Assembly (NCBI GenBank): GCA_030595715.1
Contig: JAUVCN010000004.1
Location: 1 to 49,647, forward strand
Direction of reading: 5' to 3'
Source of the DNA: Thermoplasmatales archaeon
Lineage (GTDB): Archaea > Thermoplasmatota > Penumbrarchaeia > Penumbrarchaeales > Penumbrarchaeaceae
DNA length: 49,647 bases
A program made the position numbers and the translations under genes. Shown here one piece after another: positions 1 through 49,647 of this stretch. The notes beneath the pieces were generated by a model. The model was given only the letters and a program-made list of their open reading frames with translations, did not search any database and was not told where the DNA came from. Each line of letters begins with the position of its first letter. Positions within the stretch are counted from its first letter, which is position 1.

Positions 1-305
1 TGGGCTTTGTATTGAGCCATTTTAACATGACCAAATTTCAATTGGGGTGGATTCATGCTTGTAAGAAAAGATCCATTATTATCCATAATATTGATCGATA
101 CTTTGTGTTTCATCAACCAATTGATAGCTGAAAGAGTAACATTCCCCGAATGACCGTATATTATTATATTGTCATAATTAATAAAATTTAATTTGAATAT
201 CATCTCTGTAGGTTCCTTATTCCAACCTCTACCATCCATCACGATCAATTTATCATCATTTACATGCAGGTGAATGTTATAACCACTAAGAAGTAGAGAC
301 TTCAT
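1..305 (-). CDS. cas1: CRISPR-associated endonuclease Cas1, N-terminal part, truncated by window edge
   Basis: Manual reverse-complement translation from CAT at 303-305: MKSLLLSGYNIHLHVNDDKLIVMDGRGWNKEPTEMIFKLNFINYDNIIIYGHSGNVTLSAINWLMKHKVSINIMDNNGSFLTSMNPPQLKFGHVKMAQYKA. Matches the Cas1 N-terminal pattern LLxSGYxIxLxV..LxVxDG...IxIYGHSGNxTLxAIxWLxKHxVxxxIxxxxGxxLTxMxPP...xxAQYxA. Confidence 0.9.
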   Translation of the reverse strand, partial: MKSLLLSGYNIHLHVNDDKLIVMDGRGWNKEPTEMIFKLNFINYDNIIIYGHSGNVTLSAINWLMKHKVSINIMDNNGSFLTSMNPPQLKFGHVKMAQYKA

Positions 306-406
306 TTACTCACCTTCAACGGAATCAATGTATGAACCGGACAGCAACCATCACCTCGAATATCTACCAACACATTTTTGATAATAAACATCCCTAATAG
401 GAACAT
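302..406 (-). CDS. possible small ORF translationally coupled to cas1 (ATGA overlap); unknown
   Basis: Manual translation MFLLGMFIIKNVLVDIRGDGCCPVHTLIPLKVSK*. The TGA overlaps the cas1 ATG (ATGA). The open frame extends without an ATG to about 514 (...ERE DKCHLVRCTNHNFFIQ...). No family recognised. Confidence 0.25.
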   Translation of the reverse strand: MFLLGMFIIKNVLVDIRGDGCCPVHTLIPLKVSK

Positions 407-601
407 TTGGATAAAGAAATTATGGTTGGTACACCTGACAAGGTGGCATTTATCTTCCCTTTCCAATATTTGATTGACTGGAAACTTACAATTTAAAGCT
501 ACATTCCGAGTTTTTCAATTTCTAAACATGGATAATATTTTGGAGTGAACCCCCAAAGTGACACAACCAGTTAAGCAACAAGAACACCATGGGGGTGTAT
601 T

Positions 602-700
602 ATGGGAAAAACAAGACGAAAATATACCCGGGAGTTCAAGTTGTCTGTCATTCGAGAGTTGGAAGCGGGAATATCTTGGGTCCTCGATCCTCCAAAGTAA
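602..700 (+). pseudogene. N-terminal remnant of an IS-type transposase OrfA (HTH)
   Basis: Manual translation MGKTRRKYTREFKLSVIRELEAGISWVLDPPK*. The K/R-rich YTxEFKLxVxRExEAG start is typical of IS3-like OrfA, but it stops after 32 aa with no continuation recognised. Confidence 0.5.
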
Positions 701-770
701 TGCGCAACGGGTCCATTCAAGGTCCCCATCATGGGATAAGATAATAACGAGACCATCACGATACGATCAC

Positions 771-983
771 ATGGCGAGAGATGCGAAATGGATATTCGGG
801 ATGTCATTGTCCATGGTCCTGATGATATCATTGCTGATACTGGTCCTTTCATCGATACTTCTATCAATGAGTATCTTCAACGCATCACCCTGTCTTGTCA
901 CGATACTTTCCCTATCCTTCTCATTTATCGTAACTTACATGATGCTGACCCTCTGGATAAGAAGATGGTGGGATGGTCAATGA
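771..983 (+). CDS. possible small membrane protein (two hydrophobic segments)
   Basis: In-frame ATG inside the 558..983 ORF: MARDAKWIFGMSLSMVLMISLLILVLSSILLSMSIFNASPCLVTILSLSFSFIVTYMMLTLWIRRWWDGQ. Two hydrophobic stretches and a basic C-terminus. Confidence 0.35.
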   Translation: MARDAKWIFGMSLSMVLMISLLILVLSSILLSMSIFNASPCLVTILSLSFSFIVTYMMLTLWIRRWWDGQ

Positions 984-1055
984 TACTCTCCACAACAAAC
1001 CTTATTGTTCTATGATCCATTCAGGTGCCTGCATTATCCCAATGGAGGAACATGT

Positions 1056-1592
1056 ATGGGAGAAAGGATCGAGGAACAGGACCTGATAAAGGAACTTGGA
1101 GAAGAAAGGTTCGCCGAACTGACCTTCATGCACCTTCGGAACATGTGGGCAGTTGACGGACTCTATTTCCTCGGGATAGAGCAGAAGTTCGGAACGGAAT
1201 CTGCAACGGCGATCGATGCGGATGTGTGGAAGATCATGGGGAAGATAGAAGGAAGGAAACTGAAGAGGTTCCTGCACTTGGAGGGCGATCTTCCTTCGAT
1301 GATCAAGGGGCTCAAGTACAGTGGATGGGCAATGGACCTGGAGGACAAGGTCTGGGAGAAACTCGATGACGGCTCCATCCTGCTGAAAACGATCGAATGC
1401 AGGATACAGAACACCAGGGTAAAGGATGGACTGGAAGTATTCCCATGTAAACGTGTAAGATGGGGGTTCCTCAAGGCCTTTGCGAAGGCGTTCAACGAGA
1501 ACATAGAGGTCATATGCAACCAGTGTCCGCCGGATGAGCTGGAAGCAGGTAAATGGTGTGAATGGATATTTCGGATGAAGGAGGGATCTTAG
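1056..1592 (+). CDS. DUF6125-like family protein
   Basis: HLRNMWAVDGLYFLGIEQKFGTESATAIDADVWKIMGKIEGRKLKR resembles DUF6125-type proteins. Internal ATG at 1056 is preceded by GGAGG. Confidence 0.6.
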   Translation: MGERIEEQDLIKELGEERFAELTFMHLRNMWAVDGLYFLGIEQKFGTESATAIDADVWKIMGKIEGRKLKRFLHLEGDLPSMIKGLKYSGWAMDLEDKVWEKLDDGSILLKTIECRIQNTRVKDGLEVFPCKRVRWGFLKAFAKAFNENIEVICNQCPPDELEAGKWCEWIFRMKEGS

Positions 1593-3050
1593 ATGAGGAC
1601 ATCGGATGAATACAGGGAAAGTCTGAAAGCAATGAGAAAGAACGTATACAAATTTGGAGAGCAGATCGATGACATCACCATTCACCCATCAACAAGGAGA
1701 TGCGTGGCAGGTCATGCCCAGATATTCGATGCGACCATGAAAGATGAATACAGGGACCTCCTGACAACAACATCACATCTCACGGGGGAGACCATATCCC
1801 GATATCTCTCGATTGTGGGGTCCGAAGTGGACATGATCAAGAACGTCAAGATGAAACGCCTGATGTTCAATCTAACGGGAACCTGCACCGGGGGAAGATG
1901 TGTCGGTTTCAATGGTATCAATTCAATGTGGGCCACAACATATGACATAGATCAGGAGTTCGGCACCGATTACCACAAGAGGCTCAAGACCTGGCTGATA
2001 GAGGCCCAGAAGAAGGACATCACCCTGGCAGGGGCCCTTACGGATGCAAAAGGTAACAGGGCCCTCCCTCCGCATAAACAGGAGGACCCCGACATGTCCC
2101 TCCACATAGTGGAGAGACGCGATGACGGGATCGTCGTTCGAGGAGCAAAGGTGATGATCGCCGGTGTGGCTGCGGCAAACGAGATAATGATCCTCCCCGG
2201 AACCGGATACAAAGAACCTGATGCCGATTATGCCGTATCCTTTGTCATACAAAGGGATGCGGAGAACCTTACTGTAATAGAGGCCAGACATCCATCCGAT
2301 TCCAGGGACCATGAATGCGGATTCGACAATCCGGTAGAATATGGAGGGATCACGCAGGCATACCTGCTCTTTGATGATGTATTCGTACCGAACGATCGTG
2401 TCTTCATGGCGGGAGAGTGGAAATACGCCATGAAAGCCGTACTCAGCTTCATTGCCCCTTACCGTTCGGCCATCGGGGGATGTGTTGCCGGTCAGGGAGA
2501 TGTCATAGTGGGAGCATCCGCGTTGATGGCAAGGGCCAATGGGATCCATGAAAAGGTATTCAAGGACAAGATAACACAGATGGTCATCAACAACGAGACA
2601 ACATACGGGATGGGAATAGCCGCATCGGCACTTGGTAAGCTCCATCCTTCCGGTGTCTGGATACCGGATGGGACCCTTTCAAATGTGAACAAGGTGCATG
2701 TAGCCACACTTCCCTATGACACCAAGAGGATAGCCCAGGATATTGCAGGAGGAATTGCGGAAACGGGATGCATACCTTCCTGCGAGGACCTGCATTCGCC
2801 GGAATACGGGGAAATGCTCCGAAAATATCTCAAAGCCAACGTGGATGGAGAGACCAGGGTAAGGATAGCCCGCCTCATAGAATGGCTTACCATCGGCGGA
2901 GGCGTCCCCGGATGCATGCATGGAGGGGGCTCACCCGATGGTGCGAAACTCGTTCTCAACGCAACCACTGACATGGAACGTTATATCGATCTTGCAAGAG
3001 ATGTGGGGAGGGTTCACGAGAAGATCCCCGCTCCGGAAAGGAAGAGATAA
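1593..3050 (+). CDS. 4-hydroxybutyryl-CoA dehydratase / 4-hydroxyphenylacetate 3-hydroxylase (HpaB) family protein, divergent active site
   Basis: Full-length HpaB-family protein: AGHAQIFDATMKDEYRD, NGINSMWATTYDIDQEFGTDYHKR, LFDDVFVPNDRVFMAGEW, YRSAIGGCVAGQGDVIVGA, GGGVPGCMHGGGSPDGAKL. Confidence 0.9.
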   Translation: MRTSDEYRESLKAMRKNVYKFGEQIDDITIHPSTRRCVAGHAQIFDATMKDEYRDLLTTTSHLTGETISRYLSIVGSEVDMIKNVKMKRLMFNLTGTCTGGRCVGFNGINSMWATTYDIDQEFGTDYHKRLKTWLIEAQKKDITLAGALTDAKGNRALPPHKQEDPDMSLHIVERRDDGIVVRGAKVMIAGVAAANEIMILPGTGYKEPDADYAVSFVIQRDAENLTVIEARHPSDSRDHECGFDNPVEYGGITQAYLLFDDVFVPNDRVFMAGEWKYAMKAVLSFIAPYRSAIGGCVAGQGDVIVGASALMARANGIHEKVFKDKITQMVINNETTYGMGIAASALGKLHPSGVWIPDGTLSNVNKVHVATLPYDTKRIAQDIAGGIAETGCIPSCEDLHSPEYGEMLRKYLKANVDGETRVRIARLIEWLTIGGGVPGCMHGGGSPDGAKLVLNATTDMERYIDLARDVGRVHEKIPAPERKR

Positions 3051-3192
3051 TTCGCACCTTAACATCCAAACGATAAGGGTTAAGTAAGTCGAGAAACTAC
3101 CCGTTCTATCCCCCGAAATCTCATCCCATACGGGGAAGGATGGACCCTATCAGGGCCAATACGAAAGATATTGGACCATCGGAGGTTTGAAA

Positions 3193-4842
3193 ATGTCACT
3201 GGAAGATTGCAAAGCCGTTTCAGATATGGATTATGACACCCTTTATAATGAGTTCAAGTGGGACATTCCGGAGTATTACAATTTCGGGTTCGATGTGGTT
3301 GACAAATGGGCGGAGGACAGGACCAAACTATCTCTGGTATCCCTTCATGGTGATGGATCAAAGGCAAATTATCACACATTCTACGATCTGAAGGTCCTTT
3401 CCGACAAGTTCGCCAATATCCTGCTTGACCTCGGTTTGAAGAAGGGAGATCGGGTCCTTGTGATACTGGAATCGATCCCTCAGTGGTATGTGGTCCTTCT
3501 TGGAATGTTCAAGATCGGTGTGGTCCCGATGCCGGGAACGGTACTCCTTACCTCCAAGGACATCAAATACAGGATAAACAGTGCGGGGGCCAGCATGATC
3601 ATCACGGATGTGAACCATGTTGGAAGGGTGGAACGCATCGCAGCAGAATGCCCCACACTTGAGCACAAGATGATCGTAGATGCACCCGTAATGGAGTGGC
3701 TGGATTACAAGGATGAGATGGAAAAGGTGGCCAGGGAGCTTGATATGGATCGGGTTGAGCCCACAAAGACAACAGACCCGATGCTTCTCTATTTCACATC
3801 CGGAACAACTGGAAATCCCAAGATGGTCCTTCACACCCATTCCTATCCACTTGGCCACTATGTCACAGCGAAGTTCGCACAATCGCTGACATCCTGCGAC
3901 CTTCACTGGACCATCTCAGAGACAGGATGGGCCAAAGCGGCATGGGGAAAGCTGTTCGGTCAGATGATAGTCGGAGCAGCCATCATCCAGTGGGAAACGC
4001 CGGGCAGGTTCGATCCTGACGGGCTCCTTAAAGCAATGGCAAAGCAGGGGGTAACATCCTTCTGCGCTCCACCTACCGTTTACCGTCTTCTGATACAGCA
4101 GGACCTGACAAAATACAACCTCAAGCTCAGGAACTGTCTATCTGCAGGAGAACCACTGAACCCTGAAGTGATCAAGGTATGGAAGGAGACGTTCGGTTTG
4201 GACATATACGATTTCTTCGGACAGACGGAGACCGTATGCGTTCTGTCAAACTATCCCTTCATGCCCATCAAGTATGGTTCGGTTGGAAGACCAACCCCTG
4301 GACATGATGTGCGTATTGTGGACGATGAGGGCAATGAGATGCCGCCGGGAGATGAAGGCAACATAGCTATCTACCTGGGAGACAACAGACCCCCCGGTCT
4401 CATGAAGGAGTACTGGAAGGACGAAGAGGCCATGGCGAAGGCATTCCATCACGACCATTACTTCACAGGCGACAGGGCATATCGTGATGAGGACGGATAT
4501 TTCTGGTTCGTCGGAAGAGATGACGATGTCATCAAATCATCGGGATACAGAATAGGTCCATTCGAGGTGGAATCAGCCATTCAGGAACATCCATCGGTTG
4601 CCGAGTGCGCAGTCGTCGGAGCTCCGGACCCCAAGGGTCTAAGGGGTACCCTTGTGAAGGCCTATATCATACTGGTCAAGGGCTATGAGCCATCGGACGA
4701 CCTCACGAAAGACATTCAGAACCATGTCAAAGAGACGACCGCCCCGTACAAATATCCCAGACTGGTGGAATATGTAAAGGAGCTGCCAAAGACGATATCA
4801 GGCAAGATCAAGAGGAAGGACCTCAGAAAGGAATCCGAGTGA
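3193..4842 (+). CDS. AMP-forming acyl-CoA synthetase (medium-chain ACSM/acetyl-CoA synthetase-like)
   Basis: MLLYFTSGTTGNPKMVLHTH, YDFFGQTET, YFTGDRAYRDEDGYFWFVGRDDDVIKSSGYRIGPFEVE, KTISGKIKRKDLR. SD GGAGGT at 3181-3186 before ATG 3193. Confidence 0.93.
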   Translation: MSLEDCKAVSDMDYDTLYNEFKWDIPEYYNFGFDVVDKWAEDRTKLSLVSLHGDGSKANYHTFYDLKVLSDKFANILLDLGLKKGDRVLVILESIPQWYVVLLGMFKIGVVPMPGTVLLTSKDIKYRINSAGASMIITDVNHVGRVERIAAECPTLEHKMIVDAPVMEWLDYKDEMEKVARELDMDRVEPTKTTDPMLLYFTSGTTGNPKMVLHTHSYPLGHYVTAKFAQSLTSCDLHWTISETGWAKAAWGKLFGQMIVGAAIIQWETPGRFDPDGLLKAMAKQGVTSFCAPPTVYRLLIQQDLTKYNLKLRNCLSAGEPLNPEVIKVWKETFGLDIYDFFGQTETVCVLSNYPFMPIKYGSVGRPTPGHDVRIVDDEGNEMPPGDEGNIAIYLGDNRPPGLMKEYWKDEEAMAKAFHHDHYFTGDRAYRDEDGYFWFVGRDDDVIKSSGYRIGPFEVESAIQEHPSVAECAVVGAPDPKGLRGTLVKAYIILVKGYEPSDDLTKDIQNHVKETTAPYKYPRLVEYVKELPKTISGKIKRKDLRKESE

Positions 4843-4844
4843 TC

Positions 4845-7800
4845 TCAATCCTGTTTGGGGGGAAGGCCTATCTTTTCCTTGCCTTTCCCCTTCAATCTTT
4901 TATTTCCGGCATTGCCCTTCAGCTCATCCTTCTTTCCTGACGGGAAGGACCGGATAGTACCTTTTCTTGAGGGGATCACGTCAACATCCATCTCCCTCTG
5001 TCTGCGATCGATCCTGTAATAGGCATAACCCATTGCAAACAGGACGATCAACATTACGGCAAAGAACAGCCACAACAACAGCCCTGTATCATCGGGTTCA
5101 TTGACCTTCCCCGAACCGATGATCCCGCCTATATCGGCAGGATCGACGATCCTGACCGAGAGTGCCTTCGTGAACGAGGAAACCCCATCGAGAGATGTAA
5201 CCGTTACATTCAGTGTGTAGATACCTATCTCGGTATTCTCGTTCACCAGGATCATCAGGGTTGCGTTCATGGACGACCCGGGTGATATTTCGAGAAGATC
5301 GTTCTCTGTGTAGATGTCAATATCATCCCTGCGGGTAGCCTCGCCATCAAGCCTTATTTTGATGTTATCGAATGTGAATCCTCTGTTGTATATCTTCAAT
5401 TCCACCCTTTCGAACTTGATATCGGTCTCTCCCTTGATCTCATCCTCCGGAGGATAGATGACAATGGATGTCCTTTCGGACTCGACAAGAGGTGAATATA
5501 TCCCGATAGAGAGCGTGAAATGAGAGATAGGTGAGAAATCCCGCCCATCTGAGCATATGATCTGGATGTGGTACATGCCGGCTCCAAGTATCCTGTCAAC
5601 AACAAATTTCGGATCGGTATATGTCGTTGTCCATTCCTGGATATCCCCTCCATTATAGAAAGTGCCGATCCTGATGAAGTAGAGTACTGTCTCGTTCTCC
5701 TGATCGACCGATTCATCCCATCTAAGGGTTGGAGACGGATCACTCGTTGCTTTGGGTTCCAATCCGGTTACAGGAGAGGGGGGCATGTTCGCATCGTTCG
5801 ATATCAGAAGTATGGACTCTGCGGCAGTGCCGTTCAGTCCGTTTGCCTCGGGAACGATCTCTATCAGATAGGTCTTGCTGGGTGAGAACGTGGTCTCCTG
5901 ATCAGGATCAAAGTATGTGATCCCCGGTCCGAGGAACTTCCAATCCAGTATGGGTTCACCCGTGTCGACATCCGTGATCTTCATCCAGTATGAGACCAGA
6001 TCCCCATCGGGGTCATATGTGGGTGCCCATGTGATATGAGGTCTGACGGACCCTGATACCTTGGGTTGGATCGAGCTGACAGCATATGGAGGTCTATCCT
6101 CGATTATTATCTCCTCTTTCTCTATTACGACCTGGACACCGTTGGATATACTCTTGTGACCAAGATGATCCCTGGCGCTGAACCTGAAGAAATTATTGTA
6201 ACCGTATGCAAAGGAAAGGTTCAATTTGACATTGTATCCTCCTTCGCTTTCCGGGTCCTCCGAGATGTTTGCGCCGAACCCGGAGATCGGCATCCATTCA
6301 CCATAATTATCGGGTCCTCCAAGGGAGTATGAGACGTTGATGGAATCAAGGTCCAGTCCGGATCCGAGGTCCCAAACGGTCACATCAACAGCAACCTCGG
6401 TGTCATATGATCTCTGCCCCGAACGTGGCGAGTTCACTCTGAAAAAGGGTCCTGTTGGATCGACCCAGACATTGAACGTATCAGTTACCGTGTATCCATT
6501 CTCATCTTCACCGTTCCCAATTTTATCTTTGGCGCGGAACCTTACCTGATTCTCATCGCCTCCGAACAGGACGATATTGACGGTATATTTCACCGTGTTG
6601 TTGTCTATGATCTCCGAGGTCCCCTTCCTCTGCCAGCTTTCCCATGCTCCCGTTGCCAGGTTGTATCTTTGATAGGATATGGACCAGGGGTCAACACCTG
6701 ACAGTTCATCGGATATTTCCAGAGTGAAATCAACGATATTACTGTCCTTCCATTCATCAACTGCGGGCTCCAAGTAGGTGATAACGGGACCTTCGAAATC
6801 GAGGATGGGTCCACGTACCAGTGGTGTCCTGACCACTGTCCTGTTCCCGGACAATGCCGTAGCATTGAACCGATGATATAGTTCGAGCTCCCTTGTTGGA
6901 GTGACGGTCATTATGAATGTCTCACCATCTCGATAATCGAAGTTAACACCCTGTCCCATCCTCATGGTCATATTGAACGGACTTCCGGGATACGGGAACA
7001 GAAGACCTCCTGTGGACCTGTAATATAGTTCCAGCTTCGGATTTCCAGGCACCGGTATATCGTTCTCGAAGTCGGTGTATGTGACCCGGAATGTGTATTT
7101 CTCATTCAAACCCCCAAGGCTCGGGTTGACAATACCCCCCGAAAGAACCGGACCTTCACCCTCTTCTCCCGAGCCAACTGTCCGGGTATAGTAGATGTCC
7201 GCCTGTGAGTTTGTCCTGTAATCCCTCCATACAAGATGAGCTGCACCGTTCGATACTGCCAGGGAGGGTGTATCCTGGGTGATGCCAACTCCTGCATCAT
7301 TCACGGTCTTGACCGCATCGAATGAACCGTTCCCCCACATTCTGGTCATCTGTATGTCCGATCTCTGATCATTGAATCCGGGGGATGAAGTCCAGCAGAT
7401 GGAAATGTTGCCATCTCCCTCGATCCCCACTTCCGGTTCATACTGATGTCCGGAAGTTGAAAGTGGATGCGCAACCTCTTCCAGAGGGAACGATCGTGCA
7501 AGATCATTGGAGATCGTGATATAGATGTCCGCAGAGGACGTCCTGGAATCCTTCCATACGACAACAACGGCTGTCTCGTTGGCATCGATGTCGCTCATGT
7601 CCTGGTCGCTGGAGGATGGGTCCCTGTTGATAATGTATGACGGTAGGAATGTATCTCCTCCGTCCTCGGAAGAGCAGATCAGGATATCCATGTCTATCAG
7701 ACGATCCTCGGTCCAGACCACATGGATGTTGTCATCATCCGTAAATGCGACCCTGGGATTGTAGCAGTTATGGTCAACAGATGTATCGGAGATCCTCACT

Positions 7801-8408
7801 GCATCCTCGAACGTTCCATCACTTCCGGCATGGGCTCCAAATATCTGTTCATGACCTATCGAGAGCCTCGTATCCTCCCAGACGACCATGATCTTGCCGG
7901 TGGAGGAGACATCAAGATGAGGTAGTGTTTGACTTCCCATTAATTTGTATGATACCATGTAATTGCTGGAAAATGTCCCTCCACCATCTGTGGATCTGGA
8001 CATGTAGATCATGGGTCTTCCCTCTCTATCGTCGGACCAGACGATCCAGATCGTCCCATCCGGTCCAACCGATATCTCAGGATCGACCTGGTTTGAAACA
8101 TCATCGGTCAATGTCTCGGTGATGCTCGTGTCATCCACTCTCTTTTCGGGACCGAAGTTCAGACCGCCATCGTCCGAGGACCTGAAATAGAGATCCCAGT
8201 TACCGTTCCTTCTATCCTGCCAGACGATGTGGATATCATTTCCATCAGCGGCAATATCGGGTCTCCCCTGGTCAACATCCGCTGCATCATTATTGATCAA
8301 TATGTCATCTTCGAATGCCAGTGCTCCTTCTGTATGGGTGTTCACCATAAGTCCCATGAACGAAATGGAGATCATGAGGAATGCCAGTGCAAAGTAGTTG
8401 ATCCTCAT
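4845..8408 (-). CDS. secreted membrane-anchored surface protein, BNR/sialidase-like propeller plus Ig/Fn3-like domains, C-terminal TM and basic tail
   Basis: Signal-like N-terminus (MRINYFALAFLMISISFMGLMV); Asp-box motifs (SSDDGGLNFG, STDGGGTFSS, SEDGGDTFLP); TM LLLWLFFAVMLIVLFAMGYAYY then a basic tail. Start ATG at 8406-8408 overlaps the upstream stop (ATGA). Confidence 0.85.
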   Translation of the reverse strand: MRINYFALAFLMISISFMGLMVNTHTEGALAFEDDILINNDAADVDQGRPDIAADGNDIHIVWQDRRNGNWDLYFRSSDDGGLNFGPEKRVDDTSITETLTDDVSNQVDPEISVGPDGTIWIVWSDDREGRPMIYMSRSTDGGGTFSSNYMVSYKLMGSQTLPHLDVSSTGKIMVVWEDTRLSIGHEQIFGAHAGSDGTFEDAVRISDTSVDHNCYNPRVAFTDDDNIHVVWTEDRLIDMDILICSSEDGGDTFLPSYIINRDPSSSDQDMSDIDANETAVVVVWKDSRTSSADIYITISNDLARSFPLEEVAHPLSTSGHQYEPEVGIEGDGNISICWTSSPGFNDQRSDIQMTRMWGNGSFDAVKTVNDAGVGITQDTPSLAVSNGAAHLVWRDYRTNSQADIYYTRTVGSGEEGEGPVLSGGIVNPSLGGLNEKYTFRVTYTDFENDIPVPGNPKLELYYRSTGGLLFPYPGSPFNMTMRMGQGVNFDYRDGETFIMTVTPTRELELYHRFNATALSGNRTVVRTPLVRGPILDFEGPVITYLEPAVDEWKDSNIVDFTLEISDELSGVDPWSISYQRYNLATGAWESWQRKGTSEIIDNNTVKYTVNIVLFGGDENQVRFRAKDKIGNGEDENGYTVTDTFNVWVDPTGPFFRVNSPRSGQRSYDTEVAVDVTVWDLGSGLDLDSINVSYSLGGPDNYGEWMPISGFGANISEDPESEGGYNVKLNLSFAYGYNNFFRFSARDHLGHKSISNGVQVVIEKEEIIIEDRPPYAVSSIQPKVSGSVRPHITWAPTYDPDGDLVSYWMKITDVDTGEPILDWKFLGPGITYFDPDQETTFSPSKTYLIEIVPEANGLNGTAAESILLISNDANMPPSPVTGLEPKATSDPSPTLRWDESVDQENETVLYFIRIGTFYNGGDIQEWTTTYTDPKFVVDRILGAGMYHIQIICSDGRDFSPISHFTLSIGIYSPLVESERTSIVIYPPEDEIKGETDIKFERVELKIYNRGFTFDNIKIRLDGEATRRDDIDIYTENDLLEISPGSSMNATLMILVNENTEIGIYTLNVTVTSLDGVSSFTKALSVRIVDPADIGGIIGSGKVNEPDDTGLLLWLFFAVMLIVLFAMGYAYYRIDRRQREMDVDVIPSRKGTIRSFPSGKKDELKGNAGNKRLKGKGKEKIGLPPKQD

Positions 8409-11400
8409 TCTTCCACCTCCCATTCCTCATCGAGATCTTCCTCCTCGAGTTCAAGGTCCTCCAGATCGACCTCGATCTCTTCAACTTCTTCCAGATCATA
8501 TTCATCGATCCCTTCAACTTCTATCTCCTCTATCTCGATCTCTTCAGGAGAATCGGTGAAGAGATCCGATCCGATCTCGTCTTCATCCGGTATTTCCCAA
8601 TCCTCGATGAGAACCTCATCCGGTGGCTCAATATCCGGTGCGGCCTTCAAGGGTTCCTTTTTCCTTTTTTTCTTCTTCTTTCCCTTCAACATATTGTCCT
8701 TATCCTTTTCAGTGAATACAGAACCGCATTTTACACAGTACTCATCGGATATCTTTGCTTCTTCACTGCAATATGGGCAATAGGGCGTTACCTGTCCGGG
8801 ATCGTAAACTGCATTGATCATCATCGGATCGTCCATCGGTCTTTGATCGACCTCTCTTTGACCCCAGAACAGGTATGCGGCAAACAAGCCTGAGAGAGAT
8901 CCGAGGATCAATACCAGGATGAGGAGCCAAATAAGATCCTTGATCTTTGTACAAAGGCTATCCTGTTTCACTTCATCGTCATCGATCGCTTCCTTGATCT
9001 CGATGACCCGGATCCGGACCTTTTCCGAGGAAACGGTATGGGTGCCATCTGTTACTATCAACTGGATGTTATGGACGCCTATTGTGGTCAATGTCGCATT
9101 TGCTTCCATCCCGGTTGCTATCAGCCCGTCACCCGGATATCCTTCAAGGTCCGAATACCATTTGAATGTCAATTCCTCCCCTTCGGGATCGATGGAGGCA
9201 GAAGCGTTGAGGATAATGGATTCTCCTTCATAGATGAGATCCACAGCCGGCAGGATGCTGAAGAGTGCGGAGGGAGGGAGGTTCGTCTTCGAGAGAGCAA
9301 CCTCGATGGAGATGGGTGTGCTGATCACCCACCCATTACCTGCCTGATCCCTCGCCCTGAACCTGATGAGGTTGAAAGCCCCCTCATCCAGTGTTACGGT
9401 GGAAGTGGCCATGTAAGAACCACCTATGGTCTGGAGCTCATCCACCTGTGTCCAGGGAGAGTATCCACCAACTCCGTAGAGGATCCACGTGGATAATCTT
9501 GAAACTGAGAACTCCACATCACCCTTGACCATCCCGCTCGCTTCTTCGGAGATGAATGCGGACACATCCAGATCGACCTTTGATTGGACCAGTGAGGAGT
9601 TTGGAAGGAATCCGGTGAATTCCGGCATGGTCCTGTCCACCAGCACAGCCACCTGATCACCCTCTGCAAGGTTTCCGGCTCTATCCCATACACGCCACTG
9701 GGCATATCCATAACCCTGGAAATCCGGGTCCACTTCTATTGATGGTGACGCCGAAACCCTGGATCCTTCAAGTCCTATCTTGTACCAGTTCGAATCCTGG
9801 AAGGATGAATGGCTGTCGAACCTGAACTCCACAGTGGAAAGATCGAGCCACGAAAGTTGATCATACATGTAGCATTCGAACATGTATGTTCCCGGGCCGA
9901 TGGTGACACTGGTATCACCGGCATCTATGGATGGAGGTGTGAGGTCGATGCTGAAAGGGATAGGTTCGGATATGGCAGTGATGCCTGCCATATCTGCAAC
10001 GCTCCACTGGATGTAATGGTTGTAGGCTTCCATTGATGGAACCGGAGCTACCAGGCGTGTTCCGTTTTCTTCTTCCTGCCAACCGAGGACACCGGACCAT
10101 TCTGTCAGTATATCCGAATCTGCCCTGAATGTCCTGTATCTGGCAGTTGAAGGATCGATCCCCGATCCGCTATCGATCACGAGGATGGATAGCTCATCCA
10201 CTTCCCATGTCAGCCATGTGTCGCTTGGAGGCATGGATCTTGTGAATATTGGGGGTGTTGTATCTGTGAGTATGTTCCTTGTTACCCCTGGCCCCAGGTT
10301 CCCTGCTCTGTCTATGGCCCACAGGGTAAGTTCTATCTCGCCTTCATCGAGCATGAGAAGCGTGCCTCTTTCGGCAGGGTCATATATCTCTGGTTCCGCA
10401 TTGCCCCGGCTGATCTCCAGTATGAACCTGTCAATGCCCGATGGGCCGATATCGAATATATTTTCCCAGTATATCTCGACGAACCTGTCATTATCTATCT
10501 CATCTATTCCGGCTTCCTTGCCATCTGCAAATACCGCGAAGGAGCTGACCTCGGGAGGTGATCCTGTATCGACCTTCAGGGTGATGGTCTGATTATCCTT
10601 CCAGATGGACCCGACGGGAAGTGGTTCATCCATCAATGGAGCAAGTCTGAAATTAGCGGCTGAACTTGTTATTCCATCCCCAACGGGAGTTGCATTGATC
10701 ATCAGAGTTGACCCATTCACGATCCCCCTGCCGATCAGGATGCCGTCAGGTCTGTAGAGGCCGAGGTTCACACCGTTCAGGGCCATCCCTGTGATCTGTT
10801 CCCCGTTCATTGTGTGATGAAGGGTGATGTTCTCTACCATGATCTCGGTGTCATTCCTGGCCCAATCATCCAATGTCCTATCCTGGGTGTAGGAAGCAAT
10901 GAAACCTTCCGGGTCGATCGAGATGGTCCTGTCGACCCTGAACTCCTTGCTCAGGTAGTTGGTGTATGTTCCGAGTCCACCCTGTATCTCCGTCGTGATC
11001 ATGCTTGGGTCCGGCATATTCCAGCCTATGTAGAAGGCGATGTCGGCATACCATGTCTCCACATCATCATTGGATGCCGAACAGTTGGATATGTCGAGCC
11101 ATATCCTGTCCTGGAAGATACCTGTTGTTTCCAGGCTGAAGGTCCGGGTATCCGTATCGAAGTCCATCATCGCGTCCCCTGTCCCCATCAGCGTCTTCAT
11201 CTTGATCGAAAGCGAATCAATATCCTGATATCCACCAAGGGACCTGCCGGAGACCTTTATCGTGTAAGGCCCTGCCATGGGAGAGAGGTATTGGAGCTCT
11301 CCTCTTTCACCATCCGGATCCGGTACCAATGTATCGGAGATGATCCTCGCGGTGGAGATCTTGACATCTCGATAGAACAGGTCCTTTCCTTCCCAGAGGA

Positions 11401-14400
11401 ATGCCCCACCCGGCCTTCTACCGTCACCATACGGGTCATGGGCGGGGGACCCCATCAGAAGGTCCATTTTCTCATTTCCACTAAGGTTCCCTATGGAGAT
11501 AGATGATCCGGACAGGTCTCCATCTCCTTTTGAAGATAGTACCGGTAGGGATGAGGAATTCAGCATCGTCCCATCCTTGATCAGTTTTGAATAGAGGACA
11601 AGTGTCCCTCCGGTGGTGGCGCCTGATAACTGGTCCTTGAATCCCTTGGCTCCGATCCCGAGGTCTTTGGATCCGTCTCCGTCCAGGTCTCCGATCGCAA
11701 GAGATGATCCCAATCTCTCCAATCTCATTTCCCCGAAGATGGACAGGTTCCAATCGGTCCGGAGCGAGATGTCCCCACCATCAATGATGGATGCGAGATA
11801 CTCTCCAAAAAGGAGGTAAGCATTCCCTCCCTGGGGTGTAGTTCTCTGATATCCATCTCCACTGGGTGAACCGATGGCAAGCTCTGCCTTACCATCGTTA
11901 TCAAGGTCACCAATTGCCAATGATAGACCTATCTGATCGTACTGCCAGGGTCCGAATATCCTTACGGACCCATCACTCAGAAGATCGTATGATGCATTCC
12001 ATGTTGACCTTCCTTTCATGATGTATACAAGTCCCTGATCCGGTATGGAGCCGAGATCTGACCTCGGTGCTCCTATCACGAGGTCATCGATGCCATCCCC
12101 GTCCACATCTCCTGACACCAGGGTCTGCCCTATCATCTCGTTGGCGATGGATCCTGTTATCTTCACATCGGCCATTCCGATCCTTCCGGATGTGGAGGAG
12201 ATCGGACCGAGGAAGATGAATACGTTTCCTGCGTGATATCTGTTCAATGATTGTGAGGCCATGGTCCCAGGGGACGAAACTGCCAGGTCATCGATGCCAT
12301 TTCCGTCGAAGTCTCCCACGGTTACCGCATAACCGACCTTTTCAACAGAATAACCCAGTACCCTCTTGTAGTTCTCCTGTTCCATGTAGGATCGTGTGCC
12401 GCCCCAGAAGATCTGGAATGCACCGCCGTTGTTCATTCCGTCATACTGTTCGGGCGCCCCTATGACCAGATCGGGATAGCCATCATTGTTCAGATCGCCC
12501 GAGGCAAGAGAAGATCCGAAGTTCGTCTGGCTTGGATGCAAATCGGTCTCATAGACAATGTCCGCATCTTTTTCCGCATCATAGATGGGCTTCCAACCCG
12601 TCGCACTTCCGAAGAAGAGGTAAACCCCTCCCACATTGGTGGTATAGGCCAGGGGGTCACTGATCACCATGTCGTTGTATCCGTCGGAATTGAGATCCGC
12701 TATCAATGTGACCGCACCAAAAGTAGATGATACATCACTCCCGAACAATCTGGTCTCGAATTCCTGAACCTGCATGAACATTGAAACCATTCCAATGGTC
12801 GTGGTCCCATCCTCCCCCGTGAATCCAGGTGAAGCCGTCAGGAACTCGCTGTGATCATCGCTGTTCACATTCAGGGCAAGGATATGTGAAAATGCCATTT
12901 GTCCTTCCTTCATTCCCATATATCTGATATCAGCGTCCGTCACGTTCAATATCTCGGGGAAGGTCCCATCGATCTCGTACCTCAATCCTTCACCGCAGGA
13001 TGTGAACTGGTTCCTTGCCCCATCGGCTTTTGGAGCACCTATTAATATCTCGTCAATGGAGTCACCGTCGAGATCGGAGCATAACAATGTCGCTCCAAGA
13101 TGATCTGACGAGTCCTCGCCATAGATCGTCGTGTTGATCCTGTCAGAATAGATGATCTGTCCATCGGTATGGTCGAATCCTCTCAGTATCCATACCTGAC
13201 CTGCATCTGCCCTTGTTCCGGTGATGTCATATGTCGCTGGGGCGCCGATCACAAGGTCATGATACGGATCACCGTCGAGGTTTCCACCTTCAAGGATCGG
13301 GGATACCAGGACGGTATCGTTCAATTCTATAGTCATATTGGGGGCGTAAGAAGGAATGATGACATCGATGGTCGAGTTGAGTGGAACATGAGGGAAATCA
13401 GGCCCTCCGGTGATCACACTTATCTCCGAGGACATCGCAACATCGAGCTCCCATCGCGTGAATGAAAAGACAAGATCCCCGGTCCCGTCCCCATTGAAGT
13501 CCACGATATCCATCCCTTTTCCGATCTCCATGGCATGATTATCCGTCGTGACCGTGGCGGTCGAATTCCAGGATGAGAAATATCTGACCATCTTCGGGTC
13601 CAGGTCCAGGATAATATTGTTGATAGGGTCGGAGGATCCCTGGATCACCTCGATCTCCCAGGAGCCCAGAGCGCTGTTCTCATACCCATGTTCATATTCG
13701 GATGTACCACCGTATCCTCCGGCTCCATTGGTTCCCAGTGCCAGATCGTACAATCCGTCACCTGTGAGATCTCCAAGGACCATTCTCTGTCCGATCAGGT
13801 CCGCTGCATCCCTGCCGTATATGTGGCCGTAAAGACCTACATTTCCGATCCACATCCGTGAGGGATATTCTGATCGAAGCCTTCCCTGAAGAATGTAGAC
13901 CTCACCGGAGCTTCGTCTGCTCTCTCCCACCCCATCGGCCTCACTGGCCGAGATCAGGAGCTCATCCCTTCCGTCACCATCCATGTCCCCGGCAGCGATC
14001 GTCGTCCCGAAACGATCCCCGCTATCGACACCATAGATGATCAGGTCCGCATCGGATGTCCCCTGGAATGGAAAGAACTCATCAAGGTCCCTGGCGAAAT
14101 ACACGAGGACCGCACCAGCGCCATTTTGACCGGTGTATGTGGGGATCCCGACCATGATATCATCCCTTCCGTCACCATCAATGTCACCCGTTGCAATGGA
14201 ATTACCGAAACCCCATGCGGTTTCATCGCCTCGTATCTTGAGATATTCATCCCTGCCGACCAACATCCAGTCGTCGATCTCGGTGTAATCGGCCCCCTTT
14301 GCCGGAAGATGGTCGATCACAAGGACAAATGAAAAAAGCTGCAAAAAAAGCAGAGCGGTCAAGAATACTGTAATCTTTGATATTGTTCGGGACAATTCTC

Positions 14401-14425
14401 TACCTCCTCTGTAGATCCTCCACAA
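8405..14425 (-). CDS. giant FG-GAP/integrin-alpha-like surface protein with C-terminal TM, cytoplasmic zinc ribbon, lysine block and acidic tail
   Basis: About 14 repeats of the type GD(I/L/V)DGDGxDDLxIG; PKD/Ig-like C-terminal half; TM DLIWLLILVLILGSLSGLFAAYLFW; CPYCSEEAKISDEYCVKCG; KGKKKKKRKK; acidic tail. The true start may be TTG at 14395 (GGAGGT 7 nt upstream). Confidence 0.9.
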   Translation of the reverse strand: MWRIYRGGRELSRTISKITVFLTALLFLQLFSFVLVIDHLPAKGADYTEIDDWMLVGRDEYLKIRGDETAWGFGNSIATGDIDGDGRDDIMVGIPTYTGQNGAGAVLVYFARDLDEFFPFQGTSDADLIIYGVDSGDRFGTTIAAGDMDGDGRDELLISASEADGVGESRRSSGEVYILQGRLRSEYPSRMWIGNVGLYGHIYGRDAADLIGQRMVLGDLTGDGLYDLALGTNGAGGYGGTSEYEHGYENSALGSWEIEVIQGSSDPINNIILDLDPKMVRYFSSWNSTATVTTDNHAMEIGKGMDIVDFNGDGTGDLVFSFTRWELDVAMSSEISVITGGPDFPHVPLNSTIDVIIPSYAPNMTIELNDTVLVSPILEGGNLDGDPYHDLVIGAPATYDITGTRADAGQVWILRGFDHTDGQIIYSDRINTTIYGEDSSDHLGATLLCSDLDGDSIDEILIGAPKADGARNQFTSCGEGLRYEIDGTFPEILNVTDADIRYMGMKEGQMAFSHILALNVNSDDHSEFLTASPGFTGEDGTTTIGMVSMFMQVQEFETRLFGSDVSSTFGAVTLIADLNSDGYNDMVISDPLAYTTNVGGVYLFFGSATGWKPIYDAEKDADIVYETDLHPSQTNFGSSLASGDLNNDGYPDLVIGAPEQYDGMNNGGAFQIFWGGTRSYMEQENYKRVLGYSVEKVGYAVTVGDFDGNGIDDLAVSSPGTMASQSLNRYHAGNVFIFLGPISSTSGRIGMADVKITGSIANEMIGQTLVSGDVDGDGIDDLVIGAPRSDLGSIPDQGLVYIMKGRSTWNASYDLLSDGSVRIFGPWQYDQIGLSLAIGDLDNDGKAELAIGSPSGDGYQRTTPQGGNAYLLFGEYLASIIDGGDISLRTDWNLSIFGEMRLERLGSSLAIGDLDGDGSKDLGIGAKGFKDQLSGATTGGTLVLYSKLIKDGTMLNSSSLPVLSSKGDGDLSGSSISIGNLSGNEKMDLLMGSPAHDPYGDGRRPGGAFLWEGKDLFYRDVKISTARIISDTLVPDPDGERGELQYLSPMAGPYTIKVSGRSLGGYQDIDSLSIKMKTLMGTGDAMMDFDTDTRTFSLETTGIFQDRIWLDISNCSASNDDVETWYADIAFYIGWNMPDPSMITTEIQGGLGTYTNYLSKEFRVDRTISIDPEGFIASYTQDRTLDDWARNDTEIMVENITLHHTMNGEQITGMALNGVNLGLYRPDGILIGRGIVNGSTLMINATPVGDGITSSAANFRLAPLMDEPLPVGSIWKDNQTITLKVDTGSPPEVSSFAVFADGKEAGIDEIDNDRFVEIYWENIFDIGPSGIDRFILEISRGNAEPEIYDPAERGTLLMLDEGEIELTLWAIDRAGNLGPGVTRNILTDTTPPIFTRSMPPSDTWLTWEVDELSILVIDSGSGIDPSTARYRTFRADSDILTEWSGVLGWQEEENGTRLVAPVPSMEAYNHYIQWSVADMAGITAISEPIPFSIDLTPPSIDAGDTSVTIGPGTYMFECYMYDQLSWLDLSTVEFRFDSHSSFQDSNWYKIGLEGSRVSASPSIEVDPDFQGYGYAQWRVWDRAGNLAEGDQVAVLVDRTMPEFTGFLPNSSLVQSKVDLDVSAFISEEASGMVKGDVEFSVSRLSTWILYGVGGYSPWTQVDELQTIGGSYMATSTVTLDEGAFNLIRFRARDQAGNGWVISTPISIEVALSKTNLPPSALFSILPAVDLIYEGESIILNASASIDPEGEELTFKWYSDLEGYPGDGLIATGMEANATLTTIGVHNIQLIVTDGTHTVSSEKVRIRVIEIKEAIDDDEVKQDSLCTKIKDLIWLLILVLILGSLSGLFAAYLFWGQREVDQRPMDDPMMINAVYDPGQVTPYCPYCSEEAKISDEYCVKCGSVFTEKDKDNMLKGKKKKKRKKEPLKAAPDIEPPDEVLIEDWEIPDEDEIGSDLFTDSPEEIEIEEIEVEGIDEYDLEEVEEIEVDLEDLELEEEDLDEEWEVEE

Positions 14426-14578
14426 CTTCCAATATGGCCCAAAGGCCTAAGATCGGTACCTGGCCTGGAGTAACCAGCCATTTCATCCTTTATAAATTAT
14501 AAATATATTTTGGGGCAGAATAGAATTCAAGCCAGGGCATGTTTTATCAATGAGTCGATCGATCCGTGTTCCGTTCAA

Positions 14579-14998
14579 ATGAGAAGGAAAAAAATTGTGA
14601 AGAGATCGGAGATGACAAAAGCGGACATCGATCGTAAAATTATCGATGACAGGCACTATATTCTGAGGAGGACCTGCCATGGGGATCCCAAGAGGAGCTT
14701 TTGGATCAACGGCCATCCGTTTCCTCTCTGCGCCAGGTGTTCCATGTTCTATCTGTCGATCCCCCCGGGCATGATCCTTTGCATCCTGATAATTGGATAT
14801 CTCGATCCTTCTTCATTGATCCTGTTGGGACTGACAACACTGCTAATATTCCCTATGGTGATCGATGGCCTTACACAGTATTATGGGGCCAGATCATCGA
14901 ACAATATCTTAAGAGCTATCACCGGAGCTGCTGCCGGCATCGGTTCAGGGGTTGCCCTGGTGTATATGATCTACAGGATGTTCTTCCCTTTTCAATAG
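14579..14998 (+). CDS. DUF2085-like integral membrane protein
   Basis: RRTCHGDPKRSFWINGHPFPLCARCSMFYLS followed by three hydrophobic segments. Start uncertain (the ORF track gives 14510; GTG 14597 and ATG 14612 also possible). Confidence 0.7.
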   Translation: MRRKKIVKRSEMTKADIDRKIIDDRHYILRRTCHGDPKRSFWINGHPFPLCARCSMFYLSIPPGMILCILIIGYLDPSSLILLGLTTLLIFPMVIDGLTQYYGARSSNNILRAITGAAAGIGSGVALVYMIYRMFFPFQ

Positions 14999-15251
14999 AA
15001 GTTCTTGCATCTTGGGCAGTACCAGGAGCTGACCCTTTTTTTGTAGGTCATACCGGATCCGCAAACGGGGCAATTTTCACCCTTCTTGCCTTTATCATGC
15101 GTGACACTGAACATATCTGATGGGTCCTGGGACCCGGTAACACCCAGGTCCTCAGGTCTCTTGAAACTGAAATCGCTGCTTGAACCCTTCTTTTTTTTAT
15201 GTTTCTTCTTGGGGGGTTCGTATTCCTCATCGTCTTCATCGATGTCGCGAC
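14992..15251 (-). pseudogene. out-of-frame C-terminal continuation of the preceding CDS, encoding a terminal zinc ribbon
   Basis: Minus-strand frame -1 relative to 15252..16202: KVSRDIDEDDEEYEPPKKKHKKKKGSSSDFSFKRPEDLGVTGSQDPSDMFSVTHDKGKKGENCPVCGSGMTYKKRVSSWYCPRCKNFY*. Junction lies at the T10/A10 run 15260-15269. Confidence 0.75.
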
Positions 15252-16202
15252 TTACCTTCTTTTTTTTTTAGGTCTCTTCTTTCGGGGAGGTTCGTATTCC
15301 TCCTCGTCATCTTCTTCTACGGGGCGTCTCTTTTTCTTCTTGGGCTTCTCTTTCTTCTCTGGCCTCTTTTTCTTCTTATGTTTCTTCTTGGGAGGTTCGT
15401 ATTCCTCTTCTTCTTCTTCCTCCTCTTCTTCAGGAGGTTTGATTACGCCCTTTCTTCCACAATCATCACATTCGAATCTGAATGGAGGTTTCTTTGCTTT
15501 GACCTTGATGAGGTTGCCACACTTGCAACGGATCTTGATGATCTCTTCTTCATCCTCATCGTCTTCATCTTCTTCTTCATCGTCCTCTTCTTCATCTTCT
15601 TCTTCATCGTCCTCTTCTTCTTCATCATCTTCATATTCTTCTTCGTCTTCTTCTTCATCGTCCTCTTCTTCTTCATCATCTTCATCTTCGTCTTCTTCAT
15701 CTTCTTCTTCATCGTCCTCTTCTTCTTCTTCATCGTCTTCATATTCATCTTCGTCTTCTTCATCTTCTTCAGGCTCTGGTTCCACCTTTGGTTTAGATGT
15801 CTTTCCAATAACGAAGATCTCTTCCTCATCATCCTCGAGGCTGATAGGTCTGTAGGATGATTTCACCGCATGTTCATCCTCATCCAGGTCAAGGTCGAAC
15901 CCCTTCTTCTTCTTGGACTTCTTCTTTTTGGGTTTTTCCTCTTTGACCTCGACCTTGGCCTTCTTCTTCTTTGAAGATTTCTTCTTCTTCGGTTTCTCTT
16001 CTACTGTCTTCTTCTTTGATTTGGATTTCTTGGTGGAAGCTTTCTTCCCCTTTTTCTTGTCCAACCCTTCTTCCTTGGCATATTTCTTTGCAAAGGCCTT
16101 TGCCTTTTTAGCATAAACGCCAGTGGGTACCCAACCGCACTCCTGGCATTCCTCGAAAGGGTAGTCCATTTCAATTTTGCATTCCTTGCACTTGACCTTC
16201 AT
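15252..16202 (-). CDS. charge-segregated polyampholyte protein with zinc ribbons (reading frame continues to 14992 after an apparent frameshift)
   Basis: N-terminal ribbon MKVKCKECKIEMDYPFEECQECG, Lys-rich block, long Asp/Glu block, second ribbon IRCKCGNLIKVKAKKPPFRFECDDCGRKG, then repeats of (D/E)EEYEPPxKKxxKKK. SD GAGGTGGAGAG before ATG. Confidence 0.8.
   Translation of the reverse strand: MKVKCKECKIEMDYPFEECQECGWVPTGVYAKKAKAFAKKYAKEEGLDKKKGKKASTKKSKSKKKTVEEKPKKKKSSKKKKAKVEVKEEKPKKKKSKKKKGFDLDLDEDEHAVKSSYRPISLEDDEEEIFVIGKTSKPKVEPEPEEDEEDEDEYEDDEEEEEDDEEEDEEDEDEDDEEEEDDEEEDEEEYEDDEEEEDDEEEDEEEDDEEEDEDDEDEEEIIKIRCKCGNLIKVKAKKPPFRFECDDCGRKGVIKPPEEEEEEEEEEYEPPKKKHKKKKRPEKKEKPKKKKRRPVEEDDEEEYEPPRKKRPKKKRR
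15540..15775. repeat. low-complexity tct/tca/tcg-rich tract encoding the acidic block
   Basis: Recurring ttcttcttcatcgtcctcttcttc units; long open frames on both strands here (poly-Asp/Glu on minus, poly-Ser and Phe-rich on plus). Confidence 0.85.
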
Positions 16203-16349
16203 CTCTCCACCTCATTTTCTATCTTTAATGAAGCCGAGTTTATTTTAAGGTTTTCCCCCCTTTTATATTTTATATTGGTAATAATATCAAAGAGTGCCCG
16301 ATATTGAATTCGGTCAACGCATTGATCTTGGGATCGGTTATCGGAAGGT

Positions 16350-19300
16350 TCACAATGATGGTGGTTCGTTCATTTCTATCCCTTCATCAGCTTCAGGTGG
16401 ATATGAGAGATCGTCATCGACCTCCTCGGGGCCGGGAATGTCTGTATGTTCTATCTGCCCTTCCACGACCTCGGATCCTTCATCCATCACATCATCTTCC
16501 TGAATATCCAGGCTTCCCGAATCCAACCCATCCTCAAGAGGGATGTTGGCTCCGCATTCCGGACAGTAATCCAAACCATCTTCAAGTGTAGCACCGCAGG
16601 AGGGGCATTCTCCCTTGTTTGCCTCTTCCTGCTCACTCCAGGTGGTCTCAGTGGTTTCTTGAGCTTCCTCAATGACATCCTGCTCTTTTTCTTCCTGGGA
16701 CCTTTTCTTCAATATGATGAGGGTCACTGCAATGATGACTATCAAGACGATGACAGCGGCCACGATCAGGAGGATCATCGTTGGATCACCGCCGCCGTCA
16801 GCTGGTGTGGGCTTATCTTTGGCATCCAGAGGGTCCGTATTCGCTCTGAACTCTTCCAGGTTCGTATATCCATCTCCATCCGGATCCTGGAGAGCATCAC
16901 TTCGGTCCAGTGGATGGAATCCGTTGTCGACCTCCCATCCATCGGTCATCTCATCTCCATCGGAATCCTTCAACTCGGGATCGCTTCCTGTGTTGTACTC
17001 TTCCACATTTGTCAGTCCGTCGCCATCTTCATCCTCGGATGCATCCGTTGGATCGGAGGGACTGAGGAATGTCTTTTGCACCTCATACACATCCGGGATA
17101 CCATCGGAGTCGGAATCGACCCTGTCATCATCGATCGTTCTGAAGCTGAATCCAAGGGTCGGTCCCAGGTTCCCCCTGAGGTCCTCGATATAATTGATGG
17201 TAAAAGTGTAGTTCTTACCTCCTGACAATGCCTTTGTGAGAAGATATTCAACGGTCCTGTTCTCCTCATCGATCGTCGCGATGAGATCTATCGTGCCATC
17301 AGAGAACGGATCATCGACCACTGAAGCTTCCAATTGGCTCCAGATCACGAGTTCGCTGAACTGGATAATGAATACAGGTGCATGATCAAGGTCAATGTAG
17401 GTGGTCGGCTGTAAAACGGTCGCAACAGGGACAGTGTCATCTGGCACACGGGATCTGATCTTGAACAAAACGCTATCATGATTTCCCGAAAGATCATAGA
17501 CGGTCAATAGCACGGTGTAATTGCCCTCATCGAACATATGCTCCAGGGTATCGCCCGTTATCTCTTCTGTTCCATCCGGGCCTGTTATTGTCCAGACGGC
17601 TGAATGAACCCCTACATCGTCTGACGCGTTCGCCGGCAGGATCATGATCCAATCATTGTCCGTCTCTATCATTTTATCTTCAGGTAGTTCGAGCCCTATC
17701 GTTGGTTCGCTCAGATCTATCTGGATGGATTCTACATCGGAAAAGGCTCCCTCATTGTTTCCGGGATCCACCGATCTTACCTTGATATCATGGACCCCCT
17801 GGCCCAATTCCATGAAGAAGAAGAAGTGTCCTTCGAACGTCGCGGGCCTGGGAAGGTCAGGGTTCGGGTTCACATAGAGTTCATCATCCACGAATACATC
17901 GATGAAGCTCCTGTTCTCCCCTTCCACATTTCCTCTAAGAGCGATCTGGGTCCCATTATAATATCCGGACCCTTCAACGAACTGTGACGGGTCGTCAAAT
18001 ACGATCTCAAGTGTTGGAGCTACAGGAGGTGTGATGTCCAGGGTTCCAAAGATCAATTCATCTGTAAGATTGGAATAGTTCGGGATCTCACTATCGTCCA
18101 CACTTCTCATTACGAGTCTATATGCCGTTTCATTGGTAAGGCCCGTCAAATTGTAGGTCTGTGTTTTTTCACCGACACCCAGGGTCGAATTGACAAATGA
18201 ATGGAATACACTGGGTCCCATTTCATTTCTCAGGAAGAACTCGTAGCCAATGACATCAGCGGATGATGATCTGTTCCATTGTACCTCAGCCCAATCCCCT
18301 CCTCTTCCTTCGATCGAAATATCAACAGGTACCTCGGGAGATGTCTGATCAAGGGTTTTTACCCTGATCGGTCCGACGACATCGGATGGGTTATTGCTGC
18401 CATCTATACAGGATAATTTGATGTCATATTCCAATTCCTCAAGTAGTCCTTCAACCGCATTGGCCGGGATCTCGCTTGATATGTTCCAGTCCCTGGAACT
18501 GGGTCCTGGTTCCTCCGTATCCCATTCGGATTCCGATTCCCACCATTTCTTGTAATTGATGATGAAGAACTTCACCTCTGATGCGTTACCATTGAACTCC
18601 CATTTGATATTGATATGATGAGCCCCCTTTCCGGTAACCGTCAGATTGACCGGTGTTTCCGGAGGTGTGAAATCCATTTCCCATAGGAGATCGATATCGG
18701 CTCCCATATGCAGGGGCGGATCGTTTATTGCTTCACTCCACCTGTTGTTCTCAGCGGTCATTTTCAATGTGAAATTGACCCTGGCATTGGACCTGGATCC
18801 CGAATGGAGATATTCTTCAACTGCAATGGGCGGTAATCTTCCATCAACACCAGTTGTGGGGTCACCCGCCTTGGAATCATATACGTCCCAGTCACTGGTC
18901 CCTGGCTTCGTGGCAGATATCTTCAGTTCGGCTCCCATATAAGGTGTTCCGTCGATATCCCTTACCGCTTTGAAATTGAACCAATTTCCCTCGTGGAGTG
19001 TGCCTCCGGACACATCGACATTGTACTGTGCGGACAATGAGCAGTTGATCGCCCATACCTCTGAACCGGAATATGCGAAAACACCGGTGGAGGAGACAAC
19101 CGTGGAATTGTACAACCTGAGGGTTGACCCGGAACCTATTGCACCAACACCTTCGTTCGCGGTTATGGTACAATGGTCAAGAATCCCTATACCTCCAGCG
19201 GTGATATTGATCCGATCGAAACCATTCGATCCGGACCCCGTGAATTGGACAGGTGAGGGCCCGGTCCCTATCGCAGTTAGATTTCCCTTCACTTCCATCC

Positions 19301-19559
19301 ATATGTCATCTGCCAGATTAACGATGACCCCGGGAGATATTGTCAGTGTGGACCCTTCGGTGATCGTTAGATTTCCCTCAATGATCACCGGTGAATCAGA
19401 GGTGGACCACGTGACATCACCATTGATCTCCCCTTCTGACAAGGTAATTGCTTCTACCCTCTCACTTGAACCAATAAGGACCAAGGCTGACATCAAGAAC
19501 ATTAACAATACTGACAAAGGAGCCAGTCTTCTGGCTCCCGAAAGATACGATCCACTCAT
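16350..19559 (-). CDS. surface protein: beta-helix, Fn3-like and SbsA-Ig-like domains, TSP3/DxDxDG repeats, TM, cytoplasmic zinc ribbon and acidic tail
   Basis: EGNLTITEGSTLTISPGVIV...; Fn3-like domains; DSDSDGIPDVYEV, DEDGDGLTNVEEYNTGSDP, DPDGDGYTNLEEFRANTDP; TM ILLIVAAVIVLIVIIAVTLIIL; CPSCGATLEDGLDYCPECG. Confidence 0.88.
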   Translation of the reverse strand: MSGSYLSGARRLAPLSVLLMFLMSALVLIGSSERVEAITLSEGEINGDVTWSTSDSPVIIEGNLTITEGSTLTISPGVIVNLADDIWMEVKGNLTAIGTGPSPVQFTGSGSNGFDRINITAGGIGILDHCTITANEGVGAIGSGSTLRLYNSTVVSSTGVFAYSGSEVWAINCSLSAQYNVDVSGGTLHEGNWFNFKAVRDIDGTPYMGAELKISATKPGTSDWDVYDSKAGDPTTGVDGRLPPIAVEEYLHSGSRSNARVNFTLKMTAENNRWSEAINDPPLHMGADIDLLWEMDFTPPETPVNLTVTGKGAHHINIKWEFNGNASEVKFFIINYKKWWESESEWDTEEPGPSSRDWNISSEIPANAVEGLLEELEYDIKLSCIDGSNNPSDVVGPIRVKTLDQTSPEVPVDISIEGRGGDWAEVQWNRSSSADVIGYEFFLRNEMGPSVFHSFVNSTLGVGEKTQTYNLTGLTNETAYRLVMRSVDDSEIPNYSNLTDELIFGTLDITPPVAPTLEIVFDDPSQFVEGSGYYNGTQIALRGNVEGENRSFIDVFVDDELYVNPNPDLPRPATFEGHFFFFMELGQGVHDIKVRSVDPGNNEGAFSDVESIQIDLSEPTIGLELPEDKMIETDNDWIMILPANASDDVGVHSAVWTITGPDGTEEITGDTLEHMFDEGNYTVLLTVYDLSGNHDSVLFKIRSRVPDDTVPVATVLQPTTYIDLDHAPVFIIQFSELVIWSQLEASVVDDPFSDGTIDLIATIDEENRTVEYLLTKALSGGKNYTFTINYIEDLRGNLGPTLGFSFRTIDDDRVDSDSDGIPDVYEVQKTFLSPSDPTDASEDEDGDGLTNVEEYNTGSDPELKDSDGDEMTDGWEVDNGFHPLDRSDALQDPDGDGYTNLEEFRANTDPLDAKDKPTPADGGGDPTMILLIVAAVIVLIVIIAVTLIILKKRSQEEKEQDVIEEAQETTETTWSEQEEANKGECPSCGATLEDGLDYCPECGANIPLEDGLDSGSLDIQEDDVMDEGSEVVEGQIEHTDIPGPEEVDDDLSYPPEADEGIEMNEPPSL

Positions 19560-19659
19560 GCAAACACCTCATTTCCGACGAAGCCAAGCTTCGATGCTGG
19601 TGACCATTACGGACCATGTGACTATCTAAAACTTTTGCCAGGGAATATCAAAGGAACTC

Positions 19660-19860
19660 TCAGGTCCTGGTCCACACCCATCCTTTCTTTACTTTATCCA
19701 TTCGCCCTCGGACGAGTCCCTTGCCCTTCATTCTCATCAGATGCTTGACAGCTCCATCCGGGCAGGAATCTCCTTTCCTGGTGAACTCCTTTTCGATCTC
19801 TGATGTTGTGAGCTCACCCATTTCATCGAGCATCTCAAGTATCTTCTCTTCTTCGCTCAT
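19660..19860 (-). CDS. small winged-helix-like DNA-binding protein
   Basis: MSEEEKILEMLDEMGELTTSEIEKEFTRKGDSCPDGAVKHLMRMKGKGLVRGRMDKVKKGWVWTRT; helix-turn-helix plus wing-like end. ATGA overlap with the upstream transporter. Confidence 0.65.
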   Translation of the reverse strand: MSEEEKILEMLDEMGELTTSEIEKEFTRKGDSCPDGAVKHLMRMKGKGLVRGRMDKVKKGWVWTRT

Positions 19861-21449
19861 GTTTGCATCTCCTCTGGGACATCGATCCGAACCTCGTTGG
19901 AGATCATCGGGACCTCGTATGGAGAATCCTCTTTTTCTATGTCCTCATCGATCGTGGAATCGGGATCGAAATCCTCATCAACGAGTTTGTCCTCGACCTT
20001 CCTGCTCAAATAGATCAGGCCAACGATGGCAATGGTCCATTGGGCCATCATTATAAGGAATCCAATGATCCCTCCCTTCCACCATTCATCCACTGGTGCG
20101 GTGATCGTCTGGAAGATGAACCAGATGGACATCAGTATCAATTCAATGGGTATGACGAACTTGAAGATGATATCAAACGCTTTTCCTATTTTCATATCCG
20201 CATATGATGAATTGATGAAGTTCACCCTGAACCTGGTGATGCCGTATTTCCAGACGAGGAAGTAGATGAATGCACCCGAAACGACCAGTCCCATTCCCCA
20301 GACGAAATCCTGATTATCAAGGAAAACAGGTATATCTGCCCCAGGGGCCGGTAATAGGATCAAGGAAGATGGAAGACCAAGTAATACCATTCCTGCGGTC
20401 AGGACCAAAATGGCCTTCTTTCTGGTCCAACCAATATCAACGAAGTTCTTGACCGCGTTCTCATATGTTGCGATCATGGATGTAAGAGCGGCAAACGCCA
20501 TCGCGGAGAAGAATGCGATCGCCACATATCTTCCCCCTATCATCTGTCCGAATAGCTGGGGGAGATATATGAATGTCAGACCCGAGCCACCGGCTTCGAC
20601 CGCTGTCTCGGCTTCTGCCATTGTCCCGGACATCGCGAACACCGTTGCAAAGATCATGATACCTGCAACAAGGGCGATAGTGGTATCACCAAGCCCTGTC
20701 AATGCCGTGTTGAGGGTGGTATCATCCTTTCGCCTGGTATACGCCCCATATGTGATGGCCATTCCCATTCCTGCACTGCAGGACCAGGCCGATTGGGCCA
20801 ATGCTGCGATCCATGTCTTGCCGTTGAAGAGACTGTCCGCCTGAGGTGTGAAGATATAGGCCACCCCCCTCATTGCACCCGGCAAGGTCAATGCCCATAT
20901 CATGGAGAACAGTAAAAGAACAAAAAGGGTTGGGATCAATATCTTGTTGACCTTTTCCACACCTTTTTCAATGCCCCTGTATACGACAAATGCAGATATC
21001 GCTATCGCAAGGATCTGGAAGAAAACGATCGATCCAGGGGAATTGAGGAAGGATTCCCATGCTCCCTCGGCATTCGAGAATGATACCGTTCCCGACATGG
21101 ATCCCCATGCATACCTCAATGTCCATCCCATTACAACAGCATAGTAGAAGCCTATTGCCGTTGATATCCAGGCCATCCAGGCACCCATCCAGGCCTTGTT
21201 CTTTCCCAGGATCGATGCGAAGGAACCCATTGTCCCCTTTCTTGTCTTCTTTCCCAGGTTGAACTCGACAAGAAGAATGGGGATCGACCAGGTGAAGAGA
21301 AAAATGATGTAGGGGATCATGAATGAACCGCCGCCGTTGTCGGCGACCTCCTTCGGGAACCTCCAGATGTTCCCTGTGCCAATGGCTGCGCCCAATGCAG
21401 CCATGAGCAGTCCCCATTTACTGGTGAATAAACCCCCGCCCTTGGTCAT
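19857..21449 (-). CDS. neurotransmitter:sodium symporter (NSS/SNF) family transporter
   Basis: SKWGLLMAALGAAIGTGNIWRFPKEVADNGGGSFMIPYIIFLFTWSIPILLVEFNLGK; multiple TMs; SD GGAGGG upstream. Confidence 0.95.
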   Translation of the reverse strand: MTKGGGLFTSKWGLLMAALGAAIGTGNIWRFPKEVADNGGGSFMIPYIIFLFTWSIPILLVEFNLGKKTRKGTMGSFASILGKNKAWMGAWMAWISTAIGFYYAVVMGWTLRYAWGSMSGTVSFSNAEGAWESFLNSPGSIVFFQILAIAISAFVVYRGIEKGVEKVNKILIPTLFVLLLFSMIWALTLPGAMRGVAYIFTPQADSLFNGKTWIAALAQSAWSCSAGMGMAITYGAYTRRKDDTTLNTALTGLGDTTIALVAGIMIFATVFAMSGTMAEAETAVEAGGSGLTFIYLPQLFGQMIGGRYVAIAFFSAMAFAALTSMIATYENAVKNFVDIGWTRKKAILVLTAGMVLLGLPSSLILLPAPGADIPVFLDNQDFVWGMGLVVSGAFIYFLVWKYGITRFRVNFINSSYADMKIGKAFDIIFKFVIPIELILMSIWFIFQTITAPVDEWWKGGIIGFLIMMAQWTIAIVGLIYLSRKVEDKLVDEDFDPDSTIDEDIEKEDSPYEVPMISNEVRIDVPEEMQT

Positions 21450-21450
21450 A

Positions 21451-23157
21451 TCAACCCTCCATCTTCCTCTGGGATCTGATGGATTTTGTCAGTCCCAGGG
21501 TAAATCCTCCCCATGCAATACCCAATGTAAAAAGCATCACTATCATGGTATCGAAACCGAAATAGAGTGAAAAGATAGAATCCCTTTTCATTTCGAATGT
21601 GATCAGAGAATAGGGCGCATAGGCAGGTTCTGTGAACACGTTCCCGTTTCCATCTATCATCTCTATGTACAATTCCAGTTTCCCCTCGTCCATCTCAATG
21701 GGGACAATGCCTGTCAGGTTACCGTTATCGAGGATATCAAGAGGGGTTCTCTTCCATGGGCCATTTTCCCATCTGTAGACTATGCTGAACGAATCATCAT
21801 CCCATGGGATGGGATAACCCTCATCTGTGAATCCGAACTCCACCCTCATATTATTTCCAGCTCTCCATACCCTGGTGGAATTCTCATCCGTCCTCAGATA
21901 TGATTTGTACCTGTTATCGGCTGAATAGATGAGGTATTTGGCAGGTTCTATGTTCGTTCTCGTATGTTCAAGTATCTCCTCTGCAGGGATAGTATGTCTC
22001 TTACCGATCTCGAACGTATAACTGAATGTACCATATTGTGAATAGAACCAGTCATCGAATTCTCCCGTGACCGGGTATAGCTCATATCCCTGCATGGGTC
22101 TGTATCCGTTCATCTCGGCCATTCTCGTTCCGAGCTGTTCAAGGTCGGGGCCGTCGGGGGGAGCCTCGCTCTCGAAACCCCACGGCCAGAGGATCAGCTC
22201 GGAATATGAGTGATATGTTATGGAAACAGGGAATTCGACGGAATCCCCGAGTTCTCTGATCGCCTGTGTTTCCCGGGTGGAGAAACCACCTGCAGGGTCC
22301 TCATCGACCTCTCCATCTCCATCGTTGTCTATGCCATCCCATGGATCCTCGTCCACTCCTTCATCCGGACCAGGTAGTATGCCATTCCTGATATCCACCT
22401 GGATGATGGCATCCCCATCGTCATCCACATTATCCGGAGGTCCTCTGTAGGTCCCTCCGTTGGCGATCACGATATTGGATCCGCCAAGTTCATGCCACAT
22501 CCATCCATAGTTCCTGTTAATGTCGGTCCCATAGGATGATGGGACCAGGTCGGGTTCAATGAAGTTTCCGGGAGCCTTGTCGTAGATATAATTTGGTTCT
22601 CTGTTCTTCCGCCAGCCCCTGTCGGTCTCGTGGGCATACTGTGTTCCGTCAGCGTTCAACATGGGGACTATGTAGATCTCCCTGTTATCCATAAGGTATG
22701 TGGCGGCAGTTCCATTGTCACATCCATGGCCGTAGAATTCCAGAAGATAGGTAAGAACGTAAAGTGCCGTCTCGTAGGATATCCATTCATTGCCATGATG
22801 GGCTCCCACAAGCAATGCATTGGGTTCCGAGCCAGGGTTTCCATCGTCGATCGTCCTGACATTATCCGACAGTTTGGCACACCAGATCTCCCTGCCCTCA
22901 TAGGTCCTCCCGATGGAGAAGAGGTACATCAGATCAGGGAACCTCTGTTCAAGGTTCTTTAGGTAAGAGGTCATGGTGTTATAATCGAAATACTCCGTGA
23001 AGTTGGACTCGAATGAGGGAGGGGTGTAGCTGTCCTCCTCCTGGCTTATGGTGATCCCTGTCACATTGGGAGAGAAAAGTGACATCGATGAGACCATTAC
23101 CACTGAAACGATGATCATCGTCCAGGTCCCTGGACCAGGGCCCTTTTTGGAGCGCAT
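21451..23157 (-). CDS. secreted M14-family zinc carboxypeptidase with DxDxDG-rich insertion and C-terminal TM
   Basis: SIGRTYEGREIWCAKLSDN, GAHHGNEWIS, DINRNYGWMW, TYHSYSELILWPWGF, SYTFEIG; insert NVDDDGDAIIQVDIRNG...DGIDNDGDGEVDEDP. Confidence 0.92.
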   Translation of the reverse strand: MRSKKGPGPGTWTMIIVSVVMVSSMSLFSPNVTGITISQEEDSYTPPSFESNFTEYFDYNTMTSYLKNLEQRFPDLMYLFSIGRTYEGREIWCAKLSDNVRTIDDGNPGSEPNALLVGAHHGNEWISYETALYVLTYLLEFYGHGCDNGTAATYLMDNREIYIVPMLNADGTQYAHETDRGWRKNREPNYIYDKAPGNFIEPDLVPSSYGTDINRNYGWMWHELGGSNIVIANGGTYRGPPDNVDDDGDAIIQVDIRNGILPGPDEGVDEDPWDGIDNDGDGEVDEDPAGGFSTRETQAIRELGDSVEFPVSITYHSYSELILWPWGFESEAPPDGPDLEQLGTRMAEMNGYRPMQGYELYPVTGEFDDWFYSQYGTFSYTFEIGKRHTIPAEEILEHTRTNIEPAKYLIYSADNRYKSYLRTDENSTRVWRAGNNMRVEFGFTDEGYPIPWDDDSFSIVYRWENGPWKRTPLDILDNGNLTGIVPIEMDEGKLELYIEMIDGNGNVFTEPAYAPYSLITFEMKRDSIFSLYFGFDTMIVMLFTLGIAWGGFTLGLTKSIRSQRKMEG

Positions 23158-23215
23158 TACCACGTGTATGGGTATTGTTGATATATCGTTTTTGGCCTAT
23201 CACTGCATATCTATT

Positions 23216-23404
23216 TCAAAGGATCATTTTCACATTCGAGGGTTCCACCGCCCCGTCCTGATACGATCGAATGATGGTCCTTTTAATACTGCAATACCGC
23301 TCTTTGAGATCTGCAGTGGAAATGGTCCCCAAGGTTGTTATATCACGTCTTATATCCTCCTTTTGACCCGAGTTAGGGTGGGTCTTTTTAGGAGTTTCCA
23401 CCAT
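23216..23404 (-). CDS. possible small HTH-like protein divergent from the histidine kinase
   Basis: MVETPKKTHPNSGQKEDIRRDITTLGTISTADLKERYCSIKRTIIRSYQDGAVEPSNVKMIL. Its start codon overlaps the histidine kinase start on the opposite strand. Confidence 0.3.
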   Translation of the reverse strand: MVETPKKTHPNSGQKEDIRRDITTLGTISTADLKERYCSIKRTIIRSYQDGAVEPSNVKMIL

Positions 23405-25139
23405 GAGAGATTGGCTGGAAAAGAATACCCGGGGCAGCCTTAGTGCTGAGGGGATATTCAGGGTGGAAGGGTCCGCATCGGTTCCTTCCAGTTCCACAAA
23501 AAGGGGACATGAGGATATGCATCTGCCTTCGATTGGCATAGATAGAGGTATCTTTATTCCGACCTCTCCAAAGAAGATAGATCCCCTTTTCATACCCGAA
23601 CTTCTGGAATGTAAAGATGTAAACATATTCTGTGATGTGATGGTCAAGCATCTGGGAGATATGATGGACTTTGACATCGGAACACTGAAATGGCGTCCTC
23701 TTGACCTTAACAACGAAGAGGGTTCCTTGGAATATCCGGAAGAGGATCTTCCGGAACAGCTGGAATTCACAAAAAGAACGAACCTGGTTATCGGAAAAGC
23801 CTCGATCTATCCCGATGAGGAGATGGTATCGGACGATTCTCCCTCGTTCATCGATGATTATTCCGGATCCTTCAGAGCGAAATCTGCCTTTGGTGACCCG
23901 ATAATGATCAATCTCAGGTCCGCAATATTCGTCCCACTTAGATATCAGGGGGAACTGATCGGGAGATTATCTCTCTATTCGTCGAGCATGAAGAGATCAT
24001 CCGATGACCTCAAGGACCTGCTTTCTCCATTATGGCCGACCATTGGTTGCGCTCTTGGGAGAATTCTCGAGCATCATTCCATGAATATCGAAAATGATCG
24101 AACCAGGGATCTACTGGATAGCACAGATGATATTCTCATTATCTGGAGGAACCGGGGTGATGTCTGGGAAGTGGACTGCAATCGAAAGGCCGAAGAACTG
24201 ATCGATATGCGAGAGGTATCGCCAGATCTAATGGACGGTCCATTCTTTGTCCCCCGTGGAAAGGAGAGGGAGAGGGCATCGATCGCCTGGGATTCCACAT
24301 ACCGGTCCGGCGAGTCCCATCAGCTGGACCTGGAACTTATCGATAGGTCGGGTGAGCCCAGGTCCTTCCTCTGCAAGTTCAAGCCGTTGATCAATGAGGG
24401 TACGGTCGAAGGGATAAGGATGACCGGTGTGGAAATGGAGACACTTGAAAGTGGGATGAGAGGTCTCGAATCAGCCAATAGAACGTACAGACTGCTCCTC
24501 TCTGTATTATCTCATGACCTGTTGAATCCACTTTCCGCAATTAGCGGATACAACGAGCTTCAGGAATATGCGGATGAGAAGAAGAAGATGGTATACATCA
24601 ACAAGATCTCGAGCCTTACTAGGAGGATGTCCGAGACCATATCCATGGTTAAGACATTCTCACAACTCCAAGAGGGCAAACTATCATCGGATCTGGAGAG
24701 TATCGATCTCAGCAAGATGGTGTCTACCTGTATAGAGATGCTTTATCCAAAGACCGAAGACCACAATATCATATTCGAATCCGCTGACACTTCCTTCAAG
24801 ATCAAGGGACACGGATTCCTGCAGCAGGTGATCTTGAACCTTCTGGACAATTCTATGAAATACTGTGAAAAAGGGGCGGAGATCCATATCGGGCTGGGAT
24901 CCACTGTAAGTGGGATCACCCTCTCGGTCCAGGATAACGGGCATGGAGTTCCTGATAGATACAAAAGATCTATATTCGAGAGGTTCACGAGAGGGGAAAG
25001 ATCCACAGGGATCATGGGATCGGGGCTGGGCCTTGCCATCTCGAAGGGGATCGTTGACCTGCACAACGGAGATATCTGGGTGGAGGATAACCCGGATGGA
25101 GGCTCCATTTTCAGGGTATTCCTTCCATGGGAACCTTGA
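23403..25139 (+). CDS. sensor histidine kinase with upstream GAF/PAS-like regions
   Basis: HisKA LLSVLSHDLLNPLSAISGY; N-box LQQVILNLLDNSMKY; DNGHGVPDRYKRSIFERFTRG; GSGLGLAISKGIVDLHNGDIWVEDNPDGGSIFRVFLP. SD AGGAG upstream. Confidence 0.93.
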   Translation: MRDWLEKNTRGSLSAEGIFRVEGSASVPSSSTKRGHEDMHLPSIGIDRGIFIPTSPKKIDPLFIPELLECKDVNIFCDVMVKHLGDMMDFDIGTLKWRPLDLNNEEGSLEYPEEDLPEQLEFTKRTNLVIGKASIYPDEEMVSDDSPSFIDDYSGSFRAKSAFGDPIMINLRSAIFVPLRYQGELIGRLSLYSSSMKRSSDDLKDLLSPLWPTIGCALGRILEHHSMNIENDRTRDLLDSTDDILIIWRNRGDVWEVDCNRKAEELIDMREVSPDLMDGPFFVPRGKERERASIAWDSTYRSGESHQLDLELIDRSGEPRSFLCKFKPLINEGTVEGIRMTGVEMETLESGMRGLESANRTYRLLLSVLSHDLLNPLSAISGYNELQEYADEKKKMVYINKISSLTRRMSETISMVKTFSQLQEGKLSSDLESIDLSKMVSTCIEMLYPKTEDHNIIFESADTSFKIKGHGFLQQVILNLLDNSMKYCEKGAEIHIGLGSTVSGITLSVQDNGHGVPDRYKRSIFERFTRGERSTGIMGSGLGLAISKGIVDLHNGDIWVEDNPDGGSIFRVFLPWEP

Positions 25140-25141
25140 TC

Positions 25142-25933
25142 CTACGGGCAGGTCTCCCGGATCTTGTTGAAAGATGGTCCCGTGAAATGAACATGCCAAT
25201 GTTCCAATGAGCTGCTGCCCAGTTCACATGATCCATTGATGTCCAGATGGACATCTTCGTGGCCTTCCGGCGTCCGGGCGAATGTTGTCTCCACGATGCC
25301 AAGGTCCGCGCCCTTGAAGAACGGTTCAAGGGATCGAGCTTCACCAGTATCCCCGGAATAGACCACTCTATCATTTCCAAATGAGATAGAATATGCCATG
25401 GCCGGTACTTTATTTCCCACCGCTCCCGGTCGCGAGTTCCTGTGCATCACCGGAACGCTCTTGAACAACCACCCATCGATGCTCATCTCTGTCTCATCTT
25501 CGACAGGGATCAGTTCTATGTCGAATGGGCATTTCTCCCAGAGCGTGGACAGGAAGTGATCCACCAATCCTTCTATGGGGGATGAACCCTTCGGGTAGAT
25601 TATCCTGATCGGTCTGGACCTCTGCATCAGATGGAGAAAGTTCAACAGGTTCAAGAGCCCGGAATAATGGTCGTAATGCGGATGGGATATCACTATGGCC
25701 TGGAGGGATTCTACCTGTTTTTTTGTATCGATCTCTTCATTTGGCAGGTTCCTTTGAAGTTCGATCAAGTCCCTGGTGCACCCATCACCCGCTTCCATTA
25801 TTATCCGGCCGATGGGCATATCTAAGAACATGGATGTTGAGATCCCTGCGACCGAATAGAAAGTGGAGACCCTGATCGAACTTCCATTCCAGGTCCTCAG
25901 TTCCGGGCCCGGTGGAAGGAGTTCTGAAGGCAT
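25142..25933 (-). CDS. MBL-fold metallohydrolase (RNase Z-like)
   Basis: VISHPHYDHYSGLLNLL, RVVYSGDTGEARSL, GIVETTF. Confidence 0.85.
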   Translation of the reverse strand: MPSELLPPGPELRTWNGSSIRVSTFYSVAGISTSMFLDMPIGRIIMEAGDGCTRDLIELQRNLPNEEIDTKKQVESLQAIVISHPHYDHYSGLLNLLNFLHLMQRSRPIRIIYPKGSSPIEGLVDHFLSTLWEKCPFDIELIPVEDETEMSIDGWLFKSVPVMHRNSRPGAVGNKVPAMAYSISFGNDRVVYSGDTGEARSLEPFFKGADLGIVETTFARTPEGHEDVHLDINGSCELGSSSLEHWHVHFTGPSFNKIRETCP

Positions 25934-25971
25934 GTGTTCCGGAAGGAAAGGGTGAATGATATGATTTTGGA

Positions 25972-27081
25972 TTATCTGAACATGGGATATGGCCTTCCTT
26001 CCTTCTTTCTTCTTGCAATGTTCTTCCTGGTCCTCTTGCGTTTTCTCCGGGGCATGATCAGATCAATGATGAATTGGGCGACCTTCCGATTGATCGAGGA
26101 CCTTTTCAAAGCATTTGCCTTGATGGCGGAATCGACCAATCCTTCCCCTTTTTCGGTCCTGATATAGGGCATTCCGAAGGTAATGTCCGACAGGTCATTG
26201 GAATAATCCGGACACATCATACATCTCGGCCAGACATCGACCTTGTTGATCTGAGCGAGGTATCTGTTGAGAGACATCTCCTTTTCAACGACATTCCCAT
26301 CTTTCTTTGTGACCTTGAAATGGATCCTGGTGCCGGAGACCTTCCATGCCCTGAGATCCAGTATGTCCTCCTGTTCAACGTCCGTGAGTTTCTCAATTAT
26401 CCTCTTCCAATTCTCTTCACTCAGGTTGGATGCTCCGCAATTGAGGCCTATCACATATTCGATCTTCCCTGTAAGGTGGACCGTTCCCGGATGCAATTCC
26501 ATGTTCCTGAACGCATGGACCTGACATGGAAGTGCCACGATGGCCGCCTTCCGGATCGAATCATCCTTGTACAAATCCTTCAATTCGGATAGGACAGGTG
26601 AGAATAGATATTTCGAGGAGGCATATCCAAGGACCTCCTTTCTGGTCCGTGCGATCCCGGCTGAACCGATCGAAAGGTTCCCTGGGCCGGCCCAATCTGT
26701 CAACAGTGCAGCATCGATGGACCCTGCTTCCAATGCATGGATCAGGATAGCCGAGACCCTGCCTCCGAAGTAACCCTTCTTGAAGATATCGATATCATAG
26801 GCTGAAAGGTCCAACTTCTTACGGTATATTCCCAGAGGGGAACCCAGTGGTTTCTTTCTGGTAGATCCGAACAATCTCCCCTCGTGGGAAGATAGGTCAA
26901 CACCGCCCCCGGGACAGATCGTGACACAATTTCCACAGCCGATACATTCGCCCGTCAGGACCATGCCGATGTTCGTGAACGATATCGCGTCCACCGGGCA
27001 GGAAGCTGCACAACCTCCACATCTGGTACAGAGTCCTGTGTCGATGATGTTCTTTTTCAGATCGATGAAGCTGTTTGCCAT
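25972..27081 (-). CDS. coenzyme F420 hydrogenase/dehydrogenase beta subunit (FrhB)-like Fe-S protein
   Basis: Two 4Fe-4S motifs (CTRCGGCAASCP, CIGCGNCVTICP), ALPCQVHAFR, GLNCGASN, CMMCPDYSNDLSDITFG. Confidence 0.88.
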   Translation of the reverse strand: MANSFIDLKKNIIDTGLCTRCGGCAASCPVDAISFTNIGMVLTGECIGCGNCVTICPGGGVDLSSHEGRLFGSTRKKPLGSPLGIYRKKLDLSAYDIDIFKKGYFGGRVSAILIHALEAGSIDAALLTDWAGPGNLSIGSAGIARTRKEVLGYASSKYLFSPVLSELKDLYKDDSIRKAAIVALPCQVHAFRNMELHPGTVHLTGKIEYVIGLNCGASNLSEENWKRIIEKLTDVEQEDILDLRAWKVSGTRIHFKVTKKDGNVVEKEMSLNRYLAQINKVDVWPRCMMCPDYSNDLSDITFGMPYIRTEKGEGLVDSAIKANALKRSSINRKVAQFIIDLIMPRRKRKRTRKNIARRKKEGRPYPMFR

Positions 27082-27114
27082 TCTTCCACCCTGTTGAAAG
27101 ACCGTTCTCCCGTG

Positions 27115-30100
27115 TTATTCCATATCTTCGTAGTAGATCGCATTTGCATCGTCCAGTTCATCATCAACAAGTGCGGAGGACGGCGATCTCCTGACCGCCA
27201 TGAACATTATGAAAAGAACGGCGATCATCGCAAGTGCGATCCCGACAGCGATCAATATGGGTTCATATTTGAATTCGTTCACATCTCTTACATCATCCCC
27301 GCCGGGGAGCATCGTCACTCTGAATTCCAGGTAGATTATATTGATACCATCCGATATCTCTATTGTAACATCAGTGTCACCGACGTATCTCTCATCCCAT
27401 CGGACCTCAAGGGTCCGATCTCCTGTCAATGTGATGAACGAGTGACTTGGTAATATTGTGATATCATCTCCCTCCTCATCAAATATCGAGAGGGCGATAC
27501 TGTTGGAACCATCCGGTTCTATTGTGATATCCTCGATGGAGACGGCATCGGGTGGATCGTTCATCTCTGTTACATCCAGTATGATATCGAATGCGGTCTC
27601 TCCACCTTCCGAATCCCTCACAAGGACCGTCCAGGTCGATGTTCCGACATCTTCCTGTCCAGGTGTCCATGTCAATCTTCCATCGGAATCATCGATATCG
27701 AACGGGGCTCCCTCTGCATGGAAGCTGATATCGTTCCCTTCCTTATCGATAACTGAGATGATAATGGAGAACAGGGAGTCCTCCAGAAGTGTCAATCTGA
27801 TCGTTCCATCGATCGTATCAAGGACGATCGGGGGATCATTGACAGGTAGTACATTTACTGCAAGGTCCACATCGACCGGTCCAAGGCCATCAGATACCTT
27901 GACCGTTACGGTCTCGTTCCCCCACCAATCCTCCAGTGGTTCCACATGGACATATGTCCCGTTCCCCTCCTCCAGTATTTCGAACGTAAGGTTCTCTGTA
28001 TCTTGAACACTGTAGGTGATATCGGATGTGGAATTATCGGGGTCGTTCACCTTCGTATCGATCCTCATCCTCCCCGGCCCGGAATCCTCCAGCATCACGA
28101 TCGAAAGCTTTTCAATGGGCCTCGGTGGTTCATTGATCACGATCAATGTCTTTACCGCTCCATCCACCATCTCGATCGGGTATTCATTCATCGGGTCCAT
28201 GACAATGTAGATGAAAGTGGTTGACACGGGAGCTGCGATACCGAATGAACCGTTGGACCATGAATTCGATCCGACGCTTCCAATGTATAGGGGATCAAGG
28301 ATCGGCTTCCCATCAACATCGGGATCACCGAGGTATAGTTGTAGGGTCAATGTTCCCGATGCAGGACCCTGGTTGAATATATCGAACTCGATCGTCAGAG
28401 GATCACCTGGCCGGGAAATACTGTCCGGCCGAACCGCACCGGTTCCCGCTTCGAAGATGAACTCGGGACCGGATATGTCGAATTCTATCTCAAGGGCATT
28501 ATTTATCAAGTCCACCTCCATGGAGGATGTTTCCATCGTGAATCTTTTCAATGTGTGTCCGGCCCTTACCTTGAACAGGTGAGATATTTCAAAAGTACCA
28601 CCTTCATCGATATCTCCCAGTTCCTTTCTCTCTTCCAGTGTCCAGTTCCCTCCGCCGTCGATCGATATCTCGACCCTGGAGGATACATCCAACGCCGGAA
28701 GTCCACCATGATTGAGGATCGAAAAGGTCACATTGACCATGTCCCCATGTTCAATGTTCGATGGTGAGATGTTGAGTGTATCCTTCTCAATGAGAATATC
28801 AGCTATCTCATCCTTTACCTGCACGTCATAAGATCCCATTACCATGTTGTGGGCCGTGATAGTGATGTTCAGATGTTCATCACCTAGCGGATCGATGATG
28901 CCTTCCACCCATCCTTCTCCATTGGAACCGAACCTTTCGTAGGTGGAATGGGAGCTGACGGTCATCAATGCATTGGCCACTCCTTTGCCGTTCCTATCGG
29001 TTATCCTGAACCTGAACGAGTGGTTTCCCTGATAGATGTCGACCCTATCTGTCAGATCAGATGGGAACCTCTCGGCTTTATCGGTATAGATGTCAATGTA
29101 AGGTTCACCCAGAAGTATGTAGGCATACACCATTCCCATGATGGTCTCCTTGATCTGCATTGTTGGAGAATACCATTCATCCTCGTAATTGCCCTTGAGA
29201 AGATAAAGTGCCTTTCCAGGCCTGGTCTCACCGGAGTTCAGGAACAGGTCCCAGAACTCCTCATCAAGATACCAGTTCCCCCAGGACCTGTTCTGCTCCT
29301 CTCCCCTGGCCGACACATTGGTAGCGGAGATAAGTCCGATTATCCCTCCGCTTTCCGATGTTAACCATGTTTCAAGCGACTTGTCCTCCCAGTATCCTGT
29401 CTGGAAGAATTTTGCGGTATCGCAGGTGGAAGCATACATGAATGGCATCATATCGCCATTGGTGAAGTTCTCATGGTCCCTGTATGTCAGGGGTTCATTC
29501 CAGGTCCAGGCCGTCCCATCCCCGTGCGGAGGGCCGTAATCGTTGAGCGCATAGGCAAGATATCTTGCCTGTCCAACGAAGTTGAGCATCGATGATCCCT
29601 GGTCGAATTGAAGCAGCATGCTGTTACGGTGCAGCGTGTCCTTGCCATCGTACATCGTGTAGTTGCCACCCTCCAGCTGTGGATAGTCATACAGCTCCTG
29701 CAGTTCGATGTGTTCCGGAAGTCTATCGTTCACCCTTTGACAGACCTTGTATGCATTGGAGCGGTGGTCATAATATGCATGATCTCCCCAGTCCCTGTTC
29801 GGAGGTTCCATCAATGAACCCCAGTTGTTGAACCTCTTCATCCAGGTTCCAATGGGGGGGTCCTTCTCGTATCTCAGTAATTTGGACACATAGTTCGTTA
29901 CATGTTCCTCTGTCGAAGCCGGTATCCTTCCCACATACAGGTCCCAGTCGGTATCGGCTTCGACCGTTCCGTTGTAATAAACCTCTCCGTACTTCATGTC
30001 ACCGTCATTGTCCCAGTTGGAACCCAGGCCGGCAAAGTACACATCGCTGTAGTAGTGATCACCAAATGGCTGTGAACGGGCTTCGGCATTGTGCCAGAGC

Positions 30101-30543
30101 TTCCTCGGATGAAGGAATTCCGAATCACCCATTATCAACAACCACTGGAAGGAGGGATACTCTCTTTTCATATCCCTCAGGAATCCATGTATCCTCTCTT
30201 CCAGGTCCCTTCCTGTTGAATTGACATCAATATCCTCGATGCAGTATATCCTGGTCGGGAGCCCCATCAATGTCCTGTGTACAGCAAGGGGTCTTGTTTC
30301 CTCACTGAAGTTCCTGGGACATATCATGATATATTCCGGATCGATATCCGGCAGATCAAGATCGAGAGGGAAAGGTTCTGTACTCGTGGACCTGATCGAT
30401 ATCTCGAAATGATCCCTATCCGTGTCAGAGGACCCCCTCTGGATCATAAGTGAGGAGATCAGTGTTGTGAACAGGATCAGGGTGGCCAACATACAGATCG
30501 ATCGACGAAGGGAAATCAACATCTTGTGGCACCAGTTCGTCAT
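27115..30543 (-). CDS. secreted C25 (gingipain-like) cysteine peptidase with cadherin/tandem-repeat-like domains and C-terminal TM
   Basis: WLLIMGDSEFL, DLYVGRIPASTEEHVTNYV, HGDGTAWTW, ASTCDTAKF, GLISATN, LLGEPYIDIY; two Ig/cadherin-like units (NDPPIVLDTI..., NDPPDAVSIEDI...); TM near the C-terminus. Confidence 0.82.
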   Translation of the reverse strand: MTNWCHKMLISLRRSICMLATLILFTTLISSLMIQRGSSDTDRDHFEISIRSTSTEPFPLDLDLPDIDPEYIMICPRNFSEETRPLAVHRTLMGLPTRIYCIEDIDVNSTGRDLEERIHGFLRDMKREYPSFQWLLIMGDSEFLHPRKLWHNAEARSQPFGDHYYSDVYFAGLGSNWDNDGDMKYGEVYYNGTVEADTDWDLYVGRIPASTEEHVTNYVSKLLRYEKDPPIGTWMKRFNNWGSLMEPPNRDWGDHAYYDHRSNAYKVCQRVNDRLPEHIELQELYDYPQLEGGNYTMYDGKDTLHRNSMLLQFDQGSSMLNFVGQARYLAYALNDYGPPHGDGTAWTWNEPLTYRDHENFTNGDMMPFMYASTCDTAKFFQTGYWEDKSLETWLTSESGGIIGLISATNVSARGEEQNRSWGNWYLDEEFWDLFLNSGETRPGKALYLLKGNYEDEWYSPTMQIKETIMGMVYAYILLGEPYIDIYTDKAERFPSDLTDRVDIYQGNHSFRFRITDRNGKGVANALMTVSSHSTYERFGSNGEGWVEGIIDPLGDEHLNITITAHNMVMGSYDVQVKDEIADILIEKDTLNISPSNIEHGDMVNVTFSILNHGGLPALDVSSRVEISIDGGGNWTLEERKELGDIDEGGTFEISHLFKVRAGHTLKRFTMETSSMEVDLINNALEIEFDISGPEFIFEAGTGAVRPDSISRPGDPLTIEFDIFNQGPASGTLTLQLYLGDPDVDGKPILDPLYIGSVGSNSWSNGSFGIAAPVSTTFIYIVMDPMNEYPIEMVDGAVKTLIVINEPPRPIEKLSIVMLEDSGPGRMRIDTKVNDPDNSTSDITYSVQDTENLTFEILEEGNGTYVHVEPLEDWWGNETVTVKVSDGLGPVDVDLAVNVLPVNDPPIVLDTIDGTIRLTLLEDSLFSIIISVIDKEGNDISFHAEGAPFDIDDSDGRLTWTPGQEDVGTSTWTVLVRDSEGGETAFDIILDVTEMNDPPDAVSIEDITIEPDGSNSIALSIFDEEGDDITILPSHSFITLTGDRTLEVRWDERYVGDTDVTIEISDGINIIYLEFRVTMLPGGDDVRDVNEFKYEPILIAVGIALAMIAVLFIMFMAVRRSPSSALVDDELDDANAIYYEDME

Positions 30544-30579
30544 TGGGTGATATTAAGATATCTTTTTCGGTGAGATGTG

Positions 30580-32307
30580 CTACATTTCATTCGGCAAGGG
30601 GGTCCACAACAATGCCCAGAGCTCATGATCTCTCAGCTCGCTTTCCTCTGACAGCGAATAGACCCTGAATATCTCCTCGGATTCAAGCAGCGGGAGGGAA
30701 TTGTCCCGGTATTCGGCCCTCAGAGTGTAATGTTCCTCAACGAAATCAACAAAACCTTCCATTTCCGCCAGATGGTAGGTAAGGATCACCGCTTCAACTC
30801 CAAATTTGATCGTTGTTTCGTTCAGTTGATCATTGGTGATGTCGGGATACTTCAATTTTGCAACATTTACAACGGTCCAAGGTTGCCTTCTGTCCGCGAT
30901 CGCATTGATCAGAGGGTCCCCCGAGAATACATAGTCCTCGGGTTCGGTGATATCCTCTATCAGGGAAGCAGCTTTGTATTGGGCAGATGGTCCTCTCTCC
31001 TTGACAAGAATTGAGAATCCCCCTCCGATCACCGCAACGAGCAGGACGAGTATCACCTGGATGTAGATCATGGTCCTGCTAGCGGATCTCGATAGTTCCC
31101 TCCTGGACCTTCTCTTGTTCCTCCTGGTGACCTTTGTGATCCATTTCCCAAATTCTATGACACCTACACCTGCCGTGATGGCAATACCGGGAGACAGGAA
31201 CACAAAGTGGTGGATCCAGGTCGTTGCCTGGAACATGAAATAGATGAAGAAGACGAATGTGATGATCAATATCACTCCTTCGGTCCTCTTATACAATGGT
31301 TTCAGGCCGATGAAGAAGAAAGGAAGCGCGAAACTGTTCAGCAGTGCGAAGACTCCGAGGAACTGGAGCTTTGTTGTGAACGGTGCGACAGGTCTGTTAA
31401 GTTGATTCAGGAGCATTCCCTCGACAACATCCATGAAACCGAATCTGGCCATGATGAATAGGACCACCAGAGAATAAGATAGCAAGAGAAGGACCATGTG
31501 TCTGAACTTGACATTTTGGAATTTCCTTCCCGGAAGGAACTTCTCGGTCCTGAACTTCTTCAATGGCCCTGCATCCGTATCATTGAGCCAATCCAGGAAG
31601 ATTATAATTCCCATGGTTCCCGCTGCGATCACTGCAAATAGTTTGATCATCGATCCGATCCCCAGTGACGCCCCCATGAAAAGGACAGCCCATTTCTTTC
31701 CCGACTGTCTGTATTTGATAAAGAATCCAATTGAAAGCGCGATCCACAGGAGGCAGAACATGTCAAGTGAGGCCAACCTTGATTCATGAAGGAACATGAG
31801 GTCCATTGCAGCAAAGGCTCCTGCCGCCACCATTACATACCTCCCTCCTACTCTTCTCCCCACCCATAGAACGCAGGCCAGCACTATCAGGGATGCGATG
31901 GTCGAAAAGATCCTGAATATGACCGGGTCTCCTTCGATGATACCATACAGTGATATCATCAATGGTGCCTGAACGGTATTGATCTGAGTATAGAACTCAT
32001 AACCGGCGTCCCTCATTCTCCCCGCCATGATCTGAACACCTTCATCGACACCGTTCGATTGGATATCACGTCCTAGGTAGAAGAAGCGGGGGATCGAAGC
32101 GATCAACAGTATGATAACGGCAAGATATTTGTTGGAATGTTTGGAGTGAAGGAATCTGTTGAAAAGTGATCTTGCACCCTTCTCTTCTTCAACAGGATCC
32201 CTGACCGTTGGTCCTTCCCCCTTATCCAATACCATATAGCAGAAGACCAGTTCTGATAATCTAATAAGCCTTTTGGTCTTTTCGACCCAATTGCCCGGTA
32301 GTTCCAA
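30580..32307 (-). CDS. glycosyltransferase family 39-like polytopic membrane protein
   Basis: LIASIPRFFYLGRDIQSNGVDEG, MFLHESRLASLDMFCLLWIAL, GASLGIGSMIKLFAV; many TMs with a C-terminal soluble domain. Confidence 0.8.
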   Translation of the reverse strand: MELPGNWVEKTKRLIRLSELVFCYMVLDKGEGPTVRDPVEEEKGARSLFNRFLHSKHSNKYLAVIILLIASIPRFFYLGRDIQSNGVDEGVQIMAGRMRDAGYEFYTQINTVQAPLMISLYGIIEGDPVIFRIFSTIASLIVLACVLWVGRRVGGRYVMVAAGAFAAMDLMFLHESRLASLDMFCLLWIALSIGFFIKYRQSGKKWAVLFMGASLGIGSMIKLFAVIAAGTMGIIIFLDWLNDTDAGPLKKFRTEKFLPGRKFQNVKFRHMVLLLLSYSLVVLFIMARFGFMDVVEGMLLNQLNRPVAPFTTKLQFLGVFALLNSFALPFFFIGLKPLYKRTEGVILIITFVFFIYFMFQATTWIHHFVFLSPGIAITAGVGVIEFGKWITKVTRRNKRRSRRELSRSASRTMIYIQVILVLLVAVIGGGFSILVKERGPSAQYKAASLIEDITEPEDYVFSGDPLINAIADRRQPWTVVNVAKLKYPDITNDQLNETTIKFGVEAVILTYHLAEMEGFVDFVEEHYTLRAEYRDNSLPLLESEEIFRVYSLSEESELRDHELWALLWTPLPNEM

Positions 32308-32417
32308 CCGGAAAGGCCAAATTCTGTTCCAGCCTGTTTATATAGACACCATGACAATACTATCGATACCAAAAGAGATACGAATATCCAGTTCCGTATG
32401 TCGAAGGAGGTTCTCCT

Positions 32418-35400
32418 ATGAGAAAGGAAGGACATGAAGAGAAAAAGGATAAGACAGATCGAATGGCAAAAATGGGGATCGCATTGATCGCGATCCTGCT
32501 TCTTTCGTTACCAGTGTTCGCCCTTCTGGCCTCATTCCAGGATGACGATACACCCGGGATACAGTACCAGGATCAAACAGGATCGATCACTGGCGACATG
32601 TCCATGGACACGGCTTCCCGTGAAGCATGGGGTGAATTCCTTTCATCCGCTCCAGCCATCGAATTCTCCTTTATCGGGCCCGAGGGTAAGGTCACAGCCG
32701 AAGATATCGAGATCGATGTCAACGAACCGGACCTCAACGGCTCCGATGTCGAGTTCAGGGAATCAAGTTCCGACGGAAATGTCGATGACGAATATACCGA
32801 GACCCCACAGGCAGCCAAGGACTCGGACAGGAACGATGATCTCTCATCGGATGCAGAAGGCGGGGCCGGTGCCGAGGATAGGGAGGTTGAAGAATCAGAT
32901 ATCGTCAAGGTAATTGGTGACAGGATGTATGTCCTGAGCAGATACCGCGGATTGGTCGTGGTCAATCTGGAAGACACCTCCTCCCCCTACATCGAAGGAT
33001 CGGTCCAGGTCCTGGGCGATCCGGTTTCGATGTATGTTCTGGACTTCCTTGGTTTCGTTATCGTATCCAATGCACCTTCCCTTGATGGTACGGGCCAGTA
33101 TTCCGGCATGATGTATATAGTCGATCTCCTGGACAATTCCGCACCAAGGGTCGTGAAGACCGTTGAACTGACAGGGTATCCTGTAGACAGCAGGAGGGTT
33201 GGCGAGGTCATATATGTGGTTTCGAACGAGTATTCCTACAACTGGGGCCCATGGTTCGGAGGTGGTATGCTGGATACAGGTGATATGATCATTGATGAAG
33301 CGGTGGAAGAACCGGATATCCCGGATGATGAGGGGCCGAAGACATTTGTGACCTCGATCGCATTCACCGATCCTCTGACCATGGGCCAGAGGGACAAGGT
33401 CGTGATCGACGGTGATGCCGGTATGATCCATTCATCCGCATTCGAGATATACATCCCCCAACCCAACTATGACTATGCCGATCCAACGACAAGGTTCGTT
33501 TATGTGGATATCTCGGACCCCAAAGGGGATGTGGAGGTAAGGGGCACGATCACACTTCCAGGCCTTCTGAAGGATAGATTCCAGATGGACCATTACAAAG
33601 GAACCTTCAGGGTCGTGACCCAGAAATGGCCCTCGGGTCAGAGATGGAATGAGCTCCCGATGTCAACCCTCTATATCGTTGACGCGAGGGACCCTGACCA
33701 TTTGAAAAGGATCTCATCCCTTCTGATAGATGACTCCGGAAACCTTATGGCAACCAGATTTGCGGGCGAGAGGGCCTATACGATCCATCTTCCAAGGACC
33801 ATCGATCCGCTCGATGTGATAGACCTTTCGGACCCGTCAGACCCGAAATTGACCGACATCCTGGAACTCCCGGGTTGGGTCGAACACATGGAAGTGATCG
33901 GATACAGCATCATAGCCATAGGTGTGGACGACACCGGAGAGGATGGATGGAAGGTTTCGATCTCATTGTTCGATGTGACCGATGCGTCCAATGCGATCCT
34001 TCAGGAGAGAATAGTGATCGGGGACGGATACACCTATTCATCTGCCAACTATGATCCAAAAGCACTGACCGTTCTCGAAGATGAAGAATTGATATTGATC
34101 CCTTTCAATTCCTATGGCCGGGAGAGATACCATGGACAGATGAACGGTGTTCAGATAATAGACTTCGATCTGGAAGAGGGAACCCTTGAAGAGAAGGGAA
34201 CGATCATCTCCGATGACAATGTCGAGAGGACCAGGTGGATGAACGATGCGGTTGTCACCATGTCCCAGAGAATGGTGATGGCAGTTGACGTTTCAGACCT
34301 GGATTCCCCCGAGGTCCTGGGAAGGGTCGAGCTTGCATCCAATGTTGCTGATGCATTCTTTGCCGATGAGAAGCTTGTAACGCTCATTGAACCCTACTAC
34401 GGGGATACCGGTGGATCGATTCGTGTGTCTTCCCCCTCATCCCCACATATGGTGATCTCGGAATTCGGTCCCGAGGGGCTGGAATTCACCCAGATGAAAA
34501 GGGATGGGAACGATGTCTACATCAAAGGGATCAGACAGGGCGGAGATGCTCCTCCTGTTTCCGAATTGTACAGATACGATCTGACGGATCCGATGGATCC
34601 CGTGGAATACTCTTCCATCTCGATCGATGTCCCGGGATCGGAGTACGAATACTATTACGAGAAGTATGAAGATGATGATGTGGAGATCGTTGATGGAGGG
34701 GAAGCACCCTCTGGGACATCCGAACAGCAGATGGTCTACTATGATCCGTTTTCATGGGAGATCCTGAATGACGGCTCGGTTGTCGTCTACAGATGGGAGT
34801 ACAGTTATTACAGCTCCGGATCTCAAAGATGGGTGGAATTGAATGTGGTCTCCTGGGATGATGAGGGAGATCCAACCATAGTGAATTCGAAGCTCCCCCT
34901 GATGGACTATGTTCAGGATATAGTTGGAAACAGTGATAGACTGCTCATCTCCTCACATGATTGGTGGCCTCCGTCGAGCAGGATATATGATGTCGACCTG
35001 ACCGGTGAGAACGTATCTATCACATCCGTCAACGAGCTGACCGGCAGGTTCATCGGAACGAGTGAGGACCTCTCGAAGGTCTACACGGAGGTGACCTACT
35101 TCGATGATGAGACGGCCCATTATGATATCAATGTCTACGAGTATTCGGGTGGACAGCTCGATCTGGTCCAGTCAATGGATATCGGGAGCCCGATCAGCGA
35201 TGTGAGGTTCAATGGCGATTCCATCGTTGTGATCTCGCAGAGTTGGGATTACTGGTACGGATACGGCTACGTCAGGGACGATGTCTACTATGATGACGAT
35301 GTCAACTCCGGAGATGGTGTTGTCTCCGATGAAGAACCTTACTCTGATGAAAAGGAAGGATCTTCATCCTCCTCCTCATCTGCGACCCCTGGAGATCCCG

Positions 35401-35711
35401 AGGAAGGGGCGACCTCACCGAAGGAACCTTACGAGATGAAGGGAACCGAGATAGTGATGATCAAGCTCGAGAACGGGTTGTTCGGTGAGGCCAAGAGCCT
35501 TCAACTCGAGACAACGGCCTATGCGTCACTCGTGACAGATGAGTTCCTGGTCCTTGACAGCGGGTCTGTCCATACTGTGATCTCTTTCGATGATGGCCTT
35601 GAAGAACTGGGTTCCTGGTATGGAAGTGGCTGGGTACGCGGCGGCGATCTATCGGATGATGATCTCGTCCTTGCACTCGGAATGTGGGGTGTTGAGATCA
35701 GAGAAGTTTAG
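32418..35711 (+). CDS. secreted beta-propeller domain protein (Beta_propel, PF09826-like)
   Basis: EVEESDIVKVIGDRMYVLSRYRGLVVVNLEDTSSP followed by repeated propeller blades (DARDPDHLKRIS, LSDPSDPKLTDILELPGWVEHME, VDVSDLDSPEVLGRVEL). N-terminal TM. Confidence 0.85.
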   Translation: MRKEGHEEKKDKTDRMAKMGIALIAILLLSLPVFALLASFQDDDTPGIQYQDQTGSITGDMSMDTASREAWGEFLSSAPAIEFSFIGPEGKVTAEDIEIDVNEPDLNGSDVEFRESSSDGNVDDEYTETPQAAKDSDRNDDLSSDAEGGAGAEDREVEESDIVKVIGDRMYVLSRYRGLVVVNLEDTSSPYIEGSVQVLGDPVSMYVLDFLGFVIVSNAPSLDGTGQYSGMMYIVDLLDNSAPRVVKTVELTGYPVDSRRVGEVIYVVSNEYSYNWGPWFGGGMLDTGDMIIDEAVEEPDIPDDEGPKTFVTSIAFTDPLTMGQRDKVVIDGDAGMIHSSAFEIYIPQPNYDYADPTTRFVYVDISDPKGDVEVRGTITLPGLLKDRFQMDHYKGTFRVVTQKWPSGQRWNELPMSTLYIVDARDPDHLKRISSLLIDDSGNLMATRFAGERAYTIHLPRTIDPLDVIDLSDPSDPKLTDILELPGWVEHMEVIGYSIIAIGVDDTGEDGWKVSISLFDVTDASNAILQERIVIGDGYTYSSANYDPKALTVLEDEELILIPFNSYGRERYHGQMNGVQIIDFDLEEGTLEEKGTIISDDNVERTRWMNDAVVTMSQRMVMAVDVSDLDSPEVLGRVELASNVADAFFADEKLVTLIEPYYGDTGGSIRVSSPSSPHMVISEFGPEGLEFTQMKRDGNDVYIKGIRQGGDAPPVSELYRYDLTDPMDPVEYSSISIDVPGSEYEYYYEKYEDDDVEIVDGGEAPSGTSEQQMVYYDPFSWEILNDGSVVVYRWEYSYYSSGSQRWVELNVVSWDDEGDPTIVNSKLPLMDYVQDIVGNSDRLLISSHDWWPPSSRIYDVDLTGENVSITSVNELTGRFIGTSEDLSKVYTEVTYFDDETAHYDINVYEYSGGQLDLVQSMDIGSPISDVRFNGDSIVVISQSWDYWYGYGYVRDDVYYDDDVNSGDGVVSDEEPYSDEKEGSSSSSSSATPGDPEEGATSPKEPYEMKGTEIVMIKLENGLFGEAKSLQLETTAYASLVTDEFLVLDSGSVHTVISFDDGLEELGSWYGSGWVRGGDLSDDDLVLALGMWGVEIREV

Positions 35712-35723
35712 ATCGAAGAAATA

Positions 35724-35772
35724 TCATGGGGCGCCGGAAGGTCCTTGATGGGGATCTATCCGGCGATACCAT
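35724..35772 (+). other. long hairpin (3'-UTR structure or small RNA candidate)
   Basis: CATGG-gg-CGCCGGA-AGGTCC-ttgatgg-GGATCT-a-TCCGGCG-ata-CCATG; 5+7+6 paired positions (one G-U), 12 nt after the 32418..35711 stop. Confidence 0.5.
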
Positions 35773-35858
35773 GGTCCTTGTAATTGGTCTCTGAGGCCTT
35801 GAAATGATATCACTCTGACCTCCATAGGTCTATCTACCTGGAATCGGATTCAGGTCCA

Positions 35859-36854
35859 ATGGCAAAGGGTGAACGCCCATTATGGATCCGGGGGATCCAA
35901 CGGGAAGCCGGAAGGATAAAGGAAAACCCGTTGTTTCGATATCTGAGATGGTCCAGATATGCCAAGAGGTCCCACAAGAAGATGTTCAAGGGCATTCTTC
36001 TGTCCCTGAAGGGACTCGCCTACATTCTGATCCTCATGGCATCCTTAGGTGTTATCCTCGACATCCCCACAGGGATGACAGTGGTGATCATCCTTCTCGG
36101 TTTGAGAGGGGCCTACAACCTGGCACGGGGCGCCTACCTGATGATCGCGGCCAATAGGATCGCCAGAAAGGCCAGAGGAAAAGGGGAGGACAAGAAATGG
36201 AGATATTTCCTGCTCTGGACCAATACAACCTCCCTTATCGTTCTATTATCCTTCAGCTTTCTATTCATAACCGAACAACTGCAGGCCCCACAGGATATTG
36301 CCGGAGACCAGAAGTGGTATGTCTGGCCCTTCATCTACCTCGGACTGTTCATCATCTGGTCCGTCACCGTCAGATCATTGATCCTTGGTGGGGCCCGATC
36401 GTTCAGGGTCGGAGGCGATCTGGCCAAGATAAGACATGACAGAAGGCTCCTCAAGGCAGGTGACGGAAAGGGAAAGAAAGGGCAGGCTTTCCTGCTCCTC
36501 ACGGGTTATCTGCCTCTCGTGGGTCTTTTCTTCATGCTTGTGATGATCTCACTGCTCAAGGTCCTGTTGCGATATCTCACATCTGTCATCTTCGACCGGG
36601 AAACAGCTAACTCGATAGGAGAGGAACTTGTCAGGATCACTGCGGGGAGCCATCTCTCTCTCGGTTCCATCCATCCATTCTTCGTCAGCTGGTATGGTCC
36701 GATCCTTTTCTACATCGTGGTCATAATAATGATAGGGATCTTTTCAAATCTCAGGACCCGGGCAATGCTCAGTTCGCAGTACCGGAACCTTTACCAGACC
36801 AGAATGGGCAGAAGGATAGACATGGTGAAGCAGTTCGGAAGGAACAGAAGATGA
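35859..36854 (+). CDS. polytopic membrane protein, unknown
   Basis: Several hydrophobic segments; ends stop-to-stop with the next gene at TGATCA (36852-36857). Confidence 0.75.
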   Translation: MAKGERPLWIRGIQREAGRIKENPLFRYLRWSRYAKRSHKKMFKGILLSLKGLAYILILMASLGVILDIPTGMTVVIILLGLRGAYNLARGAYLMIAANRIARKARGKGEDKKWRYFLLWTNTTSLIVLLSFSFLFITEQLQAPQDIAGDQKWYVWPFIYLGLFIIWSVTVRSLILGGARSFRVGGDLAKIRHDRRLLKAGDGKGKKGQAFLLLTGYLPLVGLFFMLVMISLLKVLLRYLTSVIFDRETANSIGEELVRITAGSHLSLGSIHPFFVSWYGPILFYIVVIIMIGIFSNLRTRAMLSSQYRNLYQTRMGRRIDMVKQFGRNRR

Positions 36855-39800
36855 TCACTCATCGTCGTCCCACTCGAGGTCCTCATCGTCATCCCAGTCG
36901 TCATCCTCTTCATCGTCGGATTCCCACTCCATTCCGAGGTCCTCCAGATCCTCTCCTGACCTCTTCCTGATGAACATCACCGCCAGAACGATGGCTATTA
37001 TCAGAATGACAGCAGCCATGGCCAGGGCCATTGATGTTACCGTCCAATCGATCTTTTCGGACAGTTTTTGGTCCTTCGAACCTTCAATGCTCAGGGAGAT
37101 GTTTCCCGTTGCGGCCTCATCTCCAAACGATGTGACGGAGATGGATATATTGTAATTGCCACCGGTAACGTTCCTGGCCGGAATGTAGATAATAACTCTG
37201 ATGGTCCTGTTCTCACCAGGCGAGATCCTCGAGAATGAGGCACCTTCGATCCTGATCCAATCTTGGATATATTCACTGGAATTCCACTTCACATCTACAT
37301 TGTCCCGTACATTCCCATAGTTCTTGACATTGAATTCTATGATGTAGGTCCCATCCGGGAGGAGGTTCTCCTGGACAACGGAGACGGTCTGGATGGAGAT
37401 GTTGTAGACCTCTTCAACCTCGATCATAAGGGATCTTGAAAGGACCATTTCCGATCCGATGGACCTGACCCTTATTTCGACAGGATACTGGCCCGCAAGC
37501 GCATTCATCGGAGGAACGATCCTGAATCCCATGTAAAGGTCACCGCCAGGGCCCGTGGCGGGTTCTGTAGCGTCCAGGATGACCTCGAAACCTTCCGGAG
37601 GTATTGCCTGGATGAGATAAGTATCATTACAATTGGATAATGATGACACATGAACGATCCCCGTCATCTCCGAACCTGGTAATGCCCTGTCGATGATCAT
37701 TTCGCCATCAATTGTGAAATTGAACAGCGGAGGGACAATGACAACGAGGTCTATAACTGTCGAGGGTACATTCGAATATGGTTCGATCTGAACGGAGAAT
37801 GTGTAATTTCCCGTATGTGGGAACATGTTCGAGAACGATACACGAACCGTCCTTGTATTCTGGGGGTCCACGCTAAGCTCCCGTGCACTGGTCGAGAACG
37901 ACCAATTCGAATTATTGTTATCCATCATCGAAACGGTGAATACATTGAAGATGTTACCAAGGTTAGAGATGTCTATATCGAAATAGGTGGACCCGCTTCC
38001 GTTCTGGAACTTGCTGATGTCATTGCAGGTGGCGATGTAAGAATAGACCTTGGAGACATTTATCACGACCGATGTCGTTTTCAGGACAACGCCATCGGTA
38101 GCATTGACGAAGACCCTGTATGTCATTGGCGGGGCCAGGTCGGGAACACCCACCGAAACCGTCACTATCGTATCCGAGAAAGGACCAATGGTGACCTCTT
38201 CGCTCTCCATCATCAGCCCCCATCCGTTTAGGTCAGTTCTACCCCAACCAAGATCGACAATGACCTCGGAGTTTCCAAGATTGGATACCGTCAAGCCGAA
38301 CGTGCCATAAGTTCCCGGTAATGCGTCCATCCTCGCGATATCCGTTTCGAGCTCAAGTCCGTATTCCTTTTTGATCTCCACAGATATCCTTGACACCACA
38401 AAGGCGGGATCTATGGTGGATGACGCATTTATCGTCAGATCATAGATGCCCGCAGGACATCTATCGGGGATCCCGATCTGGAATGGGACCCTCTCTTCAT
38501 CAAAAGGACCCATGTCAATGGTCGGAGATGGGAGGGTCAGGTTCCACTCCGCGGGAAGATCGGTAAAAGCGATATGTATCGTTTCAGGTCCGTTTCCCAG
38601 ATTCGAGAGGTTCAGATGACCGGCGACCCTTCCCCTCTGATAACAGCTTGTCGAGGATGGATCGGATACAAGGTCCAATTCCCATCGTCTTCCCACCGTG
38701 AAAACAATATTCACAGATCTTGGCTCGGACATTATGGGTGAATCGACCTTGACAGAGATGGTCTTCAATGTTCCCATGATCGCATTCCAGGGAGCAGTGA
38801 CCGTCAATGTTCCATTGATTGTCTGATCTGGGTCGATGGACCCATTTTCCGGGGTGACCGAAGCGATCCAATTCCCGCCCCCGACGATCACGGGTTCGAT
38901 GGCTATCGATGATGAAAGAAAGCCGGTATTTGTCATATTGAAATCCAACTCAACGGTCTGGTTGGGTAGGATATCCATTTCCATCATGCCACTGGTCACC
39001 GCAATATTGGCGCCGTTGACACCGCCAACCGTCACGGTCGGATCGCCCAGCAGGATATATTCGGTGATCGTTTTGAAACTTGCATAACCACCCGGGCCTA
39101 TGTTGTTCATGTAATCCTCAACGGCCTTTGTGAGCATATCTCCCGTTTGATCGTATCCATCCGCATATGCTTCATGAATGTGCAGGTTCATGTATCCGGA
39201 GTTCCTGTTCTTGTAGCTGGTCCCCCATCCACCATAACCAACCCTGGTGCATCCGTAGGTGGCGATCCCCCCTCCATTTGGGGCCTTGTGGAAATATTCG
39301 CCAATGCAGTCCCTGTTCGCATAAGATGGGCCAGGTGGATAGTAGGAGTAGCCTGTGACAGGGTCCAGCCCCGCGGCTCCATTCGAAGCGTTCTCATTGT
39401 CGAATCCATGTGTGAGACACGCATCCAATATGACAACAGGGAGTTTGTATCCATTATCAAGGCCGTAGGCCATTGAGGACCTCACTGCAACCCCCGTTGT
39501 TGTATAGCCCCAACCATCGTAGTTACCATGGTCCGACATCTCGAAGAATCCGCACCCCTTGTTGACCGTCGATGCGATCGAAGTGAGATTTGAAAGTGAT
39601 TCATAGTGCTTCGTGGTATTGAATTCTGATAGAGGTCCCGCGGATATCAGATCGGACATGTATTCTCCTTCAGCCACACCCGAGGTCTCCCCATAAGAGG
39701 GAGGGAATGTATCTGTACCACAAACTGTTGCATTCATGAACCAGGTGGACCCCATAGCGGACAGTTCATAATTGGTCACTTTATCGAGCATCAACGTGAG

Positions 39801-40883
39801 TTCTGAAGTGCTACCAGCGGGTATCCTCCCTATGGATACGTCCGGGTAGAGGTCAAGGTCATCCAGATTGCCACCATTGTACTCTCCCCATAGCAGGTCG
39901 TGATAATCGGTCCTGTATTCGTTCCAGGTGCAGAAATCGGTGGTCCCGTCCTCGAACAGGTCCGCGAAATACAGATCGCTTGGAAGAAATCGCCCATCGC
40001 TGTTCCCATTGTCATCGTAACCGTCAAGGACCATTATCTCTCTGGCCGGCATGACGTTGGAATCTCCCACGAGCAGAACATAATCGATGGACCATTCGAG
40101 TCTTGCATTGTAGATGAACCTCTTCATCTCTTCCTGTGTGTCATTGTCGGAGATATCCCAGTAGACATCGTCCGCAATGTCAGAGAGTGTTACTACCATG
40201 GCATCGAATCCGGTAAGATTCCGGAAAAGAGCATATTCATCCATCTGGTCCTTGAAGATATCCGGACATATCACCAGAAGATCATGTTGGACCGGACCAT
40301 CGATCGGTCCAGCCTTCGGTAGTTCGAAATTTATCCGAAGTGTGCCGGATGTTAACGATATGAGGTCCCCGTCCCTGGCTATTGCAGGATATATGAAGAT
40401 CGGCAGCTTCAATACCGTTTCCTGCGATTCCAGATCGAGGCCGGTTCCCACGTTATATTCCATATGGTCCCGGGGGACAGGGATATTCTCCAATGTACGA
40501 TCGAAAAGTGAAGGATCAGCGCTCGGGACGGGTATAGGGTTCCTGGCCAGATATCCATCCAGCGGGATCACTGATATCTCGTGGTCAACTATCTCCAATG
40601 ACACTATCTTCGAGTTGACGGGGAGGTCAAGTGAGATCGGTAGACGGGGTATGGAATACGCCGAAGATCGTGGGTCCATATCCACTCCTGGGATATGTAC
40701 CTCAACGCCATGCCCTGTGTGGGTCAGTTCAGGTCCATGGAATTGGAGTGGTATCTCGATCGATCTGATATCATTCCGTTCATCGAACGAACCTGCGGAA
40801 TCATCAGGGATGATGACGGATACAGCAGATAATAGCAATAGCGAGAAAATAGCAACAGCTACCTGGACCTTGGAAGAGCTCAT
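36855..40883 (-). CDS. secreted C25 (gingipain-like) cysteine peptidase with repeated NEW3/CARDB-like domains, C-terminal TM and acidic tail
   Basis: YVLLVGDSNVMPAREI, SIGRIPAGSTSEL, EMSDHGNYDGWGY, VILDACLTHGFDNEN, LLGDPTVTVGG; many repeats ending in FTVGR/VSVGVPDLAPPMTYRVFVNAT-type strands; TM then DEEDDDWDDDEDLEWDDDE. ATG 40883 preceded by GGGTGAT. Confidence 0.88.
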   Translation of the reverse strand: MSSSKVQVAVAIFSLLLLSAVSVIIPDDSAGSFDERNDIRSIEIPLQFHGPELTHTGHGVEVHIPGVDMDPRSSAYSIPRLPISLDLPVNSKIVSLEIVDHEISVIPLDGYLARNPIPVPSADPSLFDRTLENIPVPRDHMEYNVGTGLDLESQETVLKLPIFIYPAIARDGDLISLTSGTLRINFELPKAGPIDGPVQHDLLVICPDIFKDQMDEYALFRNLTGFDAMVVTLSDIADDVYWDISDNDTQEEMKRFIYNARLEWSIDYVLLVGDSNVMPAREIMVLDGYDDNGNSDGRFLPSDLYFADLFEDGTTDFCTWNEYRTDYHDLLWGEYNGGNLDDLDLYPDVSIGRIPAGSTSELTLMLDKVTNYELSAMGSTWFMNATVCGTDTFPPSYGETSGVAEGEYMSDLISAGPLSEFNTTKHYESLSNLTSIASTVNKGCGFFEMSDHGNYDGWGYTTTGVAVRSSMAYGLDNGYKLPVVILDACLTHGFDNENASNGAAGLDPVTGYSYYPPGPSYANRDCIGEYFHKAPNGGGIATYGCTRVGYGGWGTSYKNRNSGYMNLHIHEAYADGYDQTGDMLTKAVEDYMNNIGPGGYASFKTITEYILLGDPTVTVGGVNGANIAVTSGMMEMDILPNQTVELDFNMTNTGFLSSSIAIEPVIVGGGNWIASVTPENGSIDPDQTINGTLTVTAPWNAIMGTLKTISVKVDSPIMSEPRSVNIVFTVGRRWELDLVSDPSSTSCYQRGRVAGHLNLSNLGNGPETIHIAFTDLPAEWNLTLPSPTIDMGPFDEERVPFQIGIPDRCPAGIYDLTINASSTIDPAFVVSRISVEIKKEYGLELETDIARMDALPGTYGTFGLTVSNLGNSEVIVDLGWGRTDLNGWGLMMESEEVTIGPFSDTIVTVSVGVPDLAPPMTYRVFVNATDGVVLKTTSVVINVSKVYSYIATCNDISKFQNGSGSTYFDIDISNLGNIFNVFTVSMMDNNNSNWSFSTSARELSVDPQNTRTVRVSFSNMFPHTGNYTFSVQIEPYSNVPSTVIDLVVIVPPLFNFTIDGEMIIDRALPGSEMTGIVHVSSLSNCNDTYLIQAIPPEGFEVILDATEPATGPGGDLYMGFRIVPPMNALAGQYPVEIRVRSIGSEMVLSRSLMIEVEEVYNISIQTVSVVQENLLPDGTYIIEFNVKNYGNVRDNVDVKWNSSEYIQDWIRIEGASFSRISPGENRTIRVIIYIPARNVTGGNYNISISVTSFGDEAATGNISLSIEGSKDQKLSEKIDWTVTSMALAMAAVILIIAIVLAVMFIRKRSGEDLEDLGMEWESDDEEDDDWDDDEDLEWDDDE

Positions 40884-41049
40884 GTGTATCACCCTGTATC
40901 TATCTTATGTTCGAACATTATTGCTCTCTTTTTAAGTCTTTGTGGTCCTATATGCAACATCTTGTCATTATCCATGTCATGGTTGAAAAACGACAGTATA
41001 AGTAAAAATCCTAAATATGATCCGTCTCTTTCCACTACCGGGGAAAAGA

Positions 41050-41649
41050 ATGTTCGATATTTCCACGTCGGTCATCTTCATCGGATCAGTGATCCTGGTC
41101 CTGATGGGGTTGATAATAGCTTACAAGGGTTTCGACCTTTTGAAACACTTTGTCAGATCAACGGGCGCAATTCTCGGAGGGATACTGTTCTTCATCATCG
41201 GTGGTGTCATAGGAATGTTCTTTGGACCTCTGATAGCGATCGCAGCGGCCATTGTAATGGGAATACTGGGTATGATCATCGGGGCCATACTGGCTCCGAG
41301 CCTTCTGTGGCTTATGCTCTCGATCGTGGTGTTCATCGTCTGTTTCAATATCGGAGGAACCGTGGCAGAGAACTTCGGAGCATCCGGGATCATGGCCCTT
41401 GTGATCGGTATGATCTCTGGTTTTATTGGTGCATGGATATTCTCATTTATGGCAAGAAAGCTGCTTGTCGGAGCAACATCCATTGTGGGTGGTCTGATGG
41501 TTGGAGCAGGAACGTTCATGGTCCTTATAGGACGATATGGTTTCACTGTGGCAGCTGTCAGCGGAACGATCATCCTCGTCCTGGTGGCTCTCACCGGATA
41601 CAGTTCGAACACCTGGAAGAAAAGAAAGAAGTCAAAGAAGAAGAAATGA
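41050..41649 (+). CDS. TMEM198/DUF4203-like multi-TM protein with basic C-terminus
   Basis: Seven or so hydrophobic Gly-rich segments (GAILGGILFFIIGGVIGMFFGPLIAIAAAIVMGILGMIIGAILAP) and KKRKKSKKKK end. The ORF opens at 41017; ATG 41050 preferred. Confidence 0.65.
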   Translation: MFDISTSVIFIGSVILVLMGLIIAYKGFDLLKHFVRSTGAILGGILFFIIGGVIGMFFGPLIAIAAAIVMGILGMIIGAILAPSLLWLMLSIVVFIVCFNIGGTVAENFGASGIMALVIGMISGFIGAWIFSFMARKLLVGATSIVGGLMVGAGTFMVLIGRYGFTVAAVSGTIILVLVALTGYSSNTWKKRKKSKKKK

Positions 41650-41652
41650 TCC

Positions 41653-44600
41653 TCATTTTTCCTCTTCCTCTTCATCCTTCCTTCGGAAAAGGGCCGATAT
41701 CAGGATGACAGTGACAAATGCCGATATACCTATCAATATACTGTCATTGACATCTCTCCTGTCCACCTCTTCATCGCCAGGGTCGTTCTCGGGGATGTCA
41801 GATAACCTGTAATCGAATGATATCTCCTCGCGAACACTTTCAATCCATGGAGATGATGTATCCTCGGAACTGGATGTGGCGCCGATCATTGAAAGGTAAT
41901 AGGACCCTTCATCCAGATCGAATGTCATATTGACGATCCCTTCCTTCATCGGTTCGATGTTGGTGATGAATCCCTCTGCTATTACAACGTCATCTCGCGG
42001 GAAGCCGTTGAAAAGGGCCACACGAACGATTCCCAGGGTCCTGTTCGAGTTATTTGAGATCGTTATGCTGAATTCCTTCCCACTATAGCCTGTCTCCCTT
42101 TCTGTCCATCCCATGATAGAGATATTTGTCTCTTCAACGACATCGATTCCCGTTCTCAATGTGGATCCCGGTCTGTCAACTATCTCGGACCTTATCTGGT
42201 AGCTTCCAATATCCAGCTGGCCAATAGGGAGTTCTATCATCAACCCCGTGGAATTTCCACTTTCAGGGATGGGGGTTTCCAGGGTGAACGGTCCTATGAT
42301 GTCCATCTCTTCCATATCCTCGATCGTATATGATATGGTGATGTTCTCATCTTCCCTTCCAGGATAATGGCTCACAGGGCCCGAATTCCGGAATATCATG
42401 TCGATGATGATGTCATCTCCTCTTCCTATCAATCTATACTCCTTGTTCCTTTCAACGTTAAGGTCCGGGAGTAGGTCCTTCACATAAGGCCCATATGATA
42501 TCGATCTGCCGTCAGACATCACCAGGGCACCCCATATCACATTCCTTCCTGCGGCCAGCGAGATGTTCAATCCATATGTCCTCGTGGTTTCCGCTCCCAA
42601 TCCATCTGATGTCGAATTCAGCAGGACAGCATCCTGGAACTCCCTTATGCCTGCCGTTTCCACGCCTGTCCCGGCGACATCCCTGATATCGGTTCCTATC
42701 TCTCCGAAGACCTGTATGAGCAGAGGGTCTTCGGTGACTATGCCGTGGTTCCGGACAGTGATGGATATCCTGGAAGAAAGATCGGTGCCGGATGGGGTCG
42801 ATATTGTGACCTGTTCGATCCTCGGGTCCGATACTACTGGCAGGTCCACATAACTGCTGGACCTGTATGCCGGAGGATCCCCCCATCCTGATGATGTCCA
42901 GATGTGATATCTCAATTGATGTTCAACAAGTGTTGGGTTGAAGTCAACCGTCTTGACCTGATACCTTTCGGAGAATTGGACCAGTTGCGAACTGACCGAT
43001 ATCCTCTTGACGACACCTGTTGTAGGGTCCCTTGATTCCCTGTCGAGGTTCACATAGACATTGCATTCATCAGATAGGCCTATGTTCTCGAGGTCGACCG
43101 AAAGCGTGACCGTCTCCCATCTCTTGTATTCGCCAGGGACAATGTTCCTTACATCCACTATCCTCGCCGCGTTGGATAGGTCCATCTCCTTCAAAGGCCT
43201 GCTCGATGGTTCTGATGAGTTCAAAGATACCAGATCAAAATATGTGGCAAGGACACGCCCATTTCCAAGGGGTATGAAGGCTGGATCATACTGGGGCCCG
43301 TCATCCGATGTCAGCGGTAGCGGATCGGACCAGTTCGTATCGAATGGATCACTGCTTCCCTCCGATATCCATATATCATCATCCCCGATCGATCTCCAGG
43401 ATATGAGAGGTTCTCTGTCACTTCCAGGGGAGATATAGAGGTCGGAGAGGCCTTCTCCTGAATGGGCAATTTCCAACACCTTTGACTTGATGTCACCTTC
43501 GTCAAGGTTACCGGTGATGATCTTGATCGTATGTTCCGGGGTCAGTTCCTCGGTCCTTGTCAGAACCCCAATTATAAGGGAACCATCACTCAACGTCGAG
43601 ATCCTGGTCGAGATCACATTATCATCTCCCAGGGAATTCGTAAGAGTTCTGGTCAGGCTGGCCAGACCAGTGAATGGGTCATACCTTTTGTATTTACATT
43701 TGCCCCCTTCAGATGTCCAGGTGATCCAGAGTTTGCCATCATCACCGAATGTGATCCTGGCATTGTCATCCCACAGTGAGTTGGTGGTGATCCTCTCCGG
43801 CTCCGACCATGAGGATCCTGAGAATATCGCCAACATGATCTCATTATCATGGAGGGTCCTTGGATCGGAGTCCTCATCCTCTGTCCATACCAATGCAATG
43901 GTCCCATCGCCGTTGGTGCATATGTCAGGGTGGAATTCCATGTTTTCGGACGTTGTAACACGTGAACCATTTTCCGGAAATGATCCATCTCCGGATCCCA
44001 GAGAAAAGAAGATCTCCAGGGACCCCATTCTTTCGAGCGGGGCCGTTGACCATTCCCTGGACTTCGTCCAGACCGCCATCGGTGATCCGTCGGGAAGGTA
44101 GACCAATCCCGGAGATGAGATGTAGCGGTTTTCAGGGTCCAGTTGGACACGGGACCCGTTGTATGAAAAAGTGAGAACAGAATGGTGTCCCGAATCCTGG
44201 ACCACCTGCAGGGATGCAGGTTCTCCATCCGGAGATAATGTCATTCCTGTTCCCGGTCCTATCAATGGGATGTTCCAGGTCGGATCCCCTTCCGATACGA
44301 CCAATCCTGTGTCCCGGACGAACACGGAATGATCAATGATCAATTCCCCCTCATGGGTCCAGGATCCCATCTCGTTCAGATCGAATGAGAATGTCAGGTT
44401 GACCTCGGAGAAGATATCGGAAACCGGACCATCGAATCCAGGGGCAGGATCCGTGTCGATCATCGTTCCGTTCCCTCTCAGATCCATATCCAATGTCATT
44501 ATTGGAATGATACCATCCTCGTTCAGAACGAGCCGGATATCGTAGGCGATGGTGCCTTTGATGCTCGGGTCGGTGAATACCTGAATGCTCCTTCCATCCG

Positions 44601-45735
44601 GAAGGGCATGGTCAAAATAGTAGGCTCCTTCAAAGAGATCGACATAAGGTACCACCGCTTCTCCAATGATGCCCAGATCTTCATCTGACCAGGCATCATC
44701 GAGAATATGCCTGCTCTGGAGGTCGATCGTGACGCTTCCTCCTTCCAAGTTCAGAGGGATAACGCCATCCAATTCGATCAGGGCCGTTCTATCCAGCATG
44801 ATGTTCGCCGAGATCAATATGTCCCTTTCCCCCTCGAAAATAAAGATATCCGTGGTCCCATTCATCCCCGATATCTCAATTTCTCTTCGGAATTCGGGGA
44901 TGTCCAGATAGCCACTGACCTTGTAACAATCATCATCCACATCGAAATAAGTGTCCAGATCGATCAGGTCATCGGTCCATTTGGGAAGGTTTGATGTCAT
45001 TATCTGAAATGAATAGGGGTCCATGTCGATCGATGCATATGATGAGTTTATTGTGACGTCTGAGATCCCAGGGGGTAGAGATCCAACAGGTATGTCCTGT
45101 CTGTATCGTCCATCTACCTGGAATGGGACGAAGAGCTGTTCATCACCCTGTTCGAAATAGACCTTCACAAGTGACGGATCTACCGGCATGTTCAGGTCAA
45201 CCGTGACCGGGATCTCAAGGGGGATATCTGAAATAAAATTTCCGAGTTTCCTCGATGAGGGGTTGCCATCCCATCCCGATGATATTCCCGATATCTTGGG
45301 CATTTGAACAAGATAGGAGCCCACATTGTTGGCCTTGGTCACATCCTCTTTTTCCGGATCAAGCCCAACAACAGCCCATAATCTGTGAGGCGTGATGGTT
45401 CTCGGGTCCCATTTTACCTTGATGGTGAACTCCTCGTTCCTGGAAAGTGATGGAATGCTCATCTGGGTGATAAAGGTCCTGTTCCCTGTGACAAGATCGT
45501 GCTCATCCCAGAAGAATGCCTGACATCGATCCGATACCTCATCTCCCAGGTTCTTCAGATCGAGAATGATATCAAAATCCCCTTCAGGATCCGGAAGGGC
45601 CGAAAGGGATATTATTGCAATATCCTGCCCCGGATCGACCGGTGTTCCCTGCTGCCCGGAAATGAATGGTTGTATCGTTACGATAGCGACAATCAAAGCA
45701 ACTATAACAATGGCAGGCAGGTTACCCGATCTCAT
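41653..45735 (-). CDS. giant secreted surface protein with CARDB-like and propeller/BNR-like segments, C-terminal TM
   Basis: N-terminal signal (NLPAIVIVALIVAIVTIQPF), IISLSALPDPEGDFDIILDLKNLGDEVSD (CARDB-like), ICTNGDGTIALVWTEDEDSD, ITFGDDGKLWITWTSEGG, TM ILIGISAFVTVILISALF. Confidence 0.8.
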   Translation of the reverse strand: MRSGNLPAIVIVALIVAIVTIQPFISGQQGTPVDPGQDIAIISLSALPDPEGDFDIILDLKNLGDEVSDRCQAFFWDEHDLVTGNRTFITQMSIPSLSRNEEFTIKVKWDPRTITPHRLWAVVGLDPEKEDVTKANNVGSYLVQMPKISGISSGWDGNPSSRKLGNFISDIPLEIPVTVDLNMPVDPSLVKVYFEQGDEQLFVPFQVDGRYRQDIPVGSLPPGISDVTINSSYASIDMDPYSFQIMTSNLPKWTDDLIDLDTYFDVDDDCYKVSGYLDIPEFRREIEISGMNGTTDIFIFEGERDILISANIMLDRTALIELDGVIPLNLEGGSVTIDLQSRHILDDAWSDEDLGIIGEAVVPYVDLFEGAYYFDHALPDGRSIQVFTDPSIKGTIAYDIRLVLNEDGIIPIMTLDMDLRGNGTMIDTDPAPGFDGPVSDIFSEVNLTFSFDLNEMGSWTHEGELIIDHSVFVRDTGLVVSEGDPTWNIPLIGPGTGMTLSPDGEPASLQVVQDSGHHSVLTFSYNGSRVQLDPENRYISSPGLVYLPDGSPMAVWTKSREWSTAPLERMGSLEIFFSLGSGDGSFPENGSRVTTSENMEFHPDICTNGDGTIALVWTEDEDSDPRTLHDNEIMLAIFSGSSWSEPERITTNSLWDDNARITFGDDGKLWITWTSEGGKCKYKRYDPFTGLASLTRTLTNSLGDDNVISTRISTLSDGSLIIGVLTRTEELTPEHTIKIITGNLDEGDIKSKVLEIAHSGEGLSDLYISPGSDREPLISWRSIGDDDIWISEGSSDPFDTNWSDPLPLTSDDGPQYDPAFIPLGNGRVLATYFDLVSLNSSEPSSRPLKEMDLSNAARIVDVRNIVPGEYKRWETVTLSVDLENIGLSDECNVYVNLDRESRDPTTGVVKRISVSSQLVQFSERYQVKTVDFNPTLVEHQLRYHIWTSSGWGDPPAYRSSSYVDLPVVSDPRIEQVTISTPSGTDLSSRISITVRNHGIVTEDPLLIQVFGEIGTDIRDVAGTGVETAGIREFQDAVLLNSTSDGLGAETTRTYGLNISLAAGRNVIWGALVMSDGRSISYGPYVKDLLPDLNVERNKEYRLIGRGDDIIIDMIFRNSGPVSHYPGREDENITISYTIEDMEEMDIIGPFTLETPIPESGNSTGLMIELPIGQLDIGSYQIRSEIVDRPGSTLRTGIDVVEETNISIMGWTERETGYSGKEFSITISNNSNRTLGIVRVALFNGFPRDDVVIAEGFITNIEPMKEGIVNMTFDLDEGSYYLSMIGATSSSEDTSSPWIESVREEISFDYRLSDIPENDPGDEEVDRRDVNDSILIGISAFVTVILISALFRRKDEEEEEK

Positions 45736-45896
45736 ACCGCTTCATTGTTGGGGTGGATAAAAAGGTTTCCTGGATCGTACAGGTCCTGATCGAGGGGTTC
45801 GCAGGAGTATTGGACCCTACAGCTTTTAATATGAAAACCTCTTTGGGCCACAAAGTACCCATATGATATCATATGGAAAATAGGAGGAAAAGCCCT

Positions 45897-46379
45897 ATGC
45901 CAGAAAAGATCGAAGCTCTCGTTGATGGAGGAAAAGCTTCAGCAGGCCCGCCACTTGGTCCGGCACTCGGACCACTTGGGGTCAACATCGGCCAGATCGT
46001 AAGTGAGATCAACAAGAAGACCAAGGACTTCGAGGGTATGAAGGTACCGGTGGTTATTACCGTCGATACCAAGACCAAGGAGTTCAGCATCACTGTAGGC
46101 ACTCCACCTACCTCTTCCCTTGTTAAACAGGAACTTGGTTTGGACAAGTCAGCCGGTGACGATTCAGGAAGGGCCACCATCAACCTCCCGATCGAAAAAG
46201 CGATCAAGGTCGCAAGGATGAAAAGGGATTCACTTCTTGCCGTCGAATTGGCAGAGGCCGTCTCTGAGGTTTGCGGTACTGCGGTCTCCATGCACATTTC
46301 GGTGGATGGAAAGGATCCCCGAGAGGTACAAAAGCTTATTAAGGAGGGCCATTATAAGGCGCTCCTCGACGCAGAGTGA
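45897..46379 (+). CDS. rpl11: large ribosomal subunit protein uL11
   Basis: MPEKIEALVDGGKASAGPPLGPALGPLGVNIGQIVSEINKKTKDFEGMKVPV. GGAGG upstream of ATG 45897. Confidence 0.97.
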   Translation: MPEKIEALVDGGKASAGPPLGPALGPLGVNIGQIVSEINKKTKDFEGMKVPVVITVDTKTKEFSITVGTPPTSSLVKQELGLDKSAGDDSGRATINLPIEKAIKVARMKRDSLLAVELAEAVSEVCGTAVSMHISVDGKDPREVQKLIKEGHYKALLDAE

Positions 46380-46410
46380 TCCGCGTCAATGAACACAAGA
46401 TTCCGATGTA

Positions 46411-46441
46411 GGAGGGGCATCAGGGCCCAACCCTGACCTCC
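46411..46441 (+). promoter_or_regulatory. leader hairpin upstream of uL1 (candidate autoregulatory RNA site)
   Basis: GGAGG-ggca-TCAGGG-cccaa-CCCTGA-CCTCC: 5+6 bp with a one-sided 4-nt bulge, between uL11 stop and uL1 start. Confidence 0.5.
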
Positions 46442-46464
46442 GCGAAACTACACGGGGTGATGAA

Positions 46465-47109
46465 ATGGCAGATGAAAAGATAGTAGCCGTTGTCAAGGAG
46501 GCTCTGGAAAAGGCCCCCGAGAGAAAGTTTTCCGAATCCGTAGAGTTGGCCATGAACCTGAAGGATGTGGACCTTTCCAATCCAAAGAACAGGCTGACCG
46601 AGGAGATAATCCTTCCCCATGGAAGGGGGAAGAATATAACCGTAGCACTCTTTGCAACTCCTGAGATGAAGGTAAAGGCAGAAGGTGTAGTTGATATCAT
46701 CTTCTCACCCGAGGAGATATCCAACATGAAGGATGAGAAATTAGAGACCAAGAAGAAGGTCTCCGAGATAGATTTCTTCCTTGCCGAGGCCCCATTGATG
46801 GCACAGGTTGGTAAGAACCTTGGTGTCATACTTGGTCCGAGAGGAAAGATGCCAAGACCGGTTCCTCCCGGTTCTGATCCCACTATGATCGTGTCCGGTC
46901 TGAGAAAGACGGTCAAGATCAGAACAAAGGACAGAAGGACCTTCCATGTTGCGGTCGGCACCAGGGGTATGGACCCCGAGCAGATCGCAGAGAACATCGA
47001 AGCTATTGTCAACAGGGTAAGGACAAAGCTCGAAAGAGGACTGATGAACGTTCATTCGGCCTATGTGAAGACTACAATGGGTCCAGCGATCAAATTGGAG
47101 CTGAGGTGA
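46465..47109 (+). CDS. rpl1: large ribosomal subunit protein uL1
   Basis: FSESVELAMNLKDVDLSNPKNRLTEEIILPHGRGKNITVALFA...LGVILGPRGKMPRPVPPGSD. Confidence 0.97.
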   Translation: MADEKIVAVVKEALEKAPERKFSESVELAMNLKDVDLSNPKNRLTEEIILPHGRGKNITVALFATPEMKVKAEGVVDIIFSPEEISNMKDEKLETKKKVSEIDFFLAEAPLMAQVGKNLGVILGPRGKMPRPVPPGSDPTMIVSGLRKTVKIRTKDRRTFHVAVGTRGMDPEQIAENIEAIVNRVRTKLERGLMNVHSAYVKTTMGPAIKLELR

Positions 47110-47114
47110 AAGTG

Positions 47115-48149
47115 ATGGCACACGTCGCTGAATGGAAGAAGGACACGGTTTCCACCCTTGAGAAGATCATAACCGATCACAAGACCATTGCCATTGTCAG
47201 GGTAGACAGGATCCCTGGTGTCCAGCTGCAAACCTTGAGGAAAACTCTCAGAGATAAGATGACGTTCAAGGTTGCCAAGAAGACACTGATCAAACTGGCT
47301 CTGGAGAACTCCATCGAGAACAAGCCAGACCTTGCCAAGCTGGCAAACAATATGGATGGTCAAACGGCTATCCTTGGAACCAATATGAATCCATTCTCAT
47401 TGTTCAAATTACTCAATTCGAAGGTGCAGCCAATGCCCGCCAAAGGCGGCGAGGAAGCACCTGATGACATCAAGGTGGAAAAGGGTGAGACCTCCTTCCC
47501 TCCTGGCCCGATCGTGGGTGAGTTGGGAAAGGTCGGCATACCCGCAGCCATCGAGAAAGGCAAGGTCGTTGTCAGGAAGGCCGTGACACCCGTGAAGAAG
47601 GGTGACACGATCTCCCGCGATCTCGCACAGGCATTGACCAAGTTGGAGATATTCCCATTCCAGGTTGGTATTGTCCTCGATGGAGCATGGGAGGATGGCA
47701 TGTTCTACAAACCATCCGACCTGGATATCGACATGGATGCCTACAAGCAGAACATGACATATGGCGCTCAGATGGCATTCAATCTGGCGGTATTCACCAC
47801 CTATATGACCCCGCAGACCGCTGTGCCCATAGTGCAGAAGGCCAGGATGCAGGCATTGAGCCTTGCAACATATGCTGGTATTCTTACCAAGGACACGACG
47901 GACCTGGTACTCTCCAAGGCCTATGGAGGAATGCTCGCTCTGGCGAGACTCATGAGCTCGGATGGGCTCGATGATGACCTCCAGGCCCTCGTCGCAGGGG
48001 CAGCTGCGGCGCAGGCTGCAGCTCCCACAGAGGAGGCGACATCATCAACTGATGAAGCTTCCGGTGGCGGTGAGGAACAGGCCGAAGAAGAGGAGGAAGG
48101 CGCTACTGAAGAAGAAGCAATGGCCGGCCTCGGAGCTCTATTCGGTTGA
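47115..48149 (+). CDS. rplP0: large ribosomal subunit protein uL10 (P0)
   Basis: MAHVAEWKKDTVSTLEKIITDHKTIAIVRVDRIPGVQLQTLRKTLR; C-terminal [13 protein letters not shown] stalk motif. Confidence 0.97.
   Translation: MAHVAEWKKDTVSTLEKIITDHKTIAIVRVDRIPGVQLQTLRKTLRDKMTFKVAKKTLIKLALENSIENKPDLAKLANNMDGQTAILGTNMNPFSLFKLLNSKVQPMPAKGGEEAPDDIKVEKGETSFPPGPIVGELGKVGIPAAIEKGKVVVRKAVTPVKKGDTISRDLAQALTKLEIFPFQVGIVLDGAWEDGMFYKPSDLDIDMDAYKQNMTYGAQMAFNLAVFTTYMTPQTAVPIVQKARMQALSLATYAGILTKDTTDLVLSKAYGGMLALARLMSSDGLDDDLQALVAGAAAAQAAAPTEEATSSTDEASGGGEEQAEEEEEGATEEEAMAGLGALFG
48099..48145 (+). repeat. direct repeat copy A (stalk C-terminal motif in uL10)
   Basis: GGCGCTACTGAAGAAGAAGCAATGGCCGGCCTCGGAGCTCTATTCGG; differs from 48459..48505 at 3 of 47 positions. 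Confidence 0.9.
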
Positions 48150-48194
48150 ACTGACCTTGGAGAAAGAATAAGATCAATAAAAGGAGGAAAAAAA

Positions 48195-48509
48195 ATGGAA
48201 TACATCTATGGTGCCCTTCTGCTTCATTCAGTTGGAAAGAAGATCAACGAGGGAGACCTCACAAAGGTCCTCGAAGCCGCTGGTGTCTCTGTCGAGTCCG
48301 CAAGGGTCAAGGCAGTGGTAACATCGCTCGATGGTGTAAACATCGAAGATGCCATGCAGACCGCAGTAGCAGCCGCTCCAGCCGCAGCAGCTCCGGCCGC
48401 AGGCGGTGCAGCAGCTCCAGCAGAAGAGAAGAAGGAAGAGGAACCAGAGGAAGAGCCAGGCGCTACTGAAGAAGAAGCGATGGCCGGCCTCGGTGCTCTC
48501 TTCGGCTAA
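48195..48509 (+). CDS. rpl12: ribosomal stalk protein P1/L12
   Basis: [54 protein letters not shown]...[13 protein letters not shown]. Confidence 0.97.
48459..48505 (+). repeat. direct repeat copy B (stalk C-terminal motif in P1)
   Basis: GGCGCTACTGAAGAAGAAGCGATGGCCGGCCTCGGTGCTCTCTTCGG. Confidence 0.9.
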
Positions 48510-48543
48510 AAAAGAAGAAAGGCTTCACGCTTTTCAACACGGA

Positions 48544-48571
48544 AGGGCGGGATCTTCCCGCCCTATTTTTT
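48544..48571 (+). terminator. stem-loop plus T-tract after the stalk operon
   Basis: AGGGCGGGA-tct-TCCCGCCCT followed by aTTTTTT. Confidence 0.8.
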
Positions 48572-48673
48572 CTTTTCATCTCTTTTATTCTGGAGTTTTA
48601 AAGCTTCCAGTCGTTTCATTCTTAAAAAACTCAATATCAGGATGATACGTACTGATGGGGGTTTTTATAAGAT

Positions 48674-48706
48674 CGGACATGAATGCGCTCATTCATGTCC
48701 GTTTTT
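48674..48706 (+). terminator. second perfect stem-loop plus T-tract
   Basis: CGGACATGAATG-cgct-CATTCATGTCCG followed by TTTTT; 12-bp perfect stem. Confidence 0.65.
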
Positions 48707-48835
48707 CATCAAGGAGATCATATATTGGATCAACAAAGGCTTTCCTACTATGTGCGGAAATAGGAAACAATTTTATTGGGTATTTAATGGATCCAATAAT
48801 TGCCCTTGATAATCTTATTAAAGTATCGAAATATC

Positions 48836-48868
48836 GTTCCTTTTCCGGGGGGGTTTTCGGAAAAGAAC
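48836..48868. other. interrupted inverted repeat around a G7T4 core
   Basis: GTTC-c-TTTTCCG ggggggtttt CGGAAAA-GAAC. Confidence 0.5.
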
Positions 48869-48876
48869 TCTAATAA

Positions 48877-48885
48877 TTATATATA
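48877..48885 (+). promoter_or_regulatory. candidate TATA box for the FRG gene
   Basis: TTATATATA about 60 nt upstream of ATG 48947, at the start of AT-rich sequence. Confidence 0.4.
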
Positions 48886-48946
48886 CGAAAAATGAGTGTT
48901 TGGATCACCAGTCGTTTTTTATTCATTGATTTACATTGCAACTGCA

Positions 48947-49647
48947 ATGAATGGAGATGGATTTGAAAATATATTTATTTGCAATAGAAGTGAGATTAAT
49001 AAATTATCTGAGACTCTTCCTTTTTCACAAAGGTGGTATTTTCGTGGTCAATCCAATTCAAATTATAAATTAGAATCAACATTTGAAAGAGCATATGATT
49101 TTTTATATGATCCTGGAATTCGAAAATCTTCAAAAGGAATTCCAGACTTATTACAATTACAGGAAAACCATATATTAAATGAGTTTAAGAAAAGAGCACA
49201 TCTATATTATCCAAATATTACATTTTATGAAAAAAATGATATTGATGTATTTTCACTAATCAGACATTATGGTGGCCCCTCACGGATGCTCGATTTCACA
49301 ACATCATTTATGATATCATTATTCTTTGCAATTCCATCAAAGAACTCCAATTATTCTTCAATCTGGTGTATTAAAGACAAAACGCTCGAAAATACCTTTC
49401 TTGAAACACATCCAGATATTAAAATAAGAAGAAGTATGTTAGATATTGATGATTTTCATAAAATCTGTATTAAGTATGCGAATATGTCAATATCTGGAGA
49501 ATTTAAAGATGAAGCAATAATTCCAATAAATCCGAACTTCATGAATGAGAGGTCATCTATTCAAAAAGGATTATTCCTTTTTCCATGTAAAATAGAATCA
49601 ACTTTTAATGAAAATTTGTCTAATATGCTTAACATTCCATTGAATCA
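48947..49647 (+). CDS. FRG domain-containing protein (putative defence-associated), truncated by window edge
   Basis: Manual translation MNGDGFENIFICNRSEINKLSETLPFSQRWYFRGQSNSNYKLESTFERAYDFL...EFKKRAHLYYPNITFYEKNDIDVFSLIRHYGGPSRMLDFTTSFMISLFFAIPSKNSNYSSIWCIKDK... The FRGQ...YxLxSTxER and RHYGGPSRMLDFTxS motifs define FRG. Alternative GTG start at 48896. Confidence 0.9.
   Translation, partial: MNGDGFENIFICNRSEINKLSETLPFSQRWYFRGQSNSNYKLESTFERAYDFLYDPGIRKSSKGIPDLLQLQENHILNEFKKRAHLYYPNITFYEKNDIDVFSLIRHYGGPSRMLDFTTSFMISLFFAIPSKNSNYSSIWCIKDKTLENTFLETHPDIKIRRSMLDIDDFHKICIKYANMSISGEFKDEAIIPINPNFMNERSSIQKGLFLFPCKIESTFNENLSNMLNIPLN

Follow-up and report, generated by a model that had tools for sequence, protein, structure and literature searches.

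Gene and reading frames at the locus

The window (the whole 49,647-nt stretch of contig JAUVCN010000004.1 that was analysed, from the Thermoplasmatales archaeon genome G000) carries on its minus strand a gene that is split between two overlapping reading frames. The upstream frame, ORF1 (15252..16202, minus strand; frame 0), specifies 316 amino acids and is composed, from its N-terminal side, of a zinc ribbon (CKECKIEMDYPFEECQECGW), a Lys-rich stretch and a long Glu/Asp tract, followed toward the C-terminus by a middle ribbon (IRCKCGNLIKV...FECDDCGRKG), two copies of an acidic-EPP-basic repeat and a KKKRR end located right after a run of A's. (A tract of ~80 residues that are almost only Glu and Asp is found at 15540-15790 of the window.) The run, at 15269-15260 on the minus strand, consists of exactly ten A's, as counted in the sequence, and is read in frame 0 as CCT AAA AAA AAA AGA. 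The minus strand at the junction is AGA CCT AAA AAA AAA AGA AGG TAA, so that the frame-0 stop, TAA (15252..15254), lies two codons past the last of the run's three AAA codons.

The first-pass annotation had noted that the A10 run interrupts a reading frame that continues in the -1 frame, and had assigned to the continuation both a terminal zinc ribbon and a third copy of the (D/E)EEYEPPxKK repeat; the sequence and the list of open reading frames bear out the interruption, and translation the added copy and ribbon. The -1 frame tail (14992..15261, minus strand) specifies 89 amino acids and a stop codon, reads KKVSRDIDEDDEEYEPPKKKHKKKKGSSS...CPVCGSGM...WYCPRCKNFY, encodes the peptide PEDLGVTGSQDPSDMFSVTHDK and has at its end a four-cysteine CxxC...CxxC zinc ribbon, CPVCGSGMTYKKRVSSWYCPRCKNFY. 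Its stop codon, at 14994-14992, is placed 7 nt inside a convergent ORF on the plus strand (14510..14998; DUF2085-like according to the first-pass annotation), just as had been described. ORF1 up to the run together with the -1 tail would constitute a 403-residue trans-frame protein. In G000 the -1 frame opens only within the run (the final T of CCT makes a TAA with the two leading A's), and a shift of frame must therefore fall between the interior of the run and the frame-0 stop.

Homopolymers of at least eight nucleotides are rare in the window: there are three, and two of these are in the split gene. The one in the tail is an A8 run (15191..15198, minus strand) that is in frame; the tail of one relative (G001, locus L003) likewise has an A8 run, and a run of this length is long enough for an occasional slip. 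Giant exported proteins flank the gene on both sides (8405-14425 and 16350-19559 of the window), and have one transmembrane segment together with either a zinc ribbon or an acidic tail. Giant exported proteins also flank the gene in relatives, a 1060-residue protein upstream in G001 and a 1044-residue protein upstream in G007.

Domains of the encoded protein

Comparison of ORF1 with Pfam yields no family match. The tails and the fused ortholog described below give only sub-threshold zinc-ribbon matches. For the C-terminal ribbon there are weak profile matches to Fpg and to eS27/eS31-type ribbons. The last 30 residues of the tail are modelled as a zinc ribbon with pLDDT of about 90, and a fold search with the tail returns only short zinc-ribbon matches, including ribbons of RPA, NudC, TFIIB and RNA polymerase subunits, none of them at E < 0.001. 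In G001 and G007 the tail has one more CxxC...CxxC ribbon. As a working guess drawn only from domain type, the product may be a nucleic acid- or protein-binding zinc-ribbon factor, with slipping deciding whether the last ribbon or ribbons are attached. Paralogues in which the N-terminal ribbon domain is present twice occur on contig 46 of G000 (L019, L021) and on contig 106 of G003 (L018, L020); they adjoin a membrane protein that has a zinc ribbon of its own.

Conservation of the frame break

Orthologs were located by alignment with the tail in a search of the family (a scan of contigs with the whole of ORF1, most of whose patterns lie in low-complexity stretches, gave no match). Four relatives, G001, G007, G004 and G006, are readable at the site; a match in G003 (L007) is an unrelated ORF that contains stops, and was excluded. 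The downstream frame, whose absence from all orthologs the first-pass annotation had named as evidence against its reading, is present in all four. So is the A-run, which at the matching place is A10 in G001 and G007, as it is in G000, and A9 in G004 and G006, with the frame broken in the -1 direction in every case. The respective junctions are AGG AAA AAA AAA AGA AGG TAG (G001), AGG AAA AAA AAA AGG TAC TAG (G007), AAG AAA AAA AAA CGA TAG (G004) and ATG AAA AAA AAA CAC TAG (G006). All five readable species have in common a slip-prone A9 or A10 run and the direction of the break, and in all five the frame-0 stop follows one or two codons past the last AAA. The five species (G000 and four others from three other genera of the family) represent four genera; two of them belong to one genus, and five orthologs with an A-run are therefore not five independent events. 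The MAG records of the four relatives come from separate projects and their contig names are variously of MEGAHIT and SPAdes style.

The N-terminal domain is conserved in G001, G003, G004, G007 and G009, and a convergent neighbor similar to that of G000 is also present in G001, G004, G006 and G007. (In G003, G004 and G006 the corresponding gene ends at contig ends, possibly on account of its low-complexity repeats.) Homolog searches find the domain architecture only in the order to which the study archaeon belongs, and extending the search for the N-terminal domain to the whole phylum turned up no further groups. The ortholog of a sister family, G009, is a single open frame of 282 codons (272 amino acids from its ATG) without an A-run, and has the same order of domains, an N-terminal ribbon being followed by basic and acidic stretches and then by the middle and C-terminal ribbons. 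This outgroup is a single species, and the older state of the gene may have been either split or fused.

The tail as coding sequence

In the closest pair of orthologs, G004 and G006, the tails differ with dN of 0.116 and dS of 0.69 (dN/dS ~0.17), the differences being distributed as 10/6/21 over codon positions 1/2/3 (binomial p = 0.003). The four cysteines and their flanking residues are invariant across genera. The tail is, by these measures of substitution, under purifying selection. Near the run, the -1 frame offers no start codon that could serve for the whole tail; the first one lies 44-296 nt downstream in the five orthologs. Re-initiation as the source of the tail was rejected for want of suitably placed start codons. 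Since the tail is selected, has no start of its own and is fused to the rest of the protein in G009, it belongs to the same protein, and in this family it would be reached by a frame transition. The comparison of orthologs shows this apparent frame transition to be conserved and under selection.

A-runs and chance

How readily a run of this kind might arise from lysine-rich coding sequence was gauged by shuffling synonymous codons. Runs of nine or more A's appear at the site in 10.5% of trials for G000, 7.3% for G001, 1.4% for G007 and 0.6% for G004; these genomes share ancestry, and the percentages are not to be simply multiplied across them. All five readable orthologs nevertheless have such a run, each time together with the identical frame break, and its presence is judged to be above chance. 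Lysine codons in the split gene and its orthologs are mostly AAG. Use of AAA is lowest in G007 and G004, which retain the run against their own codon habits. On the other side, an A9 anywhere in the gene is no rare outcome of shuffling in G000 (62%) and G001 (40%), both of them rich in Lys codons. Elsewhere in the G000 genome long A-runs are uncommon: it contains ~35 distinct runs of nine or more A's, nearly all outside long ORFs (based on a pattern search and retrieved stretches), and clear cases inside long ORFs (L063 and L086, for example) are read through in frame. The A9 of L086, one of few long A-runs within a long gene of this genome, lies in an ORF of at least 430 amino acids that resembles, by eye only, pyruvate phosphate dikinase. 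A possible second split at an A9 run has been noticed in G006 (L043, contig 29, about position 1150): a 125-residue ORF ends ~29 nt past the run and is overlapped by a 114-residue ORF in another frame.

Alternatives to a programmed frame transition

The broken frame could be an artifact of sequencing or assembly, in which event the true run would be in frame and the gene a single ordinary ORF. A run of ten A's is a classic error site, and all the genomes are MAGs, but five species whose genomes stem from separate projects would all have to share an identical undercall, two of them at A9 and three at A10; the other long A-runs within long ORFs of G000 are in frame and the position of the frame-0 stop is conserved along with the run. 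The first-pass annotation had offered recoding (by ribosome or polymerase) and assembly error as its options. That all four orthologs are broken alike removes the latter almost entirely, as the least probable of the explanations considered here, and leaves the two forms of recoding. A different proposition is that the length of the run varies in the DNA from cell to cell, switching the long form on and off. A10 runs are mutable by replication slippage, but the run is in the same phase in all five genomes, which at random would be found about once in 243 times if the genomes were independent (they are only partly so), and that phase is kept whether the run has nine A's or ten. The shared phase makes phase variation less likely, and we regard it as improbable.

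It is also conceivable that the truncated protein is the sole product, with the tail either decaying as a remnant or translated as a small protein from a start of its own. The short ORF is indeed complete, with its own stop, but a tail that is conserved between genera and constrained in its closest pair does not resemble a remnant, and a conserved start codon in a position suited to making a separate protein is lacking; this explanation is held to be about as improbable as phase variation. An intact gene that is expressed through a programmed move into the -1 frame at its stretch of nine or ten A's, whichever machine executes it, is very probably the correct reading of these sequences.

Polymerase or ribosome

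In such a programmed transition, most decoding would continue in frame 0 to the stop codon just past the run, generating the 316-residue protein with its basic tail, and a fraction would enter the -1 frame to generate the 403-residue protein with the extra acidic-basic repeat and C-terminal zinc ribbon. The likeliest step would be a slip of RNA polymerase on the A-run, adding one A (or omitting two) and placing a share of the mRNAs in the long frame. A close second would be a slip of the ribosome by -1 on A AAA AAA, perhaps aided by the freshly made polylysine. That both products are made, in what ratio, and by which slipping machine is what we infer from the genomic data.

The ribosomal mechanism might act through tRNA-Lys slipping in tandem on A AAA AAA, or through sliding on poly(A) that is slowed by polylysine. 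It has in its favor an in-phase heptamer, A_AAA_AAA (of the X XXY YYZ form), in all five orthologs, and the demonstration of -1 programmed frameshifting in an archaeon for Sulfolobus fucA1 (PMC8211752). The constant -1 direction of the break in the five species also leans toward the ribosome, because a single conserved frame direction is read as indicating slippage by the ribosome and not by the polymerase (PMC3711429). Against it, the runs are nine or ten A's long where seven would suffice, and the search brought out neither conserved downstream structure (RNA folded after the run in the orthologs does not stand out, with z from -1.5 to +1.0) nor, on inspection by eye alone, a conserved Shine-Dalgarno-like element just upstream. 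Slippage at poly-A sites can, however, dispense with stimulators. A run of at least 8-9 A or T is a mark of slippage of the Thermus dnaX type, and all five species have nine or ten, matching the transcriptional-slippage length (nine or more) discussed in PMC1088944. An excess of early stops in the +1 frame would favor the polymerase; no such excess over chance is seen (P about 0.3-0.7).

It is the length of the runs and the failure to find a conserved RNA stimulator that slightly favor transcriptional slippage as the form that a programmed transition would take. Taken as a proposal in its own right, ribosomal slipping is a serious contender that falls somewhat short of an even chance. The fuller proposal, that slippage of the archaeal RNA polymerase sets the isoform ratio of a cellular zinc-ribbon protein, and that this was fixed in the family before its genera split, is put forward tentatively, at a little below even chance. 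The literature searched yielded no description of programmed transcriptional slippage in archaea, and no experimental study of archaeal RNA polymerase slippage on A-runs.

Relation to known systems

Transcriptional slippage at A9-A10 is known for dnaX of Thermus thermophilus and for the two-ORF dnaX genes of other bacteria (PMC1088944, PMC5009743, PMC3711429). The split gene is comparable in having an A9-A10 run late in its coding sequence, nearby stops in the frame that does not yield the product, and two isoforms (here predicted) that differ at the C-terminus, but its protein is unrelated and its host is an archaeon. In Thermus dnaX, moreover, the long form is encoded in genomic frame 0 and slippage generates the short one; the split gene is arranged in reverse, as is two-ORF dnaX.

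Among archaea, -1 frameshifting has been demonstrated experimentally for fucA1 of Saccharolobus (Sulfolobus) solfataricus, which like the split gene is a cellular gene divided at an A-rich slippery site that needs a -1 shift and has full-length relatives (PMC8211752). The interruption of fucA1 is confined to a few strains, whereas that of the split gene is kept across four genera. The chlD-type magnesium/cobalt chelatase genes of Methanocaldococcus and Methanococcus pass into the -1 frame at stretches of 7-11 A's and make two products (PMC3711429). The likeness to the split gene extends to the -1 transition at poly-A, to the two products (which for the split gene are surmised) and to conservation across genera; the proteins are different, and the case for an archaeal role of the chlD site itself draws on inference and on cassettes that others have tested. 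With regard to the protein, the C-terminal 30 residues resemble small zinc-ribbon domains of the archaeal RPA, NudC, TFIIB and Fpg types, while ORF1 is without a significant family match.

Annotation pipelines will label genes of this kind as truncated and overlook their last zinc ribbon. Very few cases of programmed frameshifting in archaeal cellular genes have been described (fucA1 and the chelatase genes), and the split gene would add to them one that extends across at least four genera.
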